Assembly (NCBI RefSeq): GCF_900109195.1 | Contig: NZ_FNZG01000003.1 | Span: 62,001 to 126,000 of the forward strand | Direction of reading: 5' to 3' | Length of the DNA: 64,000 bases | Origin: Pseudooceanicola nitratireducens | Lineage (GTDB): Bacteria > Pseudomonadota > Alphaproteobacteria > Rhodobacterales > Rhodobacteraceae | Notes under the pieces: model-generated | What the model saw: only the letters and a program-made list of their open reading frames with translations | The model's database searches: none | Told to the model about the DNA's origin: nothing | Translations under genes and position numbers: made by a program | In this document: one piece after another, positions 1 through 64,000 of the stretch | How positions within the stretch are numbered: position 1 is the stretch's first letter | Layout: every line of letters begins with the position of its first letter

Positions 1-1133
1 AGGTCATCGACCGCACCGGCCAGCGCCGCGACATTCAGCTCAAGGGCTCGGGCCGCACCCCCTATTCCCGCAATGGCGATGGCCGCGCCGCCCTTGGCCC
101 CGTGCTGCGCGAATTCATCGTCTCCGAGGCGATGCACGCCCTGGGCATCCCCACCACGCGCGCCCTGGCCGCGACCCTCACCGGCGACCGCATCCAGCGC
201 GAGGTCGCCCTGCCCGGCGCCGTTCTGACCCGCGTGGCCTCTTCGCACCTGCGCGTCGGCCATTTCGAATATTTCGCCGCCCGCGACGACCGCGCCTCCC
301 TCCGGGCGCTCTATGACTACGCGGTCGACCGCCATGACCCTTCCGCCCGCGACCCGCTGCACTTCCTGCAGGGCGTGATCAATCGCCAGGCAGACCTGGT
401 GACGAAATGGCTGGGCGTCGGCTTCATCCATGGGGTGATGAACACCGACAACACCTCGATCTCGGGCGAAACGATCGACTACGGCCCCTGCGCCTTCATG
501 GATACCTATCACCCCGATACGGTCTTCAGCTCCATCGACCAGCACGGCCGCTACGCCTATTCCAACCAGGCGCCCGTGCTGCCCTGGAACATGGCGAAAC
601 TCGCCTCGGCCCTGCTGCCGCTGATGCCCGACCCGGATGCCGCCATCCCGGATTTCACCGCCGCCGTGCACGCCATGCCGGACCTGATCGACGCCGCCTG
701 GCTGCGGGTCTTTGCCGCCAAACTCGGCATCTCCTCGCCCCGCCCCGAAGATCGCGGCCTGATCTCCGAGCTGCTCTCGCTGATGCAGTCCGGCGGATCG
801 GATTTCACCAACAGCTTCCGCGCCCTGCCCGACAATGACGCCCGCGACCACTTCGCCGACCGCGACGCCTTCCTTGACTGGACCGCGCGCTGGCACGACC
901 GCCTCGCAACGGAACCCGAGGCCCCGGCCCTCATGGCCCGCTCCAACCCCGCCGTGATCCCGCGCAATCACCGGATCGAACAGATGATCCAATCCGCGCA
1001 ATCCGGCGACATGGCCCTGTTTGAGACCCTGCGCCGGGCGCTCTCCACCCCCTACACGACACCCGCTGACACCGGCCTCACCACGCCGCCCACGGCCCAG
1101 GAACAAGTCACCGCCACCTTCTGCGGCACCTGA
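1..1133 (+). CDS. selO: Protein adenylyltransferase SelO (YdiU family), 5' truncated by the window edge
   Basis: The reading frame is open from base 3 to a TGA ending at 1133, giving 376 visible residues. The start lies outside the window; family members are roughly 480-500 residues, so about the first 100 are missing. The visible N-terminus carries the SelO signature QLKGSGRTPYSRNGDGRAAL followed by GPVLREF, part of the pseudokinase nucleotide-binding fold. Later come VGFIHGVMNTDNTSISGETIDYGP-like residues (HGVMNTDN, DYGPCAFMD), the conserved catalytic-loop equivalent. Characterised SelO proteins transfer AMP to Ser, Thr or Tyr of redox proteins. An internal GTG at 102 lies inside the conserved core and is not the start. 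A repeat with a GC-rich hairpin follows the stop. Confidence 0.93.
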   Translation, partial: VIDRTGQRRDIQLKGSGRTPYSRNGDGRAALGPVLREFIVSEAMHALGIPTTRALAATLTGDRIQREVALPGAVLTRVASSHLRVGHFEYFAARDDRASLRALYDYAVDRHDPSARDPLHFLQGVINRQADLVTKWLGVGFIHGVMNTDNTSISGETIDYGPCAFMDTYHPDTVFSSIDQHGRYAYSNQAPVLPWNMAKLASALLPLMPDPDAAIPDFTAAVHAMPDLIDAAWLRVFAAKLGISSPRPEDRGLISELLSLMQSGGSDFTNSFRALPDNDARDHFADRDAFLDWTARWHDRLATEPEAPALMARSNPAVIPRNHRIEQMIQSAQSGDMALFETLRRALSTPYTTPADTGLTTPPTAQEQVTATFCGT

Positions 1134-1140
1134 AATCCCC

Positions 1141-1192
1141 ATCATCTTGCCAAAAATACTCTCCGGGGGTGCGGGGGTGGAAAACCCCCGCC
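1141..1192 (+). repeat. Intergenic repeat copy A (CTTGCC type) with hairpin
   Basis: The core ATCATCTTGCCAAAAATACT is followed by a GGGGG run and a GC hairpin at 1171-1191 (8-bp stem, 5-nt loop). The same core is found at 18991. It lies between convergent selO and the EamA gene, in + orientation. There is no T-run after the hairpin, so it is not a classical intrinsic terminator. Confidence 0.7.
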
Positions 1193-1270
1193 GCGCGACA
1201 CCAGCCAAGGGGCACCTAGGGCCCGGGCAAGGCCCCCGGCCCAATCACCCGCCCCGGTCACCCGGACCAG

Positions 1271-2146
1271 TCACCCGCGGCGGTTGATCAACACGATCCC
1301 GAAAGACACCAGCGCCAGGGCCACCAGCACCGACAGATGCAGCGCCTCTCCCAGGAAGGCCCAGCCCATAAAGACCGCAAAGACCGGCGTCAGGAAGGAA
1401 AAGCTTGCGATGGTCGAGGCAGGATAGGTCTTCATCAGGTAGAACCAACCCAGAAAGCCAAAACTGGCCACCAGGAAGACCTGGTAGCCCATCATCCAGA
1501 TATGCTCCGGGCCAAAATCCCGCACCAGCGGCCCGAACAGCGGTGCGACCAGCAGCAAAGCCACCGCCGAGAAGGACAATTGCCACAGCTGCTGCGCCTC
1601 GGGCGGGGCCTCGGAAATCCGCGTGATCCGAACGATCAGCGCAATCGCCGCCCAGCCGATGGCCCCGAGCCAGGCCAGAAGATCGCCCGCAAGGCTCGCC
1701 TGTCCGCCCGACCGGTCCGCCAGCACGACGACGACGCCCGCAAAGGCACAGATCAGCCCGATCACCTTGACCCGGGTCAGACGCTCTCCGGGGATCAGGA
1801 AATGCGCGGCAAGGCTCAGATGCATCGGCATCGTGTAAAAGATGATCGAGGCCCGCGCGACCGTCGTCATGTCCAGCGCGTTGAAAAGCCCGATGAATTC
1901 CAGCGTAAAGGCCAGCCCCATGGCCAGCCCCGGCCCCATGTCGCGGCGCAGGTTGCCGAAAGACACGCCCCGCGCCAGCATCCAGACCAGGATCGCCAGG
2001 CAGGCAAACAGTGACCGCAGCCCCGCCTGGAACACCGGGCTCAGCCCTTCCGAGGTCAGCTTCATGATGATCTGGTTGCCCGCCAGAACCAGCACGAAAA
2101 GAAACAGCGCCGATGCGCCCGGAAGATCAAGTTGGTCTTTTCTCAT
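1271..2146 (-). CDS. EamA-family (drug/metabolite superfamily) membrane transporter
   Basis: The 291-residue protein is almost entirely hydrophobic, with about ten membrane segments arranged as two EamA repeats. The first repeat begins near SALFLFVLVLAGNQIIMKL and the second after an internal loop near residue 140. Family members export or import amino acids, metabolites or drugs; the substrate cannot be read from the sequence. The start ATG at 2146 has only a weak Shine-Dalgarno sequence. It is convergent with selO and not obviously in an operon; the next gene on the same strand ends upstream at 2185. Confidence 0.85.
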   Translation of the reverse strand: MRKDQLDLPGASALFLFVLVLAGNQIIMKLTSEGLSPVFQAGLRSLFACLAILVWMLARGVSFGNLRRDMGPGLAMGLAFTLEFIGLFNALDMTTVARASIIFYTMPMHLSLAAHFLIPGERLTRVKVIGLICAFAGVVVVLADRSGGQASLAGDLLAWLGAIGWAAIALIVRITRISEAPPEAQQLWQLSFSAVALLLVAPLFGPLVRDFGPEHIWMMGYQVFLVASFGFLGWFYLMKTYPASTIASFSFLTPVFAVFMGWAFLGEALHLSVLVALALVSFGIVLINRRG

Positions 2147-2184
2147 CCGCGCATTGGGGTCGGACCATACGGTCCCGTCAACGC

Positions 2185-2841
2185 CTATTTTCTACGCTTT
2201 TTGAAGAACCGGGGATTGCGCGTAACGAAATCCTCGATCAGCCCGGCCAGCCCTCCGGCAGCTTTCCCGCGCAGATAGGCATAGCCCGACCCGGCCCCCA
2301 GAAGCGCGCCCCCGCAATCGACGATCAGATCGCCCATGGTGTCGCGCAGCCCGGACTTCTGCATGTTGAAGCCGAACAGCTCATCCATCGAGAACTCGAA
2401 GATCTCCCACATGGCACCGATGGCCACGGCGAAACAGAAGGCGAAAACCGCGATGGCAGCCGGCGGCGCGGCAAAGCGATCCCCCTGGAACATCATGAAA
2501 ACCAGCACGAATCCGATCAGGCCAAAGCCCACGGCGGAGCCTCCGTGCATGGCGATGTCCCACCACCAGAACCGGTTGTAGAAATCCGCCACCTCGCCCA
2601 GGAAGATCGTGCCGCCGACGAACATGACCACCGCCAGCATGAAGCTTTTGGGCACCTGGATCTGCGCCCATCTGGCCACGTAGACCGGCAGGATCGACAG
2701 GCCGATGGTCACCAGGGCGACGAAGGCCAGGGAATAGCGCCCGGTCCAAAGCGCCTCTCCCGCGGCAACCAGAAGTGCCAGCCAGATGGCCTGCGTCACT
2801 CGACTTTGATCCCGCAACACCTGTGAAATTCCCCGCGTCAT
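2185..2841 (-). CDS. YjdF/DUF2238-like integral membrane protein
   Basis: 218 residues with about five or six membrane segments. Recognisable motifs are WWWDIAMHGGSAVGFGL and GAMWEIFEFSMDELFGFNMQ followed by DTMGDLIVDCGGAL, matching the conserved WD...H, WEIxEF and DTxxDL pattern of YjdF-like proteins. The function of that family is not established. I chose the ATG at 2841 because an AAGG Shine-Dalgarno lies upstream and an open stretch further upstream looks non-coding. The start is 16 bp from the start of the divergent gene at 2858, so the two must share a promoter region. Confidence 0.7.
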   Translation of the reverse strand: MTRGISQVLRDQSRVTQAIWLALLVAAGEALWTGRYSLAFVALVTIGLSILPVYVARWAQIQVPKSFMLAVVMFVGGTIFLGEVADFYNRFWWWDIAMHGGSAVGFGLIGFVLVFMMFQGDRFAAPPAAIAVFAFCFAVAIGAMWEIFEFSMDELFGFNMQKSGLRDTMGDLIVDCGGALLGAGSGYAYLRGKAAGGLAGLIEDFVTRNPRFFKKRRK

Positions 2842-2857
2842 CGCTACCTTCCCATCT

Positions 2858-3568
2858 ATGAAAGCGCTCAGCCTCAAAGTGGCAACCTGGAACCTGCAAA
2901 AATGTGTCGGCATGGACCTGCGCCGCGACCCCGGACGCAGCCTGCGGGTGCTGTCGGACATCGGCGCGGACCTTGTGGTCCTGCAAGAGGTCGACAAGCG
3001 CCTGCCTCCGCGCCCCGCCGCCCTGCCGCGCGACATGATCCGGGCCGAGGGCTGGCAACTTCTGCCTTTTTCTCCGGTCTCGCCCGGCGGGCCGTCGGTC
3101 GGGTGGCACGGCAACACGATGCTGATGCGTCCAGGGCTGACGCTGCGCGAAATCGATCAGATCACCCTGCCGGGGCTTGAGCCGCGCGGCGCCATACGGG
3201 CCGAGCTGACGACACTGATCGGACCCCTGCGCGTGATCGGCGTGCATTTGGGGCTGCGCCGCCGCGACCGCCTGGCCCAACTGCACGCGATCTCGGCCCA
3301 TCTGGCAGATCTGCCCCCCGCACCGACCCTTCTGGCCGGTGACATCAACGAATGGGGCGCGATCGAGGTTCTGGACCACGCGCTCGACGGTCTCAGCTTC
3401 CTGCCCGCCCCCGCCACCTTTCCATCCCTGCGCCCGCTTGGCCGGCTCGACCGCTTCGCCCTCTGCCCGCGCCTGCGCGCCACGCATCCCCCTTCCGCCC
3501 ACCTCGCCCAGCCCGCCCGTATCGCCTCGGATCACCTGCCCCTGACCGTCACGCTCATCGCGCCCTGA
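2858..3568 (+). CDS. Endonuclease/exonuclease/phosphatase (EEP) family protein
   Basis: 236 residues of the DNase I-like fold. Metal- and phosphate-binding motifs appear in order: ATWNLQKCVG near the N-terminus, VLQEVD (catalytic Glu), GDINEWG and a C-terminal SDHLPLTV. The family hydrolyses phosphodiesters in nucleic acids, phospholipids or inositol phosphates; the substrate cannot be assigned. There is no convincing signal peptide. It is divergent from the YjdF-like gene, and no good Shine-Dalgarno precedes the ATG, so initiation may be leaderless. Confidence 0.85.
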   Translation: MKALSLKVATWNLQKCVGMDLRRDPGRSLRVLSDIGADLVVLQEVDKRLPPRPAALPRDMIRAEGWQLLPFSPVSPGGPSVGWHGNTMLMRPGLTLREIDQITLPGLEPRGAIRAELTTLIGPLRVIGVHLGLRRRDRLAQLHAISAHLADLPPAPTLLAGDINEWGAIEVLDHALDGLSFLPAPATFPSLRPLGRLDRFALCPRLRATHPPSAHLAQPARIASDHLPLTVTLIAP

Positions 3569-3640
3569 CGCGCGCGCCTCGCTTCTGTCGCGCGCCGCCC
3601 CAACTACCTGTTCTTTCGGCAGATGTTGGATGCCTCCGGC

Positions 3641-3756
3641 GGGGATATTTTCGAAAACCAAAGAGAGCATCGACCCTCCCTCTTTGGTTTTTCCAAGTAT
3701 CCCGGGGGTCGGTGGCAAAGCTTCAGCTTTGACGCCCAAGGGGGCAGAGCCCCCTT
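3641..3756 (+). repeat. Intergenic repeat copy B, long palindromic form
   Basis: A left arm (3641-3666, GGGGATATTTTCGAAAACCA then AAGAG) is inverted relative to the right arm (3679-3711, CTCTTTGGTTTTTCCAAGTA then TCCCGGGGG). A CAAAGCTTCAGCTTTG hairpin (3715-3730) and a GGGGGC-AGA-GCCCCC hairpin (3740-3754) follow. Copy C at 12008 has the same order of elements. It fills the gap between the EEP gene and the M20 peptidase. Confidence 0.8.
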
Positions 3757-3822
3757 TGCATCGCCGTCACTGGACACTCCACAGCCCGCTGATAGGGTCG
3801 GCGCAAAATAATAGGAGCTCCC

Positions 3823-5199
3823 ATGTCACTCGACGCCGTTCTATCCCGCATCGACGCCCAGATCCCAGAAGCGACCGACCGCCTTCTTGATCTGCTGCGC
3901 ATCCCCTCGATCTCGACCGACCCGGCCTACAAGGCCGACTGCGACCGGGCGGCGGACTGGCTGGTGGACGATCTGCGCTCGCTCGGGGCCGAGGCCGAGA
4001 AGCGCCCGACCCCCGGCCATCCGATGGTCGTCGGCCACATCGGAGAAGGCGCGCCGCATCTGCTGTTCTACGGTCACTACGACGTGCAGCCGGTCGATCC
4101 GCTGAACCTGTGGGATCGCGACCCGTTCGATCCCCAGCTTGAGGAGACCGCGAACGGCAAGGTCATTCGCGGACGTGGATCCTCAGATGACAAGGGCCAG
4201 CTGATGACCTTTGTCGAAGCCTGCCGCGCCTGGATCGCCGAGAACGGTAAGCTGCCCTGCAAGATCACCTTCTTCTTCGAGGGCGAAGAGGAAAGCGGAT
4301 CGCCGTCCCTTGTGCCCTTCATGAATGACAACGCCGAAGAGCTGAAGACCGACGTCGCCCTGATCTGCGACACCGGCCTGTTCGGAGAGGACACGCCCGC
4401 CATCGTCACCATGTTGCGTGGTCTACTGGGCGAAGAGCTGACGATCACCGGCCCGGTCAAGGACCTCCATTCCGGCATGTATGGCGGACCCTCGATGAAC
4501 CCGATCCGGGTGCTGTCGCGCATCATTGCCGGGCTGCACGACGACCAGGGGCGCATCACCGTGCCGGACTTCTACGAAGGCGTGCCCGAACTGCCCGATG
4601 AGATCCGCGCCCAATGGCAGGGGCTGGGCTTTGACCACGGCTCATTCCTGGGTGAGGTCGGACTGTCCGAGCCGGCCGGCGAACAGGACCGCACCCCGTT
4701 GGAAATGATCTGGTCGCGTCCGACCTGCGAGGTCAACGGCATCTGGGGCGGCTACACCGGCGATGGTTTCAAGACCGTCCTGCCATCCAAGGCCCATGCC
4801 AAGATCAGCTTCCGCCTGGTTGGCCAGCAGGATCCCCATGCCATCCGCAAGAACTTCCGCGCCTACGTGGAAAGCCAGCTCCCCAAGGATTGCCAGGTCG
4901 ACTGGCACGGCCACGGCGCCAGCCAGGCCAGCCAGATGGAAATTGACCACCCCGCGTTCGAGGCCGCCCGCAAGGCGCTGTCCGACGAATGGCCCAATCC
5001 GGCGGCCTATGTGGGCTGTGGCGGGTCCATCCCGATTGCCGGGCATTTCAAGCGGATCCTCGACACCGACGCCATGCTGATCGGCTTTGGCAAGGATGAC
5101 GACCAGATCCATTCCCCGAACGAGAAATACGACCTGTCGTCCTTCCACAAGGGCATCCGCAGCTGGGCACGTATCCTCGACGCGATCAGCAAGGGCTGA
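3823..5199 (+). CDS. M20-family metallopeptidase (dipeptidase/carboxypeptidase type)
   Basis: 458 residues, typical length for the larger M20 dipeptidases. The first zinc ligand motif is LLFYGHYDVQPVDP. The bridging Asp follows in GRGSSDDKGQL, and FEGEEESGSPS holds the catalytic Glu and a zinc-binding Glu. A dimerisation domain occupies the middle, and the last His is in DQIHSPNEKYD. It should remove a C-terminal residue from dipeptides or N-acyl amino acids in the cytoplasm. A strong AGGAG precedes the ATG. It is probably monocistronic, since the next gene is convergent. Confidence 0.92.
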   Translation: MSLDAVLSRIDAQIPEATDRLLDLLRIPSISTDPAYKADCDRAADWLVDDLRSLGAEAEKRPTPGHPMVVGHIGEGAPHLLFYGHYDVQPVDPLNLWDRDPFDPQLEETANGKVIRGRGSSDDKGQLMTFVEACRAWIAENGKLPCKITFFFEGEEESGSPSLVPFMNDNAEELKTDVALICDTGLFGEDTPAIVTMLRGLLGEELTITGPVKDLHSGMYGGPSMNPIRVLSRIIAGLHDDQGRITVPDFYEGVPELPDEIRAQWQGLGFDHGSFLGEVGLSEPAGEQDRTPLEMIWSRPTCEVNGIWGGYTGDGFKTVLPSKAHAKISFRLVGQQDPHAIRKNFRAYVESQLPKDCQVDWHGHGASQASQMEIDHPAFEAARKALSDEWPNPAAYVGCGGSIPIAGHFKRILDTDAMLIGFGKDDDQIHSPNEKYDLSSFHKGIRSWARILDAISKG

Positions 5200-5244
5200 G
5201 CCGGCCCGCGACCCGCGCCTGTCAGGGCGCGGGGAGCCGCACGG

Positions 5245-6123
5245 TCAGAAAAGACCGAAGAACCGGTCCGGCAGGCGGAATTGCACCGCCACATCGGGCC
5301 GGTCGAATTCATAGAATCCCGTGTCGCCACGCGGGCGGAAGCTGCGGGCCATGGCGTCGCGGAAGGGCTTCATCTCGAACCCCTCGGCCAGGGGCAGCGC
5401 CGCGAATCCTTCGAATTCGGCCCGATCGTCGCCACGCGCCTCGGCGAACCAGTGCCGCCCGATCGAGGCCTCGGCCACGCTCTCGACCCCGACCTCTGCC
5501 GTCACCGCATTGCGCCGGTCCATCGCCTGCTGATAGGCGGCGAAATCGCAGAACTTCAGGTGAAACAGATACAGGTTGTCCGGCGCATTAAGCTGGTCGT
5601 ACTGCGTGTAATGTCCGCCACGGGCGATCTTGGTCGCGGTCGAGATCACGCAAGGTTTGGAATAATGCGGGGCCAGGCGCACATGGGCGCGCGGGCCCAG
5701 AACCTTGTCGGTGATCGGCAGATCCTCAAGATCCAGGCGCTGCACGACCTCCAGCCCAAGCGGCGTGAACACCCGGTTGGTGCGCCGACGCTCCAGGAAC
5801 TCCAGCAGGGTCTTGCCCGAGGCCGGGTCGACCACCACCAATTCGTCCACGTCCCCCACGATTACGTGGCCATAATAGCCGCGCAGCCCCGTCACGATGC
5901 CGTTCAGCAGCCGCCAGCGCTTGGCATCAAAGTTCTTGTGCGGATCCCCCGGCAGGCCGATGATATTGGCCCCTTTGGCCAGCTTTGCCACCGCATCCCC
6001 GCGCCCGTGGTTGATGACATAGCAGTTCTCAAGCCCCAGGTGGCCGCCGTAATAGTCCAGCCAGATCCGCAGGAAGAATTCATCGTCGCGCACCATGGTG
6101 ACGGCGCAGGCGGTGGATTGCAT
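5245..6123 (-). CDS. Glycosyltransferase family 2-type protein
   Basis: 292 residues. The N-terminus TMVRDDEFFLRIWLDYYGGH matches the family that recognises a remote acceptor and is annotated as glycosyl transferase family 2 or GT92-like. A metal-binding DxD occurs in VGDVDELVVVD. An AGAGGGG Shine-Dalgarno precedes the ATG. The next genes are a sulfotransferase-like protein (divergent) and a hexapeptide acetyltransferase, so the neighbourhood may decorate a surface glycan. The donor and acceptor are unknown. Confidence 0.75.
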   Translation of the reverse strand: MQSTACAVTMVRDDEFFLRIWLDYYGGHLGLENCYVINHGRGDAVAKLAKGANIIGLPGDPHKNFDAKRWRLLNGIVTGLRGYYGHVIVGDVDELVVVDPASGKTLLEFLERRRTNRVFTPLGLEVVQRLDLEDLPITDKVLGPRAHVRLAPHYSKPCVISTATKIARGGHYTQYDQLNAPDNLYLFHLKFCDFAAYQQAMDRRNAVTAEVGVESVAEASIGRHWFAEARGDDRAEFEGFAALPLAEGFEMKPFRDAMARSFRPRGDTGFYEFDRPDVAVQFRLPDRFFGLF

Positions 6124-6253
6124 CGATCAGCCCCTCTTGTCGCGTGTTGACCACGTTTCGGCCATCTGCACTGCAGGGCCGCTTTTCCCAAGCAATAACT
6201 TGTTTTTCCCCGCGTGAGAATCGTAAACCAAGTGGACCAGACCCGAGGTTCCG

Positions 6254-7015
6254 ATGCTGCCATCCGACTTTGCCGAAACCGGACGCCACGCGCTGCGCCG
6301 TCAGGACACCCCGCCGGCGATGTTCCAGGTGATCGGCGAACGCGGCTCGGGCACCAATATCCTGCGCAAGATGATCGAGAAGAACGTCGATCTCTTCCGG
6401 ACCGAGGCGCTTGGCTGGAAGCACGGCTTTCCCCGCATGCTGGCGGTGCCGCGCAACCTGTTGACCATCGTCTGCATCCGTGACGCCCGCGCCTGGGCCC
6501 TGTCGATGCACAAGCGGCCTTGGCACGGGCATCCATCGCTGCAACTGCTTGAATTTTCGGACTTCATTCGCGCAACCTGGCGCGGCAAGGTCGACCGGAT
6601 CGCGGATTTCGAAACCATCCACCCCGAGCTTGCGGCAGAGGGAGAGGAACTTCAATTTGACCGCCACCCGCTGACCGGCCGGCCCTTTGGCAACCTTTTT
6701 GCGCTGCGCCGCGCCAAGCTTGAGGGGCACCTGTCGATGCTGGTGCGCGGCGGCGATGTGGCCGTGATCCGCATGGAAAGCTTTCTGGCCGATCCCGAGG
6801 GCACGCTGGACTGGCTTTGCGCCGCCTATGGGCTGACCCGCAAACACGCCGATCTGAAGACCGTCAAGGCCCGGCTGGGCAACCGCTTCAACACCTCGGT
6901 CGATGGCTATACCCGCCCCGACACGCCCGATGCCCTGTCGCCGCGCGACATGGGCTTCCTGCGCGCCCAGCTTGACCTGACGCTCGAGTCGCAGCTGGGC
7001 TACACCTACGATTAA
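6254..7015 (+). CDS. Sulfotransferase-like P-loop protein
   Basis: 253 residues. FQVIGERGSGTNILRKMIEK near residue 25 is a phosphosulfate-binding loop of the sulfotransferase type, and a second basic motif follows at TIVCIRDARAWALSM, resembling the 3'-phosphate-binding strand. The remainder is poorly conserved. Similar proteins transfer sulfate from PAPS to glycans or lipids, but catalytic assignment is inference. The ATG follows GAGG by five bases. It is divergent from the glycosyltransferase and its stop overlaps that of the convergent acetyltransferase by four bases. Confidence 0.6.
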   Translation: MLPSDFAETGRHALRRQDTPPAMFQVIGERGSGTNILRKMIEKNVDLFRTEALGWKHGFPRMLAVPRNLLTIVCIRDARAWALSMHKRPWHGHPSLQLLEFSDFIRATWRGKVDRIADFETIHPELAAEGEELQFDRHPLTGRPFGNLFALRRAKLEGHLSMLVRGGDVAVIRMESFLADPEGTLDWLCAAYGLTRKHADLKTVKARLGNRFNTSVDGYTRPDTPDALSPRDMGFLRAQLDLTLESQLGYTYD

Positions 7016-7818
7016 GTCCCCACGACACCCATCTTTGCCAGCCGGCGCAACAGCGACGTGCGGTCGGGATCATACCGGCGCAGATCACTGGCCTGCGCGA
7101 TGGCGGTGACCAGCGCCGCCGGGTCGCCCATGGGCAGGCGCAGCAGGTCCTCCAGCTCGATCTCCCACCACCGGCTGTCGTGAAGCGCGGCACAGATCTC
7201 ATCGGGGAAGCGCTGGCGGATCACCCGGCCGGGGTTGCCGCCGATCACCGCGTAGGCAGGCACATCCTTGGTCACCACCGCCCCGCCCGCGATCACCGCG
7301 CCGTCACCGATAGTAATCCCGCCACGCAGCACGGCGCCGTCCCCGATCCAGACGTCATGGCCGATCACCAGCGGGCCGCGCTGTGGTTGCGGTGCATCGA
7401 CCGGCGCGGTGATCTGCGGGCGCTGGCCTGTCTCGACCTCGCGCGAGGCGGCATAGGCGGCGAAGAATTCGCGCTGCGGGTTGAAGAAGGCGGAGGAGGA
7501 CGACGCGGCCTCGACCGGGTGGCGAAAACCGGTGAACCGCACGCCAAGCCCGATCGAACAGAACCGCCCGATCCGCGTGGTACCGGGAAAGGCCGAGGCG
7601 ACCTCGGAAAACGACCCGACCGAGGGGATCTGATCCCCGTCGGCCAGGGTCGAGAAGGGTTCGACCACGCAGTCAGGCCCGATGGCGATCACCTGCCCGA
7701 TTTTCCAGCGGCGCGGATAGCCCGGCCGCATCTTCCCGCGCATGCCGGTGCGCTTCTGGAAAATCGCCAGCGATTCGAATGCCTTGTGAAGCGCTTCGGT
7801 AACTTCGATCTTTGCCAT
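7012..7818 (-). CDS. CatB-type hexapeptide-repeat O-acetyltransferase
   Basis: 268 residues with left-handed beta-helix hexapeptides: IGHDVWIGDGAVLRGGITIG followed by DGAVIAGGAVVTKDVPAYAV and IGGNPGRVIR. This is the typical xenobiotic/CatB acetyltransferase end. The N-terminal 70 residues are less typical. Members transfer acetyl from acetyl-CoA to sugars or antibiotics. Clustering with a glycosyltransferase and a sulfotransferase-like gene suggests polysaccharide modification rather than resistance. A GGGAAAG Shine-Dalgarno precedes the ATG. Confidence 0.8.
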   Translation of the reverse strand: MAKIEVTEALHKAFESLAIFQKRTGMRGKMRPGYPRRWKIGQVIAIGPDCVVEPFSTLADGDQIPSVGSFSEVASAFPGTTRIGRFCSIGLGVRFTGFRHPVEAASSSSAFFNPQREFFAAYAASREVETGQRPQITAPVDAPQPQRGPLVIGHDVWIGDGAVLRGGITIGDGAVIAGGAVVTKDVPAYAVIGGNPGRVIRQRFPDEICAALHDSRWWEIELEDLLRLPMGDPAALVTAIAQASDLRRYDPDRTSLLRRLAKMGVVGT

Positions 7819-7931
7819 GTCTTTCCCGCCTTGCCGGGATCAGACTGGCAAAGGCAGGCCGAATTTGCCAGCACAATTGCGACAGACGCAATGCGCTAAA
7901 ATGCGAAACAATATCATGCAGGAGGGGGAAG

Positions 7932-8008
7932 TGGCGCGGTTGACGGGGCTCGAACCCGCGACCCCCGGCGTGACAGGCCGGTACTCTAACCAACTGAGCT
8001 ACAACCGC
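7932..8008 (-). tRNA. tRNA-Asp (GTC), copy 1, CCA encoded
   Basis: Read on the minus strand the cloverleaf is complete: acceptor stem GCGGTTG/CAACCGC, anticodon stem CCGGC/GCCGG with loop CTGTCAC (anticodon GTC), T-arm with GGTTCGAGCC, discriminator G and an encoded CCA. Identical to the copy at 8206. Confidence 0.97.
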
Positions 8009-8143
8009 GCGTGAGGGGCGGAATAGGTCATGCCCCGCGACCCGTCAAGCAGAAATCGACCTTCGCCGGGCAGCTTTTCGCGCCGCCGGGTGTCTGCCGG
8101 GACAGGTTGGGAAAATGCACGCAAACCAGCCCCCTGAAACGCG

Positions 8144-8170
8144 AAAAGCGCCCCGGAAGGAGCGCTTTTT
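8144..8170 (-). terminator. Terminator downstream of tRNA-Asp copy 2
   Basis: On the minus strand, AAGCGCTCC-TTCC-GGGGCGCTT forms a nine-pair stem with G-U pairs and is followed by TT. It lies between the two tRNA-Asp genes, so each is probably a separate transcript. Confidence 0.6.
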
Positions 8171-8205
8171 CACCGATATCCAAGAGGATCAGGATATGAC
8201 AGCAG

Positions 8206-8282
8206 TGGCGCGGTTGACGGGGCTCGAACCCGCGACCCCCGGCGTGACAGGCCGGTACTCTAACCAACTGAGCTACAACCGC
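8206..8282 (-). tRNA. tRNA-Asp (GTC), copy 2, CCA encoded
   Basis: Same 77-nt sequence as copy 1, with anticodon GTC and an encoded CCA. The flanks differ, so only the tRNA body is conserved between the two copies. Confidence 0.97.
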
Positions 8283-8548
8283 GCAGCTGCTGTGGAGGGC
8301 GTGATATGGCCCCCATGCGACGGCGTCAAGCATGAAAACCGCGAAAATTTCATCGCATCCGACGAAAGCTGTGGAAAGCCCTTGGTTTGTGGATCGCGGG
8401 GCGGGTGAAAACCTTGCCGCCGTGCCGCTTGCCGCGCCCAAATCGGCCCGGACGGGCCACATCCTGCATCCCCGGTGGCCAAATCACCCCGCCGCTGCCT
8501 ATGCTGTTCCCGACGCCCCCCCGCGACCCGGCCCAAGGAAGCCCCCCG

Positions 8549-9787
8549 ATGATCCTGCGCGCCCTCTGCCTGTGCCTTTGCATCCTGCTGATGCCCCTGC
8601 CCGCCCTTGCGCAATCCCGGGCCGCTGTTGAGGCGCAGTTTCAATCCTGGCTCACTACGACGCTCTGGCCTCAGGCGCGGCGCGCCGGGATTGCCCGCGC
8701 CACCTTTGACAGCGCCTTTCGCGGTGTGACGCTGGACTGGTCCCTGCCCGACCTTTCGCCCCCCGGCGGCCCCAAGGTCCCGCAGCAGCAGCGTCAGTCC
8801 GAATTCGGGGCCCCCGCGCGTTATTTCACCCGCGGCACCCTGGACAGCGCCACCAGCATCGGCCGCCAGATGGCCCGCCAGCACGCCACCGCCCTGGCCC
8901 GGGCCGAGGCCCGCACCGGTGTGCCCGCCCGCATCATCCTGGCGATCTGGGGCCGCGAAAGCAGCTATGGCCGCGCCGCGATCCCCGAAAACGCCTTTCG
9001 CACCCTGGGCACCCTGGCCTTCATGGGCCGCCGCGATGCCTATTTCCGCGACGAAGTGATCGCCGCCCTCAAGATCGCCCAGGCCGGTCACGCCCCTGCG
9101 GGTGCCATGAAAAGCAGCCGCGCCGGGGCGCTTGGTCAGCCGCAGTTCATGCCATCGAACTTCCTGAAATACGCTACCGACGGCAATGGCGATGGCCGTG
9201 CCGACATCTGGCGGTCCGAGGCAGATACCATCGCCTCGATCGCCGCCTACCTTGCCAAGCACGGCTGGCAAAAGGGCCGCGACTGGGGGTTCGAGGTCAC
9301 CCTGCCCGCCACCCTGTCCTGCGCGCTGGAAGGCCCCGATCAGGGCCGACGCATCCGCGACTGGGCAGCGCTTGGCGTCACCCGCACCTCGGGCCGGCCC
9401 TTCCCGCAGCCCGAGGCCAATGAGGACGGGTTCCTGATGCTGCCCGCCGGCCGCCACGGCCCCGCCTTCCTGGTCACGCGGAATTTCTACGTGCTGAAGG
9501 ACTATAACATGAGCGATCTTTACGCGCTTTTCGTCGGCCACGTGGGCGACCGCATCCAATATGGATCTGGCGATTTCCGAACAGATTGGGACACCCTTGG
9601 CCGCATGAACAGATCCGACATCGCCGTGATGCAACGCAGCCTTCAGGCCATGGGGCATGACACCGGCGGGGCCGACGGCCTGCCCGGCTTCCGCACCCGC
9701 CGTTCAATCGGGCGCTGGCAGGAGGCAACGGGCAGAACAGCAACCTGTTTCCCGACCGCATCGCTGGTCAAGGCATTGGCAAAGTGA
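8549..9787 (+). CDS. Lytic murein transglycosylase, MltB type with C-terminal peptidoglycan-binding domain
   Basis: 412 residues. A signal peptide (LRALCLCLCILLMPLPALAQ) ends near residue 22. The catalytic domain includes IWGRESSYG with the catalytic Glu, then GALGQPQFMPSNFLKYA and NGDGRADIW. The last 60 residues (VMQRSLQAMGHDTGG...) form a PG_binding_1 domain. The enzyme cleaves the MurNAc-GlcNAc bond to 1,6-anhydro products in the periplasm. The ATG at 8549 is chosen because AAGGA lies nine bases upstream and the signal peptide begins there; a longer open frame from 8387 is non-coding in character. Confidence 0.92.
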   Translation: MILRALCLCLCILLMPLPALAQSRAAVEAQFQSWLTTTLWPQARRAGIARATFDSAFRGVTLDWSLPDLSPPGGPKVPQQQRQSEFGAPARYFTRGTLDSATSIGRQMARQHATALARAEARTGVPARIILAIWGRESSYGRAAIPENAFRTLGTLAFMGRRDAYFRDEVIAALKIAQAGHAPAGAMKSSRAGALGQPQFMPSNFLKYATDGNGDGRADIWRSEADTIASIAAYLAKHGWQKGRDWGFEVTLPATLSCALEGPDQGRRIRDWAALGVTRTSGRPFPQPEANEDGFLMLPAGRHGPAFLVTRNFYVLKDYNMSDLYALFVGHVGDRIQYGSGDFRTDWDTLGRMNRSDIAVMQRSLQAMGHDTGGADGLPGFRTRRSIGRWQEATGRTATCFPTASLVKALAK

Positions 9788-9803
9788 CGGATTTCAGGAA
9801 GGA

Positions 9804-9879
<76 letters not shown>

Positions 9880-9925
9880 GTGCGGCGGCACATAGCGCAT
9901 GTGGCACACCAAGGGCAAGGGCCAT

Positions 9926-10696
9926 ATGACACAGCCTCCGTTTATCGTCTTCACTGATCTCGACGGCACCCTGCTGGATCATCACGATTACAGCTGGACG
10001 GCGGCGCAGCCCGCGCTGGATCACCTGGCCGAACGCGGCGTGCCGGTGGTTCTGGCCTCGTCCAAGACCGCGGCCGAAATCGCCCCCCTGCGCGCCGCCA
10101 TGGGTCTGTCGGCCTGCCCCGCCATCGTGGAAAACGGCGCCGGCATCCTACCCGCCCATGCCACGCCCGATGACGACGCCGCCCCCTACGCCCGCCTGCG
10201 CACCACTCTGGACAGCCTGCCCGCCCCCCTGCGCAAATGCTTCACAGGCTTTGGCGACATGACCGACGCCGATGTGGCCCAGATCACCGGCCTTGCCCCC
10301 GACAGCGCCCCCCTGGCCCGCCGCCGCGCCTTCTCGGAACCCGGGCTGTTTGACGGCGATGAGGCCGCGCGTAAGGCCTTCATCGCCGCCCTCACTGACT
10401 TGGGCGTCACCGCACGTCAGGGCGGCCGATTTTTGACCCTGTCCTTCGGTGGCACCAAGGCCGACCGGATGGAGGAGATCGCCGCCCTCTACGGCCATCC
10501 CCGCACCGTGGCCCTGGGCGATGCCCCGAATGACGTCGAAATGCTGGAAACCGCCGATCGCGGTTTTATCATCGCGAACCCCTCGGGCACGCCGCTGCCG
10601 AAACTTGCCAAGGAAGACGGCATGACCATCACCCGAAGCAAAAATCCCGGCCCAAGCGGTTGGAACGAAAGTATTCTCGCGCTAACTTTTCCGTGA
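9926..10696 (+). CDS. HAD-IIB phosphatase, putative glucosyl- or mannosyl-3-phosphoglycerate phosphatase
   Basis: 256 residues. HAD motif I is VFTDLDGTLLDHHDY, motif II VVLASSKTAAE, and the C-terminal motif GDAPNDVEMLE. The DHHDYSW stretch is typical of mannosyl-3-phosphoglycerate phosphatase-like enzymes. It should dephosphorylate the product of the adjacent GT81 enzyme to give glucosylglycerate or mannosylglycerate, a compatible solute. The ATG at 9926 follows AAGGGC; an upstream in-frame ATG at 9899 adds nine unlikely residues. It lies 63 bp before the synthase gene on the same strand and is probably co-transcribed. Confidence 0.82.
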   Translation: MTQPPFIVFTDLDGTLLDHHDYSWTAAQPALDHLAERGVPVVLASSKTAAEIAPLRAAMGLSACPAIVENGAGILPAHATPDDDAAPYARLRTTLDSLPAPLRKCFTGFGDMTDADVAQITGLAPDSAPLARRRAFSEPGLFDGDEAARKAFIAALTDLGVTARQGGRFLTLSFGGTKADRMEEIAALYGHPRTVALGDAPNDVEMLETADRGFIIANPSGTPLPKLAKEDGMTITRSKNPGPSGWNESILALTFP

Positions 10697-10759
10697 GCCC
10701 CGGCCAGACCCGTGGCCAGACCTGCGCTCAGCCCCTAACCCGGACAAAGGATTTTCGAC

Positions 10760-11980
10760 GTGGCGGATTTTCATCAGAACGGCAATATCGCCACGATCCA
10801 CAACCTGCGCACCCGCACGACCGAGGATCTGACCCACGAGCTGGTCAGCTATTCCTCGAACCGCAAGATCTCTCTCATACTGCCCTCGCTCTATTCCGAG
10901 CTCGAGGGCGAGGCGCTGCCTAGGATCCTCTCCGAACTGGCCCAGGTCCCCTATCTGCACCGCATCGTCATCGGCCTCGACCGCGCCGATGAGGCCCAAT
11001 ACCGCCACGCCCGCGAATTCTTCTCGGTTCTGCCGCAGAACCACGTGGTGATCTGGAACGACAGCCCGCGCATGAAGGCGATCGAGGCCCGGCTGGAAAG
11101 CCTTGGCCTGGCCCCGACCGAACCCGGCAAGGGCAAGAACGTCTGGGGTTGCATCGGCTTCCTGCTGGCCTGCGCCGACAGCGACGTGGTGGCGATCCAC
11201 GATTGCGACATCGTCACCTACGAAAAGGAACTCCTGGCCCGGCTGGTCTATCCGGTAGTGAACCCGAATTTCCCCTACCAGGTGGCCAAGGGCTATTACG
11301 CCCGTGTCGGCGGCGGCAAGATCAACGGCCGCGTGGCGCGGATGCTGGTCTCTCCGCTGCTGATCGCCATGAAGAAGGTCATCGGGGACCGCGATTATAT
11401 CGATTTCCTGCGCGCCTTCCGCTATTCGCTGTCGGGGGAATTCGCCATGCGCACCTCGATCCTGGCGGATCTGCGCATCCCCTCGGACTGGGGCCTGGAA
11501 ATCGGCGTCCTCTCCGAGGCCTGGCGCAACCTCGCCCCGAAATCCGTCTGCCAGGTCGAGATCGCGGACCACTACGACCACAAGCACCAGGACCTGTCCG
11601 AGGACGACAAGACCACCGGCCTGTCGCGCATGTCGATCGACATCTGCAAGGCCGTCTTCCGCAAGCTCGCCGCCGATGGCACGGTCTTCAACGAAGAGGT
11701 CTTCCGCACCCTCAAGGCGACCTACTACCGCTCGGCCCTCGACCTGCTCGAGGCCTATTACAACGACGCCACGATGAACGGCCTCACCGTCGACCGCCAC
11801 ACCGAGGAACGCACCGCCGAGCTGTTTGCCGAAAACATCATGGAAGCCGGCCGCATCTTCCTCGACAACCCCTCCGAGACGCCCTTCATCCCGACCTGGA
11901 ACCGCGTCCACGCCGCCGACAGCAGCCTGATGACCGATATGCTCAAGGCGGTGGCGGCAGATCTGAAGGATTACGGCTAA
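10760..11980 (+). CDS. gpgS: GT81-like glycosyl-3-phosphoglycerate synthase
   Basis: 406 residues, close to the usual length of glucosyl-3-phosphoglycerate synthases. SLILPSLYSE, then PGKGKNVWGCIGF, then the metal-binding VVAIHDCDIVTYE mark the GT-A fold. FRYSLSGEFAMR and DWGLEIGVL follow, the acceptor region of this family. The reaction is NDP-sugar plus 3-phosphoglycerate to glycosyl-3-phosphoglycerate. Sugar specificity is not settled by sequence, but the nearby GH13_18 phosphorylase favours glucose. The start is GTG at 10760, preceded by AAAGGA. A strong hairpin begins right after the stop. Confidence 0.8.
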   Translation: MADFHQNGNIATIHNLRTRTTEDLTHELVSYSSNRKISLILPSLYSELEGEALPRILSELAQVPYLHRIVIGLDRADEAQYRHAREFFSVLPQNHVVIWNDSPRMKAIEARLESLGLAPTEPGKGKNVWGCIGFLLACADSDVVAIHDCDIVTYEKELLARLVYPVVNPNFPYQVAKGYYARVGGGKINGRVARMLVSPLLIAMKKVIGDRDYIDFLRAFRYSLSGEFAMRTSILADLRIPSDWGLEIGVLSEAWRNLAPKSVCQVEIADHYDHKHQDLSEDDKTTGLSRMSIDICKAVFRKLAADGTVFNEEVFRTLKATYYRSALDLLEAYYNDATMNGLTVDRHTEERTAELFAENIMEAGRIFLDNPSETPFIPTWNRVHAADSSLMTDMLKAVAADLKDYG

Positions 11981-11996
11981 GGGGGGCTAGCCCCCC
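11981..11996 (+). terminator. Perfect hairpin directly after gpgS
   Basis: GGGGGGCTAGCCCCCC immediately follows the TAA. There is no T-run, so termination may be weak or Rho-assisted. Confidence 0.45.
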
Positions 11997-12007
11997 GTCC
12001 TTCGGAC

Positions 12008-12135
12008 TCCCCCCAGGATAATTATGAAAACCAAAGAGTGGGCGGCGCGGCGCATCTGCCCTCTTTGGTTTTTTCAAATATCCCGGGGGTGGTGGCAAAG
12101 CTTCAGCTTTGACGCCAAGGGGGCAGCGCCCCCTG
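12008..12135 (+). repeat. Intergenic repeat copy C, long palindromic form
   Basis: It has the same order as copy B: an inverted left arm with GAAAACCAAAGAG, a right arm at 12061 with CTCTTTGGTTTTTTCAAATA then TCCCGGGGG, the CAAAGCTTCAGCTTTG hairpin, and GGGGGCAGCGCCCCC. Together with the terminator and tandem repeat it fills the 405-bp gene-free stretch 11981-12385. Confidence 0.8.
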
Positions 12136-12347
12136 CCACGTTCGTTTTTTTCCACTTGCCTCGGATAAGGGCGCGATCTCTCGCCTGGCCGCCGCGTCTC
12201 GCGACTGGGGCACTGCAAACAACGGTTAGACTGGGCCCCCTGCCACGTCCGTCGTCTGCACTTGCCCAAGGGGGGCAGAGCCCTGTTCCACCCGCCCGCC
12301 GCTTCTCGCATCGTGGGGACTGTTAGCAACGGTTGGATTGCGCCCGC
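12129..12347. repeat. Imperfect tandem duplication of about 106 bp
   Basis: Two diverged units begin CCCCTGCCACG (12131 and about 12237). Both then show CACTTGCC, a CGCCGC-TCTCGC block, an ACTG block and CAACGGTTRGA, in that order and at similar spacing. Neither strand has a plausible ORF here. Confidence 0.5.
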
Positions 12348-12355
12348 TTTTATAA

Positions 12356-12382
12356 AAAGGAGTGCGCCGCAGGCGCGCCTTT
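12356..12382 (-). terminator. Intrinsic terminator of the GH13_18 gene
   Basis: On the minus strand, AAAGG-GCGCC paired with GGCGC-CCTTT around a TGC loop is followed by TTTTT, just after the stop at 12386. Confidence 0.65.
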
Positions 12383-12385
12383 GGA

Positions 12386-14140
12386 TTACGCGCGGTTGGT
12401 GATCCAGCGGCACTGGTAGGGGGCGAAGGCGATGCTGGCGTCCGTGGGGTCGATGCTTTCGCCGGTGATCAGGTCCACCCAGTCCTCGCCTTCGATCAGG
12501 TTGATCGCATAGGGGTCGATGTCGAAGGCATCCGAGGACACGTTGTGCAGCGCAAAGATCGACTGGTCGCGGTCCAGGCTCTGCCGCCATAGCCCGAAGA
12601 TCCGTTTATCCAGCTGCAGCGTGAACTGGGTCGCATTGGGGTGGAAGGCGCGCTGGCGGCGGCGGATGTCGATGCGGCGCTTCATCTCTTCCAGCACCAC
12701 GTGCTGGTTGGTTGCGGGATCGGCCAGCCGTTCTTGCAGCACGCCGTAGTCCCATCTGTGCCGGTTGATCGCGCGGTTGTGGCCCGACTTCTCGACCCCT
12801 TCGTGATCGTTCGGCGTGGCGAGAAGCGAATGGATGTAGAAGGCCGGGATGCCTTCCAGTGCCATGACCAGCGTCTGGCTGGCAAGGAAGCGGGCGATCT
12901 GATGATCGTCCTCTCCGGCGAAGGTGCCTTTCATCGCCTCGAACCAGGTGATGTTCAGTTCATAGGGGCTTTCGCCGCCGCCGGGCAGCGCGCGCATGGA
13001 CACGCGGCCACCAAAATCTCGAACCGTTTCAATCACCTGCGCGGCGTCTTCGGGCGACAGGATGCCTTCGGCCGGGCGCATGCCGATGCCGTCGTGGCTG
13101 GCGGTGAAGTTCAGGTAGGCACAGCCCAGCTGCGCCGGGGGCATCGCCCCCTGCCAGCGGATCAGCTTGTCCGCGCGGCCCGACATCATCGCATGCAGCA
13201 CCAGGGGCGGCAGCGAGAAGTTGTAGACCGCGTGCGCCTCGTTCCTGTTGCCGAAATAGCTGAGGTTCTCGGCATTGGGCACATTGGTCTCGGTCAGCAG
13301 AATCAGCGGTTCCGTCGCGAAATCCGCCAGCAGGCGCATCAGCCGCACGATGGCATGGGTCTGCGCCATGTGGATCGAGCGGGTGCCGACCTCTTTCCAG
13401 ATGAAAGCCACCGCATCCAGCCGCAGGATCCGCACGCCATTGTCGATATGCAGCCGCATGACCCGCAGGAATTCCAGAAGCACCTCGGGGTTGCGGAAAT
13501 CCAGGTCGATCTGGTCGTGGCTGAAGGTGCACCAGACGTGGCGGATGCCGCGCGATGTCTCGACCTCGCGCAACAGGGGCTGGGTGCGCGGGCGCACCAC
13601 GTCGGACAGGTCATCCTCGGGCGAGGCTTCGAAGAAGAACTGATCATAGGGCGCGTGGCCCTGCAGGTAGTCGTTGAACCAGGTCGACTGGGACGACACG
13701 TGGTTCAGCACCAGGTCGGACATCAGCAGGAATTCCGACCCGATCCGCGAAATATCCGCCCAGTCGCCCAGCACCGGGTTCACCGCCCGATAATCCGTCA
13801 CTGCAAAGCCGTCGTCCGAGGTATAAGGAAAGAACGGCAGAATATGCACGCCGTTCACCACGCCCGCCATTTCGCGATGCAGGAAATCCCGCAACAGATC
13901 CAGCGGCTTATGCTGCCCGTCGATGATCGAATTGCCATAGGTGATGACCAGCGCATCGCGTTCCGACCATTGCCGGTTGCCCGGCGTCCGGCCGCGTTTG
14001 CGGTGGCTGGAGCCTTCGGGCCAGAAGGCATCGGTGATCTGCTGACCCAGCTCATCAGCCGGGTGATCGGGGTAGATCTGCGCCAGAAGGGCAGTCAGGC
14101 GGGCGCGAAACGTTGCGTCGAAATCAAGCATGGGATCCAT
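12386..14140 (-). CDS. GH13_18 sugar phosphorylase, putative glucosylglycerate phosphorylase
   Basis: 584 residues of the sucrose-phosphorylase-like subfamily. Conserved region II is GVRILRLDAVAFIWKEVGT, with the nucleophile Asp in LDAV. Region III has LLTETNVPN with the acid/base Glu, and region IV SHDGIGMRPAEG. These enzymes cleave a glucoside with phosphate, retaining configuration, to give alpha-glucose-1-phosphate. Sucrose phosphorylase is possible, but proximity to a glucosyl-3-phosphoglycerate synthase and phosphatase favours glucosylglycerate. The ATG at 14140 follows AAGGGA. It is convergent with gpgS, so breakdown is transcribed separately from synthesis. Confidence 0.8.
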   Translation of the reverse strand: MDPMLDFDATFRARLTALLAQIYPDHPADELGQQITDAFWPEGSSHRKRGRTPGNRQWSERDALVITYGNSIIDGQHKPLDLLRDFLHREMAGVVNGVHILPFFPYTSDDGFAVTDYRAVNPVLGDWADISRIGSEFLLMSDLVLNHVSSQSTWFNDYLQGHAPYDQFFFEASPEDDLSDVVRPRTQPLLREVETSRGIRHVWCTFSHDQIDLDFRNPEVLLEFLRVMRLHIDNGVRILRLDAVAFIWKEVGTRSIHMAQTHAIVRLMRLLADFATEPLILLTETNVPNAENLSYFGNRNEAHAVYNFSLPPLVLHAMMSGRADKLIRWQGAMPPAQLGCAYLNFTASHDGIGMRPAEGILSPEDAAQVIETVRDFGGRVSMRALPGGGESPYELNITWFEAMKGTFAGEDDHQIARFLASQTLVMALEGIPAFYIHSLLATPNDHEGVEKSGHNRAINRHRWDYGVLQERLADPATNQHVVLEEMKRRIDIRRRQRAFHPNATQFTLQLDKRIFGLWRQSLDRDQSIFALHNVSSDAFDIDPYAINLIEGEDWVDLITGESIDPTDASIAFAPYQCRWITNRA

Positions 14141-14329
14141 AGGGCTTTCCCTTCACATCCCATTTCGCCGGATCAGAGGCAAGGTGCTTGACCCTTCCCC
14201 GGCCCGCATTGCCACAACCGGGCGGGCAATAGCTGAATATCTCGCTGAAATCGGGGGCCTGGGCAGAAAACCGACGGGTCATGCCGCCCTGGGATCAGGG
14301 CCGGTTCAGAACATCAGACGAAAAGGGAA

Positions 14330-14404
14330 TGGTGGGTGATAAGAGATTCGAACTCCTGACATCTTCGATGTGAACGAAGCGCTCTACCACTGAGCTAATC
14401 ACCC
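14330..14404 (-). tRNA. tRNA-Val (CAC), CCA encoded
   Basis: The minus strand shows acceptor stem GGGTGAT/ATCACCC, anticodon loop TTCACAT (anticodon CAC) on a CTTCG/CGAAG stem, discriminator A and CCA. At 75 nt it is one base shorter in the D-loop than tRNA-Val(TAC) at 9804, to which it is otherwise very similar. Confidence 0.96.
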
Positions 14405-14508
14405 GTAGGCTGGGTCTTTAAACGGCAATCCGGGGCGTGGCAACCCCGGTTTTCACGCTTTCCGCACCGTCGCTGGCCAGCGCGCTGAACCGTCGCGTAC
14501 CGGTCGGT

Positions 14509-14892
14509 TTATTCACGCCCCTCGGGCGCCGCATCCTGGCGCAACCGGGCTTCGATCACGCGGCGGTCGCCCTTGCGGGTGGCGCGTTTGACCTTGAGCT
14601 TGCCCAGACCCGGCAGGGACAGATCCCGCCCCTCGCCCAGGGCGGAGCCGATCTGGTTCAGCGCCTCTTCCAGCACACGGCGGACGTCGGCGCGTTTCAG
14701 GTCCTGCCCCTCGGCCACCTGGTCCAGAAGTTCTTTCAACCGAAGCTCGGGCACGTCGTCGGACGCACGGCCCTGGGGGTGGTTGGACTGCGCAGCCAGG
14801 GCCACGGCACTGCGAGCGGCCTTGCGGGCCACGCGTTTCGCATCCGAGGCCGCGCTGATAGGCGCGCCGGGGCGGGAACCATCTGTCGTCAC
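14509..14892 (-). CDS. HU/IHF-like DNA-binding protein
   Basis: 127 residues from a GTG at 14892, chosen because AAGAAAGG lies just upstream. The C-terminal 80 residues (LRLKELLDQVAEGQDLKRAD, then VRRVLEEALNQIGSALGEGR and LPGLGKLKVKRA) follow the helix-helix-beta plan of bacterial histone-like HU proteins. The N-terminal 40 residues are basic and Ala-rich (AKRVARKAARSA). Such N-extended HU homologues are known in alphaproteobacteria, but a specific role is not established. A tRNA gene lies downstream. Confidence 0.7.
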   Translation of the reverse strand: MTTDGSRPGAPISAASDAKRVARKAARSAVALAAQSNHPQGRASDDVPELRLKELLDQVAEGQDLKRADVRRVLEEALNQIGSALGEGRDLSLPGLGKLKVKRATRKGDRRVIEARLRQDAAPEGRE

Positions 14893-15120
14893 TTGGTCAC
14901 CTTTCTTGACGTATTGGCAACATATGCAGGAAGTGGCACGGATCAATTACCGCTTTCCGGTCAGCCGCCCTGCCCTGCGCATCACCCGCGCTGAAGCATC
15001 GCCCAAGCGTTACCCCATAAACCGTTGACGCATCGTGAAAATCTTCGGAAAATTCGCGCGGTTGCCTTGCTGCCGCTGTTGAAACCGATCTGCCGGTTTC
15101 CCGTAACCAGGAGAATTTTG

Positions 15121-15303
15121 ATGAAAACACTGACTTTTGCCCTGATCACATCCACCGCCCTGACCGGGGCGGTCCAAGCCGGATCCTATGCCGAACCCGC
15201 TGTCGAGGCCCCCGTCATTGTGCAAGAGGCGACGAATTCCTCGGCCGGGGCGGCGCTGCCGCTTTACCTTGCGATGCTGACCGTCATCGCGGCCCTGCAG
15301 TAA
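15121..15303 (+). CDS. Small secreted or membrane-anchored protein, unknown function
   Basis: 60 residues. A signal peptide (MKTLTFALITSTALTGAVQA) is followed by a short Glu/Pro-rich stretch and a hydrophobic C-terminal segment (LPLYLAMLTVIAAL). I do not recognise a characterised family. AGGAG precedes the ATG at 15121 and a strong terminator follows the stop, so it is a real single-gene transcript. The upstream in-frame extension from 15025 lacks these signals. Confidence 0.7.
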   Translation: MKTLTFALITSTALTGAVQAGSYAEPAVEAPVIVQEATNSSAGAALPLYLAMLTVIAALQ

Positions 15304-15306
15304 CGA

Positions 15307-15337
15307 AAACGCCCCGGTCGCTGTGACCGGGGCGTTT
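15307..15337. terminator. Bidirectional intrinsic terminator
   Basis: AAACGCCCCGGTC paired with GACCGGGGCGTTT is a 13-bp perfect stem with a 5-nt loop. It lies right after the small + strand gene and about 40 bases after the lon stop on the other strand. Confidence 0.9.
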
Positions 15338-15375
15338 CCCTGTTTGCGGCACCCCTGCGGGCACCTGGACCACGC

Positions 15376-17790
15376 TTAATGCGCGGTCGAGCTTTGCTCG
15401 GACCCGCCGGGCATGGCCGCAGCACGCGCCATGGCGGCGTCTGCGGCGGCTTCCTCGTCCCATTCCACCGCCTCGGGCGTGCCCGTCAGCGCCAGTTTCA
15501 GAACGTCCCGCACGTGGGTCACGGGGATGATCTCCAGCCCCTCTTTCACGTTGTCGGGGATGTCGGCCAGGTCCTTCTCGTTCTCTTCGGGGATCAGCAC
15601 CGTCTTGATGCCGCCACGAAGCGCCGCAAGAAGCTTCTCCTTCAACCCGCCGATGGCCGAGGCATTGCCGCGCAGCGTGACCTCACCGGTCATGGCGATG
15701 TCCTTGCGCACGGGGGTCTGCGTCAGCACCGAGACAATCGCCGTCACCATGGCCAGACCGGCCGAAGGGCCATCCTTGGGCGTCGCGCCATCGGGCACGT
15801 GCACGTGGATGTCCATCGTGTCAAAGCGCGGCGGCTTCACCCCGATTTCGGGCGCGATCGAGCGGACGTAGGACGACGCCGCATCGATCGATTCCTTCAT
15901 CACGTCGCCCAGTTTCCCGGTGGTCTTCATCCGGCCCTTGCCCGGCAGGCGCAGCGCCTCGATCTGAAGCAGGTCTCCCCCGACGCTGGTATAGGCCAGC
16001 CCTGTGACAACACCGATCTGGTCTTCCTTCTCGGCCAGACCATAGCGGTACTTCTTCACGCCCAGATACTCATCCAGGTTCTCGCCGGTGACGGTCACCG
16101 TCTCGGCCTCGCCCTTGATGATCGAGGTAACGGCCTTCCGCGCCAGCTTGCCCAGCTCACGCTCAAGGTTCCGCACGCCCGCTTCGCGGGTATAGCGGCG
16201 GATCATCTCCATCAGCGCCTCGTCCGAGACCTCGAATTCGCCTTTGCGCAAACCGTGGTTCTTGATCTGCTTGGGCAGAAGATGCCGCTTGGTGATTTCA
16301 AGCTTCTCTTCCTCGGTGTAGCCGGCCAGCGGAATGATCTCCATCCGGTCCAGAAGCGGCCCGGGCATGTTGTAGCTGTTCGCCGTGGTCAGGAACATCA
16401 CGTTGCTGAGGTCGTATTCCACCTCAAGATAGTGGTCCACGAAGGTCCCGTTCTGTTCAGGGTCCAGCACTTCCAGCATGGCCGAGGCCGGGTCGCCCCG
16501 GAAGTCCTGACCCATCTTGTCGATCTCATCGAGAAGGATCAGCGGGTTGGTCGTCTTGGCCTTTTTCAGCGCCTGGATGATCTTGCCGGGCATGGACCCG
16601 ATATAGGTCCGGCGGTGACCGCGGATCTCGCTCTCATCCCGCACGCCGCCCAGGGAAATCCGGATGAACTCGCGCCCCGTCGCCTTCGCCACGGATTTAC
16701 CAAGCGAGGTCTTACCGACACCCGGAGGGCCGACAAGGCACATGATCGGGCCCTTCAGCTTCTTGGATCGCTGCTGCACGGCCAGGTATTCGACAATGCG
16801 TTCCTTGACCTTCTCAAGCCCATAGTGATCCGCATCCAGCACCTCTTCGGCACCGTGCAGGTTCTTCTTCACGCGCGACTTCACGCCCCACGGGATCGAC
16901 AGCATCCAGTCCAGGTAATTGCGCACGACGGTCGCCTCGGCCGACATGGGCGACATGTTCTTCAGCTTCTTCAGCTCGGCTTCCGCCTTTTCGCGGGCTT
17001 CCTTGGACAGCTTGGTCTCGGCGATGCGGCTTTCCAGCTCGGCGATCTCGCCCTCGCCGTCCTCACCGTCGCCCAGTTCCTTCTGAATGGCCTTCATCTG
17101 CTCATTCAGATAATACTCGCGCTGCGTCCGCTCCATCTGGGATTTCACGCGGGTCTTGATCTTCTTCTCGACCTGCAGAACGGACATTTCGCCCTGCATC
17201 AGCCCATAGACCTTCTCAAGCCGCTCGCTGATCGACAGCGTCTCCAGAAGCTCCTGCTTCTGCTGCACCTCGATGCCCAGGTGACCGGCGACCAGGTCGG
17301 CCAGCTTCGCGGGCTCCATCGTCTGGCTGACGGCGCTCAGCGCTTCTTCGGGGATGTTCTTCTTGACCTTGGCATAGCGCTCGAACTCTTCCCCGACCGA
17401 GCGCAGCAGCGCTTCGATGGTTTCCTCGTCGCCGGTGACCTCGTTCAGATACTCGGCCTTGGCTTCGAAGAAATCGGGGTTGTCGACGAATTCAAGGATC
17501 TGCACACGCGTGGTGCCTTCGACCAGCACCTTCACGGTGCCATCGGGCAGTTTCAGCAGCTGCAGCACATTGGCCAGCACGCCGGCGTCATAGATGCCGT
17601 CGGCCTGGGGGTCGTCTTCAGCGGGGTCGATCTGGCTGGACAGCAGGATCTGCTTGTCTTCGGCCATGACCTCCTCAAGCGCCTTGACGGATTTGTCACG
17701 TCCCACGAACAGCGGAACCACCATGTGCGGAAACACCACGATGTCGCGCAGCGGCAGGACGGGATAGGAGGGGTTAAGAGGCTCTTGCAT
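15376..17790 (-). CDS. lon: ATP-dependent protease Lon
   Basis: 804 residues, full length for LonA. The N-terminal substrate-recognition domain (1-200) is followed by a coiled-coil region, the AAA+ domain with Walker A GPPGVGKT at 354-361 and Walker B LILLDEID, and the serine-lysine protease domain with Ser676 in DGPSAGLAM and Lys719 in GGLKEKLL. It degrades misfolded and regulatory proteins in the cytoplasm as a hexamer. AAGGAAAGAGC precedes the ATG. A possible heat-shock promoter lies about 75-105 bases upstream. Confidence 0.98.
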   Translation of the reverse strand: MQEPLNPSYPVLPLRDIVVFPHMVVPLFVGRDKSVKALEEVMAEDKQILLSSQIDPAEDDPQADGIYDAGVLANVLQLLKLPDGTVKVLVEGTTRVQILEFVDNPDFFEAKAEYLNEVTGDEETIEALLRSVGEEFERYAKVKKNIPEEALSAVSQTMEPAKLADLVAGHLGIEVQQKQELLETLSISERLEKVYGLMQGEMSVLQVEKKIKTRVKSQMERTQREYYLNEQMKAIQKELGDGEDGEGEIAELESRIAETKLSKEAREKAEAELKKLKNMSPMSAEATVVRNYLDWMLSIPWGVKSRVKKNLHGAEEVLDADHYGLEKVKERIVEYLAVQQRSKKLKGPIMCLVGPPGVGKTSLGKSVAKATGREFIRISLGGVRDESEIRGHRRTYIGSMPGKIIQALKKAKTTNPLILLDEIDKMGQDFRGDPASAMLEVLDPEQNGTFVDHYLEVEYDLSNVMFLTTANSYNMPGPLLDRMEIIPLAGYTEEEKLEITKRHLLPKQIKNHGLRKGEFEVSDEALMEMIRRYTREAGVRNLERELGKLARKAVTSIIKGEAETVTVTGENLDEYLGVKKYRYGLAEKEDQIGVVTGLAYTSVGGDLLQIEALRLPGKGRMKTTGKLGDVMKESIDAASSYVRSIAPEIGVKPPRFDTMDIHVHVPDGATPKDGPSAGLAMVTAIVSVLTQTPVRKDIAMTGEVTLRGNASAIGGLKEKLLAALRGGIKTVLIPEENEKDLADIPDNVKEGLEIIPVTHVRDVLKLALTGTPEAVEWDEEAAADAAMARAAAMPGGSEQSSTAH

Positions 17791-17866
17791 GCTCTTTCCT
17801 TATCTTGGGCAAGACCCGCCGTCCCGGGTGCGGCAACGCGTGGGTCTTCCTGTTCACGTAAGCTGA

Positions 17867-17894
17867 ATCTGGGGTGCCTGTTCTTGGATTCAAC
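17867..17894 (-). promoter_or_regulatory. Putative sigma-32 (RpoH) promoter of lon
   Basis: The minus strand reads GTTGAAT, 13 bases, then CCCCAGAT. The E. coli heat-shock consensus is CTTGAAA-N11-16-CCCCATNT. lon is a classical RpoH target. The rest of the 495-bp gap 17791-18285 shows nothing else I can support. Confidence 0.45.
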
Positions 17895-18285
17895 CGCTGG
17901 CAGGTACTCTGCCCGTCCGCGCGGGGGAAGCCAAGGCCGATATGGCCGCGTTTTGACGAAAACACCGCGCGATTCGACGCTTTTCACCCGCGTTTCGCAG
18001 GCTTAGCCACGGTTTCGTGATTTTGCCCCCACGCCACTTATTCCCGCATCCCGCGCCTTGCCTGACCCAGCCTGCACCGACAGGCACGACCTCAAGCGCG
18101 ACCAAAGTCGCAGAACCTATCCCTTTGCATAATTGTTCTCCTGGTTTAATTGCCAAAACCAGCGTTGCCCGGTATCCCTTCTGTCACCTTTTCCAAATTC
18201 CGCCATTTCGGCCCGGGACCGTCCCGGGACCTGCTCCGAAATCCGCACTCCGCCTTGCCGTTTTATTCAGCCCCGGGACACTGCC

Positions 18286-18921
18286 ATGTCGCTCGTTGGT
18301 GAAAATTACGATCACGCCGTGCCTGCGCTTTCCTCGATCCTGGAAAGCATCGGTCAACGCAACCTCTGCATCAAGGTGCTGGACCGGGACGGCCGCATCA
18401 CCGCCGTGAACACCCGCGGGCTCGAGCTTCTGAAAACCACCCAGGACCAGGTCTGCGGCCAGGTCTGGACGACCTTCTGGGACGGGGCCGCCGCCACGCA
18501 GGCGCGTCAGCTGATCACCCAGGCGCTCTCGGGGCAGACCGGCGGCTTCAACGGCACCTTCCACGGCACCGGCGAACCCACCCAGTGGGAGATCGAGGCC
18601 TGCCCGCTTTCCTATGCCAACGGCATGGTCGACACCGTCCTGGTGATCTCGGCCCTGCTCTCGCCCGCGCCCGAGGCCCGGCAGGGGGCAACGCCCGAAG
18701 ACGATCAGGACACGCTCGACCAGCTGGCCGAGATCCTGCACACCTTCGCCAATGTCACCTCGACCCTGGCGGGCACCAGCCGGGTGATCCGCAGCACCAC
18801 GGATGCGGCGAAACTGGCGATGATTTCGGATCAGCTAGACCAGACCGTCAGCAATGCCAACGCGGCACTGGCCGCCATGCGCTCGATCCTGCGCCGCGAC
18901 GACGAGCCCACACCCTCCTGA
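18286..18921 (+). CDS. PAS-domain sensor-like protein
   Basis: 211 residues. The PAS fold occupies residues 25-130 (LCIKVLDRDGRITAVNTRGL, then LLKTTQDQVCGQVWTTFW). The C-terminus (TFANVTSTLAGTSRVIRSTT) is helical, like the dimerisation helices of a histidine kinase, but there is no phospho-accepting His motif and no ATPase domain. It may be a partner or decoy in signalling; the role is unknown. The ATG at 18286 starts the conserved part; the upstream frame to 18133 looks non-coding. Confidence 0.7.
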   Translation: MSLVGENYDHAVPALSSILESIGQRNLCIKVLDRDGRITAVNTRGLELLKTTQDQVCGQVWTTFWDGAAATQARQLITQALSGQTGGFNGTFHGTGEPTQWEIEACPLSYANGMVDTVLVISALLSPAPEARQGATPEDDQDTLDQLAEILHTFANVTSTLAGTSRVIRSTTDAAKLAMISDQLDQTVSNANAALAAMRSILRRDDEPTPS

Positions 18922-18990
18922 TCGCGCCCCAGCCCCAACCACCGGCCGGACAAAAGAAAAACGGCGCACAAAAGCGCGCCGCCCCCCGGG

Positions 18991-19042
18991 ATCATCTTGC
19001 CCAAAATACTCTCGCCGAAGGCACGGGCCCCTGGGGGCCCGT
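18991..19042 (+). repeat. Intergenic repeat copy I (CTTGCC type) with hairpin
   Basis: ATCATCTTGCCCAAAATACT is nearly identical to copy A and is followed by the hairpin ACGGGCCC-CTGG-GGGCCCGT (19023-19042). It lies between the convergent PAS and substrate-binding-protein genes, in + orientation. Confidence 0.7.
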
Positions 19043-19055
19043 TCCCGAGTGACGC

Positions 19056-20051
19056 TCAGTTCAGCGCCGCGTCGGTGATCTCGCTCGTCCAGGCCCCTTC
19101 GGGCTGCGCGGTGATCACCGGGTCAGAGCCGCCCGCCAGCAGCGTGTCGACGGTGCGCTGGAAATCGGCCTCATCCAGCGCGCCGTTCGATCCGGCGGTC
19201 AGCTTGGCGATTTCACCCATCATGCGCTTCTGGTGCGCCTCGGTCTGGGCACCGGTCTCGTCGTATTCCAGGACGATCTCGGCCGCTTCATCCGGGTTTT
19301 CCTCGGCGTATTTCCAGCCCTTCATCGAGGCGCGGACGAATTTCACCATCTTCTCCTTGAAGGCGGGATCTTCCAGGTTCTCTTCCAGAACGTAAATTCC
19401 GTCTTCCAGCGTGGCGACGCCCATGTCCTCGTACTTGAAGGTCACCAGCTCATCTTCGGACACACCCGCATCCAGAACCTGACCATATTCGTTGTAGGTC
19501 ATGGTGCTGATGCAATCGGCCTGGCGCTGGATCAGCGGATCGACGTTGAAGCCCTGCTTCAGAACCGTCACGCCATCCTCGCCACCCTCGGTCGAGATGC
19601 CTTCCTGGCTCATCCAGCTGAGGAAGGGATATTCATTGCCGAAGAACCAGACGCCGATGGTCTTGCCCTTGAAATCCTGCGGACCGGTGATGCCGGTATC
19701 CTTCCAGCAGGTCAGCATCAGCCCCGATGATTTGAACGGCTGCGCGATGTTCACCACCGGCAGGCCCTTTTCCCGTGCGGCCAGCGCCGAGGGCATCCAG
19801 TTCAACATGGCATCCGCGCCACCGCCGGCCAGAACCTGGGGCGGAGCAATGTCGGGGCCGCCGGGCAGAACGGTCACATCCAGGCCTTCTTCGTCGTAGA
19901 ACCCCTTTTCCAGCGCCACGTAATAGCCCGCGAACTGCGCCTGGGTGACCCACTGCAGCTGCAGCTTCACCTCGTCATCCGCCATGGCCGGAGCCGCAAC
20001 CCCTGCCGCCGACACTGCGGCTGCCGCGAAAGTAGCTAGAATCTTTTTCAT
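19056..20051 (-). CDS. ABC transporter substrate-binding protein, NMT1/THI5-like, putative pyrimidine uptake
   Basis: 331 residues. The signal peptide MKKILATFAAAAVSAAGVAA ends at PAMA near residue 25. Mature residues include LQLQWVTQAQFAGYYVALEK and GFYDEEGLDV, the hallmark of NMT1/THI5 periplasmic proteins, and later KTIGVWFFGNEYPFL. It would deliver a pyrimidine-like ligand to the two permeases at 21137 and 21982; the ligand is inferred from the adjoining pyrimidine-degradation genes. It is separated from the permeases by a VPLPA-CTERM gene on the other strand, so it has its own promoter with an operator at 20181. Confidence 0.88.
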   Translation of the reverse strand: MKKILATFAAAAVSAAGVAAPAMADDEVKLQLQWVTQAQFAGYYVALEKGFYDEEGLDVTVLPGGPDIAPPQVLAGGGADAMLNWMPSALAAREKGLPVVNIAQPFKSSGLMLTCWKDTGITGPQDFKGKTIGVWFFGNEYPFLSWMSQEGISTEGGEDGVTVLKQGFNVDPLIQRQADCISTMTYNEYGQVLDAGVSEDELVTFKYEDMGVATLEDGIYVLEENLEDPAFKEKMVKFVRASMKGWKYAEENPDEAAEIVLEYDETGAQTEAHQKRMMGEIAKLTAGSNGALDEADFQRTVDTLLAGGSDPVITAQPEGAWTSEITDAALN

Positions 20052-20180
20052 GTTTACCCCTGTTGGTTTTCGCCCAATGGCTTTGGGCCCTGTTGTCGGG
20101 ACCCTGTTGCCTTGGACCCTTCTTGTCTTTCGACATGCGGCTGATGACATGCGTCAGGCCGCTTTGGGGTCACGCAAGAA

Positions 20181-20196
20181 TTGACCCTCTGGTCAA
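20181..20196. promoter_or_regulatory. Putative RutR-type operator upstream of the substrate-binding protein gene
   Basis: TTGACCCTCTGGTCAA has perfect 6-bp arms and differs from the E. coli RutR consensus TTGACCANNTGGTCAA at one position. It lies 130 bases upstream of the gene start at 20051. Nothing else is evident in the 372-bp gap 20052-20423. Confidence 0.7.
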
Positions 20197-20423
20197 AAGT
20201 TGCGCGCAGATCGCGTTTCAATCAAGAAATTTTCCAACTATTTACTCTCGGAGAGCTGCGCCAAGCCCAAAACCAAGGCAATCGCCACCCCCCAACAGCC
20301 TTTTTCGAATGGCAAGTTGACGAAAGGTAAAGAACGACCGTCAAATCGATGTGACCCCGCCGCACCGCGCTCGGACGCGACAGGATCAGCAAAACGCAAT
20401 TAACGATTTGAATGGAGACTATT

Positions 20424-20984
20424 ATGAAGACATTTCTTCTTGCAGGGGCCCTGATGGCCGCAAGCACGGGCCTGGCGCAGGCCGGAACACTGGATTTCGT
20501 GGCCTTCGGTGCTGGAACCTATGGAAGTTCCATTTCCCTGGGCGGCGCGACGATCACCAACACGTCGGGCGGGAACATCCTTGTTGGCGCGGGTGCCGCC
20601 GGTGCCGCTGACGGGTTCTGTTCGCTCAATCCAACCGTATTCAATTGCGAAGCCGACACGGAAATCGCCTTCTCCTCGGCCGTGAAAAACCTCAGCTTCG
20701 ACATCGACGGCAGCCACTCCGGCGATGCCGTGGCCCTGTCGATTTACGGGCTGGGCAATCTGCTGATCACGACGCTGAACTTCAGCACGCCGGATCAGAC
20801 CGTGGACCTGTCTTCCTACGGTGCCATCACGCGTCTGCTGTTTGACGACAGCTCGACCGGGGCGGGTGTTGGCTATTCGACCTTTACCTTCGACCTGGTC
20901 AATCAGGTTCCGGTCCCCGCAGGCCTGCCCCTGATGGTCGGCGGATTGGCCGCTTTTGGTGCACTGCGCCGAAAAAAGGCCTGA
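20424..20984 (+). CDS. Secreted VPLPA-CTERM sorting-domain protein
   Basis: 186 residues. Signal peptide MKTFLLAGALMAASTGLAQA. The mature part is Gly/Ser-rich and beta-strand-like, with two Cys (FCSLNPTVFNCEA). The C-terminus VPVPAGLPLMVGGLAAFGAL followed by RRKKA is the tripartite exosortase-recognised signal: motif, membrane helix, basic tail. Such proteins are cleaved and exported to the surface or matrix. Start 20424 is favoured over 20412 because GGAG sits seven bases upstream. It is inserted between the substrate-binding protein and permease genes of one transporter. Confidence 0.85.
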   Translation: MKTFLLAGALMAASTGLAQAGTLDFVAFGAGTYGSSISLGGATITNTSGGNILVGAGAAGAADGFCSLNPTVFNCEADTEIAFSSAVKNLSFDIDGSHSGDAVALSIYGLGNLLITTLNFSTPDQTVDLSSYGAITRLLFDDSSTGAGVGYSTFTFDLVNQVPVPAGLPLMVGGLAAFGALRRKKA

Positions 20985-21062
20985 ACCGCCCGGCGGGTCC
21001 ACGCCAAGGACTGAACCCCACACCACGTGCGCCAGTTTGAACGGCTGCACGAAATACATGAC

Positions 21063-21092
21063 ACCGCCCCGGACCACCAGGTCAGGGGCGGT
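21063..21092. terminator. Bidirectional hairpin between VPLPA-CTERM and permease genes
   Basis: ACCGCCCC paired with GGGGCGGT, with an inner GACC/GGTC stem. It lies between the convergent stops at 20984 and 21137. Confidence 0.65.
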
Positions 21093-21136
21093 TCGCAGTC
21101 TTGACGACCGTACGCGATTTTACCTTGGCCAGCCGC

Positions 21137-21985
21137 TCAGCGCTGAGAGGGATGCCAGAAGGTCACCTTCTTCTCGATCAGGGCAATCAGCCCGTAAAAG
21201 GCCGATCCGGCGAGGGCGGCGACGACGATTTCGGCCCAGACCATGTCCAGCGCCAGCTGCCCCACAGAGGTCGAGATGCGGAACCCCATCCCCACGATCG
21301 GAGAGCCGAAGAATTCCGCCACGATCGCCCCGATCAGCGCCAGGGTCGACGAAATCTTCAGCCCGTTGAAGACAAAGGGCATCGCCGCCGGAAGCCGCAG
21401 TTTCCAGAACCCCTGCCAATAGCTGGCCGCCCAGGTTTTCATCTGGTCGCGCTGCATCGTGGTGGTTTCCTGCAACCCTGCGGTGATGTTCACCAGCATC
21501 GGGAAGAAGACCATGACCACGACCACCGCCGCCTTGGACTGCCAGTCGAACCCGTACCACATCACCAGGATCGGCGCGGTGCCGACGATCGGCAGGGCGG
21601 CGACGAAATTCCCCACGGGCATCAGCCCGCGCTTCAGGAAATCGCTGCGGTCCACCAGGATCGCGGTGCCAAAGGCCGCAAGGCAGCCGATCACATAGCC
21701 CGACAGCGCCCCCTTCACGACCGTCTGCACGAAATCCGCCCAGAGGATCGGCAGGCTGCCCATGAACCGGTCCGCGATCATCGTGGGCGGCGGCAGGATC
21801 ACCAGCGGAATGCCCAGGCCGCGCACGATCAGTTCCCACAGGATCAGCAGGGTCAGGCCGAAGATGGCCGGAACGCCCAGTTGCGCCGCACGGGTGTCTG
21901 CCCGCCGACCATTGGCGATGACGACGTTCAGCCGCCAGGCCCCGGCCCAGATCAGCAGCGCCAGGATCAGGATCAACAGGCTCAT
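21137..21985 (-). CDS. ABC transporter permease (SsuC/TauC-like), pyrimidine transporter
   Basis: 282 residues with about six membrane helices. The cytoplasmic EAA loop is KTWAASYWQGFWKLRLPAAM, which contacts the ATPase. It is the last gene of the hyuC-hydA-ATPase-GNAT-permease-permease unit and its start overlaps the stop of the upstream permease by four bases. It pairs with the 21982 permease as a heterodimeric channel. Confidence 0.88.
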   Translation of the reverse strand: MSLLILILALLIWAGAWRLNVVIANGRRADTRAAQLGVPAIFGLTLLILWELIVRGLGIPLVILPPPTMIADRFMGSLPILWADFVQTVVKGALSGYVIGCLAAFGTAILVDRSDFLKRGLMPVGNFVAALPIVGTAPILVMWYGFDWQSKAAVVVVMVFFPMLVNITAGLQETTTMQRDQMKTWAASYWQGFWKLRLPAAMPFVFNGLKISSTLALIGAIVAEFFGSPIVGMGFRISTSVGQLALDMVWAEIVVAALAGSAFYGLIALIEKKVTFWHPSQR

Positions 21986-22899
21986 CGTCCCACCCCCATG
22001 CGTTTCAGGGTCACGCGCTCAAGCCCCGCGACAATCGCCACCAGGGCCGCCGCCAGGATGGCGGTCGCGAAAAGCGCCGACCAGATCTGGATGGTCTGGC
22101 CATAGTAGCTGCCCGTCAACAGACGCGCGCCCAGGCCCCGCACCGCGCCCGTGGGAAGTTCCCCCACGATGGCCCCGACAAGGCTTGCGGCAATCCCGAT
22201 CTTGAGCGAGGCAAAAAGATAGGGCACCGAGGCCGGCATCCGCAGCTTCCAGAACGTCTGGTTCGCGCTCGCGCTCCAGGTGCGCATCTGGTCGATCTGC
22301 ATCGCGCCCGGCGACCGCAGCCCCTTGACCATGCCCACGACCACCGGAAAGAACGACAGATAGGCCGAGATGATCGCCTTGGGCACAAGCCCCTGAAGAC
22401 CCACGGAATTCAGCACCACGATGATCATCGGCGCAATTGCCAGAATGGGGATCGTCTGGCTGGCGATGGCCCAGGGCATGACGCTCATGTCCATGGCGCG
22501 GGAATGCACGATCCCCACGGCCAGCAGAACCCCCGCGACGGACCCGATGGCAAAGCCCAGAAGCGTCGCCGACAGGGTGATCCAGCCGTGGAAGATCAGC
22601 GACCGTTTCGAGGTCACCTTCTTCTCGACCGTGGTCTCCCACAGTTCCACCGCGACCTGGTGCGGCGCGGGCAGACGGGGCTTGTCCTGGGCAAAGGTAT
22701 CGCCCCAGACCGACGGGTTCTTCAGCGCAAGGGGGATCGCCCCCATCTCGCGCCGCTCTCTCGCACCCTCGGGCGTGACCACCTGCCCGGCGCGTTCCGC
22801 CTGGGTGACAGCAAAATGGATGTTCATCGGCACGCAGGCCGCGTACCACAGCGCCACGATCACGGCGACGACGGTCAGAACGGGAAATATGGCCCTCAT
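21982..22899 (-). CDS. ABC transporter permease with large N-terminal periplasmic loop
   Basis: 305 residues from the ATG at 22899; a longer open frame upstream runs through the GNAT gene and is a shadow. After the first helix (FPVLTVVAVIVALWYAACV) an extended loop of about 75 residues precedes the conserved helices. The EAA loop is RTWSASANQTFWKLRMPASV. Its start overlaps the GNAT stop by four bases, and its stop overlaps the next permease start. Confidence 0.88.
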   Translation of the reverse strand: MRAIFPVLTVVAVIVALWYAACVPMNIHFAVTQAERAGQVVTPEGARERREMGAIPLALKNPSVWGDTFAQDKPRLPAPHQVAVELWETTVEKKVTSKRSLIFHGWITLSATLLGFAIGSVAGVLLAVGIVHSRAMDMSVMPWAIASQTIPILAIAPMIIVVLNSVGLQGLVPKAIISAYLSFFPVVVGMVKGLRSPGAMQIDQMRTWSASANQTFWKLRMPASVPYLFASLKIGIAASLVGAIVGELPTGAVRGLGARLLTGSYYGQTIQIWSALFATAILAAALVAIVAGLERVTLKRMGVGR

Positions 22900-23327
22900 G
22901 CGTGCCACTCCATGCGGATCTCTTCCACGGTCTCGGGCGGTTCGGGCTGATGGCGCGAGACCTCTTTGAAGCCCTCGCGCCGATAGAACCGCTGCGCCCC
23001 CCGGTTCGGCACATGGGTGTGCAGGAACAAATGATCCCGCCCCTCCTTCGCCCGGTCCATCAGCGCGCGTCCCAGCCCCTCTCCGGTGCGCGCACAATAC
23101 AATGCTGCGACCTGCCCGGTGTCCGGGTTCAGCGACAGGTAGCCGGCAACCGGATCCCCGGCGACCCACATCCTGCGCTGGTCAAAGGCCCCCTCGAAAG
23201 CCTCGGTGATCACCTGGTCGGACAGGACGCGGGGAAACCACTTTGTCCCGTCGATCCAGGCGTTGATGATCCCGGCCATGGCGGGGATGTCGTCGCGTGT
23301 TGCCCTGCGTGCCTCAGTCATAGGCAT
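22896..23327 (-). CDS. GNAT-family N-acetyltransferase within the pyrimidine operon
   Basis: 143 residues. The acetyl-CoA-binding region is CARTGEGLGRALMDRAKEGR, followed by LFLHTHVPNRGAQRFYRREG, typical GNAT motifs A and B. The substrate is unknown. It overlaps the ATPase gene by 14 bases and the permease by four, so it is translationally coupled within a catabolic operon. It could acylate an amine such as beta-alanine or a related product, but that is only inference. A start at 23321 is an alternative. Confidence 0.8.
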   Translation of the reverse strand: MPMTEARRATRDDIPAMAGIINAWIDGTKWFPRVLSDQVITEAFEGAFDQRRMWVAGDPVAGYLSLNPDTGQVAALYCARTGEGLGRALMDRAKEGRDHLFLHTHVPNRGAQRFYRREGFKEVSRHQPEPPETVEEIRMEWHA

Positions 23328-24096
23328 GCCCTGCCCGCAGCCCTTCCCGCACCCGATGCGCGATTTCCAGGAATTCCGGCGTGTCGCGGATGTCCAGCGG
23401 GCGCTCCTTCGGCAGAGGGCTGTCGATCACATCGGTGATCCGTCCGGGCCGGGGCGACATGACGACGATCTTGGTGGACAGATACACCGCCTCGGGGATC
23501 GAGTGGGTGACAAACCCGATGGTCTTGCCCGTCCGCGCCCACAGCTTCAGCAGCTCTTCGTTCAGGTGGTCGCGCACGATTTCGTCCAGCGCACCAAAGG
23601 GTTCGTCCATCAGCAGGATGTCGGCATCAAACGACAGCGCCCGCGCGATCGAGGCGCGCTGCTGCATGCCGCCCGACAACTGCCAGGGAAACTTGCCGCC
23701 AAACCCCGCCAGGTCGACCAGTTCCAGCACCTTTTCGACACGCGCGTTCTGTTCCGCCTTGGGAAAGCCCATGATCTCAAGCGGCAGCTTGATATTGCCC
23801 GCGATGGTGCGCCAGGGATACAGCCCTGCCGCCTGGAAGACATAGCCATAGGCGCGCGCCTTGCGGGCCTCTTCGGGCGTCATGCCGTTGACACTCAGTG
23901 TGCCGCCTGTGGGTTCCTCCAGCGCCGCGATACAGCGCAGGAAGGTGGTCTTGCCACAGCCCGACGGCCCGATAAAGGACACGAAATCCCCCTTGCCGAT
24001 ATCCAGGTCCACGCCTTTCAGCGCATGCACGGGGCCGTCGTTGGTCTGGAAGGTCAGGTCCAGACCCTTGGCCGAAATCACTGCAGTCGAAGTCAC
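23314..24096 (-). CDS. ABC transporter ATP-binding protein, pyrimidine/nitrate-type
   Basis: 260 residues. Walker A FIGPSGCGKTTFLRC, signature LSGGMQQRASIARAL, Walker B ILLMDEPFGALDE and the switch His in GFVTHSIPEAV are all intact. It energises the two permeases downstream. The GTG start at 24096 directly abuts the hydA stop. Confidence 0.93.
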   Translation of the reverse strand: MTSTAVISAKGLDLTFQTNDGPVHALKGVDLDIGKGDFVSFIGPSGCGKTTFLRCIAALEEPTGGTLSVNGMTPEEARKARAYGYVFQAAGLYPWRTIAGNIKLPLEIMGFPKAEQNARVEKVLELVDLAGFGGKFPWQLSGGMQQRASIARALSFDADILLMDEPFGALDEIVRDHLNEELLKLWARTGKTIGFVTHSIPEAVYLSTKIVVMSPRPGRITDVIDSPLPKERPLDIRDTPEFLEIAHRVREGLRAGHAYD

Positions 24097-25557
24097 TTAA
24101 ATCCCCGCCGGAATATTCATCGGATCGCGCTGCACAGAGCGGGGCGAATTCAGCTCTTTCCACTTCGACAGCGCCTTGGCTGCGGACGAGAACGGCTTGC
24201 GCGGCACGAACCGGCCCCGGCCCGGCTGCGGCTGGGAATTCTGTCCCCAGGCCCAGATGACCTCGCCCCGGCTCAGCGTATAGCGCGGCTGGGCGGTGAC
24301 CTCGTAGCCCTCGAAGACGTTGTAATCCAGAATCGAATGGTGGTTCGAGGCGCTGATCGTCTTGGAAATCGACGGATCCCAGACCACCACATCCGCATCC
24401 GCGCCGGGCACGATCGCGCCCTTCTGCGGGTACATGTTCAGGATCTTGGCAATATTGGTCGAGGTCACGGCGACAAACTCCTCGGGCGTCAGGCGGCCCG
24501 TCTCCACGCCCTGGGTCCAGAGCACGCCCAGACGCTCTTCCAGACCGTTCGTTCCGTTCGGGATTTTGGTAAAGTCGCCAACGCCCATCTTCTTCTGTTC
24601 GCTGGAGAATGCCGCGTGGTCCGTCGCCACCACCTGAAGCGAACCGGACTGCAACCCGGCCCAAAGCCCGTCCTGATGTTCCTTGCCGCGGAAGGGCGGC
24701 GACATCACGCGCTGCGCCGAATGCAGCCAGTCCTCGCTCAGGTATTCGTTGTCATCCAGGGTCAGGAACTGCGCCAGGGGTTCGCCATAGACACGCATCC
24801 CCTTCTGCCGCGCGCGCCGGATCGCCTCATGCGCCTGTTCGCAGGACACATGCACGATATAGAGGGGCGTGCCCGCCGCGTCGGCAATGGTGATCGCCCG
24901 GTTCGCGGCCTCGCCCTCGAATTCCGGCGGACGGCTCCGCGCGTGCCATTCGGGGCCGGTCTTGCCCTCGGCCAGGAACTTCTTCTGCATCAGATCGACC
25001 AGGTCGCCGTTCTCCGCATGCACCATGGGCAGCGCGCCCAGCTCGCGGCAGCGCTGGAACGAGGCGAACATCTCGTCATCCTCGACCATCAGCGCGCCCT
25101 TGTAGGCCATGAAATGCTTGAAGCTGTTCACGCCCGCGTCGACCGCATCCTTCATCTCGGCAAAGATGTTCTCGTTCCAGCCGGTGATCGCCATGTGATA
25201 GCCGATATCGGAACAGATCTGCGGCGCGGACTTGCGGTGCCATTCCTGGATCGCGTTCTTGATCGACCCATCCTCGCCCGGCAGGCAGAAATCGATCAGC
25301 ATGGTCGTTCCGCCACAGGCCGCGGCCCAGGTGCCGGTCTCGAACGTCTCGGCCGCCGTGGTGCCCATAAAGGGCATCTCAAGATGGGTGTGTGGATCGA
25401 TCCCGCCGGGGATCACATAGGCCTCGCTCGCGTCGATGACCTCGTCCCCTTTCAGGTTCTCGCCGATCTCGACGATCTTCTCGCCCTCGATCAGCACATC
25501 CGCCTTGATCTGGCGATCCGCCGTGACGACCGTGCCGCCCTTGATGACCTTGCTCAT
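24097..25557 (-). CDS. hydA: Dihydropyrimidinase (D-hydantoinase)
   Basis: 486 residues, normal length. Metal ligands are in GGIDPHTHLEMPFMGT (His56 and His58). The carboxylated Lys lies in FKHFMAYKGAL, and further His/Asp ligands in VHAENGD, IVHVSCEQ and ATDHAAFS. It opens the ring of 5,6-dihydrouracil or dihydrothymine to the N-carbamoyl beta-amino acid, the second step of the reductive pathway after PreT/PreA. The start at 25557 is set by the AGGGGAGATGGAC Shine-Dalgarno region; the longer frame to 25731 runs through a repeat. Confidence 0.95.
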   Translation of the reverse strand: MSKVIKGGTVVTADRQIKADVLIEGEKIVEIGENLKGDEVIDASEAYVIPGGIDPHTHLEMPFMGTTAAETFETGTWAAACGGTTMLIDFCLPGEDGSIKNAIQEWHRKSAPQICSDIGYHMAITGWNENIFAEMKDAVDAGVNSFKHFMAYKGALMVEDDEMFASFQRCRELGALPMVHAENGDLVDLMQKKFLAEGKTGPEWHARSRPPEFEGEAANRAITIADAAGTPLYIVHVSCEQAHEAIRRARQKGMRVYGEPLAQFLTLDDNEYLSEDWLHSAQRVMSPPFRGKEHQDGLWAGLQSGSLQVVATDHAAFSSEQKKMGVGDFTKIPNGTNGLEERLGVLWTQGVETGRLTPEEFVAVTSTNIAKILNMYPQKGAIVPGADADVVVWDPSISKTISASNHHSILDYNVFEGYEVTAQPRYTLSRGEVIWAWGQNSQPQPGRGRFVPRKPFSSAAKALSKWKELNSPRSVQRDPMNIPAGI

Positions 25558-25612
25558 GTCCATCTCCCCTTGGTCCTCATGCGGACCTCTGTGGCAGCCC
25601 TCTTCGGCAACC

Positions 25613-25661
25613 CTCTTTGGTTTTCTCAAATATCCCGGGGGTCCGGGGGCAGAGCCCCCGG
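25613..25661 (+). repeat. Intergenic repeat copy D
   Basis: CTCTTTGGTTTTCTCAAATA then TCCCGGGGG, followed by the hairpin CCGGGGGC-AGA-GCCCCCGG (25643-25661). It lies between hyuC and hydA, both on the minus strand, so it is inverted with respect to the operon that contains it. Confidence 0.75.
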
Positions 25662-25696
25662 CCCGGTCGGCCGCCGCACAAGCGGCGGGCGAAATC

Positions 25697-26947
25697 TCAC
25701 TCCACGATCCCCGCCGTCTCGACCACCGCATGCAGCAGAACGTCTGCCCCGGCCGCGGCCCAGTCCTTGGAGATCTCCTCGGCCTCGTTGTGGCTTAGCC
25801 CGTCGACACAAGGACACATCACCATGGCCGTCGGCGCAACCCGGTTGATCCAGCAGGCGTCATGCCCGGCACCCGAAATGATGTCGCGATGCGAATAGCC
25901 CAGCCGTTCTGCCGCATCCCGCAGCGCGCCGACACAGGTGGCGTCGAATTCCACCGGGTCGAAGCCGCCGACCTTTTCAAATTCGACCGTCAGGCCCATC
26001 TCGTCACAGATCGCCTGCGCGCCCTCTTTCAGACGCGCCTCCATGTCCTGGATCACCGCCAGATCGGGCGATCTGAAATCGACGGTAAAGACGACCTCTC
26101 CCGGGATCACGTTTCGCGAATTGGGGTGGACGTCGATGTGACCGGCCGCGCCAACCGCGTGGGGGGCGTGGGACCAGGCGATCTCGTCCACCAGTTGCAG
26201 CACCTTGGCCATGCCCAGGCCCGCGTTCTTGCGCATCGGCATCGGGGTGGACCCGGTGTGCGCATCCTTGCCGCGGATCGTCAGCTGCATCCATGACAGG
26301 CCCTGGCCATGGGTGACGATGCCGATATCCTTGCCCTCGGCCTCCAGGATGGGGCCCTGTTCGATGTGCAGCTCAAAGAAGGCATGCATCTTGCGGCTGC
26401 CAACCGGTTCCTCGCCTTCCCAGCCGATGCGCTTCAGCTCATCCCCGAACCGCTTGCCCTTGGCATCGACGCGGTCCTTGGCCCAGTCCTCCTCATGCAC
26501 GCCGGCAAACACGCCCGAGGCCAGCATAGCCGGCGCATAGCGGGTGCCTTCTTCATTGGTCCAGTTGGTCACCACGATCGGATGCTTGGTCTTCACGCCC
26601 AGGTCATTCAGCGTCCGCACGACCTCGAGCCCGCCGAGAACGCCCAGCACGCCGTCGTACTTCCCGCCCGTCGGCTGCGTATCGAGGTGAGAGCCCACGT
26701 AAACCGGAAGCGCGTCCACGTCGGTGCCCGGCCGCATGGCAAACATGTTACCCATGCTGTCCAGCCCCATCTCGCAGCCCGCCGCTTCGCACCATTTCTG
26801 GAACAGCGCCCGGCCTTCGCCGTCTTCGTCGGTCAGGGTCTGGCGGTTGTTGCCGCCCGCCACGCCCGGTCCGATCTGGGCCATCTCCATCAGGCTGTCC
26901 CACAGCCGGTCGCCATTGATTCGAAAGTTTTCGCCGGGTGCCGCCAT
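25697..26947 (-). CDS. hyuC: M20-type Zn-dependent amidohydrolase, putative beta-ureidopropionase (N-carbamoyl-beta-alanine amidase)
   Basis: 416 residues of the hydantoinase/carbamoylase group. Motifs: YVGSHLDTQPTGGKYDG (first ligands), TNEEGTRYAPAM (catalytic Glu), FELHIEQGPILE and SGAGHDACWINR. It should release beta-alanine or beta-aminoisobutyrate, CO2 and ammonia from the hydA product. It is the first gene of its transcription unit, with GGAGGAAT before the ATG at 26947 and an operator 29 bases upstream of the start. Allantoate or N-carbamoyl-L-amino-acid amidase activity cannot be excluded, but context favours pyrimidines. Confidence 0.9.
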   Translation of the reverse strand: MAAPGENFRINGDRLWDSLMEMAQIGPGVAGGNNRQTLTDEDGEGRALFQKWCEAAGCEMGLDSMGNMFAMRPGTDVDALPVYVGSHLDTQPTGGKYDGVLGVLGGLEVVRTLNDLGVKTKHPIVVTNWTNEEGTRYAPAMLASGVFAGVHEEDWAKDRVDAKGKRFGDELKRIGWEGEEPVGSRKMHAFFELHIEQGPILEAEGKDIGIVTHGQGLSWMQLTIRGKDAHTGSTPMPMRKNAGLGMAKVLQLVDEIAWSHAPHAVGAAGHIDVHPNSRNVIPGEVVFTVDFRSPDLAVIQDMEARLKEGAQAICDEMGLTVEFEKVGGFDPVEFDATCVGALRDAAERLGYSHRDIISGAGHDACWINRVAPTAMVMCPCVDGLSHNEAEEISKDWAAAGADVLLHAVVETAGIVE

Positions 26948-26975
26948 GATATTCCTCCGGGGAGCCTGTTGCTGT

Positions 26976-26993
26976 TTTGACCAAACGGTCAAA
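26976..26993. promoter_or_regulatory. Putative RutR-type operator between hyuC and rutR
   Basis: TTTGACCAAACGGTCAAA contains TTGACCA-AA-CGGTCAA, one mismatch from the E. coli RutR consensus. It is placed to control hyuC (start 26947) and possibly the divergent regulator gene (start 27137). Confidence 0.72.
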
Positions 26994-27136
26994 CCAACGC
27001 TAACAGAGGTCTCCCCTCAGTCAAGAAAATCGGCATATGTCCCACAGGGTGCGGGTGATTTCGTGGTTAATTTTTACGCGGGGTGGACTTGATCCACCAA
27101 GTCGGAAACATTGAACGGAAAGGCATTTTTAAGGGC

Positions 27137-27763
27137 ATGACAGGCGTGAAGGACAATACCGGCGGACAGACCCGCATCCAAAGGGACAAGATCGCCCAGA
27201 TCTCGGAAGCGGCGCTGGACGTGTTTTCGACCCATGGGTTCCGCGGCGCGACCGTCGACCAGATCGCCAAGGCCGCATCCCTGTCCAAGCCCAACCTGCT
27301 GTATTACTTCCCCTCGAAGGAAGCGATCCACACCCATCTACTTGAAAACCTTCTGGATACCTGGCTGGACCCGCTGCGCCAGATAAACCCCGACGGTGAT
27401 CCGCTGGACGAGATCCTGACCTATGTCCGGCGCAAGCTGACGATGAGCCGCGACATGCCGCGCGAAAGCCGGCTGTTCGCCTACGAGATCATCCAGGGCG
27501 CGCCCAACATGGGGGCCGGTCTCGAAGAGGTGCTGAAACCCCTGGTCGACGGACAGGCACAGGTCATCCGCGGCTGGATGGAGGATGGACGCCTGCGCCC
27601 CGCCGATCCGCATCACCTGATCTTCTCGATCTGGTCGCTGACCCAGCATTACGCCGATTTCGACGTGCAGGTGCGCACGGTCCTGGGCCCCAAGGTCACC
27701 GATCCCTTCCCCCAGGCCGAAGACTACCTCGTTACGCTGTTCACCCGGATGCTGGCCCCCTGA
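27137..27763 (+). CDS. rutR: RutR-like TetR-family pyrimidine regulator
   Basis: 208 residues. The N-terminal helix-turn-helix (ATVDQIAKAASLSKPNLLYY then FPSKEA) and the C-terminal ligand domain with SIWSLTQHYADFDVQV closely follow E. coli RutR, which binds uracil or thymine and is released from DNA. It is divergent from hyuC across an operator-like palindrome. The ATG at 27137 has AAGGG almost touching it, so a GTG at 27146, nine bases after AAGGG, is a serious alternative. Confidence 0.88.
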   Translation: MTGVKDNTGGQTRIQRDKIAQISEAALDVFSTHGFRGATVDQIAKAASLSKPNLLYYFPSKEAIHTHLLENLLDTWLDPLRQINPDGDPLDEILTYVRRKLTMSRDMPRESRLFAYEIIQGAPNMGAGLEEVLKPLVDGQAQVIRGWMEDGRLRPADPHHLIFSIWSLTQHYADFDVQVRTVLGPKVTDPFPQAEDYLVTLFTRMLAP

Positions 27764-27984
27764 TCCGCCGCTAAGCGGCCCCTGATCCGGCCATCACCCC
27801 CGGCAGCCGCCCCCAAAGACACCTTGGAAAAACGCAACCGCGCCTGCGCCGGGGCGCGCGCCCTGCCCGGCCTTGCCCTGCGCCCGGCCCCGGTCTATCT
27901 GCGCCAAAGGGAGAGAGCTGTGCGTCACAAGGCGCATCGACGTCCGGCCCGCGCGCCGGTCCGCACGCCAACCGAAAGCCAAGC

Positions 27985-29202
27985 ATGAGCCCGACTGCCC
28001 AAGACACCGCCCCCCAGGGTTATTCCGATGACCGCCCCGCCTTTTCGCCCCGCGCCGTTCTGTTTGCGCTTGGGATGGGGGGCTTTGCCATCGGCACCAC
28101 CGAATTCGCCGCCATGGCGCTGCTGCCCGACTTTGCCGCCGATCTTGGCGTCAGCGAAGCGCGCGCCGCCGATGCCATCAGCGCCTATGCCCTGGGCGTG
28201 GTTGTCGGCGCCCCCGTTCTGGCCGTTTCCGGCACCCGCATGCGCAAGCGGATGCTGCTGGTCTGGCTGATGCTGGCCTTTGCGGTCTTCAACACCCTGT
28301 CGGCGCTGGCCCCGGACTTTGCCCTGTTCACCGCCTCGCGGTTCCTGTCGGGCCTGCCGCATGGGGCCTATTTCGGGGTGGCGGCGCTGGTCGCAGCCTC
28401 GGTCGTGCCGCGCGACAAACGCGCGTCAGCCGTGGCGCGGGTCTTCCTGGGGCTGACCCTGGCCACCACCCTGGGCGTGCCCGTGGCCAGCTGGGCCAGC
28501 CAATATATCGGCTGGCGGTCGGGGTTCCTGTTCGTCGGCGCGCTGGCGCTGGCCACCGCGCTGGCGGTGACGCTGAAGGCCCCGCGCACCCCGGCCGATC
28601 CCAATGCCAACCCCCTGCGCGAACTGGGGGCGCTGAAGAACCGGCAGGTCTGGCTGACGCTGGCGACCGGCGCGATCGGCTTTGGCGGCTTCTTTGCGGT
28701 CTATACCTATATCGCCTCGACCGTGCAGACGACGCTTGGCGGGTCGGAAACGGATGTGGCCATCATGCTGGTGGTCGCAGGCGCGGGCATGACCGTCTTC
28801 AACCTGGTGATGGGCTCCTTTGCCGACCGCAACATGAACCTGACCGGGTTCGTGGCCTTCGGTGGCGGGGCGCTGGTCCTGCTGGCCTATCCGCTGGCGG
28901 CAACTGCGGGCCTTTGGACCATGGGGATCGCCGTGGCACTGATGGCCGTCCTCGGCGGCGTGTCCACCGTGATGCAGACCCGGCTGATGAACGTGGCCGG
29001 CGATGCGCAGCAATTGGCGGCCTCGCTTCACCATGCGGCCTTCAACCTGGCCAATGCGCTTGGGCCCTTCCTTGCGGCGCGGGTCGTGGCGGCGGGCTAT
29101 GGCTTCCCGGCTTCGGGTTACGTCGGCGCGGCCCTGTCGGCGGCAGGTGTTGTGCTGTTCGCGATCACCCTGTGGGACGCGCGACGCAGCGGGATCGAGT
29201 GA
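27985..29202 (+). CDS. MFS transporter (DHA1, AraJ-like)
   Basis: 405 residues with twelve predicted helices. The N-terminal ALGMGGFAIGTTEFAAMALL is typical of the arabinose-efflux/ chloramphenicol-resistance-like DHA1 group, and the loop 2-3 motif is GTRMRKR. The substrate is unknown. It sits between the rutR-like gene and preA but has no RutR-like palindrome upstream. The 221-bp gap before it holds nothing I recognise. A terminator separates it from convergent preA. Confidence 0.85.
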   Translation: MSPTAQDTAPQGYSDDRPAFSPRAVLFALGMGGFAIGTTEFAAMALLPDFAADLGVSEARAADAISAYALGVVVGAPVLAVSGTRMRKRMLLVWLMLAFAVFNTLSALAPDFALFTASRFLSGLPHGAYFGVAALVAASVVPRDKRASAVARVFLGLTLATTLGVPVASWASQYIGWRSGFLFVGALALATALAVTLKAPRTPADPNANPLRELGALKNRQVWLTLATGAIGFGGFFAVYTYIASTVQTTLGGSETDVAIMLVVAGAGMTVFNLVMGSFADRNMNLTGFVAFGGGALVLLAYPLAATAGLWTMGIAVALMAVLGGVSTVMQTRLMNVAGDAQQLAASLHHAAFNLANALGPFLAARVVAAGYGFPASGYVGAALSAAGVVLFAITLWDARRSGIE

Positions 29203-29246
29203 TCCACGCACCCCGCCGGGGCGCAGCTATACCACCCCGAAAGCAA

Positions 29247-29272
29247 ACGGCCCGCTCGCCAGAACGGGCCGT
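29247..29272. terminator. Bidirectional terminator between MFS and preA
   Basis: ACGGCCCG paired with CGGGCCGT, bordered by AAAC and TTT. It serves the convergent genes ending at 29202 and 29297. Confidence 0.75.
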
Positions 29273-29296
29273 CTGTTTATCCGACTGGGTCCCCGA

Positions 29297-30601
29297 TCAC
29301 TCGGCCGCGGGCACCGAGGACGGGTTGTTCGGATGGGTGGTCCAGTTGGCGTAATCGCCAACCTCGCGACCGGTGCGCGGATCGACCGAGCCCTTGTCCA
29401 TCTCGACCATGGTGATGCAATCCTCGACCGGGCAGACGTTGACGCACAGGTTGCAGGCCACGCATTCCTCGTCGATCACCTCGAACCTGCGGTCTTCTGA
29501 CATGGCGATCGCCTGGTGCGAGGTATCTTCGCAGGCCGCATAGCAGCGCCCGCACTTGATACAGGCGTCCTGGTCGATCTTCGCCTTGGTGACGTAGTTG
29601 AGGTTCAGGAACTGCCAGTCCGTCACGTTCGGAACGCCCTTGCCGATGAACTCATCGGTCGAGGCATAGCCCTTTTCGTCCATCCACTGCGACAGCCCCG
29701 AGATCATTTCCTGCACGACCTTGAAGCCATAGGTCATCGCGGCGGTGCAGACCTGCACGTTGCCGCAGCCCATCACCATGAATTCCGCCGCGTCGCGCCA
29801 GGTGGTCACGCCGCCGATGCCGCTGATCGGCAGACCGTGCGTTTCGGGATTGCGCGCGATCTCGGCGATCATGTTCAACGCAATGGGTTTCACCGCCGGG
29901 CCGCAATAGCCACCGTGGGTGCCCTTGCCGTCGATCATCGGCTCGGGCGAGAAGGTGTCGAGGTTCACCGACGTGATCGAATTGATCGTGTTGATCAGCG
30001 ACACCGCATCGGCGCCGCCGTTCTTCGCCGCTTCGGCCGGGCGGCGTATGTCGGTGATATTGGGCGTCAGCTTCACGATCACCGGCCGGTCGTAATACTG
30101 CTTGCACCAGCGTGTGACCATTTCGATATACTCGGGCACCTGGCCCACGGCCGATCCCATGCCGCGTTCTGCCATTCCGTGCGGACAGCCAAAGTTCAGC
30201 TCGATCCCGTCGGCATTGGTTTCCGCCACGCGCGGCAGGATCGCCTTCCACGAGGCTTCGTCACAGGGCACCATGAGCGAGGCAATCAGCGCCCGGTCCG
30301 GGTAATCCGCCTTCACCCGCGCCATTTCCTCCAGGTTCACCTCGAGCGGGCGGTCGGTGATGAGTTCAATGTTGTTCAGCCCCAGAAGGCGCCGGTCCGC
30401 GCCCCAGATCGCGCCATAGCGGGGCCCGTTGACATTGACCACCGGCGGCCCTTCGGCACCGAGCGTCTTCCAGACCACGCCGCCCCAGCCGGCCTCGAAG
30501 GCGCGGCGGACGTTGTATTCCTTGTCCGTCGGCGGGGCCGAGGCCAGCCAGAACGGATTGGGGGATTTGATGCCAAGAAAGTCTGTCGTCAGGTCAGCCA
30601 T
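29297..30601 (-). CDS. preA: NAD-dependent dihydropyrimidine dehydrogenase subunit PreA
   Basis: 434 residues. The N-terminal FMN-binding TIM barrel (residues 1-320) contains the active-site loop LMVPCDEASWK. Two ferredoxin-type 4Fe-4S motifs follow, ACIKCGRCYAAC (346-357) and ECVACNLCVNVCP (about 379-391). With PreT it reduces uracil and thymine to the dihydro forms. It begins three bases after the preT stop, so the two form an operon. Confidence 0.96.
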   Translation of the reverse strand: MADLTTDFLGIKSPNPFWLASAPPTDKEYNVRRAFEAGWGGVVWKTLGAEGPPVVNVNGPRYGAIWGADRRLLGLNNIELITDRPLEVNLEEMARVKADYPDRALIASLMVPCDEASWKAILPRVAETNADGIELNFGCPHGMAERGMGSAVGQVPEYIEMVTRWCKQYYDRPVIVKLTPNITDIRRPAEAAKNGGADAVSLINTINSITSVNLDTFSPEPMIDGKGTHGGYCGPAVKPIALNMIAEIARNPETHGLPISGIGGVTTWRDAAEFMVMGCGNVQVCTAAMTYGFKVVQEMISGLSQWMDEKGYASTDEFIGKGVPNVTDWQFLNLNYVTKAKIDQDACIKCGRCYAACEDTSHQAIAMSEDRRFEVIDEECVACNLCVNVCPVEDCITMVEMDKGSVDPRTGREVGDYANWTTHPNNPSSVPAAE

Positions 30602-30604
30602 GTC

Positions 30605-31942
30605 TCAGCCCCCCATCAAAGTTGCGTGGATGTCTTCGGCGGCGTCGCGGCCCTCGGCCACGGCGGTGACGGTCAGGTCCTCTCCGCCCTGGGCGCAGTC
30701 GCCCCCGGCCCAGACACCAGCGAGGGACGTGCGCCCCGCGCCGTTGACCGCGATCTTGCCGCCGACGATCTCGATCCCCTCGGGCGCGTCGGTCAGGGTC
30801 TGGCCGATGGCGCGGAACACCTGATCTGCCGCCAGGCGGAAGGTTTCCCCGGTGCCCGTCAGCCTGCCATCGCGGTCTTCGGTATACTCCAGCTCAATCT
30901 CGGTCGCGGCCCCGTTGCCATGCACGGCCACCGGCATGACGTTGAACAGAATGCGCACCCCATGCGAGGCGGCGAGATCCTGTTCGAACTTCGACGCGCC
31001 CATGCGGTCGGCCCCGCGGCGATAGGCGATGGTGACGCTCTCGGCCCCGAGAAGCTTGGACTGCACCGCCGCATCCACCGCCGTCATGCCGCCGCCGATC
31101 ACCACGACGTTGCGGCCCACGGGAAGACTGGTCAGATCCGTCGCCTGGCGCAGATCCGCGATAAAGGAAATCGCATCCTCGACCCCGGCGCGATCATTGC
31201 CTTCGGCGCTCAGCGCGTTCACGCCGCCCAGGCCAATGGCCAGGAACACCGCGTCGTAATCCGCCGTCAGCGCATCCAGCGACAGGCCTTCGCCCAGCTT
31301 CTTGCCGGTCTCGATGGTGATGCCGCCGATCTTCAGCAGCCAGTCAACCTCGGCCTGGGCGAAATCATCGGTGCTTTTGTAAGCGGCGATGCCGTATTCG
31401 TTCAGCCCGCCCGGTTTGGGACGCGCGTCATAGACCACGACGTCATGGCCCTTCATGGCCAGACGATGCGCGCAGGACAGGCCCGCCGGCCCGGCCCCGA
31501 CCACTGCCACGCGTTTGCCGGTCACGGCGGCGCGGGTATAGGGATGCACGTCCTTCGCCATCAGGCGGTCGGTGGCATAGCGCTGAAGCTCTCCGATCCT
31601 GACCGGCTTGCCCTCGGCCGCTTCGCGCACGCAGGCCTCTTCGCACAGGGTTTCGGTCGGACAGACCCGCGCACACATGCCGCCCAGAATGTTCTGATCG
31701 AAGATCGTCTTCGCCGCCGCCTCGGGCGTGTCGGTCGCGATCTGGCGGATGAAAAGCGGAATATCGATCGAGGTCGGACAGGCCTCCATGCAGGGCGCGT
31801 CGTGACAGAAATAGCAGCGATCCGCCTGCACACGCGCTTCATGCCAATCCAGCGGAGGATGCAGATCCGAGAAATTATCCGCCAGCTCACCCGGTGCAAT
31901 CCGGCCCGCCGCGATACCAATTGTCCTTGGATTATGGGTCAT
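30605..31942 (-). CDS. preT: NAD-dependent dihydropyrimidine dehydrogenase subunit PreT
   Basis: 445 residues of the GltD-like family. The N-terminal domain holds cysteine clusters CYFCHDAPCMEAC (43-55) and CARVCPTETLCEEAC. FAD-binding VAVVGAGPAGLSCA and NAD-binding VVVIGGGMTAVDAA follow. It passes electrons from NADH to PreA. The ATG at 31942 follows AAGGACAG; the longer frame to 32044 crosses the operator region. It is the first gene of the preTA operon. Confidence 0.96.
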   Translation of the reverse strand: MTHNPRTIGIAAGRIAPGELADNFSDLHPPLDWHEARVQADRCYFCHDAPCMEACPTSIDIPLFIRQIATDTPEAAAKTIFDQNILGGMCARVCPTETLCEEACVREAAEGKPVRIGELQRYATDRLMAKDVHPYTRAAVTGKRVAVVGAGPAGLSCAHRLAMKGHDVVVYDARPKPGGLNEYGIAAYKSTDDFAQAEVDWLLKIGGITIETGKKLGEGLSLDALTADYDAVFLAIGLGGVNALSAEGNDRAGVEDAISFIADLRQATDLTSLPVGRNVVVIGGGMTAVDAAVQSKLLGAESVTIAYRRGADRMGASKFEQDLAASHGVRILFNVMPVAVHGNGAATEIELEYTEDRDGRLTGTGETFRLAADQVFRAIGQTLTDAPEGIEIVGGKIAVNGAGRTSLAGVWAGGDCAQGGEDLTVTAVAEGRDAAEDIHATLMGG

Positions 31943-31999
31943 GTCTGTCCTTACCTTGGTCTCACCTGGGTACCCATTCAGAGTGGCACGGAAAAAATT

Positions 32000-32015
32000 T
32001 TTATCAATTGGTAAA
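32000..32015. promoter_or_regulatory. Putative degenerate RutR-type operator upstream of preT
   Basis: TTTATCAATTGGTAAA is a 14/16 palindrome with the same arm length and 2-bp centre as the RutR consensus, matching 11 of its 14 fixed positions. It lies 58 bases upstream of preT in the 306-bp gap 31943-32248, which otherwise holds only the terminator at 32144. Confidence 0.5.
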
Positions 32016-32143
32016 TTTTTTGAGGATGGCTGCAGCTGCCGCATATGGGCGGTTTTGCTGAAACTGCGGGCATTCCGGACGGGGCGCGTTTGAGCGTCCC
32101 GTGGAAGCCGCTCAGCGCGTCACAGACCGGAAAACAAAGAAAA

Positions 32144-32170
32144 AAGGGCAAAGCCGCAGCTTCGCCCCTT
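32144..32170 (-). terminator. Intrinsic terminator of the H-NS-like gene
   Basis: On the minus strand AAGGGGCGAAGC-TGCG-GCTTTGCCCTT is an almost perfect stem followed by TTTT. Confidence 0.8.
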
Positions 32171-32248
32171 GGACATTTTGCCAGTGCAGCATGGCACTGG
32201 CGCATTTTTTGGCAGCAGGGCCATCGCGCCCCGCCAGATAGGCCCGGA

Positions 32249-32572
32249 TCAGGCCGATTTGACGATCAGAAGATCCTCGGGCGCGGTGCCGGCCCCGGTC
32301 AGTTCCTTGTACCAGTCCGGCTGACGGCCGCGGCCGCTCCAGGTCAGGTCGGGGTTCTCGGGGTGGCGGTATTTCGGCGGATTGACCTTGCGGGCGCGGA
32401 CGCCGCCGGTCAGGTCGTTCAGCGAGAAACCGAACTCGGCTGCCTTGGCCTCCAATTCGGCAAGCGCCGCTTTTTTCTTCCGATCTTCGAAATTTTTGAT
32501 GGCGAGATCGACATCCTTCCGAAGCTTTTTCAACTCATCCAAAGACAGCGAATTCAGATCAATGGTGCTCAT
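32249..32572 (-). CDS. H-NS-family nucleoid-associated protein
   Basis: 107 residues. The N-terminal half (LSLDELKKLRKDVDLAIKNF then EDRKKKAALAELEAKAAEFG) is a coiled-coil oligomerisation region. The C-terminal half has YRHPENPDLTWSGRGRQPDW, the DNA-binding H-NS motif with the xGRGxxP hook. It probably silences AT-rich DNA, as Rhodobacter HvrA/SPB-type proteins do. The ATG at 32572 starts the conserved sequence. The 228-bp upstream region is unusually AT-rich for this window and contains GAATTG-N10-CAATTC, a possible autoregulatory site. Confidence 0.88.
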   Translation of the reverse strand: MSTIDLNSLSLDELKKLRKDVDLAIKNFEDRKKKAALAELEAKAAEFGFSLNDLTGGVRARKVNPPKYRHPENPDLTWSGRGRQPDWYKELTGAGTAPEDLLIVKSA

Positions 32573-32747
32573 GTAACTCTCTTGCTTTGATCGCGTGGGC
32601 CCCAGGGCTTCCCTAGGGATAGGTGTTCCTTTGAATCGGGTAATTTCAAAGACAATATTGCGCAAGTTCGGAATTGTGTCAGATCGCAATTCTCAATAGT
32701 ATTCCCTTAATTCATTGAGCGTATCAGAAGTATAGGTTGAAAAAATA

Positions 32748-32762
32748 CCCGGACAAGCCGGG
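32748..32762 (-). terminator. Intrinsic terminator of trpEG
   Basis: Minus strand CCCGG-CTTGT-CCGGG followed by TATTTTTTC, about 40 bases after the trpEG stop. Confidence 0.75.
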
Positions 32763-32800
32763 CATTTTCCAATCGTAAAACCATTGTACGGGATGTGCCT

Positions 32801-34954
32801 TTATTCGGCCTTTTTCAGCCCCGAGACCACGTTTTCGATCATCCGCAATCCGGCGTTCTGACCAAGCGACATGATCGATTCAGGGTGGAATTGCACCGCC
32901 GCCACAGGCAGTTGGCCATGCTGCAGCCCCATCACGATTCCGTCATCTGTTTCCGCGGTAATCGTCAGATCATTCGGAAGGCTTTCGCACTTGGCGTGCA
33001 GCGAATGATAGCGACCGATGGTCACTGTTTCGGGAAGCCCGTCAAAGACCACGCCGGGGTCGGTCACCGATACGCGGGACGGCTTGCCATGCATCGGCAC
33101 GTCCAATTGCCCCAGCTCGGCCCCGAAATATTCGGCAATCGCCTGCAATCCCAGGCAGACGCCAAATAGCGGCAGATTACGGGACAGCGCCTTTTCAATG
33201 GTCCCCGAACAATCGAAATCCTTCGGATTGCCCGGCCCCGGCGAAAGCACCACGAGATCGGGTTTGAAATCGTCAAAGACCGCGTCGGCCACCGGGCTGC
33301 GGGTGGTCAATACCTCGGCCCCGGTCTGGCGGAAGTAATTCGCCAGCGTGTGCACGAAACTGTCTTCGTGATCGACCAGAAGAATGCGCCTTCCCTGCCC
33401 GCGCGCCGCGCGCCAGTCGTCGCCGCCGCCGTCATTGGCCCGCGTCTCGCCCCGGATGGCCGCCCGCATGGCGCTGGCCTTCAACTCCGTTTCGGCCTCT
33501 TCCTCGTCCGGATCGCTGTCATAAAGCAGCGTCGCGCCGGCGCGCACCTCGGCCACACCATCCTTGATGCGAATGGTGCGCAGGGTCAGGCCGGTGTTCA
33601 TGTCGCCATCAAAACCCACGGCCCCGACCGCGCCACCATACCAGTAGCGCGTCGATTTCTCGTGCTTCTCGATGAAACGCATCGCCCAAAGCTTGGGCGC
33701 GCCCGTCACCGTCACTGCCCAGGTATGGGACAGGAAGGCGTCAAAGGCATCCATGCCGGCGCGCAGCCGGCCTTCGATATGGTCGACCGTGTGGATCAGA
33801 CGGGAATACATCTCGATCTGACGGCGACCGATGACCCGGACCGAGCCCGGCTCGCAGACCCGGCTTTTGTCGTTGCGGTCGACGTCGGAACACATGGTCA
33901 GCTCGCTCTCGTCCTTCTTGGACTGCAGCAGCTTGAGGATCTGTTCACTGTCCTCGATCGCATCCGCGCCACGCTTGATCGTACCGGAAATCGGGCAGGT
34001 CTCGACCCGGCGGCCGGTCACGCGCACGAACATCTCGGGGCTGGCGCCGACCAGATATTCCCGGTCGCCAAGGTTCATGATGAACCCGAAGGGGGCCGGG
34101 TTGATCTTTTTCAGCCGCTTGAAGATCTCGGACGGGGAGTCCTTGCAAGGCTCATAGAACACCTGCCCCGGCACCACCTCGAACAGGTCGCCGCGCCGGA
34201 AGGACGCCTTGGCATGGCGCACCAGTTCGGCGTACTCGCCCGGGTTGTGATCGCCGCGCGGCACGTCCTGGCGGCCGATCTCGAACGGGACCGCCGCGCC
34301 GCCGCCTGCCACACCTTCGGTGCTGTGCGTGCCGTCCGAGAAGTCATAGCGATACCGCACGGCCGAGGTCGAATAATGGTCCGCCACCAGCAGATCGTCG
34401 GCCAGGAACAGCACCAGGTCGCGCTGATCCTCGGGGCGGGTCAGCTCAAACTGGATCGGTTCGAACTGGAAGGCCAGGTCATAGCCAAAGGCCCCATACA
34501 GCCCCAGGTGATGATCCTCGTCCGACTTGAAATGCCCGACGATGGCGCGCAGCACCGAAAAGACCGAAGGCGCGCGCGACCGCTCTTCCTCGTTATAGAC
34601 CCGCTCGGGCGTTTTTACGACCAGCGCAAAGCCATCCGCGATCTCACTCAGACTCTCGATTTCATCCAGCCCGTCCAGCGCCGGGCGCAGCAGCTTCAGG
34701 ATCACCGTGCCGCGCGCGTTCAGCGCCGCGATCCGCATCTGGCGTCCGCGCGCCTCGATGATCACCGGCGGCTCCGAGAAGCCGAATTCCCATCTGGTGT
34801 AGCGCCCGGGGTATTCGTAGTTCGACGAAAACAGCGCGCCGCAGTGGCTGTTCAACTGCTCGGCCAGCGCATCGCTGTCGTGGAAATAATCGGCGGCAAC
34901 TTCGCGCCGGGTGACAATCAGACCGCTGTCGGTCCGGTAGGTCAGGTCAGTCAT
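32801..34954 (-). CDS. trpE(G): Anthranilate synthase, TrpE-TrpG fusion
   Basis: 717 residues. The N-terminal chorismate-binding component I runs to about residue 505, with [25 protein letters not shown], and the catalytic core near [12 protein letters not shown] linker leads to the glutamine amidotransferase, which starts at [16 protein letters not shown], has the nucleophile Cys in [14 protein letters not shown], and ends with the His/Glu of QFHPESI. The fused order is the rhizobial type. It makes anthranilate from chorismate, the first tryptophan step. A possible leader ORF lies upstream at 35016-35081. Confidence 0.95.
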
Positions 34955-35015
34955 GGGGGTCTCGTTCAGGATGGCGGCCGCCGCATCAGAGGGGCCGGGA
35001 GCAAAGGGAAAGGGA

Positions 35016-35081
35016 TCAGCTGCGGGTCACGCCGCGCCATCGCCCCTCGATCTGGTTGCCCTGCCACAGGATGCCGGTCAT
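35016..35081 (-). CDS. Possible Trp-containing leader peptide upstream of trpEG
   Basis: A 21-codon ORF ([20 protein letters not shown], then S and stop) begins nine bases after AGGAAGG and ends 61 bases before trpEG. It has two Trp codons, not adjacent as in known rhizobial trpE(G) leaders. I see no convincing terminator after it, so attenuation is uncertain. Confidence 0.3.
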
Positions 35082-35225
35082 GGCATTGCCCTTCCTCGTC
35101 CAAACGTCGTTTCGTTACCAACCGGCAAGCGCATTGTAAATGCCCGGCTTTACCGATTGTTCGGCTCGACCTTGGCCGCCGCCGCGCCTATCGTGCCGGA
35201 AACCTTTCCAAAGACAGGATCTGCC

Positions 35226-36245
35226 ATGACGCTTCCCCCTCTTCCCGACCGCCCGCTTGATATCTGCGTCTACGGGATTGGCGCGATCGGCGGCGTCATC
35301 GGCGCGCATCTGACCCGCGCGGCCGGGACCGGCGACATCGGCCGCGTGACACTGGTGGCCCGTGGTGCGCAATTTGCCGCGCTGCGCGATCACGGCCTGC
35401 GCCTTCGCCACCCGGACGGAGAGGTCGAGACCCTGAACGTCACCGTGACCGACCGCCCCGAGGATCTGCCGCCGCAGGACGTGGTGATCACCGCGCTCAA
35501 GGGCCATCAGATCCCGCCCCTGGCCGGCACGCTGGCCTCGCTGCTGGCCCCGCATGGGCGCATCCTGCCGGTGGTGAACGGCGTGCCCTGGTGGTACCCG
35601 CTGCCCGACGGCCAGGGCGGCACCAAAGGCGCGGATGAGGTCGACCCCGGCGGCGTGCTCTGGTCCACGATCGGACGCGACCGCGCCATCGGCACCATCG
35701 CCTATCTCGGGGCCTCGACGCCCGAACCGGGACTGATCTCCTATGACATCTCGGGCTATCTTGACCTTGGCCGGCTCGAGGGCGAGGACCGCAGCGACGT
35801 CACCCGCATCGCCGCGCTTCTGGAAAGCTCGGGCTGGCTGATCCGCCAGACCCGGCCCTTCGTCGATGCGCTCTGGACCAAGATGATGTCGAATTGCTCG
35901 CTCAACGCGGTCTCGGCGATCACCCGCACGCCCAATGGCACGAACCTGGCCGCCAAGCCGCTGTACGATTTCACCGCCGCCATCATGGAGGAGGTCCGCG
36001 CCATCGCCACCGCCGAAGGCGCCACGATCGAGATGAGCACCGAAAAGCGCCTGGCCCTGGCCCTGCGCAACCCGGCCTTCAAGACCTCGACCCTGCAGGA
36101 CCTGGAAAAGGGCCGACCGCTGGAGATCGAGCCGATCTTCGCCGCCGCCGCCGCCGTCGGCCACGCCCGCGGCGTGCCCTGCCCGATGCTCGACCTCGCC
36201 GTCGAGATCCTGCGCCACGTCGACCGCGCCCACCAATCCGCCTGA
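35226..36245 (+). CDS. 2-dehydropantoate 2-reductase-family protein
   Basis: 339 residues. The N-terminal Rossmann motif is ICVYGIGAIGGVIGAHL, followed by VTLVARGAQFAALRDHGL. The conserved catalytic Lys and Asn lie in ALWTKMMSNCSLNAVSA, and the C-terminal helical domain has DLEKGRPLEIEPI. Family members reduce ketopantoate to pantoate with NADPH, but several paralogues act on other 2-oxo acids, so PanE identity is not assured. The ATG at 35226 follows AGGA; a longer frame upstream overlaps the trpEG promoter region. Confidence 0.85.
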   Translation: MTLPPLPDRPLDICVYGIGAIGGVIGAHLTRAAGTGDIGRVTLVARGAQFAALRDHGLRLRHPDGEVETLNVTVTDRPEDLPPQDVVITALKGHQIPPLAGTLASLLAPHGRILPVVNGVPWWYPLPDGQGGTKGADEVDPGGVLWSTIGRDRAIGTIAYLGASTPEPGLISYDISGYLDLGRLEGEDRSDVTRIAALLESSGWLIRQTRPFVDALWTKMMSNCSLNAVSAITRTPNGTNLAAKPLYDFTAAIMEEVRAIATAEGATIEMSTEKRLALALRNPAFKTSTLQDLEKGRPLEIEPIFAAAAAVGHARGVPCPMLDLAVEILRHVDRAHQSA

Positions 36246-36280
36246 GGCACCGCCGCTCCCAACCCGCGCCCCCTCCTCCC

Positions 36281-36333
36281 ATCCTCTTGCCAGAAATATC
36301 CCGGGGGAGCGCGAGGGGGCAGCGCCCCCTCGC
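36281..36333 (+). repeat. Intergenic repeat copy E (CTTGCC type) with hairpin
   Basis: ATCCTCTTGCCAGAAATATC then CCGGGGG, followed by the perfect hairpin GCGAGGGGGC-AGC-GCCCCCTCGC (36311-36333). It is nearly identical to copy F on the other side of ileS and in the same orientation. Confidence 0.8.
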
Positions 36334-36413
36334 TTCCTTCTACGTCGCACGCCTCCGGCGTGACGGGACAGCGCCCCCTCACCCCCTCTACGTCGGCACG
36401 CCCCCGGCGTGAT
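36316..36413. repeat. Tandem 49-bp repeat after copy E
   Basis: Two units, each with CAGCGCCCCCT, CTACGTCG, a GCACGCC block and CGGCGTGA in order, start at about 36316 and 36365. The same unit recurs at 39751. Confidence 0.7.
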
Positions 36414-36441
36414 GGACCAGCCCCACCCACTCCACAAGAAA

Positions 36442-36471
36442 AGACCCCGAAGCCAAATGGCTCCGGGGTCT
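36442..36471 (-). terminator. Intrinsic terminator of ileS
   Basis: Minus strand AGACCCCG-GAGCC-ATTT-GGCTT-CGGGGTCT followed by TTTC, about 40 bases after the ileS stop. Confidence 0.85.
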
Positions 36472-36509
36472 CTCAATCTCACCTGTCCGATCCCGAAGGA
36501 CCGAAGACC

Positions 36510-39428
36510 TCAGTCCAGCGCGCCGTCGCAACGGCCGCAGACCGCGTCATGCGCATGGCTGCCCACGTCCGGCAGGATCTTCCAGCAGCGCTGGCACTTC
36601 TCGCCATCGGCCTTTTCAAAGACCACCGCAACACCCGGCACTTCCGGCAGGCGATAGGCCTCCTGCGGGGCGGGATCGGCGGTCAGGCTGATGGCCGAGG
36701 TGATGCAGACATCCTCGAAGGGCACCGACTTCAGCGCCGCCAGAACATCTGCGTCCTCCACATGCACCACCGGTGCCGCCTCAAGCGAGGCGCCGATGAC
36801 CTTCTCGGTGCGCTGGATTTCCAGCGCTGCGGTCACCACCCGGCGCGCCTGACGCACACGGGCCCATTTGGCGGCCAGGGCGTCGTTCTTCCAGGCGGCG
36901 GGCGTCTCGGGGAAATCCTGTAGGTGGACACTGCTGTCCTCGCCCGGATAGCGCTCCAGCCAGACCTCTTCCATGGTGAAGACCAGCACCGGCGCCAGCC
37001 AGGTGGTCAGACGGTGGAACAGGATGTCCAGCACGGTCCGCGCCGCATGGGCCCGCGGGGTTTCGCCATCGCAATACAGCGCATCCTTGCGGATATCGAA
37101 ATAGAACGACGACAGCTCCACCGTGGCAAAATTGAAGACCGCCTGGAACACACCCTGGAAATCAAAGGCGCGATACCCCTGGCGCACCACATCGTCCAGC
37201 TCGGCCAGGCGGTGCAGCACCCATTGCTCCAGCTCGGGCATATCGGCGGGCGCAACCCGTTGATCTTCCGAGAAATCCCCAAGCGATCCCAGGATGAACC
37301 GCATGGTGTTGCGCAGCCGGCGATAGCTGTCGGCGGTGCCCTTCAGGATCGTGTCACCGATCCGCTGGTCGGCGGTATAATCCGCCTGCGCAACCCAGAG
37401 CCGCAGGATATCCGCGCCGTACTGTTTGATGACATCCTCGGGGGCCACGGTATTGCCAAGCGATTTGGACATCTTGTTGCCCTTCTCGTCCAGCGTGAAG
37501 CCATGGGTGACCACATTGCGATAGGGCGCGCGGCCCAGGGTGCCGCAGGCCTCGAGAAGCGAGGAATGGAACCAGCCGCGGTGCTGGTCGGTGCCCTCCA
37601 TGTAGACATCGGCGATGCCGTCCTCGGTGCCGTCTTCACGGTCGCGCAGCACGAAAGCATGGGTCGAGCCCGAGTCGAACCAGACGTCGAGGATGTCAAA
37701 CACCTGCTCCCAGTCGTCCCCGTTGTAGTCAGCCCCCAGGAACCGTTCCTTCGCGCCGTCCTTGTACCAGGCGTCCGCGCCCTCGGCCTCGAAGGCCTCG
37801 GCGATACGGGCGTTCACGGCCGGATCGCGCAGAAGGAAGTCCGCATCCGTGGGCAGCGCCCCCTTGCGGGTGAAGCAGGTCAGCGGCACGCCCCAGGCAC
37901 GCTGACGCGACAGAACCCAGTCGGGCCGTGCCAGCATCATCGAATGCAGACGGTTGCGGCCCGAGATCGGGGTGAATTTCACCAGCTCCTCGATGGATTT
38001 CAGCGCGCGTTCGCGAATCGTCTCGCCATGTTCATCGCGGCCGTCGCCGACCTTGCGGTCGATGGCGGCAAACCACTGCGGCGTGTTGCGATAGATCACC
38101 GGGGCCTTGGACCGCCAGGAATGCGGGTACGAATGCTTGATCTTGCCGCGCGCCATCAGCCCGCCGACCTCGACCAGCTTGTCGATGACCGCCTTGTTGG
38201 CCTCGCCCTCGCCGCCCTTGCGGTTCAGGATGTATTTGCCACCAAAGAAGGGCAGATCCTTGCGGAAGGACCCATCGTCCAGCACGTTGTACGTGATCAC
38301 CTGTTCCAGCATGCCAAGGTCACGATACAGCTCGTATTCCTCCATCCCGTGGGAGGGCGCGCAATGCACGAACCCGGTGCCTTCCTCGTCGGTGACAAAG
38401 GGCGCAGCGCGGAAATCGCGCAGATCGTCCCATTCGCCGTTCGACCCCTCGGCCCCGGCAAGCGGGTGCTGCAAGGATAGGCCCGAAAGCTCCTCGGTGG
38501 AGACATCGCGTACACGGGTCCACTGGCCATCTTCCAGACGGGCGCGGGCAAAGGTCTGCGCCGCCAGCTTGTCCGCCAGCAGATATTTTTCGCCCACCTT
38601 CAGCCAGCATTCGTCGGGCGTGCCGGTGACCTCGTAAAGGCCATAGGCATAATCCGCCCCATAGACGACGGCCTTGTTCGACGGGATGGTCCAGGGGGTG
38701 GTGGTCCAGATGACCACATGCGCGCCCTGCAGATCGTGACCCTCGTTCGCGACCTTGAACTTCACCCAGATGGTGAAGCTTTCCTTGTCGTGATACTCGA
38801 CCTCGGCCTCGGCCAGGGCGGTCTGCTCGATCGGCGACCACATCACGGGCTTGGAGCCCTGGTAAAGCGTGCCGTTCATCAGGAACTTCATGAATTCCTC
38901 GGCGATCACCCGCTCTGCGTGGAAATTCATGGTCAGATAGGGATCGGCCCAATTGCCGGTGATGCCCAGGCGCTTGAACTCCTCGCGCTGCACGTCGACC
39001 CAGCCTTCCGCGAACTTGCGGCATTCCTGGCGGAAATCGACAACCGGCACGTCGTCCTTGTTCTTGCCCTTCTTGCGGTATTGTTCCTCGATCTTCCATT
39101 CGATCGGAAGCCCGTGACAATCCCAGCCCGGCACATAGCGGCTGTCATGCCCCATCATTTGGTGAGAGCGCACGATCATGTCCTTGATCGTCTTGTTCAG
39201 CGCATGGCCGATGTGCAGATGGCCGTTGGCATAGGGGGGGCCGTCATGCAGGGTAAAGGGCTCCCGGCCCTCTTTCTCGCGCAGGCGGTCATAGACGCCG
39301 ATCTTCTCCCATCTGGCAAGCCAGTCGGGTTCGCGCTTGGGAAGCCCCGCGCGCATCGGGAAATCGGTCTTGGGCAGGTTCAGCGTGTCTTTGTAGTCAG
39401 GCTGCGTATTTGGCGTATCGGCGCACAT
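36510..39428 (-). CDS. ileS: Isoleucyl-tRNA synthetase
   Basis: 972 residues, normal for a bacterial class I IleRS. The ATP-binding HIGH motif is in GPPYANGHLHIGHALNK (72-75), and KMSKSLGN is present in the second half of the core. The editing domain lies between. The C-terminus carries a zinc-binding module CQRCWKILPD then CGRCDGALD. It charges tRNA-Ile and edits valine. The 469-bp upstream gap (39429-39897) holds repeat F and no T-box or leader ORF that I can support. Confidence 0.98.
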   Translation of the reverse strand: MCADTPNTQPDYKDTLNLPKTDFPMRAGLPKREPDWLARWEKIGVYDRLREKEGREPFTLHDGPPYANGHLHIGHALNKTIKDMIVRSHQMMGHDSRYVPGWDCHGLPIEWKIEEQYRKKGKNKDDVPVVDFRQECRKFAEGWVDVQREEFKRLGITGNWADPYLTMNFHAERVIAEEFMKFLMNGTLYQGSKPVMWSPIEQTALAEAEVEYHDKESFTIWVKFKVANEGHDLQGAHVVIWTTTPWTIPSNKAVVYGADYAYGLYEVTGTPDECWLKVGEKYLLADKLAAQTFARARLEDGQWTRVRDVSTEELSGLSLQHPLAGAEGSNGEWDDLRDFRAAPFVTDEEGTGFVHCAPSHGMEEYELYRDLGMLEQVITYNVLDDGSFRKDLPFFGGKYILNRKGGEGEANKAVIDKLVEVGGLMARGKIKHSYPHSWRSKAPVIYRNTPQWFAAIDRKVGDGRDEHGETIRERALKSIEELVKFTPISGRNRLHSMMLARPDWVLSRQRAWGVPLTCFTRKGALPTDADFLLRDPAVNARIAEAFEAEGADAWYKDGAKERFLGADYNGDDWEQVFDILDVWFDSGSTHAFVLRDREDGTEDGIADVYMEGTDQHRGWFHSSLLEACGTLGRAPYRNVVTHGFTLDEKGNKMSKSLGNTVAPEDVIKQYGADILRLWVAQADYTADQRIGDTILKGTADSYRRLRNTMRFILGSLGDFSEDQRVAPADMPELEQWVLHRLAELDDVVRQGYRAFDFQGVFQAVFNFATVELSSFYFDIRKDALYCDGETPRAHAARTVLDILFHRLTTWLAPVLVFTMEEVWLERYPGEDSSVHLQDFPETPAAWKNDALAAKWARVRQARRVVTAALEIQRTEKVIGASLEAAPVVHVEDADVLAALKSVPFEDVCITSAISLTADPAPQEAYRLPEVPGVAVVFEKADGEKCQRCWKILPDVGSHAHDAVCGRCDGALD

Positions 39429-39718
39429 CTTGAGTGATCCGTTTCAATTCGGTGTGTCTGTCAGGGGGTGTGGCGGCGCGGGATCCCATACGCCTTGTCC
39501 CGGCGTCTCTGCTCAGAGCGCCGGGCATGTAATTCGAATGATGATCGCAAAACCAAACATCTTGCCCGCCTTATAGGCCCGCCCCCGCACAGGGTAAAGC
39601 GACGAATGCCCGCGCCCCGCCCCGCCCGACGCGCTGCGCCCGCCCTATCCAACCTCCCCCCGCCCCCCCCAAACACACCCCCAAACACACCCCCCACCAA
39701 AGCGCCCCCTTCCCTCAT

Positions 39719-39769
39719 CCTCTTGCCAGAAATATCCCGGGGGAGCGCGAGGGGGCAGCGCCCCCTCGC
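39719..39769 (+). repeat. Intergenic repeat copy F (CTTGCC type) with hairpin
   Basis: CCTCTTGCCAGAAATATCCC then GGGGG, followed by GCGAGGGGGC-AGC-GCCCCCTCGC. It is a near-exact copy of E, 3.4 kb away, in the same orientation. Confidence 0.8.
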
Positions 39770-39865
39770 CCGCCTCTACGTCGGCACGCCTCTGGCGTGA
39801 CGGGCCAGCGCCCCCTCGCCCACCTCTACGTGACAAACCTCCGGCGTGACGGGCCAGCGCCCCCG
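39751..39865. repeat. Tandem 49-50-bp repeat after copy F
   Basis: CAGCGCCCCC occurs at 39756, 39806 and 39855, with intervening CTCTACGT and GGCGTGACGGG blocks: two full units and a partial third. It is homologous to the tandem unit at 36316. Confidence 0.75.
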
Positions 39866-39897
39866 TCCGCTTCACCCCCTCGACGCGAGACAGCCCA

Positions 39898-40206
39898 TCA
39901 CGACAGAAACTTCTTCCGCGCCTCCCGCGCGATGGCCTGCCGCATCGACAGCTGCGCGATCTGGCGCATCAGCGCCGGCCGGTCCTCGTCCCTAGCCTCA
40001 GCATATTCCGCCTTCACCGCCGCCAGCTCCTCGGCCAGCGTGGCCTCATCCGAAACCGCCCCTTCTTCGGCCATGATCCGCATCGCCAGCGCCACCGCCG
40101 GGTCCGAGGCATCGGCGACGCGGTCGGGCTCCTGCACCGGGTCCGGCTCCACGACCGCCCTCTCGCGCCGAAACACTCGCGCCAAAGCACGCAAGACCCG
40201 GCTCAT
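39898..40206 (-). CDS. Small acidic-basic protein of unknown function, last gene of the ycjX operon
   Basis: 102 residues, rich in Ala, Glu and Arg, probably helical. An N-terminal basic stretch (MSRVLRALARVFRRER) is followed by an acidic middle and a C-terminal helix ending ARKKFLS. I recognise no domain. Its ATG overlaps the stop of the TIGR01620 gene by four bases, so it is translationally coupled and probably acts with those proteins. Confidence 0.7.
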   Translation of the reverse strand: MSRVLRALARVFRRERAVVEPDPVQEPDRVADASDPAVALAMRIMAEEGAVSDEATLAEELAAVKAEYAEARDEDRPALMRQIAQLSMRQAIAREARKKFLS

Positions 40207-41234
40207 GCCTTGTCCCCGAAAAGCCCGGTCAGCGCCCGGCGCAGCACGCCAGTTACTGACGGGCGGCGCCCCTCGCCAAAGGGCATGGGACGGCAGACCT
40301 CCATCGCGGCGACGCCAACGCGGGCGGTCAGCGCACCGTTCACCACGCCTTCGCCAAAGCGGCGCGACAGCCGGGCCAGCACGTTGCCGCCCAGCACCGA
40401 TCCGATCATGTCATCGCCCACGGCCACCGCCCCCGTGGCCACCAGATGCGTCATCACCGCCCGCATCAGCCGCCAGGACCCAAGCGTGCCGGACCGCCCG
40501 CCATAGACCTCGGCCACCCGGCGGATCATGCGGATATTGCTGGTCATCGCCGCCGCCACGTCCGCAAAGGCCAGGGGCACCAGCGCGGTCACCGTGGCGA
40601 CCTGGCGCGCGGCGGCCTCGACCTCGCGCAGGGCGGCGGCGTCGAGGGGGGCGACCAGCTCGGCCTCGGCCAGCGCCAGCAGGGACGCGGCATCGAACTG
40701 CTCGTCCCGCCGTTCAGAAAACCGGTCGCGGTGCCAGTCCAGATCCGGACGCGCGCGATAGATCGCTTCAAGCTTCTCGGCAAAGTCGCGCGCCTGTTTC
40801 AGATCGCCCGAGGTCGCGGCCTCCTGCGCCAGGTGGTGCAGCCGGTCCATACGCGACAGCCGGGCAAAGGCCGCGGCCTCTTTCACCACGATCGCCAGAC
40901 AGACCAGCCCGAAGGCCGCGATCAGCACCGTCACCGCCCAGCCCAGCCAGAGGTTCGAGGCGATCAGCCCAGTCACCACGTTCCAGGCCGCGACCGAGAC
41001 AAAGGCCCCGACAAGCGTGGCCAGCAGCCCCCAGAACCACCGGGCGAGCCGCGACGGTCTCCGTCCGGCGAGCGTTGCCGCCATCTGCATCGCGCGCCCC
41101 TCGGGCATGGAGCCGGACAGCACCCCCGGCGCATCGGGCACGGGCGGGGCTTCGGCCGGGTTCACCTCGGGGGTGTCGGCGCGGGTATCTTCAAGGTCGA
41201 TCATCACCGGCCCGCGGCGTTTGCCTTCGCTCAT
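40203..41234 (-). CDS. TIGR01620/YcjF-like membrane protein (DUF697)
   Basis: 343 residues. Two adjacent membrane helices near residues 65-120 (FWGLLATLVGAFVSVAAW, then LGWAVTVLIAAFGLVCLAIV) follow an acidic, Pro-rich N-terminal cytoplasmic tail. The C-terminal half contains VPLAFADVAAAMTSNIRMIR, the DUF697-type segment. YcjF is the usual partner of the YcjX GTPase; its function is not established, though the pair is stress-induced in enterobacteria. Four-base overlaps link it to both neighbours. Confidence 0.82.
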   Translation of the reverse strand: MSEGKRRGPVMIDLEDTRADTPEVNPAEAPPVPDAPGVLSGSMPEGRAMQMAATLAGRRPSRLARWFWGLLATLVGAFVSVAAWNVVTGLIASNLWLGWAVTVLIAAFGLVCLAIVVKEAAAFARLSRMDRLHHLAQEAATSGDLKQARDFAEKLEAIYRARPDLDWHRDRFSERRDEQFDAASLLALAEAELVAPLDAAALREVEAAARQVATVTALVPLAFADVAAAMTSNIRMIRRVAEVYGGRSGTLGSWRLMRAVMTHLVATGAVAVGDDMIGSVLGGNVLARLSRRFGEGVVNGALTARVGVAAMEVCRPMPFGEGRRPSVTGVLRRALTGLFGDKA

Positions 41235-41716
41235 GCGCTTGCTCCTGTTCTTTCGCCCCTCGCCCGGGTCGCATCGCGCCCGGCCTGCCAGACGTATCGA
41301 ATATCCGGCAGCCCTTCGTCATTGCGCGCGCCGTCGGACCGTTCGGCCTCGATAAACCCCATGCGCAGATAGAACCGGCGCGCCCCGGCGTTGGCCTCGA
41401 AGGTGTGCAGCTCCAACTGGTCGACCTGGGCCATCGCGTCCTCAATCAGCCGCCGCCCGATGCCCGACCCGCGCGCGCCCCGCGCCACGTATAGCGCATG
41501 CACATAGGCCCCTTCGCGCGCCAGAAATCCCCGGATCACCCCATCCACGGCCACCCGCACCCAGCCAAGGTCGATCAGCCGCCCCAGATGGGCGATATTC
41601 TCGGCCTCGGAATACAGCTGCGGCATCCAGCGGTGATCGCGCACCGACTGGCCCAGGATCGCCCCCGTGGCCCCCGCATCCAACGGTTCCCCGTCGCGGA
41701 TCACCAGCCGGCTCAC
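41231..41716 (-). CDS. GNAT-family N-acetyltransferase
   Basis: 161 residues. The acetyl-CoA-binding motif is YVARGARGSGIGRRLIEDAM, with LELHTFEANAGARRFYLRMG after it, both canonical. The substrate is unknown. The GTG start at 41716 overlaps the ycjX stop by four bases. Its position between ycjX and the ycjF-like gene is unusual, since those two are normally adjacent. Confidence 0.82.
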   Translation of the reverse strand: MSRLVIRDGEPLDAGATGAILGQSVRDHRWMPQLYSEAENIAHLGRLIDLGWVRVAVDGVIRGFLAREGAYVHALYVARGARGSGIGRRLIEDAMAQVDQLELHTFEANAGARRFYLRMGFIEAERSDGARNDEGLPDIRYVWQAGRDATRARGERTGASA

Positions 41717-43140
41717 AGCCGGTCCCCGATCAGGAACTGTGCGGCGCGGTCCAGACGGATATGCGGCGGGCCTTCGCCGGGCTTCAGGCGCAGCAGCGCG
41801 GGGGCAAAGCTCATCAGGTCATATTCGCCATCCAGCCAGGCCTGTTGCCCCTGCCGCGCGGGGTTCAGCAACCGGGCGGGATCTTCGGGAAGCTCTCCGG
41901 GATACATCGCCGCCTTGCGCCCGCGCGTGCCGTCAGCCTCAAGCAAGGTTCCACGTACGCAATCCAAAGGCCGGCCCTGATGGGTCAGCGTTTCCTCGAC
42001 CGTGGCCCGTAGGGACGCCAGAGCCAGCGCCTGAGTCTCGGCCCCGGCGAATTGCGCCCGGTCCACCGCATCGCGCACCAGCGCCTGCATGATCCCCGTC
42101 AGCGCGCCATGCTGTGCGTGGTGCAGGTGATCCGCCTTGGTGGCCGCAAACAGGATCTTTTCCACCCGCTGGCCGATCAGGATGCGCGACAGGAAGGAAT
42201 TCCGCCCCGGCCGGAAGGCCCCCAGGATGTCCGCCATGGTCTGGCGCAGATCCTCGACCGCGCGCGGCCCCTTGTGGATCGCGCCAAGCGCATCGACCAG
42301 CACCACCTGACGGTCGATCCGGGCAAAGTGATCGCGGAAGAAGGGTTTGGCGACCTGGGATTTATATGCCTCGAAGCGGCGCTCCATCTCGCGCCAGAGG
42401 CCCTTGCGCGGGGCCTTGTCCTCGGGCGTCATGGGGGCAAAGGTCAGCGCCGGAGACCCGGCCATTTCCCCGGGCAGAAGGAACCGCCCCGGCGTCAGAT
42501 CGGAATAACCCGCGGCCCGCGCGGCCTGAAGGTATTCGGTATAGGCCCGCGCCAGCGCCTGGGCCTGCGGTTCATCCCATTCCTCTTGCCCGGCGTGATC
42601 CGCCATGACCGCCAGAAACCCTGCGGCCTCCTCCCGGCCGCGCAGCCGCGCCAGCATCTCTTCCGACCATTCCGCGAAACTGCGATCCAGAAGGCCCAGA
42701 TCCAGCAGCCATTCGCCGGGATAATCGACGATATCCAGATGCACCACGCGCGGCCCCTGGATCCCCGACAGAAGCCCCCGCGGCCGGACCTTCAGCGACA
42801 GCCGCAACTCGGAAATCGCACGGGTGCTCTCGGGCCAGTGGGGATCGGCACCGGTCAGCGCGGACAGATGGGGTTCATAGTCGAACCGGGGCACCGTGTC
42901 GTCGGGCTGGGGCTGCAGATAGGCGCTGACGATCCGCCCCTCGGACTGCGCCAGAAGCCCCGGCATCCGCGCCCGGTCCAGCAGGTTCGCCACCAGCGAG
43001 GTGATGAAGACCGTCTTGCCCGCCCGCGCCAGCCCGGTGACGCCCAGACGGATGACCGGCTCAAAGAAGGCACCCGTCACGGTGTCGCCCACGGCCTCGA
43101 CCTGCCGCGCGACGCTGTCGGCAATATCGCCAATGATCAC
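41713..43140 (-). CDS. ycjX: YcjX-family GTPase/ATPase
   Basis: 475 residues, family length. The P-loop VTGLARAGKTVFITSLVANL lies near residue 35. HLDIVDYPGEWLLDLGLL is the DxxG-type switch, and KADHL follows further on. YcjX is a stress-associated P-loop protein with no settled function. GTG start at 43140 after GGGGACGC. First gene of a four-gene unit (ycjX, GNAT, TIGR01620, small protein), each overlapping by four bases. Confidence 0.9.
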   Translation of the reverse strand: MIIGDIADSVARQVEAVGDTVTGAFFEPVIRLGVTGLARAGKTVFITSLVANLLDRARMPGLLAQSEGRIVSAYLQPQPDDTVPRFDYEPHLSALTGADPHWPESTRAISELRLSLKVRPRGLLSGIQGPRVVHLDIVDYPGEWLLDLGLLDRSFAEWSEEMLARLRGREEAAGFLAVMADHAGQEEWDEPQAQALARAYTEYLQAARAAGYSDLTPGRFLLPGEMAGSPALTFAPMTPEDKAPRKGLWREMERRFEAYKSQVAKPFFRDHFARIDRQVVLVDALGAIHKGPRAVEDLRQTMADILGAFRPGRNSFLSRILIGQRVEKILFAATKADHLHHAQHGALTGIMQALVRDAVDRAQFAGAETQALALASLRATVEETLTHQGRPLDCVRGTLLEADGTRGRKAAMYPGELPEDPARLLNPARQGQQAWLDGEYDLMSFAPALLRLKPGEGPPHIRLDRAAQFLIGDRL

Positions 43141-43337
43141 GGATTGCGTCCCCTTCTGCCCATGGGGTCAAGATAGGCACGCATCCGCCCGCCTGCCAGA
43201 GGTTTTCCAAGGGATTTCCCTTTGGTTTTCCGCGATCTGGCGGGTTCAGGCGCGCGGTTTCCCCTGCGCCCGCCCTGCCCGGGCCCGTCTTGGGCCCGTT
43301 CTAAAGCCCCGTCTCAGGTCCCGCCTCGGGCCTGTTC

Positions 43338-44561
43338 TCAGGCCGCCTGCCCCTTGGGCCGGAAGGCCAGCCAGATCAGCGCCCCGCCCGCCAGCACCAG
43401 GAAGGGGGCCATGGCCAGGTTCACCGCCGTCCAGCCCGCCTGCGCGGTGCCGCCCGAACAATTCATCAGCCCGCCCGACGCCATCGAGGCCACGGTGACC
43501 CCGCCAAAGACGATCAGGTCGTTCAGCCCCTGCATCCGTCCGCGTTCATGCGGCGCATGCGATCCCGCCAGCATCGTGGTCGCCCCGATGAAGCCAAAGT
43601 TCCAGCCCACGCCCAGAAGCACCAGCGCGACAAAGAAATTCTCAAGCTCGACCCCCTGCAACGCCACGGCCCCGGCACCTGCAAGGATGACCAGACCGGC
43701 GGCGACGATCTTCTCGACCCCGAATTTCGCGATCAGATGGCCGGTGAAGAAGCTGGGCACATACATGGCCAGCACGTGCATCGACACCACGTCGGCCGCA
43801 TTGCCCTTGTCGAAGCCGCAGCCCACGACCGCCAGCGGCGTCGAGGTCATCACCAGGTTCATCAGCGCATAGGAGACCATGGCACAGATCACCGCCACGG
43901 CGATCGCGGGCGTGGTGATCAGTTCTTTCCGGCTGCGCCCCTTGGGCGCGTCCTGCGACGGCACCGGCGGGCGCGGGATGTCAATGAAGGTGAACAGAAG
44001 CGATCCGACCACATTGACCACGATCACCGCCAGGTAGGTGCCCAGGAAGGGCACGACCATGGCGTCCGCCGTCACCTTGACCAGCTGAGGCCCGATCAGC
44101 GCCGCCGCCAGACCGCCCGCCATGACATAGGAAATCGCCTTGGGCCGGAAGGCCTCGGACGCGGTATCGGCAGCAGCAAAGCGATAGAACCCCTGCGCCG
44201 ACATGTAGAACCCGGTAAAGAACGATCCCAGAAGGAAGATCGGGAAGGAGGCGTAATACAGCCCGATGGCCCCGATCACCCCGCCGATTGCGCCGCCTGC
44301 GGCCCCCAGGAAGAACCCGGCGCGCCGTCCGTATTTCTGCATGATCGCCGACACGGGCGTCGCCGCGATCATCGACCCAAGCACGATCATGGAAATCGGC
44401 AGCGTCGCAAAACACACGTTCGAGGCCAGCGACTGCCCCGCCAGCCCGCCAATGGTGAAGATCATCGGCATCTGCGCGCCCAGAAGCGCCTGGGCCAGAA
44501 CAAGCACGATCACATTGCGTTTCGCGCGGGCGTCGTCGGGGATGTATTCAGGATTGCTCAT
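43338..44561 (-). CDS. MFS transporter, unknown substrate
   Basis: 407 residues with about twelve helices. The N-terminus (RAKRNVIVLVLAQALLGAQM) and the motif QKYGRRAGFF after helix 2-3 are typical of MFS. There is no recognisable substrate signature. The ATG at 44561 starts the conserved N-terminus; the frame to 44633 is not supported. It is isolated: the next same-strand gene ends at 44740. The 197-bp gap downstream is a degenerate GC-rich sequence with weak internal repetition. Confidence 0.82.
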   Translation of the reverse strand: MSNPEYIPDDARAKRNVIVLVLAQALLGAQMPMIFTIGGLAGQSLASNVCFATLPISMIVLGSMIAATPVSAIMQKYGRRAGFFLGAAGGAIGGVIGAIGLYYASFPIFLLGSFFTGFYMSAQGFYRFAAADTASEAFRPKAISYVMAGGLAAALIGPQLVKVTADAMVVPFLGTYLAVIVVNVVGSLLFTFIDIPRPPVPSQDAPKGRSRKELITTPAIAVAVICAMVSYALMNLVMTSTPLAVVGCGFDKGNAADVVSMHVLAMYVPSFFTGHLIAKFGVEKIVAAGLVILAGAGAVALQGVELENFFVALVLLGVGWNFGFIGATTMLAGSHAPHERGRMQGLNDLIVFGGVTVASMASGGLMNCSGGTAQAGWTAVNLAMAPFLVLAGGALIWLAFRPKGQAA

Positions 44562-44739
44562 GCGAAATCCGTAGCCCGCGACCAAGCCCCGCACAAGCGG
44601 CAAACCGCCGCGTGTGGTTGCAGACCTGTGCATGCAGAAACTTGCGCCGGCCCTTGGGACTGACTGAACCCCGGCCCTGGCTTGGTGCTTGGCCCCCTGA
44701 TCCAGCCCGCTTCTCAGGTCCGCGGCTAAGGAGCGTTGC

Positions 44740-46053
44740 TCAGCCCCGGTCGATCACATGCGCAAAGGACCCGGCGACATGTCCTCGCCGCAGCCCCATG
44801 TCCTCCAGCCGCGTGCCCTCGGCATCCCAGGCCTGGAACAGCGCCTCACCTTCAGCTTTCAGCGTGGTGGCATAGTGGAACTCATGCCCCGCCCAATCGC
44901 CCTGCATCGGCCCCTGGCCCGCGCGCAACCGACGATAGCCCAGATGCATCCGCCGCGTCTGGAACGAGGTCTCAAGCCCCAGAAGCCCCGCCATGCGATG
45001 CCGGGTGCCTTCGGCATCCACCAGCCCCTCGCCCAGCACCATGTAGCCGCCGCATTCGCCATAGACGGGCCGCGTTTCCGCATGTGCCCGAAGGGAGGTC
45101 AGAAACACCTCGGACGCCGCAATGCGCCCGGCGTGAAGCTCCGGGTAACCACCGGGAAGATAGACGAAATCCGCCTGCGGAACCGGATCGTCCATCAGCG
45201 GCGAAAACAGCGTGATCTCGGCTCCGCGCGCGCGCCAGTCGCGCAAAAGATGCGGATAGGCAAAGGCAAAGGCCTGGTCCTGCGCCACGGCGATCCTCTG
45301 TGCCGGTGGCTCCATACCCGGCGCGTCGCCCGCCTGCGGCAGCCCGGTCGCCAGCTCCACCAGCGCCTCAAGGTCAAAGGGCCGATCCCCCGGCACGCCG
45401 CCCTCCAGCGCCTCGGCCGCACGATCCAGGAAGTCCTCAAGATCCGCCCGTTCGCCCGCCTGCACCAGCCCCAGATGGCGCGAGGGCATCGCAAGATCCG
45501 CCCGCCGCGGCAGCGCCCCCAGCACCGGCAGGCCCAGAGGCTCCAACGCCCGGCGCAGCATCCCCGCGTGGCGCGCCGATCCGACCTTGTTCAGGATCAC
45601 CCCCGCCACGCGCACGCCCGGATCATGGCCCGCAAAGCCCGCGACCAGCGGGGCCACCGATTGCGCCATCCGACCCGCGTCCACCACCAGAACCACCGGC
45701 AGGGCCAGATCGCGCGCCAGATCCGCCACCGCGCCCCGCCCGTCCGGCGGGGCCCCGTCGAACAGCCCCATGGCCCCTTCGATGACCAAAAGCCCTTCGT
45801 CAGCCCCTGCCTCACCCCCGGCCCCGGCCAGCGCCGCCACCCGGGCGCGCGTCATCGCCCAGGCGTCCAGGTTCAGACAGACCCGGCCACAGGCGGCCTC
45901 GTGAAATTTCGGATCGATATAGTCCGGCCCGGATTTCGCCCCCCGGACCGCAACGCCCCTCTGCGCCAGCAGACGCAGCAACGCCAGCGTCACCGTCGTC
46001 TTGCCCGCGCCCGAAGACGGCGCGGCCAGGATCACCCCCCGGCCTGCAGCCAT
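44740..46053 (-). CDS. cobB: Cobyrinate a,c-diamide synthase
   Basis: 437 residues. The ATP-binding N-terminus is ILAAPSSGAGKTTVTLALLR, followed by KSGPDYIDPKFHEAA. The C-terminal glutaminase-like domain has YLPGGYPELHAGRIA and the nucleophile Cys in VYGECGGYMVLGEG. It amidates carboxylates a and c of (hydrogeno)byrinate in cobalamin synthesis, using glutamine. It starts four bases after cobA ends, so they form an operon. No other cobalamin gene or riboswitch is visible here. Confidence 0.93.
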   Translation of the reverse strand: MAAGRGVILAAPSSGAGKTTVTLALLRLLAQRGVAVRGAKSGPDYIDPKFHEAACGRVCLNLDAWAMTRARVAALAGAGGEAGADEGLLVIEGAMGLFDGAPPDGRGAVADLARDLALPVVLVVDAGRMAQSVAPLVAGFAGHDPGVRVAGVILNKVGSARHAGMLRRALEPLGLPVLGALPRRADLAMPSRHLGLVQAGERADLEDFLDRAAEALEGGVPGDRPFDLEALVELATGLPQAGDAPGMEPPAQRIAVAQDQAFAFAYPHLLRDWRARGAEITLFSPLMDDPVPQADFVYLPGGYPELHAGRIAASEVFLTSLRAHAETRPVYGECGGYMVLGEGLVDAEGTRHRMAGLLGLETSFQTRRMHLGYRRLRAGQGPMQGDWAGHEFHYATTLKAEGEALFQAWDAEGTRLEDMGLRRGHVAGSFAHVIDRG

Positions 46054-46057
46054 CGGA

Positions 46058-46918
46058 TCAGGACACCTCGGCCGGTCGCCCGCGCCCCAGGGGATCCAGG
46101 TTGCGCGGGGCCTCACCCGCGGCCAGCCCCTGCCAGTCCAGCACCTGACGCATCAGGACAGATCGCCCGATACACAGGATCGCCGGCGGCTCCATGCCGG
46201 ATCCGGCGATATCCTCGACCATTCGGCCAAGGGTGGTCTCCAGCACCTTCTGATCCGGCGTCGTCGCCTGGGACACCACGGCCACCGGCTCATCCGCCGG
46301 GCGGCCCGCGTCCAGCAGCGCGCCTGCGATCTGCGCCACATGTTTCATGCCCATGTAGATCACCAGCACCTGCGCGCCCTCGGCGATGGCCTTCCAGTTC
46401 AGCGACCCCGGCGTATTGCCCGACTGGTCGTGCCCTGTGACAAAGGTCACCGACTGGTTCACGTCGCGATGCGTCACCGGGATGCCGGCATAGGCCAGCC
46501 CGCCGATACCCGCCGAAATGCCGGGAATGATGCGCACCGGAACGCCGTGCTGGATCAGCGTCTGCGCCTCTTCCCCGCCGCGCCCAAAGACAAAGGGATC
46601 GCCCCCCTTCAGCCGCAGCACGCGCTTGCCCTCCTGGGCCAGCTCGACCAGGCGCAGGGAAATGTCGCGCTGCTTGGCCGAGGGTTTGCCGCCGCGCTTG
46701 CCGGCATAGATATGCTCGGCCTGGGGGGCCCAGCTCAGCACATCCTCCTGCACCAGCGCGTCGTAGATCACCACGTCGGCCTGGCGCAGGCCATTGACCG
46801 CATGCAGCGTCAGCAGCCCCGGATCACCCGGGCCCGCGCCACACAGCCAGACCCAGCCCGGTTGCAACTCGGGCCACCCGCCAACCGGACCTGCCGGCAA
46901 TGTCAAAGACTCGCTCAT
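46058..46918 (-). CDS. cobA: Uroporphyrinogen-III C-methyltransferase
   Basis: 286 residues. The SAM-binding GAGPGDPGLLTLHAVNGL, then YDALVQEDVL, and KRGGKPSAKQ plus LKGGDPFVFGRGGEEA are all diagnostic of SUMT. It methylates uroporphyrinogen III at C2 and C7 to precorrin-2. The ATG at 46918 starts the conserved region. There is no fused CysG-type dehydrogenase domain. It shares a transcript with cobB. Confidence 0.95.
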   Translation of the reverse strand: MSESLTLPAGPVGGWPELQPGWVWLCGAGPGDPGLLTLHAVNGLRQADVVIYDALVQEDVLSWAPQAEHIYAGKRGGKPSAKQRDISLRLVELAQEGKRVLRLKGGDPFVFGRGGEEAQTLIQHGVPVRIIPGISAGIGGLAYAGIPVTHRDVNQSVTFVTGHDQSGNTPGSLNWKAIAEGAQVLVIYMGMKHVAQIAGALLDAGRPADEPVAVVSQATTPDQKVLETTLGRMVEDIAGSGMEPPAILCIGRSVLMRQVLDWQGLAAGEAPRNLDPLGRGRPAEVS

Positions 46919-46985
46919 CGCTCCAATATGCCCCCTCTGGCGGAAACAGAAAACCCCGCTGCGACGCGGCAGCTCCCAAATGCGT

Positions 46986-47056
46986 CTCTTTGGTTTTCCC
47001 AAATATCCCAGGGGGAGGCGACAGTCCCCGACTGTCGCAGGGGGACAGCGTCCCCC
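46986..47056 (+). repeat. Intergenic repeat copy G with two hairpins
   Basis: CTCTTTGGTTTTCCCAAATA then TCCCAGGGGG is followed by GCGACAGT-CCCCG-ACTGTCGC (47018-47038) and GGGGGAC-AGC-GTCCCCC (47040-47056). It lies between truA and cobA, both on the minus strand, and is again in + orientation. Confidence 0.75.
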
Positions 47057-47116
47057 AGCCCCCTCACCATTTCGCGCACCGGCCGGGCCTTGGTCCCAAC
47101 CGGACCAACACCCCAA

Positions 47117-47887
47117 TTACCCCCCGAACGGCGCATCCGGATAACCAACCCCAACCAGGTACAGCCCCTGCGGCGGGCAGACCGGACCACAGGCCGCGCG
47201 GTTTTTCGCCTCCAGCGCCTCGCGCACCCGCTCCGGGGTCCAGGCCCCCGCGCCAACCCGCTCCAGCGTGCCGACGATGGACCGTACCTGGTTGTGCAGG
47301 AACGACCGCGCCCGCAGATGGAACCGCAGCTCGGGGCCCGAGAACCCCTCGACCCGCTCCACCCGGATTTCGTCCAGCGTCTTCACCGGGCTCTTCGCCT
47401 GGCAGATCACCGACCGGAAGGTGGTGAAATCGTGATGCCCGACCAGATGTTCGGCCCCCTGCCGCACCAGATCCAGATCCAGATCATGCGGCACCTGCCA
47501 GACCAGACCCGCATCATGGGTCGCCGGCGCGCGCCGCATCAACAGCCGGAACAGATAGCGCCGCTCCATGGCGGAAAACCTGGCGTGCCAGTCATCGGCC
47601 ACCCGCACACAGGCGCGGATCGCCACCGGCGCGGGCTTCACGTGATAGTTCAGCGCCTCCGACAGGCGGAAGGGATCCCAGTCTTTCTCCAGGTCGCAAT
47701 GGGCCACCTGCCCCGTGGCATGCACCCCCGCGTCCGTCCGCCCGGCGGCGGCAATCGTATGCGCCCCCGGCTCCAGACGCGCCAAGGCCGCCTCGATCGC
47801 CCCCTGAACAGAGGGCTGATCCGCCTGGCGCTGCCACCCGGCAAAGGGCGCGCCGTGATACTCGATCTGAAGTGCAAATCTGGGCAT
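47117..47887 (-). CDS. truA: tRNA pseudouridine(38-40) synthase
   Basis: 256 residues. The catalytic Asp lies in [17 protein letters not shown], with [12 protein letters not shown] at the N-terminus and [13 protein letters not shown] near residue 200, all family hallmarks. It converts U38-40 in the anticodon arm of several tRNAs to pseudouridine. Confidence 0.97.
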
Positions 47888-47925
47888 TCCGGCCCTCTAC
47901 CTGTCGCGCCGCAAGGCGTAAACCC

Positions 47926-48693
47926 CTACCACAGCCGCCCCGTCGCGGCGGTCAACGCCAGCCGCAGGCGCGCGGCAAAGGGCCCCGGTTCCAGCCGGTC
48001 CTCCTCCACCGCCGCCACGTCCCGCGCCGCCCGGCGCAACACGCCCCGGAACCCCGCCAGTGGCAGGAACGCCCCGCGCGCCGAGGCCGTGAGGCCCGGC
48101 AAGCCCCGCCCGACCACGTCGAAAGCCACCAGCCCCTCGCGCGCCAGCGCCGCGATATCGGCACCTTCCGGCAAAGGCTGCCGCCCCGCCGCCCGCAGCG
48201 CCGGCACCGCCATCAGCCAGTTCACCAGCCCAAGCGCCCGTCCCGCCGAGGCCGCCATCGCTGTGCCCCCGCCCAGACGCCGCGCCGCCACCTCGATCAG
48301 CCCGCCCGCCGTGGCCTCCAGATAGGACCAAAGCGCGGCCTCATCCGCGAACCGCTCACCCGAAATATCCCTCTCCCGCGCCGCCACCAGCCGGTCCAGC
48401 GCGGGCACGTCCTCGGCCCGGATCGCCAGCGCCAGGGGCGTCACCACCTCGTGCCGCTTGACCACGCCGCCCTCTGCGATCTCGGCCAGGGCATCGCGCC
48501 ACCATTGCAGCCGCATCTGCGCGATCATCGGCTCTCCGGTCACCCAGGGCGCGCGCGCCACCTCGATATTGAAGGCATAAAGCGGAAACAGCACCGCCCG
48601 CGCCGGCACCGGGGCCGCCATGGCCGCGCGGAACCGCACCGGATCGCCCCGCTCCACCAGGGCGGCACAGGCGTTCAGATCAAAGTCAGCCAT
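47926..48693 (-). CDS. Squalene/phytoene synthase-family protein (NDUFAF6-like)
   Basis: 255 residues. Conserved FPLYAFNIEVARAP, then MRLQWWRDALAEI, replaces the Asp-rich DxxxD prenyl-diphosphate site of true synthases, and the second Asp-rich motif is absent as well. This matches the short NDUFAF6-like branch, linked in mitochondria to complex I assembly, rather than carotenoid synthesis; no carotenoid genes are nearby. The last bases of the upstream hydrolase gene overlap its start by eight. Confidence 0.78.
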   Translation of the reverse strand: MADFDLNACAALVERGDPVRFRAAMAAPVPARAVLFPLYAFNIEVARAPWVTGEPMIAQMRLQWWRDALAEIAEGGVVKRHEVVTPLALAIRAEDVPALDRLVAARERDISGERFADEAALWSYLEATAGGLIEVAARRLGGGTAMAASAGRALGLVNWLMAVPALRAAGRQPLPEGADIAALAREGLVAFDVVGRGLPGLTASARGAFLPLAGFRGVLRRAARDVAAVEEDRLEPGPFAARLRLALTAATGRLW

Positions 48694-49666
48694 TCGCCAG
48701 AAAATCCTTCACCGCCGCTTGGGTCGCGGGATCATTCACCACGTCCAGATGGCCCACACCCTCCAGCAGCAGATACTGCCCCTCGCCGGTATATTTCGTG
48801 AATTCAGGCTCATAGCCCTCGGCGACAAAGGCCTCGTCCTCGCGCCCCGCCACCAGCAGGAAGGGCGGGAGCGACCCCACATCCTCGCGCCAGTCGCGGC
48901 GCGGCGCATAGCCCTTGTTCAACCGCCAGCTATAGGCGGTCGTCGCGCGGTGGCCCTGCGGCCCGCTCAATACCGCGTCGGGCATGCGGAACTGCATCGC
49001 CACCAGATGATCCAGCGCCGTGATCCCCGCCATGTTCAGCATCGACAGCCCGATGATCCGCCGGGTCAGCGGCTGCGCCCATCCCCCCGAATTGGGCCTT
49101 TGCATCGGCGCGTCATATTGCACGAACGGCGCCAATAGCACCGCCCGATCCATCAGCGCCCGGTTAGCCCCCTTCGCAAAGCGGATCACCAGCCCTCCGC
49201 CAGAGGAATGGCCCAGCAGCACAACCCGTTGATTTTCATCGCGTCTATAGGCCCGGATCAGATCCGCCAGATCATCTTCCATCTGGCCGACGTAATCCAC
49301 ATCCCCGCGCCGATCGGGCGCGGCACCATGGCCGCGCAGGTCCGGGGCCAGCACATCGGCCACCTGCGCCAATTCCGCCGCCATCCCGTCGAACTGGCCG
49401 CCATCCCAGCCCGAGCCATGCACCAGAACCACCAGCGGCGCGCCCTCGGGCCCCTCCAGATGCCGCACCAAGGTCTTGGATCCATCGCGCAACGGAGCCT
49501 CCTGCACCGGCAGCGGCGCGGCACCCGCGCCCATCAGCCGGTCGAAATCCAGACCGCCCGTTCCGCCGACCAGATCCCGCGGCTTTTGCGACGCCACCAG
49601 CCCCAGGGCAATCCCCGCCGTGATGGCCAGAGAGATCCCCGCAATCGTCAGCACCTTGATGATCAT
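48686..49666 (-). CDS. Alpha/beta-hydrolase with N-terminal membrane anchor
   Basis: 326 residues. An N-terminal hydrophobic segment (VLTIAGISLAITAGIALGLV) acts as anchor or signal. VLVHGSGWDGGQFDG is the oxyanion loop, LLGHSSGGGLVIRFA has the nucleophile Ser, and GREDEAFV and GVGHLDVV supply Asp and His. It resembles monoacylglycerol lipases or small esterases. The substrate is unknown. GAGAGGA precedes the ATG at 49666. Co-transcribed with the phytoene-synthase-like gene. Confidence 0.85.
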   Translation of the reverse strand: MIIKVLTIAGISLAITAGIALGLVASQKPRDLVGGTGGLDFDRLMGAGAAPLPVQEAPLRDGSKTLVRHLEGPEGAPLVVLVHGSGWDGGQFDGMAAELAQVADVLAPDLRGHGAAPDRRGDVDYVGQMEDDLADLIRAYRRDENQRVVLLGHSSGGGLVIRFAKGANRALMDRAVLLAPFVQYDAPMQRPNSGGWAQPLTRRIIGLSMLNMAGITALDHLVAMQFRMPDAVLSGPQGHRATTAYSWRLNKGYAPRRDWREDVGSLPPFLLVAGREDEAFVAEGYEPEFTKYTGEGQYLLLEGVGHLDVVNDPATQAAVKDFLANG

Positions 49667-49709
49667 TTCCGTCCTCTCCCTGCCATTGGCCTTACTGCGG
49701 TCCCTGCCG

Positions 49710-51344
49710 TCAGCCCGCTTGCGTTTCGCGCAGCAGCTTCCAGTTGATCGCATCCAGAAGCGCCTCGAACGAGGCATCCACTATGTTCGGGCTGACCCCG
49801 ACCGTGGACCAGCGCCGCCCGGCCCCGTCTTCGCTGTCGATGATGACGCGGGTTACCGCCTCGGTCCCGCCCTGGGTGATCCGCACCTTGAAGTCGACCA
49901 GGTGCATGTCCGAAATCGCCTCCTGGTACTGGCCCAGGTCCTTGGCCAGCGCAGTCGCCAGCGCGTTCACCGGGCCGCGATCGGTCCCGGCCTCATCCAT
50001 CGACTCGCTGACCGACAGGCGCTTTTCGCCATCGACCTTCACCACGACGACCGCTTCCGACAGACTGACCATCTGATCGTACTTGTTCTTCCGCCGCTCT
50101 ACCGTCACCCGGTAGCGCTTGACCTCGAAGAACTCGGGCATCTGCCCCAGGACCTGCCGCGCCAGCACCTCGAAGCTCGCCTGGGCAGAGTCGTAGGTAT
50201 AGCCGCGATCCTCGCGCGCCTTCACCTCGTCCAGGATCCGCGCCAGCGCCGGATCGCCCGCCGGCACCTCCAGCCCCGCCTCGGCCAGACGGCGGCGCAG
50301 GTTCGACTGCCCTGCCTGGTTCGACATCGGGATCACCCGCGTATTGCCGACAACCCCCGGGTCCACATGTTCATAGGTCGACGGATCCTTGAGGATCGCG
50401 CTGGCATGCAACCCCGCCTTATGCGCAAAGGCCGAGGCCCCGACATAAGGCGCCTGCTTTACCGGCACCCGGTTGAGGATATCATCCAGCTGACGCGATA
50501 CCTGCGTCAGCCCCTGCAGGGCCTCTTCGCTCACCCCTGTCTCATATCGGCTGCGATAGGGCTCCTTCAGCAGCAGCGTCGGGATCAGCGTCACAAGGTT
50601 GGCATTGCCACAGCGTTCACCCAAGCCGTTCAGTGTGCCCTGAATCTGCCGTACGCCCGCATCCACCGCCGCCAGCGACCCCGCCACCGCATTGGCCGTG
50701 TCGTTATGCGTATGGATGCCCAGATGATCGCCCGGGATCCCCGCCGCGATCACCTCACCTACGATCTGCCCAATCTCCACCGGCAGGGTGCCGCCATTGG
50801 TGTCGCACAGCACGATCCAGCGCGCCCCCGCCTCATGCGCCGCCCTCAGGCACTCCAGCGCATAGGCCGCATTGGCCTTGTAGCCATCAAAGAAATGCTC
50901 CGCGTCGAACAGCGCCTCGCGCCCCTGCGCCACCAGATGCTTGACCGAGGCGCGGATGTTCTCGACATTCTCGTCCAGCTCGATGCCAAGCGCGGTCGTG
51001 ACGTGAAAATCATGGGTCTTGCCGACAAGGCAGACACTCTGCGTCCCCGCGTTCACCACCGCCGCCAGCACATCGTCATTCTCGGCCGAGCGCCCGGCCC
51101 GCTTGGTCATGCCAAAGGCCGCCATCCGAGCGCGCGTCTCGGGCGCTTCGGCAAAAAAGGCACTGTCCGTCGGGTTCGCCCCGGGCCAGCCGCCTTCGAT
51201 GTAATCCACACCCAGCCGGTCCAGCATGGCACAGATCTGATGCTTCTCGGGCGTCGAGAACTGCACCCCTTGGGTCTGCTGCCCGTCCCTCAGCGTCGTG
51301 TCATAAAGAAACAACCGTTCCTTTACCGTGTTGGCCTTAGCCAT
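49710..51344 (-). CDS. cimA: (R)-citramalate synthase
   Basis: 544 residues. The N-terminal TIM barrel has LYDTTLRDGQQTQGVQF with metal ligands and GTLNGLGERCGNANLVTLI. The C-terminal regulatory domain (about 410-544) resembles that of LeuA. It condenses acetyl-CoA with pyruvate, giving isoleucine precursors without threonine deaminase. GGAGG precedes the ATG at 51344. The repeat H core ends about 14 bases before that start, so the repeat effectively forms its leader. LeuA2-type isopropylmalate synthase is less likely. Confidence 0.92.
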   Translation of the reverse strand: MAKANTVKERLFLYDTTLRDGQQTQGVQFSTPEKHQICAMLDRLGVDYIEGGWPGANPTDSAFFAEAPETRARMAAFGMTKRAGRSAENDDVLAAVVNAGTQSVCLVGKTHDFHVTTALGIELDENVENIRASVKHLVAQGREALFDAEHFFDGYKANAAYALECLRAAHEAGARWIVLCDTNGGTLPVEIGQIVGEVIAAGIPGDHLGIHTHNDTANAVAGSLAAVDAGVRQIQGTLNGLGERCGNANLVTLIPTLLLKEPYRSRYETGVSEEALQGLTQVSRQLDDILNRVPVKQAPYVGASAFAHKAGLHASAILKDPSTYEHVDPGVVGNTRVIPMSNQAGQSNLRRRLAEAGLEVPAGDPALARILDEVKAREDRGYTYDSAQASFEVLARQVLGQMPEFFEVKRYRVTVERRKNKYDQMVSLSEAVVVVKVDGEKRLSVSESMDEAGTDRGPVNALATALAKDLGQYQEAISDMHLVDFKVRITQGGTEAVTRVIIDSEDGAGRRWSTVGVSPNIVDASFEALLDAINWKLLRETQAG

Positions 51345-51357
51345 GCCGCGCCCCTCC

Positions 51358-51401
51358 ATCCTCTTGCCCGAAATATCTCGGGGTCCGGGGCAGCGCCCCG
51401 G
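51358..51401 (+). repeat. Intergenic repeat copy H (CTTGCC type) with hairpin
   Basis: ATCCTCTTGCCCGAAATATC then TCGGGG, followed by CCGGGGC-AGC-GCCCCGG (51385-51401). It lies between cysS and cimA, both on the minus strand, and in + orientation. On the minus strand it abuts the cimA ribosome binding site. Confidence 0.75.
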
Positions 51402-51434
51402 TCGCTCTCCGCCCCGCGCCGCGGCTGGCCGAGC

Positions 51435-52931
51435 TCACAGCAGCCCCTCCAGCTTGGCCGGATCGAACCCCGCACCGGGCAACAGCGTCACATCATTTTT
51501 CGACATCTGCACCTCGACCCCCGCCTCAATCAGCGCGGCCTTGAGCCGGTCCACCTCGGAAAAATCCTTGCTCGCCATCGCGGCTTCCCGCAATTCAGCA
51601 AGCTTCCTGCCAAGTCCTTGCAGATCAGCTTGTCCGTTGGCCGGGTCGCCGCCAAGGCTGGAGTACTGGCTGCCCCGCGTGACGCCATTGTCGCCCGCAC
51701 GCGCTTCGAAGTAGGCAAACTCCTCAATCAAGCCCTCCGGAGAAAAGCCCAGTAAAACCAAGGTTCCCAGCAGGTTATGGATTTCCGAGTTTTTGAGATA
51801 TCTGTTCAGATGCGTCAAAGCCAGCGACGTATTGAGATCGTCGCAAAGGGCGTCCACCAGTTCTTTCGGCGGCACAAACAGTGTCAAACTCGACCAGAGA
51901 TCAAGTTCCAAGGCGTCTTTCAGGCGCAAGGCGATCTTCCGCAGCGTGGCTTCCGCCTCCGCCCGCTTCTTCTCGGTCCAATCCATCGGCTTGCGGTAAT
52001 GCGTGCCCAAAAACACGAACCGGATCACCTCGCCCGGGACGCCCTGATCCAGCAGATCGCGGACGGTGAAGAAATTGCCCAGGGACTTGGACATCTTCTT
52101 GCCCTCGACCTGCAGCATCTCGTTGTGCAGCCAGACGCGGGCAAAGCCGCCGTGGTCGTGGGCGCAGCAGCTCTGCGCGATCTCGTTTTCGTGGTGCGGG
52201 AATTGCAGGTCGATGCCGCCGCCGTGGATGTCGAATTCCTCGCCCAGGATGTCATCCGCCATGGCAGAACATTCGATATGCCACCCCGGACGGCCGCGTC
52301 CCCAGGGGCTGTCCCAACCCGGCAGATCGTCCGAAGACGGCTTCCACAGCACGAAATCCATCGGATCGCGCTTGTAGGGCGCGACCTCGACCCGAGCACC
52401 GGCGATCATGTCCTCGACCGACCGGCCCGAGAGCGCACCGTAGTCGGCATAAGAGCCGACGGAAAACAGTACATGCCCCTCGGCGGCATAGGCGTGGCCA
52501 CGGGTGATCAGCCCCTCGATCATCGCGATCATCTGCGGGATATACCCGGTCGCGCGCGGTTCATGATCCGGGCGCAGCGCGCCAAGCGCGTCCATGTCGG
52601 CGTGATACCAGCCGATGGTTTCCTCGGTGCGCTCGTGGATCAGATCCTCCAGCGAACCCTCGGCCCCCGCCTCTTTGCGCGCAAGGGCGGTGGCGTTGAT
52701 CTTGTCGTCCACGTCGGTGAAGTTGCGCACATAGGTCACATGCTCACTGCCATAGACGTACCGCAGCAACCGGTTCAGCACGTCAAAGACCACCACGGGC
52801 CGGGCATTGCCCAGATGCGCCCGGTCATAGACCGTGGGCCCGCAGACATACATCCGGACGTTCTTGGGATCGATCGGCTCGAAGACCTCTTTCTTGCGGG
52901 TCTTCGAATTCGTCAGGCGTATCTCGACCAT
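51435..52931 (-). CDS. cysS: Cysteinyl-tRNA synthetase
   Basis: 498 residues. The zinc-binding Cys30 is in [19 protein letters not shown], where HLGN is the HIGH motif. Other zinc ligands lie in WHIECSAM and [12 protein letters not shown], and KMSKSLGNF is intact. The C-terminal 150 residues, after [19 protein letters not shown], are encoded by visibly less GC-rich DNA than the rest. It charges tRNA-Cys. GAGGGA precedes the ATG and can be sequestered by the upstream element at 52937-53007, preceded by a Cys-rich leader ORF. Confidence 0.97.
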
Positions 52932-52936
52932 GATGG

Positions 52937-53007
52937 TCCCTCGCGGTTGGTCCGCGGGCGGCTTAGCAAGATCGTCGTGATTTGGAAACGAAAAGCGGCC
53001 CGCGAGG
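52937..53007 (-). promoter_or_regulatory. Putative translational attenuator of cysS
   Basis: Three segments on the minus strand can pair in alternative ways. Segment 1, CCTCGCGGGC (53007-52998), pairs perfectly with segment 3, CCGCGAGG (52946-52939), over eight bases, covering part of the cysS Shine-Dalgarno GAGGGA. Segment 1 can instead pair with segment 2, GCCCGCG (52959-52953), over seven bases. Segment 2 can also form a 5-bp hairpin with segment 3. The layout fits a ribosome-controlled switch, by inspection only; no folding energies were computed. Confidence 0.55.
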
Positions 53008-53012
53008 ATGTC

Positions 53013-53057
53013 TCAGCAGGCGATAATGCAGCAGGTAATGATGCGGCGTGTCGTCAT
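53013..53057 (-). CDS. Cysteine-rich leader peptide upstream of cysS
   Basis: A 14-residue ORF, MTTRRIITCCIIAC, starts at 53057, ends with TGA at 53013 and lies 81 bases upstream of the cysS ATG on the same strand. Three of 14 codons are Cys (TGC), at positions 9, 10 and 14, including the last before the stop. Cys is the amino acid charged by the downstream synthetase. The stop is five bases from segment 1 of the putative attenuator. The Shine-Dalgarno before the ATG is weak, and that is the main doubt. Confidence 0.55.
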   Translation of the reverse strand: MTTRRIITCCIIAC

Positions 53058-53166
53058 GGCCCAAGGCTTAGCCCGCCCCACCTCCCCTGCCAAGGGAAAA
53101 AGGCGCACCCCTTTGAACTGCTTGCCCCCGAGGGCCAGAAGACGCACGGTGAAATCCTCTGCCGCC

Positions 53167-53928
53167 TCACCCCAGCCAGCCCGTGCCGACCGCCCGCGCC
53201 CAGTCGTCGCGGCCGTGGGTCCGGGCCTGTTCGGCCGCCGCGTCGAAGTCATAGTGCACCGCCTGGTGGCTGACCCGCCAGCCGCCCGCGTCGCGATGCA
53301 CCACCGCATAGCGCGCAAGGGGGCTGCCGGTCTGGACCACATGCGGGCGGGGCGCAGTGTCGGTATAGGCCGGGCAGCCGACCGACCCGGGGTTCACCAT
53401 CACCCGCCCGTCGGCCAGCTGAAGCACCCGGGGGATATGCGTGTGGGCGTATAGGATCAGCCCAGCTTCGATGCCGGTAGCCAAAGCCTCGATCGCGGCG
53501 GGCGGGGCAAGGGATGTCCCCCCCTCGACCACCTGTTCTGTCCAATAGGTGTTATCATCGCCCGGCGTCGCGTGACAGGCAAAGACCCCGTCCCAGTGAA
53601 GCTGTCCGGGCAGGCCCCGGATCCAGTCGAACGCCTCCTTTGGCAGCAGAGAGGCGGTCAGGCGGTCGGTCGGGCCCAAATCTTCGCCCGTGCCCTCGAT
53701 CAGATAGCGATCGTGATTGCCACGCAGCGTCGGCAGACCCCGCCCCTTCAGCTGTTCCCAGACCCCCGCAGGATCCAAGGGCCCGCTGAAGATGTCGCCC
53801 AGGTTCACCACCTGGGTGATCCCCTGCGCGGCGATGTCATCCAGCACCGCCCCAAGGGCCAGGGCGTTGCCGTGGATATCGGCCAGCACGGCCGTTCTGT
53901 CTGTCCAGTCTATGTTTGTCCAATCCAT
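53167..53928 (-). CDS. Calcineurin-like metallophosphoesterase
   Basis: 253 residues. Metal-binding motifs in order are LADIHGNALAL, VNLGDIFSGPLDP, LRGNHDRYLI, and near the C-terminus YAHTHIPRVL with NPGSVGCPAY. This is the YfcE/MJ0936-like subgroup, which acts on phosphodiesters or phosphomonoesters; the substrate is unknown. It starts 81 bases from the divergent MmcQ/YjbR gene. On the minus strand it precedes the cysS leader by 110 bases. Confidence 0.87.
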   Translation of the reverse strand: MDWTNIDWTDRTAVLADIHGNALALGAVLDDIAAQGITQVVNLGDIFSGPLDPAGVWEQLKGRGLPTLRGNHDRYLIEGTGEDLGPTDRLTASLLPKEAFDWIRGLPGQLHWDGVFACHATPGDDNTYWTEQVVEGGTSLAPPAAIEALATGIEAGLILYAHTHIPRVLQLADGRVMVNPGSVGCPAYTDTAPRPHVVQTGSPLARYAVVHRDAGGWRVSHQAVHYDFDAAAEQARTHGRDDWARAVGTGWLG

Positions 53929-54008
53929 GGGGCACTCTCGCCCCCGGGCGGATGCGAAAGCAAGTCCCGCCCCTTGCCCCTGCGCTGCAAACCGCTCAGA
54001 CTGCGATC

Positions 54009-54356
54009 ATGAGCCGGGATTTCGTGCGCCAGATCTGCCAGCCTCTGCCCGGGGCCGACTGTTCCGATCCCTGGGGCGGTGGCCATGATGCCTGGAAAGT
54101 GGGCGGCAAGATGTTTGCCTGTATCGGAGCGCTGGACCAGGGTGTCGCGGTCAAGACCAGCGACCCGGAGTTCGCCGCCATGATGATCGAGGCCGGCGAT
54201 GCAGAACGGGCGAAATACTTTCACAAAAGCTGGGTCCTGCTGCCCTGGGGCGGCGATCCCGGCCTGATGCGCGACCGGATCCTGGTGTCCTATGACATCA
54301 TCCGCGCCGGGCTGCCCAAGCGGGTGCAGGCCACGCTGCCCTCACGTGACGCGTGA
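54009..54356 (+). CDS. MmcQ/YjbR-family protein
   Basis: 115 residues. DPWGGGHDAWKVGGKMFACI is the characteristic segment of this small cyclophilin-like DNA-binding fold. The C-terminus (KSWVLLPWGGDPGLMRDRIL) is also typical. The function is not established. The ATG at 54009 starts the conserved part; the frame upstream to 53916 overlaps the start of the divergent metallophosphoesterase gene. Confidence 0.82.
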   Translation: MSRDFVRQICQPLPGADCSDPWGGGHDAWKVGGKMFACIGALDQGVAVKTSDPEFAAMMIEAGDAERAKYFHKSWVLLPWGGDPGLMRDRILVSYDIIRAGLPKRVQATLPSRDA

Positions 54357-54485
54357 TCGCCGCAGTGCCAGCCGGCGCAACAGGCGCCAACGTTTTCCGC
54401 AAAACCCAGCCTGCGCCGCCCGCTTTACTGTTGCCAAATCACGGCCAAACCCCAATCCTGCGAGCCATTGTTTCAGGAGTATTCC

Positions 54486-55301
54486 ATGCACGACCCCGGT
54501 CCCACGTTTCGCATGCTGCATCGTCCCGGCAATCCCTTTGTTCTGGCAAATTGCTGGGATGTCGGCTCGGCCCGGCTTCTGGCCGCGCTCGGGGCCGAGG
54601 CGCTGGCGACCTCCTCGGCCGCGCATGCCTTTACCCTGGGCAAGCCCGACGGCGCGGTGACGCGGGACCAGGCGCTGGCCCATGCGCAGGACATCGTGGC
54701 CGCGACGCCCCTGCCCGTTTCCGGTGATTTCGAGGATGGCTTTGGCGCCGATCCCGACACCGTGGCCGAAACCGTGCGCCTTGCGGCCGAGGCCGGGCTG
54801 GCCGGCATCTCGATCGAAGATAACCCCGCCCCGCCCGGAAAGGCCTATGACCTGAAACTGGCCACCGAACGCATCCGCGCCGGGGCCGCCGCCGCCCGTG
54901 CTTTGAAACGCGACTTCGTTCTGGTGGCCCGCGCCGACGGCATCATGAACGGCCACTACGGCATCGAAGAGGCGATCACCCGCTTGAAGGCCTTTGACGA
55001 CGCCGGGGCCGATTGCCTGTATGCGCCGATCCCGCCGACCTTCGACGACCTGGCCCGGATCTGCGCCATGACCGACACGCCGGTCAACGCGCTCGCCGCC
55101 GGGCCCTATGCCAGCTACAGCGTCGACGATTTCGCCCGCATCGGGGTTGCGCGGATCTCTCTGGGGTCGGCCCTGGCCCGCGCGGCGCAGCGCCGCGTGA
55201 TGGATGTCTTTTCCGAGATCATGGAAGACGGCAGCTTTGCCATGCTGAAAAAGACCGTCTCGGGGGATGAGGTCGACGACCTGCTGCGCCGCTACCTCTG
55301 A
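54486..55301 (+). CDS. Isocitrate lyase/PEP mutase-superfamily protein
   Basis: 271 residues. The fold is marked by LANCWDVGSARLLAALGA, SGDFEDGFGADP, and GISIEDNPAPPGKAYD. The catalytic-loop KxxxCxH motif of true isocitrate lyases is missing, as expected for the oxaloacetate decarboxylase or methylisocitrate-like members. The substrate is a small 2-oxo or C-P/C-C bond compound but cannot be assigned. CAGGAG precedes the ATG at 54486. Confidence 0.85.
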   Translation: MHDPGPTFRMLHRPGNPFVLANCWDVGSARLLAALGAEALATSSAAHAFTLGKPDGAVTRDQALAHAQDIVAATPLPVSGDFEDGFGADPDTVAETVRLAAEAGLAGISIEDNPAPPGKAYDLKLATERIRAGAAAARALKRDFVLVARADGIMNGHYGIEEAITRLKAFDDAGADCLYAPIPPTFDDLARICAMTDTPVNALAAGPYASYSVDDFARIGVARISLGSALARAAQRRVMDVFSEIMEDGSFAMLKKTVSGDEVDDLLRRYL

Positions 55302-55390
55302 CCCGGACCGATCGTTCTACCCTGTCCGCCCGGACTATTGATCCGGACACGCTAGACCTATTGTTATTGCTATTTCTGTTGGGACCACAC

Positions 55391-55714
55391 ATGCCCTTGT
55401 TTGCCTGTACCCTGTTGCCCTCCGCGCTGTTACCGATGCCCCGGGCCTTGTCCGCCCTGTGCCTGATCGGCGCGGCCCTGGCGGCGGTGCCCGCCCATGC
55501 CAACCACGTCGCCGTGATCGCCCCGAAGGACGATGGCGGATCCCAGGTCATCTGCACCGACGGCTGGGGAGGAGAGCTGTCGCGCAAAGGCGATCAGGTC
55601 TGCGTGCTGCCCCTGCGCAGCAGCCGGCCAAAGTGCCGCGACGACTGGACCATGCCCCAAGCGGCCGAGGCGCTCTGCGCTGAAACCCCGATCCCGGTGC
55701 GCCCCGCCGACTGA
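55391..55714 (+). CDS. Small secreted protein of unknown function
   Basis: 107 residues from 55391; a start at 55436 would give a more classical signal peptide (MPRALSALCLIGAALAAVPA then HA). Neither has a strong Shine-Dalgarno. The mature part (NHVAVIAPKDDGGSQVICTD then GWGG) has three cysteines and ends in a Pro-rich tail. No family is recognised. Confidence 0.55.
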   Translation: MPLFACTLLPSALLPMPRALSALCLIGAALAAVPAHANHVAVIAPKDDGGSQVICTDGWGGELSRKGDQVCVLPLRSSRPKCRDDWTMPQAAEALCAETPIPVRPAD

Positions 55715-55773
55715 CAGGCGGATTTCAGATCGAACGGTCTGCCGTCGCATCCCAACCCGGCACACACGAAAAA

Positions 55774-55799
55774 GGCCCCGTCCGTTCCAGGACGAGGCC
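55774..55799 (-). terminator. Intrinsic terminator of the second VPLPA-CTERM gene
   Basis: Minus strand GGCCTCGTCC-TGGAAC-GGACGGGGCC followed by TTTTTC, 24 bases after the stop at 55824. Confidence 0.85.
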
Positions 55800-55823
55800 C
55801 ATTCGTCGAAGGCTTGCAGAGCG

Positions 55824-57371
55824 TTAGCGGCGGGCGCGACGCATTGCACCAAAGCCGGCCAGGCCCGACAGCATCAGCACCAGGCCCGCCGGCAGCGGTA
55901 CCGCCGGGGTGGTCAGCGCGGCCAGATCGGCCTGCGTGAAATCCCCGTCCGAAAAGCGGAAGGCCTCCCACGAGGTGAGGTTCAGGAACAGGCTGTCCGT
56001 TGCACCGCTCGCCAGCAGCTCAAGACTGTAGACCGCGCCGCTCAGTGCGACCGACACCAGATCGGTGAAGGCATAGCCGCCGAAATCGAACAGGTCATTG
56101 TCCAGACCACCGTCGAACAGCGCCAGCGGATCGCCCCCCAGGGTGCCCACGGGCGTGCCGGTCAGGAAGAAACTGTCCTCTCCGGTGCCGAAATCCGCAC
56201 CGCCCAGCAGCACGCCACCGGTCAGATGCACATAGCTGTCATTGCCTGCGCCCAGGTCCATCGCAATCCCTGCGGTGCCCTCAATCGTCCCCGAGTTCTG
56301 GATGGTCTGAGCCGCCAGATTGGCCCCCTCGGTCACGTCCTTTTCGACCAGGATGCCGGTGGTGCCGGTGATCAGACCCGAGTTGGTGACCGAACTGTCG
56401 GTCGTAGAGCCGTCAAAGTCGATGCCCGCGTCGATGGTCGACCGGATGATCCCCGAGTTGATGACCACGCCGCTGTCCAGGTCCAGGCCGTCCTGCGGTT
56501 CCTGGCCCGCAACGGCGGTGTTCTCGATCAGGCCCGAGTTGGTCAGATGCACCCGTTCGCCGATCTGCACCGCATCGTCGGTGGCGTAGATGTTACCGCT
56601 GTTGACGATGACCAGATCGTCGCCCCCGGTGATGCCTTCCTTGCCGGCATAGATGTTGCCCGAGTTGGTGACATTGGCCCCGGCACCCGGCGCATGGTTC
56701 CCGCCGTCACCAACCTGGATCCCGTCCGACCCGGCGCGGATCGTGGCACTGTTGGTCACTGTGGCGTCGTCGTCGGCATTGATGCCGTCCTTGGCCGCAA
56801 AGATCGTCGCGTTGTTGATGACGGTCGACTTTTTGCCGACCTGGATCCCGTCCGAGCCCTTGCCATTGGACTGGATCGTGCCGCGGTTCCAGACATAGGC
56901 GCCGTCGTCGACGTTGATGACATCCGAATCTTCACCCGAGGTCGTGAAAGACCCGGTGTTCACGATGTTCGCACCCTCTCCGCCATCAACCGCGCGCGAT
57001 TCGTTTCCTACGGTGGTGACCATGCCCGCGTTGCTTAGCGTCAGGTTATTGCCAACCTCGATCGTCGCCGCATCGGGACCGGTGGATTTCAGGATCGTGC
57101 CCGACGACTGGGTGATGCTGCCCCCGTCGCCCAGCTCGATGATGGCCTGGCCGCCCGGATCGGCCGGATCGGTAGTGCCCACACCGGCACCGCCGGTGAT
57201 CACGACGGTGACGTTGTTGGCCGAGGGCCCGACGACGCCAGGCGCAAAGATGCCCCCGCCCGAACAGGTGACGGTGGTGCCGTCGACAACGCTCCCCGGC
57301 GTGCAGGTGGAAGACTGGGCGGTGCTGACCGATGCGATCAGGACAAGCGCAGTGGATGAGAGGTATTTCAT
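55824..57371 (-). CDS. Large secreted repeat protein with VPLPA-CTERM sorting signal
   Basis: 515 residues from the ATG at 57371, preceded by GGGGA. The signal peptide (MKYLSSTALVLIASVSTAQS) is followed by about 350 residues of degenerate 20-25-residue repeats with TNSG or VNSGNIYA turns. This pattern suggests a parallel beta-helix of the autotransporter-passenger type. A non-repetitive domain (FLTGTPVGTLGGDPLALFDG) follows, and the C-terminus AVPLPAGLVLMLSGLAGFGA then MRRARR is an exosortase-recognised signal. Likely a surface or matrix protein. No exosortase gene is in the window. Confidence 0.88.
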   Translation of the reverse strand: MKYLSSTALVLIASVSTAQSSTCTPGSVVDGTTVTCSGGGIFAPGVVGPSANNVTVVITGGAGVGTTDPADPGGQAIIELGDGGSITQSSGTILKSTGPDAATIEVGNNLTLSNAGMVTTVGNESRAVDGGEGANIVNTGSFTTSGEDSDVINVDDGAYVWNRGTIQSNGKGSDGIQVGKKSTVINNATIFAAKDGINADDDATVTNSATIRAGSDGIQVGDGGNHAPGAGANVTNSGNIYAGKEGITGGDDLVIVNSGNIYATDDAVQIGERVHLTNSGLIENTAVAGQEPQDGLDLDSGVVINSGIIRSTIDAGIDFDGSTTDSSVTNSGLITGTTGILVEKDVTEGANLAAQTIQNSGTIEGTAGIAMDLGAGNDSYVHLTGGVLLGGADFGTGEDSFFLTGTPVGTLGGDPLALFDGGLDNDLFDFGGYAFTDLVSVALSGAVYSLELLASGATDSLFLNLTSWEAFRFSDGDFTQADLAALTTPAVPLPAGLVLMLSGLAGFGAMRRARR

Positions 57372-57614
57372 GGAAATCGTCCCCGGTTGAATGACTGATT
57401 TAAAAACAATGGGTGGTGAGGCCACCCGGTACTGAATACGCGGCAGATTGGCAGCCATAGGCGATTCAGGCAAAGCTTTTGTGACATCCGCCCTGGAAAA
57501 GCCGCATTTCCATTTTCGAAACGAAAGTATCCCGGATTTGGAATGTGAAACAGGCACTTGGAATGTCCGGCGCTTCCCCTTGGCACCGCAAATGCCCGGA
57601 CGCCTGCAAATGAA

Positions 57615-57647
57615 AAACGCCGCCCCGATGATCCCGGGACGGCGTTT
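57615..57647 (-). terminator. Intrinsic terminator of the pdh operon
   Basis: AAACGCCG...CGGCGTTT with an extended CCCG/CGGG core. On the minus strand it is followed by TT. It lies about 60 bases after the pdhC stop. The remaining 334-bp gap 57372-57705 shows nothing more I can support. Confidence 0.7.
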
Positions 57648-57705
57648 CATTTCAATCGGATCCGTCGGCGCATTCCCCTGCGGATCCGGAATGGTGACCC
57701 TGCGA

Positions 57706-59019
57706 TCAGGCCAGCATGGCCATCGGGTTTTCCAGTCCGTCGACAATCGCCTGCAGCAGTTCCGCCCCAAGCGCGCCGTCGATGACCCGGTGATCGACCG
57801 ACAGCGTGACGGACATGACCGTCGCGACCTCGACCTGGCCCTCGGCGTTTACAACAGGCTTCTTCACACCCGCGCCCACGGCCAGGATGGCCCCGTGCGG
57901 CGGGTTGATCACCGCGTCGAAGTTGTCGATGCCGAACATCCCGAGGTTCGAGATCGCAAAGGCCCCGCCCTGGTATTCATGCGGTGCCAGCTTCTTGTTG
58001 CGCGCGCGGCCCGCCAGGTCCTTCATCTCGGACGACAGCGAGGACAGCGATTTGCTGTCGGCGTCCTTCAGGACCGGCGTGAACAGCCCGCCCTCGATCG
58101 CCACGGCCACGGCCACGTCCGACGGCTTCAGCTTCAGCACCCGGTCGCCCGCCCAGACGGCGTTGGCATCGGGCACCTGCTGCAGCGCCAGCGCGCAGGC
58201 CTTGATGATGAAGTCGTTGACCGACAGTTTCACGCCCCGCGGTTCCAGCTGCTTGTTCAGCTGGCTGCGGAAGGACATCAGGGCATCCAGCTTGATGTCG
58301 CGGCGCAGGTAGAAATGCGGGATGGTCTGCTTGGCCTCGGTCAGGCGGGCGGCAATGGTCTTGCGCATCCCGTCCAGCTTGACCTCGTCAAACTCGCGGT
58401 CGGCGTACATCTTCAGCACCGCCTCGGTCGAGGGGCCGGCCGGTATCGACGCCGCAGCTGCCGCCGCCGGAGCAGACGCCGCCGCCTTGGCCGGAGCCTC
58501 GGCCTGCGCGGCCTCAACGTCGGCCTTCACGATCCGCCCATGCGGGCCCGAACCCTTGAGTCCGGCCAGATCCAGACCCTTCTGCGCCGCGATCCGCCGC
58601 GCCAGCGGCGAGGCGAAGACGCGATTGCCATCCGCCCCCTTGGGCGCGGCAGGCGCAGCAGGAGCCGCCTGCGCGGGCGCTTCGGCAGGGGCGTCCCCGG
58701 CCGAGGCGGGCGTGGCCGCGCCCGACGAGGCCGCCGGGGCCGCCGGCGCAGCAGACGAGATATCGCCCGCCGACTCACCCTCCTCAAGCAGCACGGCAAT
58801 GGGCGAATTGACCTTCACCCCTTCGCTGCCCTCGGGCACCAGGATCTTGCCAATGACGCCTTCGTCCACGGCTTCGAATTCCATCGTCGCCTTGTCGGTC
58901 TCGATCTCGGCCAGCAGGTCGCCCGAGGATACGGTGTCGCCCTCCTTGACCAGCCATTTGGCCAGCGTGCCTTCCTCCATGGTCGGCGACAGCGCGGGCA
59001 TCAGGATTTCCGTTGGCAT
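57706..59019 (-). CDS. pdhC: Pyruvate dehydrogenase complex E2, dihydrolipoyl acetyltransferase
   Basis: 437 residues. One lipoyl domain (1-77, lipoyl Lys in ETDKATMEF) is followed by an Ala/Pro linker, the E3/E1-binding domain ([20 protein letters not shown] near residue 135) and the acyltransferase core, with [15 protein letters not shown] carrying the catalytic His and Asp. It moves acetyl from E1 to CoA. GGAGG precedes the ATG. It is the third gene of the pdhABC operon. Confidence 0.97.
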
Positions 59020-59031
59020 CGCGTGTCCTCC

Positions 59032-60405
59032 TTACCGGTAGGTGACTTGCTTGACCGCTTCCATCACCTCGGCGGTGGTGGTCAGGGCCAGCTTTTCCAG
59101 GTTCGCCGCATAGGGCATGGGAACGTCCTTGCCCGTGCAGTTGATCACCGGGGCGTCCAGATAATCAAAGGCGTTCTGCATGATATAGGCCGACAGGTGG
59201 TTGCCGATCGACGCCACGGGGAAGCCTTCCTCGACCGTGACGCAGCGGTTGGTCTTCATCACCGATGCGATCACCGTGTCATAGTCGATGGGCCGCAGGG
59301 TCCGCAGGTCGATGACCTCGGCCTCGATCCCCTCTTCCGCCAGCTTCTCCGCCGCTTCCAGCGCATAGGTCATGCCGATGCCCCAGGACACGATGGTCAC
59401 GTCGGTGCCCTCGCGCCAGATCTTGGCCTTGCCGAAGGGGATGGTGAAATCATCCAGCACCGGAACCTCGAAGCTTTTGCCATAGAGGATCTCGTTTTCC
59501 AGGAAGATCACCGGGTTGGGATCGCGGATCGCCTGTTTCAGCAGACCCTTGGCATCGGCCGCCGAATAGGGCTGCACGACCTTGAGGCCCGGGATATGCG
59601 CGTACCAGGCACCGTAGTCCTGGGAATGCTGCGCGCCCACGCGGGCGGCGGCACCGTTCGGACCACGGAAGACCATGGGCGCGCCCATCTGCCCGCCGGA
59701 CATATACAGCGTCTTGGCGGCCGAGTTGATGATCTGGTCGATCGCCTGCATGGCGAAGTTGAAGGTCATGAATTCGACGATCGGACGCAGGCCGCCAAAG
59801 GCCGCGCCGACACCGATGCCCGCGAACCCGTGTTCGGTGATCGGCGTGTCGATGACGCGCTTGGCGCCGAATTCGTCCAGCAATCCTTGCGTGACCTTAT
59901 AGGCCCCCTGATACTCCGCGACCTCTTCGCCCATGACAAAGACGTTTGCGTCGGCGCGCATCTCTTCGGCCATGGCATCCCGCAGCGCTTCGCGCACGGT
60001 CTGGGTCTTCATCTCGGTGCCTTCCGGCCAGTCGGGGCTGCGGTCGGCCTTGGGGGCCTCGGGGGCCTTTGCCTGGGCGGGGGCCTTTTCCTCGGCCTTC
60101 GGGGCCTCGTCGGCCTCCTTGGCCGCAGGGGCCGACGCCGCGCCGATGTCATCGGCGCTTTCGCCTTCCTCAAGCAGAACGGCGATGGCGGTGTTGACCT
60201 TCACGCCCTCGGTGCCCTCGGCCACCAGGATCTTGCCGATCACGCCTTCGTCTACGGCTTCGAATTCCATCGTCGCCTTGTCGGTCTCGATCTCGGCCAG
60301 GATGTCACCCGAGGAAACGGTGTCGCCCTCTTTCACCAGCCATTTCGCCAGCGTGCCCTCTTCCATGGTCGGCGACAGGGCCGGCATCAATACTTCTGTT
60401 GCCAT
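59032..60405 (-). CDS. pdhB: Pyruvate dehydrogenase E1 component, beta subunit, with N-terminal lipoyl domain
   Basis: 457 residues. The first 78 residues are a lipoyl domain nearly identical to that of pdhC ([20 protein letters not shown]), joined by a Lys/Ala/Glu/Pro linker to the E1-beta body ([29 protein letters not shown]). The lipoyl-E1-beta fusion is a known alphaproteobacterial variant. It forms the E1 heterotetramer with pdhA. Starts one base after the pdhA stop; GGAGG precedes the ATG at 60405. Confidence 0.97.
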
Positions 60406-60406
60406 C

Positions 60407-61438
60407 TCAGGCCTCCTCGGTCTCGATCGCGTCGCCCTGCGGCAGGACGTCGGCGTAGATATCGGTGTACAGCTCGTCCAGCGACGGCTCGGGGCTTTCC
60501 TTGGCAAAGTCGGCCGACTTGTTCACGATATCCTTGATTTCCTTGTCGATCGCCTTCAGGTCGTCTTCGGTCGCATGGCCGCCGTCCAGCAGCATGTGGC
60601 GCACGCGTTCGATGGCGTCCTTCTCTTCGCGCATCTTCTGCACTTCTTCGCGGGTCCGGTATTTCGCCGGGTCCGACATCGAATGGCCGCGATAGCGATA
60701 GGTCTTGATCTCAAGGATATACGGCCCCTTGCCCGAACGGCAGTGCCCCACGGCCTTTTCGCCGGCTTCCTTGACGGCCAGAACGTCCATTCCGTCGACC
60801 ACCTGACCAGGGATGCCGAAGGCTTCGCCACGGGTGTAGATGTCCGCCGAAGAGGTCGAGCGCTGCTGCGACGTGCCCATGGCGTATTGGTTGTTCTCGA
60901 TCACGAAGACCACCGGCAGTTTCCACAGGGCGGCCATGTTGAAGGTCTCGTAGACCTGGCCCTGGTTCGCCGCACCGTCACCGAAATAGGCGAAGGTCAC
61001 GCGCTTGTTGTCCAGGTACTTGTCGGCAAAGGCCAGCCCGGCCCCGATCGGAACCTGCGCGCCCACGATGCCATGGCCGCCGTAGAAATGCTTTTCCTTG
61101 GAGAACATGTGCATAGAGCCGCCCTTCCCCTTGGAATAGCCGCCCTCGCGCCCGGTCAGTTCGGCCATGACGCCGTCGGGGTCCATGCCACAGGCCAGCA
61201 TGTGGCCGTGGTCGCGGTACGAGGTCACGCGCTTGTCGCCCTCTTCCGCGGCTGCTTCCAGCCCGACCACCACGGCCTCCTGGCCGATGTAAAGGTGACA
61301 GAAGCCGCCGATCAGGCCCATGCCGTACAATTGGCCGGCCTTTTCCTCGAACCGGCGGATCAACAGCATGTCGCGATAATAGGATTTCAACTCGTCCGCT
61401 GAGACATTGCTCTTCGCGGCGGATTTGCGGGTCGCCAT
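60407..61438 (-). CDS. pdhA: Pyruvate dehydrogenase E1 component, alpha subunit
   Basis: 343 residues. The thiamine diphosphate motif is [20 protein letters not shown], ending in ENN. The phosphorylation-loop-like region is [13 protein letters not shown]. It decarboxylates pyruvate. GGAGGAGG precedes the ATG. It is the first gene of pdhABC, with a 22-bp palindrome 19 bases upstream. Confidence 0.97.
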
Positions 61439-61456
61439 TCGGGCCTCCTCCGATCC

Positions 61457-61478
61457 GATAGTTTAACGTTGAACTATC
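61457..61478. promoter_or_regulatory. Near-perfect palindromic operator upstream of pdhA
   Basis: GATAGTTTAACGTTGAACTA then TC is palindromic at 20 of 22 positions and centred on AACGTT. It lies 19-40 bases upstream of the pdhA ATG, where a repressor would block transcription. The regulator is not known from this sequence. Confidence 0.6.
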
Positions 61479-61596
61479 TCATAAAGCATTTCTCACGATC
61501 ATGCGAGACTCAATTTCGCCAAACGCCCGGATCTGTTGAAAACCGCCTGCTTGGCGGGCGCAAACCGCGCCCAGACACGTTGATGCGTGCAATCAA

Positions 61597-61624
61597 AAGC
61601 CCCGTCAGCCGGGCTGCGGGGCTT
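61597..61624 (-). terminator. Intrinsic terminator of ftsB
   Basis: Minus strand AAGCCCCG-CAGCCCGGCTGA-CGGGGCTT followed by TT, about 65 bases after the ftsB stop. It separates ftsB from pdhA. Confidence 0.8.
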
Positions 61625-61688
61625 GGATCAGATGGTAAAGGAAAGCACCCTGCGGCGCAAAACGCCCGATGGCTTACCGCCCGAAACC

Positions 61689-61991
61689 TTAGCGAATAAC
61701 GATCTCGTCGGACCGCATAAGCCCCAGCACATCGCGGGCCTGCTGGTCCAGCAGGTCGAGATCCAGGTAATCGTCCGAAAGCCGGCTGGTCAGGTTTTCC
61801 ATCCGGGCGATCTGCCCGTCCAGATCCTCAAGCTGCGCGGCCAGCGCGTCGCGATCCGCCTTGATCTCGACGCGGCGGAACAGCCCCATGTCGCCCTGAA
61901 CGGCGGCAAAGGTGAAATACAGCCCAACACAGAAAACACCTGCGATATAGATCAGCCCCGCAAAGGCGGGACGTCCCGAATTGCTCATCAT
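61689..61991 (-). CDS. ftsB: Septum formation initiator FtsB/DivIC-like protein
   Basis: 100 residues. One N-terminal helix (FAGLIYIAGVFCVGLYFTFA) is followed by a coiled coil (IKADRDALAAQLEDLDGQIA, then RMENLTSRLSDDYLDLDLLD). This is the FtsB/DivIC plan for the FtsQLB divisome complex. The second ATG at 61988 is an alternative start. Its position upstream of pdhA is conserved in many alphaproteobacteria. Confidence 0.85.
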   Translation of the reverse strand: MMSNSGRPAFAGLIYIAGVFCVGLYFTFAAVQGDMGLFRRVEIKADRDALAAQLEDLDGQIARMENLTSRLSDDYLDLDLLDQQARDVLGLMRSDEIVIR

Positions 61992-62110
61992 GCCCTCACT
62001 CCGCCTCTTCCGGGCGGTAGATGTATCATGCCACAAGCGATTCGCCCTGGGAATCCCTTTTTTCACTGGCGGCAGAAGCGTGGCAATAACGCACGAACCG
62101 GAGAATGACC

Positions 62111-62503
62111 ATGCCCCAATCCATCGCCCATATCGCCCTGGTCGTGCGCGATTATGACGAGGCGATCGCCTGGTATCGCGACATGCTGGGCTTCACCTTG
62201 GTCGAGGATACCTGCCAGCCCGAACAGGACAAGAGATGGGTCCTGATCGCCCCGCCGGGATCGCAGGGCACGTCGCTTTTGCTGGCCCGTGCGTCAAACG
62301 ACAGGCAGGCCGATTTCATCGGCGACCAGGCCGGCGGCCGTGTCTTCCTGTTTCTTCAGACGGATGATTTCTGGCGCGATTACAAGGCCATGCAGGACCG
62401 TGGTGTGACCTTCACGCGCGACCCCAAGACCGCGCCCTATGGCACCGTTGCGGTGTTCCGCGACCTCTATGGCACGCTTTGGGACCTGGTCGAATTCACA
62501 TGA
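62111..62503 (+). CDS. VOC-family (glyoxalase/dioxygenase-like) protein
   Basis: 130 residues in two beta-alpha-beta-beta-beta modules (IAHIALVVRDYDEAIAWYRD, and the second ending GTVAVFRDLYGTLWDLVEF). His and Glu metal ligands are at the usual places. The reaction is unknown. The ATG at 62111 is favoured over 62105 because GGAG then sits at the right distance. Confidence 0.85.
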   Translation: MPQSIAHIALVVRDYDEAIAWYRDMLGFTLVEDTCQPEQDKRWVLIAPPGSQGTSLLLARASNDRQADFIGDQAGGRVFLFLQTDDFWRDYKAMQDRGVTFTRDPKTAPYGTVAVFRDLYGTLWDLVEFT

Positions 62504-62504
62504 A

Positions 62505-62529
62505 AAAGGGGCGCAGACCGCGCCCCTTT
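62505..62529. terminator. Bidirectional terminator between VOC and aldolase genes
   Basis: AAAGGGGCGC-AGACC-GCGCCCCTTT, flanked by A- and T-runs, between convergent stops. Confidence 0.9.
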
Positions 62530-62554
62530 GCAGATCTCAAACCGGACCGAAGGA

Positions 62555-63448
62555 TCAGCCGGCGACGGATGCGCCGTGGATCTCTTCGATGGTGGCGGCC
62601 AGGACCGCGTCGAAATCCGCGTCCGACTGCTGGGCCGACAGACCTTCGGTCAGGGCGCGGCTGAAGGATGCGATCATGCCGGTCTGTTTCGCCAGGCGGG
62701 TGTTCGCCTCTTCGCGGGAATAGCCGCCCGACAGCGCCACGACCTTGATGACCCGGGGGTGATCCACCAGCGGCTTGTAAAGGTTTTCGACCTCGGGCAG
62801 CGTCAGCTTCAGCATGACATTCTGATCCTCGGACAGCGCGTTCAGCTGTTCTTCGATCTCGGCGCGCAGGATCGCCTCGGCCTCGGCCTTGTCGGCGATG
62901 GTGATCGTCACCTCGGGCTCGATGATCGGCACAAGGCCATGGCCCAAGATCTGCTTGCCCACCTCGAACTGCTGCGCCACCACGGCGCGGATGCCTTCGG
63001 GGTTGGCGGCCGAAATCACAGACCGCATCTTGGTGCCGAAGATCCCCTTCGACACGCCCTTTTCCAGAAGCGCGTCCAGATCGGGCATGGGCTTCATCAC
63101 CTGCACGCCGCCCTCTTCGTCAGCCAGGCCCTTGTCGACCTTCAGGAAGGGCACGACGCGGCGCTTGTCCCACAGGTATTCGGCCGTCGGGATGCCGTCG
63201 ATCTCACCGTCCATGGTGCGTTCGAACAGGATCGCGCCCACGACCTTGTCGCCGGTGAAGGCGGGCGACTTGATGATCCGCGCGCGCATGTCGTGGATCA
63301 GGCCGAACATCTCGTCATCGTTGGAATAGGCATCTTCTTCAACGCCATAAAGCTTCAACGCCTTGGGGGTCGAGCCGCCCGACTGGTCCAGCGCCGCAAT
63401 AAATCCGTGGCCGTTGGCAATCTGCTGTGTCTGTTGTTGCTTGGTCAT
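62555..63448 (-). CDS. Class I fructose-bisphosphate aldolase
   Basis: 297 residues. [20 protein letters not shown] near the N-terminus and [11 protein letters not shown] in the middle are conserved, with the Schiff-base Lys expected further on ([12 protein letters not shown]). It splits fructose-1,6-bisphosphate into DHAP and glyceraldehyde-3-phosphate without metal. It lies 108 bases downstream of pgk on the same strand, so the two may be co-transcribed. Confidence 0.95.
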
Positions 63449-63556
63449 CCCTGAACCCTGTCTGTTTGAAATCCGCCCGGCCCGCGGCCCGGCTTCCTTT
63501 TACGATCCGGCCGAAGGGTAGGACGCTGCCGCCCCCTCTGGCCAGTGTTTTGCTGT

Positions 63557-64000
63557 TTAGGCCGCTTCGCGCGCGGACAATGCTGCAACGCCGGGCAGGT
63601 CCTTGCCTTCCATCCACTCCAGGAAGGCCCCGCCAGCGGTCGAGATATAGGTAAAGGACTCGGCCGCGCCTGCGCCATTCAGCGCCGCGACCGTGTCCCC
63701 GCCCCCCGCGACCGAGGTCAGCTGACCCGCCCGGGTCAGCTCCGCCGCGCGGGCGGCGGCGGCATTTGTGGCCGTGTCGAAGGGCGCGATCTCAAACGCG
63801 CCAAGTGGGCCGTTCCAGATCAGCGTCTTGGCCCGGGCCAGGGCATTGCCGATCCGCTCGACCGCCTTGGGGCCGGCGTCCAGGATCATCGCATCCGCCG
63901 GACACTCGCCCGCCGCCACGATCTGGTTCTCGGCTCCGGCCTTGAATTCGCGTGCCACGACCACGTCCTCGGGCAGCAGGATCTCGCAGCCCGCGGCCTT
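63557..64000 (-). CDS. pgk: Phosphoglycerate kinase, C-terminal part, truncated by the window edge
   Basis: The frame is open to base 64000, giving about 147 residues of the nucleotide-binding domain. [20 protein letters not shown] and [17 protein letters not shown] are the canonical Gly-rich ATP-binding segments, and [20 protein letters not shown] is the usual C-terminal region. The N-terminal two-thirds lies outside the window. An internal GTG at 63964 is not the start. Confidence 0.96.

Follow-up and report, generated by a model that had tools for sequence, protein, structure and literature searches.

A conserved cysteine-codon leader and competing RNA structures upstream of cysS likely form a cysteine attenuator in the window (the whole 64-kb stretch of DNA analysed here), and this leader probably raises cysS when charged cysteine-tRNA is scarce. 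The locus fits best into the published motif uORFC-8-2, compared with which some of the working details proposed below may be new. A cysteine attenuator had already been suggested in a preliminary description of this DNA. The conserved leader and the competing structures speak for that interpretation, while two of its parts, the pairing between segments 1 and 3 and, as a general rule, the third Cys codon as a sensor, had to be given up.

In the window, the leader is a minus-strand ORF of 14 codons, running from an ATG with its A at 53057 to a TGA ending at 53013 (Table 1). Its three Cys codons and the 81 bases between its stop and the cysS ATG (52931) had been described beforehand and were confirmed by coordinates, and the segments CCTCGCGG (53000-53007), GCCCGCG and CCGCGAGG were likewise in place as claimed. 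From its sequence, we take the cysS product to be cysteinyl-tRNA synthetase. On the same strand, 3' of cysS, lies a gene (49710-51359, minus) that presumably belongs to the citramalate/isopropylmalate synthase-like family.

Table 1. Coordinates of the leader, promoter elements, pairing segments and cysS in the window
Feature	Position	Strand	Remark
P1 -35 element TTGGCA	53088..53093	-	predicted; from a CTTGGCA-type motif fitted across the 115 leader loci
P1 -10 element TAAGCC	53065..53070	-	predicted; +1 falls on the A of the leader ATG or beside it
Leader ORF MTTRRIITCCIIAC	53013..53057	-	predicted leaderless translation
Tandem Cys codons 9 (53031-53033) and 10 (53028-53030)	53028..53033	-	likely sensing codons
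Third Cys codon (codon 14)	53016..53018	-	likely hairpin arm, not sensor
Hairpin A	52998..53021	-	5' arm (final codons, stop codon) pairs with GCGGG in segment 1
Segment 1 (S1) CGCGGGCC	52997..53004	-	common to hairpin A and the S1:S2 helix
T-rich tract TTTTCGTTT	52986..52994	-	possible weak terminator tail; overlaps P2 -35
P2 -35-like element TTTCCA	52983..52988	-	predicted
P2 -10-like element TAAGCC	52960..52965	-	predicted; TGn before
Segment 2 (S2) GCCCGCG	52953..52959	-	pairs with S1
Segment 3 (S3) CCGCGAGG	52939..52946	-	overlaps cysS SD
cysS SD GAGGG	52938..52942	-	
cysS, cysteinyl-tRNA synthetase	51435..52931	-	498 aa

Leader conservation and promoter geometry

To follow the leader beyond the window, we used the 154 of 159 family genomes that carried cysS and chose a single upstream region per genus, 130 in all with the window's own. 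A leader profile was passed by 115 of these 130 loci, versus none of 130 reverse complements and none of 1300 shuffles; since the profile was derived from the very loci that it scored, the two controls, rather than the raw score, constitute the test. The preliminary description had named conservation of the leader ORF across Rhodobacteraceae as a check on its proposal, and these counts bear it out. Within the genus, DNA matches were present in 22/22 genomes and the leader ORF held at least two Cys codons at all 22 loci (L082-L103). A leader with at least two Cys codons was also found in 18 of the 24 named loci that were either close or titled as Rhodobacteraceae or as a genus of that family (L002-L021, L024-L026, L075), L004 and L015 among these 24 being titled only Alphaproteobacteria. 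The 15 loci below the leader threshold comprised five with low-scoring Cys-containing ORFs (L154, L162, L165, L209, L232), one that stops at a contig end (L149) and nine without a leader candidate.

At E <= 0.01, a sequence-only model, R1, built on 49 family loci, found matches in at least 244 of the 295 family genomes, with the places of the matches partly checked and weak chance matches occurring. Among the 240 genomes of the outside set, three of which belong to the window's family, 152 matched at E <= 0.1, mostly in a weak, partial and chance-like manner, and one match, in G236, lay directly upstream of its cysS. In the window's own genome, the three weaker matches listed were partial (best E 3.1e-4). 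A second leader copy was rejected at the best of these (C18:210239), the one inspected, which directly precedes a 215-aa ORF and showed no Cys leader. A second cysS-like gene was found in one genome (L104 in G007), 58% identical in the matched stretch and without such a leader seen upstream.

The leader loci also share the geometry of a predicted promoter, P1, directly in front of the leader. The P1 motifs, which were seeded by eye, reached a mean score of 13.3 versus 5.0 when fitted to shuffled sequence, and their spacer was 17 nt long in 90 and 18 nt in 20 of the 115 leader loci (110/115 together), with T at the first position of the -10 element in 111/115 and A at the second in 114/115. The leader AUG fell at +1/+2 of the fitted P1 in 107/115 loci, its position being flat in shuffles. 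Given this geometry, the leader mRNA is probably leaderless, and a Shine-Dalgarno sequence (SD) would therefore be unnecessary. An SD-like duplex of -5 kcal/mol or stronger preceded 28/115 leaders, the window's among them (-5.3 kcal/mol), versus 87/115 cysS genes. The leader SD had earlier been called poor; a duplex energy of the window's size is not negligible and counts against the switch model given below. A consensus promoter scan called no promoter at P1 in the window, which may be because most promoters of Rhodobacter sphaeroides are of the type that lacks T at -7 (PMC10232725).

Codon usage and competing RNA pairings

The position of the Cys codons is nearly constant, with Cys at -6 to -4 from the stop in 114/115 leaders and at -5/-4 in 109/115. 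Of the 115 leaders, 75 have a tandem Cys pair, which in 69 leaders sits at index 8-10, and the window's pair, codons 9-10, is on this comparative evidence the likely sensor. The third Cys codon, which had been counted among the sensing codons, behaves differently: whereas the Cys codons before the last codon were TGC 250 times and TGT 20 times, the last codon of the 115 leaders was TGC in 55, CGC in 33, GGC in 15, GCC in 4 and another codon in 8. The last codon thus retains mostly the GC needed for pairing rather than Cys, and because it is interchangeable with CGC, GGC and GCC, the third Cys codon is probably structural, as part of a hairpin arm. As a general sensor it was discarded; where it is replaced, the residue is mostly Arg, Gly or Ala. 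The leader stop was UGA in 110/115 leaders of the family. The codon at -3 from the stop was ATT in 103/115, though Ile elsewhere in the leader is often encoded by ATC.

Single-sequence folds of the window were unremarkable against shuffles (z -1.55 and -0.97), and the structural case therefore rests on comparison. Compared across the family, hairpin A and the S1:S2 helix are predicted to be mutually exclusive pairings that share GCGGG, and both co-evolve. For hairpin A, the co-evolution of the two halves reached z -5.3 over 110 loci (z -1.7 in a cruder test), the fold z was below 0, and thus better than the shuffled mean, in 107/110, and the core was paired in 93/110. By eye, the base after the leader stop switches together with its partner within the genus (TGAG..CTC versus TGAC..GTCA). 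Between the leader stop and S1, four loci (L110, L112, L118 and L125) carry, again by eye, an additional stretch of self-complementary sequence.

The S1:S2 pairing gave z -4.3 over 114 family loci and z -1.84 within the genus. Its core is nearly fixed across the family, and one flanking pair varies between C-G (33) and G-C (31) in 96 loci (Fisher p 8e-10), 67 of the 96 being paired versus 40 expected. At three other positions the paired counts among the same 96 loci were close to expectation (38 versus 35.7, 72 versus 68.0 and 30 versus 26.2). One parsimony reconstruction, using a 56-locus cysS tree, placed seven C-G/G-C double switches at the flanking pair, along with 12 other changes that result in a mismatch or a G-T pair. 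In alignment A3, S1:S2 was 92.3% paired versus 87.3% when shuffled (0/500 shuffles), with 13 of 37 sequences unpaired at the flanking position, and its covariation score was 0.091, a level that one slid control (+2) approaches with 0.083. RNAalifold returned only the 5-bp S1:S2 core on alignment A3; on alignment A2 it found no structure, and no stem holding the tandem Cys codons.

The covariation check on the segments proposed earlier came out in favour of segments 1-2 and against segments 1-3. Native S1:S3 pairs were no better than swapped ones in the family (z 0.0, 104 loci) or the genus (z -0.2, 20 loci), and this pairing was dropped as a conserved element. S2:S3 co-evolved weakly in the family (z -2.6, 103 loci) and showed no such signal within the genus (z 0.67). 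When S1 was freed, the predicted openness of the cysS SD rose in 84/110 loci, from a mean of 0.332 to 0.412 (p 3e-9), and with a shuffled S1 it was 0.355, below the value with S1 freed (p 1e-7). In the window itself, the predicted change was very small (0.165 to 0.200).

A proposed switch model, its rivals and a predicted second promoter

The model that best fits these data, to which as a whole we assign a probability of roughly 0.55, combines a leaderless leader, a stall at Cys codons 9-10, a blocked hairpin A, and both read-through and an opened cysS start. P1 would start transcription on the leader AUG or right beside it, and the ribosome would load on the leaderless end. When Cys-tRNA is scarce, the ribosome would stall at codons 9-10 and cover the last codons and the stop, which are the 5' arm of hairpin A; the footprint of a ribosome stalled at -6 to -4 would reach this arm. 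With hairpin A blocked, RNA polymerase would read on, the freed S1 would pair with S2, the cysS SD would be more open and cysS would rise. When Cys-tRNA is plentiful, the ribosome would leave at the UGA, hairpin A would form and transcription might stop at the T-rich tract, while in RNAs that continue past this tract S2, left unpaired by S1, could pair with the SD region and cysS would fall. Initiation at a second promoter, P2, would fall immediately 3' of S2 and supply a baseline of cysS expression that escapes the switch. The leader, the promoter spacing and the co-evolution of hairpin A and of S1:S2 lend the model comparative support, while stalling, termination, SD opening in vivo and the activity of P1 and P2 are inferred.

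For the T-rich tract, the T fraction was 0.85 at +10 from S1 (110 loci), and at least five T in eight were found in 75/115 leader loci versus about 5/115 when shuffled. In the window, the run has six T in eight and starts only 3 bases after the stem, and a terminator scan of the window called none by its criteria; a terminator at this site would be non-canonical. Transcription attenuation alone, as published for uORFC-8-2 (PMC8632094), would here make hairpin A an intrinsic terminator and leave S1:S2 without a translational role, and the T-rich tract after S1 across the family and the strength of hairpin A agree with it. We nevertheless consider it unlikely, since the scan called no terminator in the window and S1:S2 co-evolves even though the T tract begins about 30 bases ahead of its 3' half, which means that the helix would matter only once polymerase had read through.

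The opposite reading, control of translation alone, in which hairpin A would not end transcription but only withhold S1 from S2 and S2 would then mask the cysS SD, appears a little less likely still. It would account for the co-evolution of S1:S2, for the shift in SD openness and for the empty terminator scan, but the SD is predicted to gain only modestly in openness, and very little in the window, the co-evolution of S2:S3 is weak, and the T-rich tract is conserved in the family, though it shares some of its bases with the P2 -35. The switch model, which joins termination to action at the cysS start, remains our preferred reading.

The P2 boxes, of the types TTTCCA and TGnTAAG and 17 nt apart in the window, were fitted separately, and their spacer was exactly 17 in 67/115 and 16-18 in 80/115 loci, versus about 10 in a control with the upstream part shuffled. 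A P2-like element scored above the 99% null in 90/115 leader loci and in 9/15 loci below the leader threshold. These included five of the nine loci without a leader candidate (L141, L113, L219, L179, L230), the element not exceeding the 99% null in the other four (L208, L127, L227, L221). Genome-wide, the P2-like pattern gave four matches versus one in the backwards control, too few to judge. As the predicted P2 start lies just after S2, RNA from P2 would carry neither S1 nor S2. According to the preliminary description, a cysS transcription start downstream of 53013 would refute its proposal; this objection is partly alive, given that the predicted P2-like element lies there, and the attenuator may therefore control only part of cysS expression. 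On the sequence evidence, P2 could even make the attenuator minor. That the leader is a mere relic, with cysS driven mainly by P2 and the upstream conservation largely promoter sequence, would suit the P2-like elements in loci with and without a leader candidate, but is improbable, as promoters explain neither the Cys codons kept in 114/115 leaders nor the compensatory pairing changes.

Hyphomicrobiales leaders and known systems

Outside the family we scanned 125 loci, that is, 124 from outside and L025 (Sulfitobacter). A leader score of at least 6 was reached by 26/125 loci (L025 included), versus 2/1250 shuffles and 0/125 reverse complements, with a score that was devised after the rhizobial leaders had been seen and with some of the 26 looking unrelated by eye. 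Among 17 named loci with upstream sequence that we take to be Hyphomicrobiales, the order of six having been looked up by name, Cys-containing leaders were present in 12 (L023, L036, L041, L045, L047, L050, L051, L052, L054, L056, L063, L079; several of them close relatives) and were not found in the other five (L035, L037, L038, L065, L071). The stop of these leaders, TAG in 11/12 and TAA in L036, lies inside a hairpin such as GCUAGCG..CGCUGGC, with fold z from -0.69 to -3.63. In a scan run without a shuffled control, a TTGAC-type box preceded 11/12 of the leaders, with the chosen -10 ending 5-7 bases before the AUG. The 12 leaders are probably leaderless as well, and would widen the range of the published motif beyond Rhodobacterales.

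Tentatively, and with the odds somewhat against it, we propose a two-layer control of cysS common to two alphaproteobacterial orders, consisting of a leaderless Cys leader, a stop codon within the switching hairpin and action on both termination and the start site, with a bypass promoter in the window's family. Such control would link the charging of one amino acid to its synthetase in two large bacterial orders, probably through a leaderless leader, and would offer a compact model in which the stop codon itself belongs to the switch.

Control of an aminoacyl-tRNA synthetase by tRNA charging is also known from the T-box riboswitch, which acts on synthetase genes in Firmicutes and works by direct tRNA binding, without a leader peptide. 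At gathering score, Rfam 15 matched only four tRNAs in the 64-kb window, all elsewhere, leaving the element unmatched, and a scan of the small region gave only matches far below gathering scores and no riboswitch family. Membership of a known Rfam family, the T-box included, was accordingly rejected for the element.

The motif uORFC-8-2 was reportedly described in 2021 by Brewer et al. It comprises 145 unique examples, "exclusively" upstream of cysS in Rhodobacterales, with a conserved AUG uORF, tandem Cys codons, a run of U at the 3' end and two stems, with the Cys codons in the first, and it was presented as an attenuator candidate for which ribosome-mediated attenuation was proposed (PMC8632094, 2021). 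The preliminary description knew of no described case for cysS in Rhodobacteraceae; that view is wrong, uORFC-8-2 being such a case. A literature search for the motif name returned only PMC8632094, and further accounts of cysS leaders in alphaproteobacteria were not found in the open-access literature searched. The window's locus lies upstream of cysS in Rhodobacterales and has a conserved AUG uORF with tandem Cys codons, so that position, uORF, tandem codons and proposed attenuation are shared with the motif as described (PMC8632094). The tandem Cys codons differ in position, being at 14-15 in PMC8632094 and at index 8-10 here. A leaderless start, predicted here, is absent from the available text of PMC8632094, which likewise makes no mention for uORFC-8-2 of a second promoter, of an S1:S2 pairing across the T tract or of Hyphomicrobiales members.

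Leaderless leaders with this kind of role have precedents. The mycobacterial polycysteine attenuators (Canestrari et al. 2020, via PMC9031893 and PMC13236596), preceded by the leaderless Cys short ORFs of Shell et al. 2015 (PMC4633059), are like the present case in that a leaderless short ORF with consecutive Cys codons regulates downstream genes. They control cysteine biosynthetic genes and not cysS, as far as these accounts go, and we draw the likeness without a claim of homology. Within the alphaproteobacteria, trpL/rnTrpL of Sinorhizobium meliloti is an attenuator whose leaderless leader ORF of 14 aa starts at its AUG, as is predicted for the window's leader of 14 codons, but it is a tryptophan attenuator and precedes trpE (PMC10117765).
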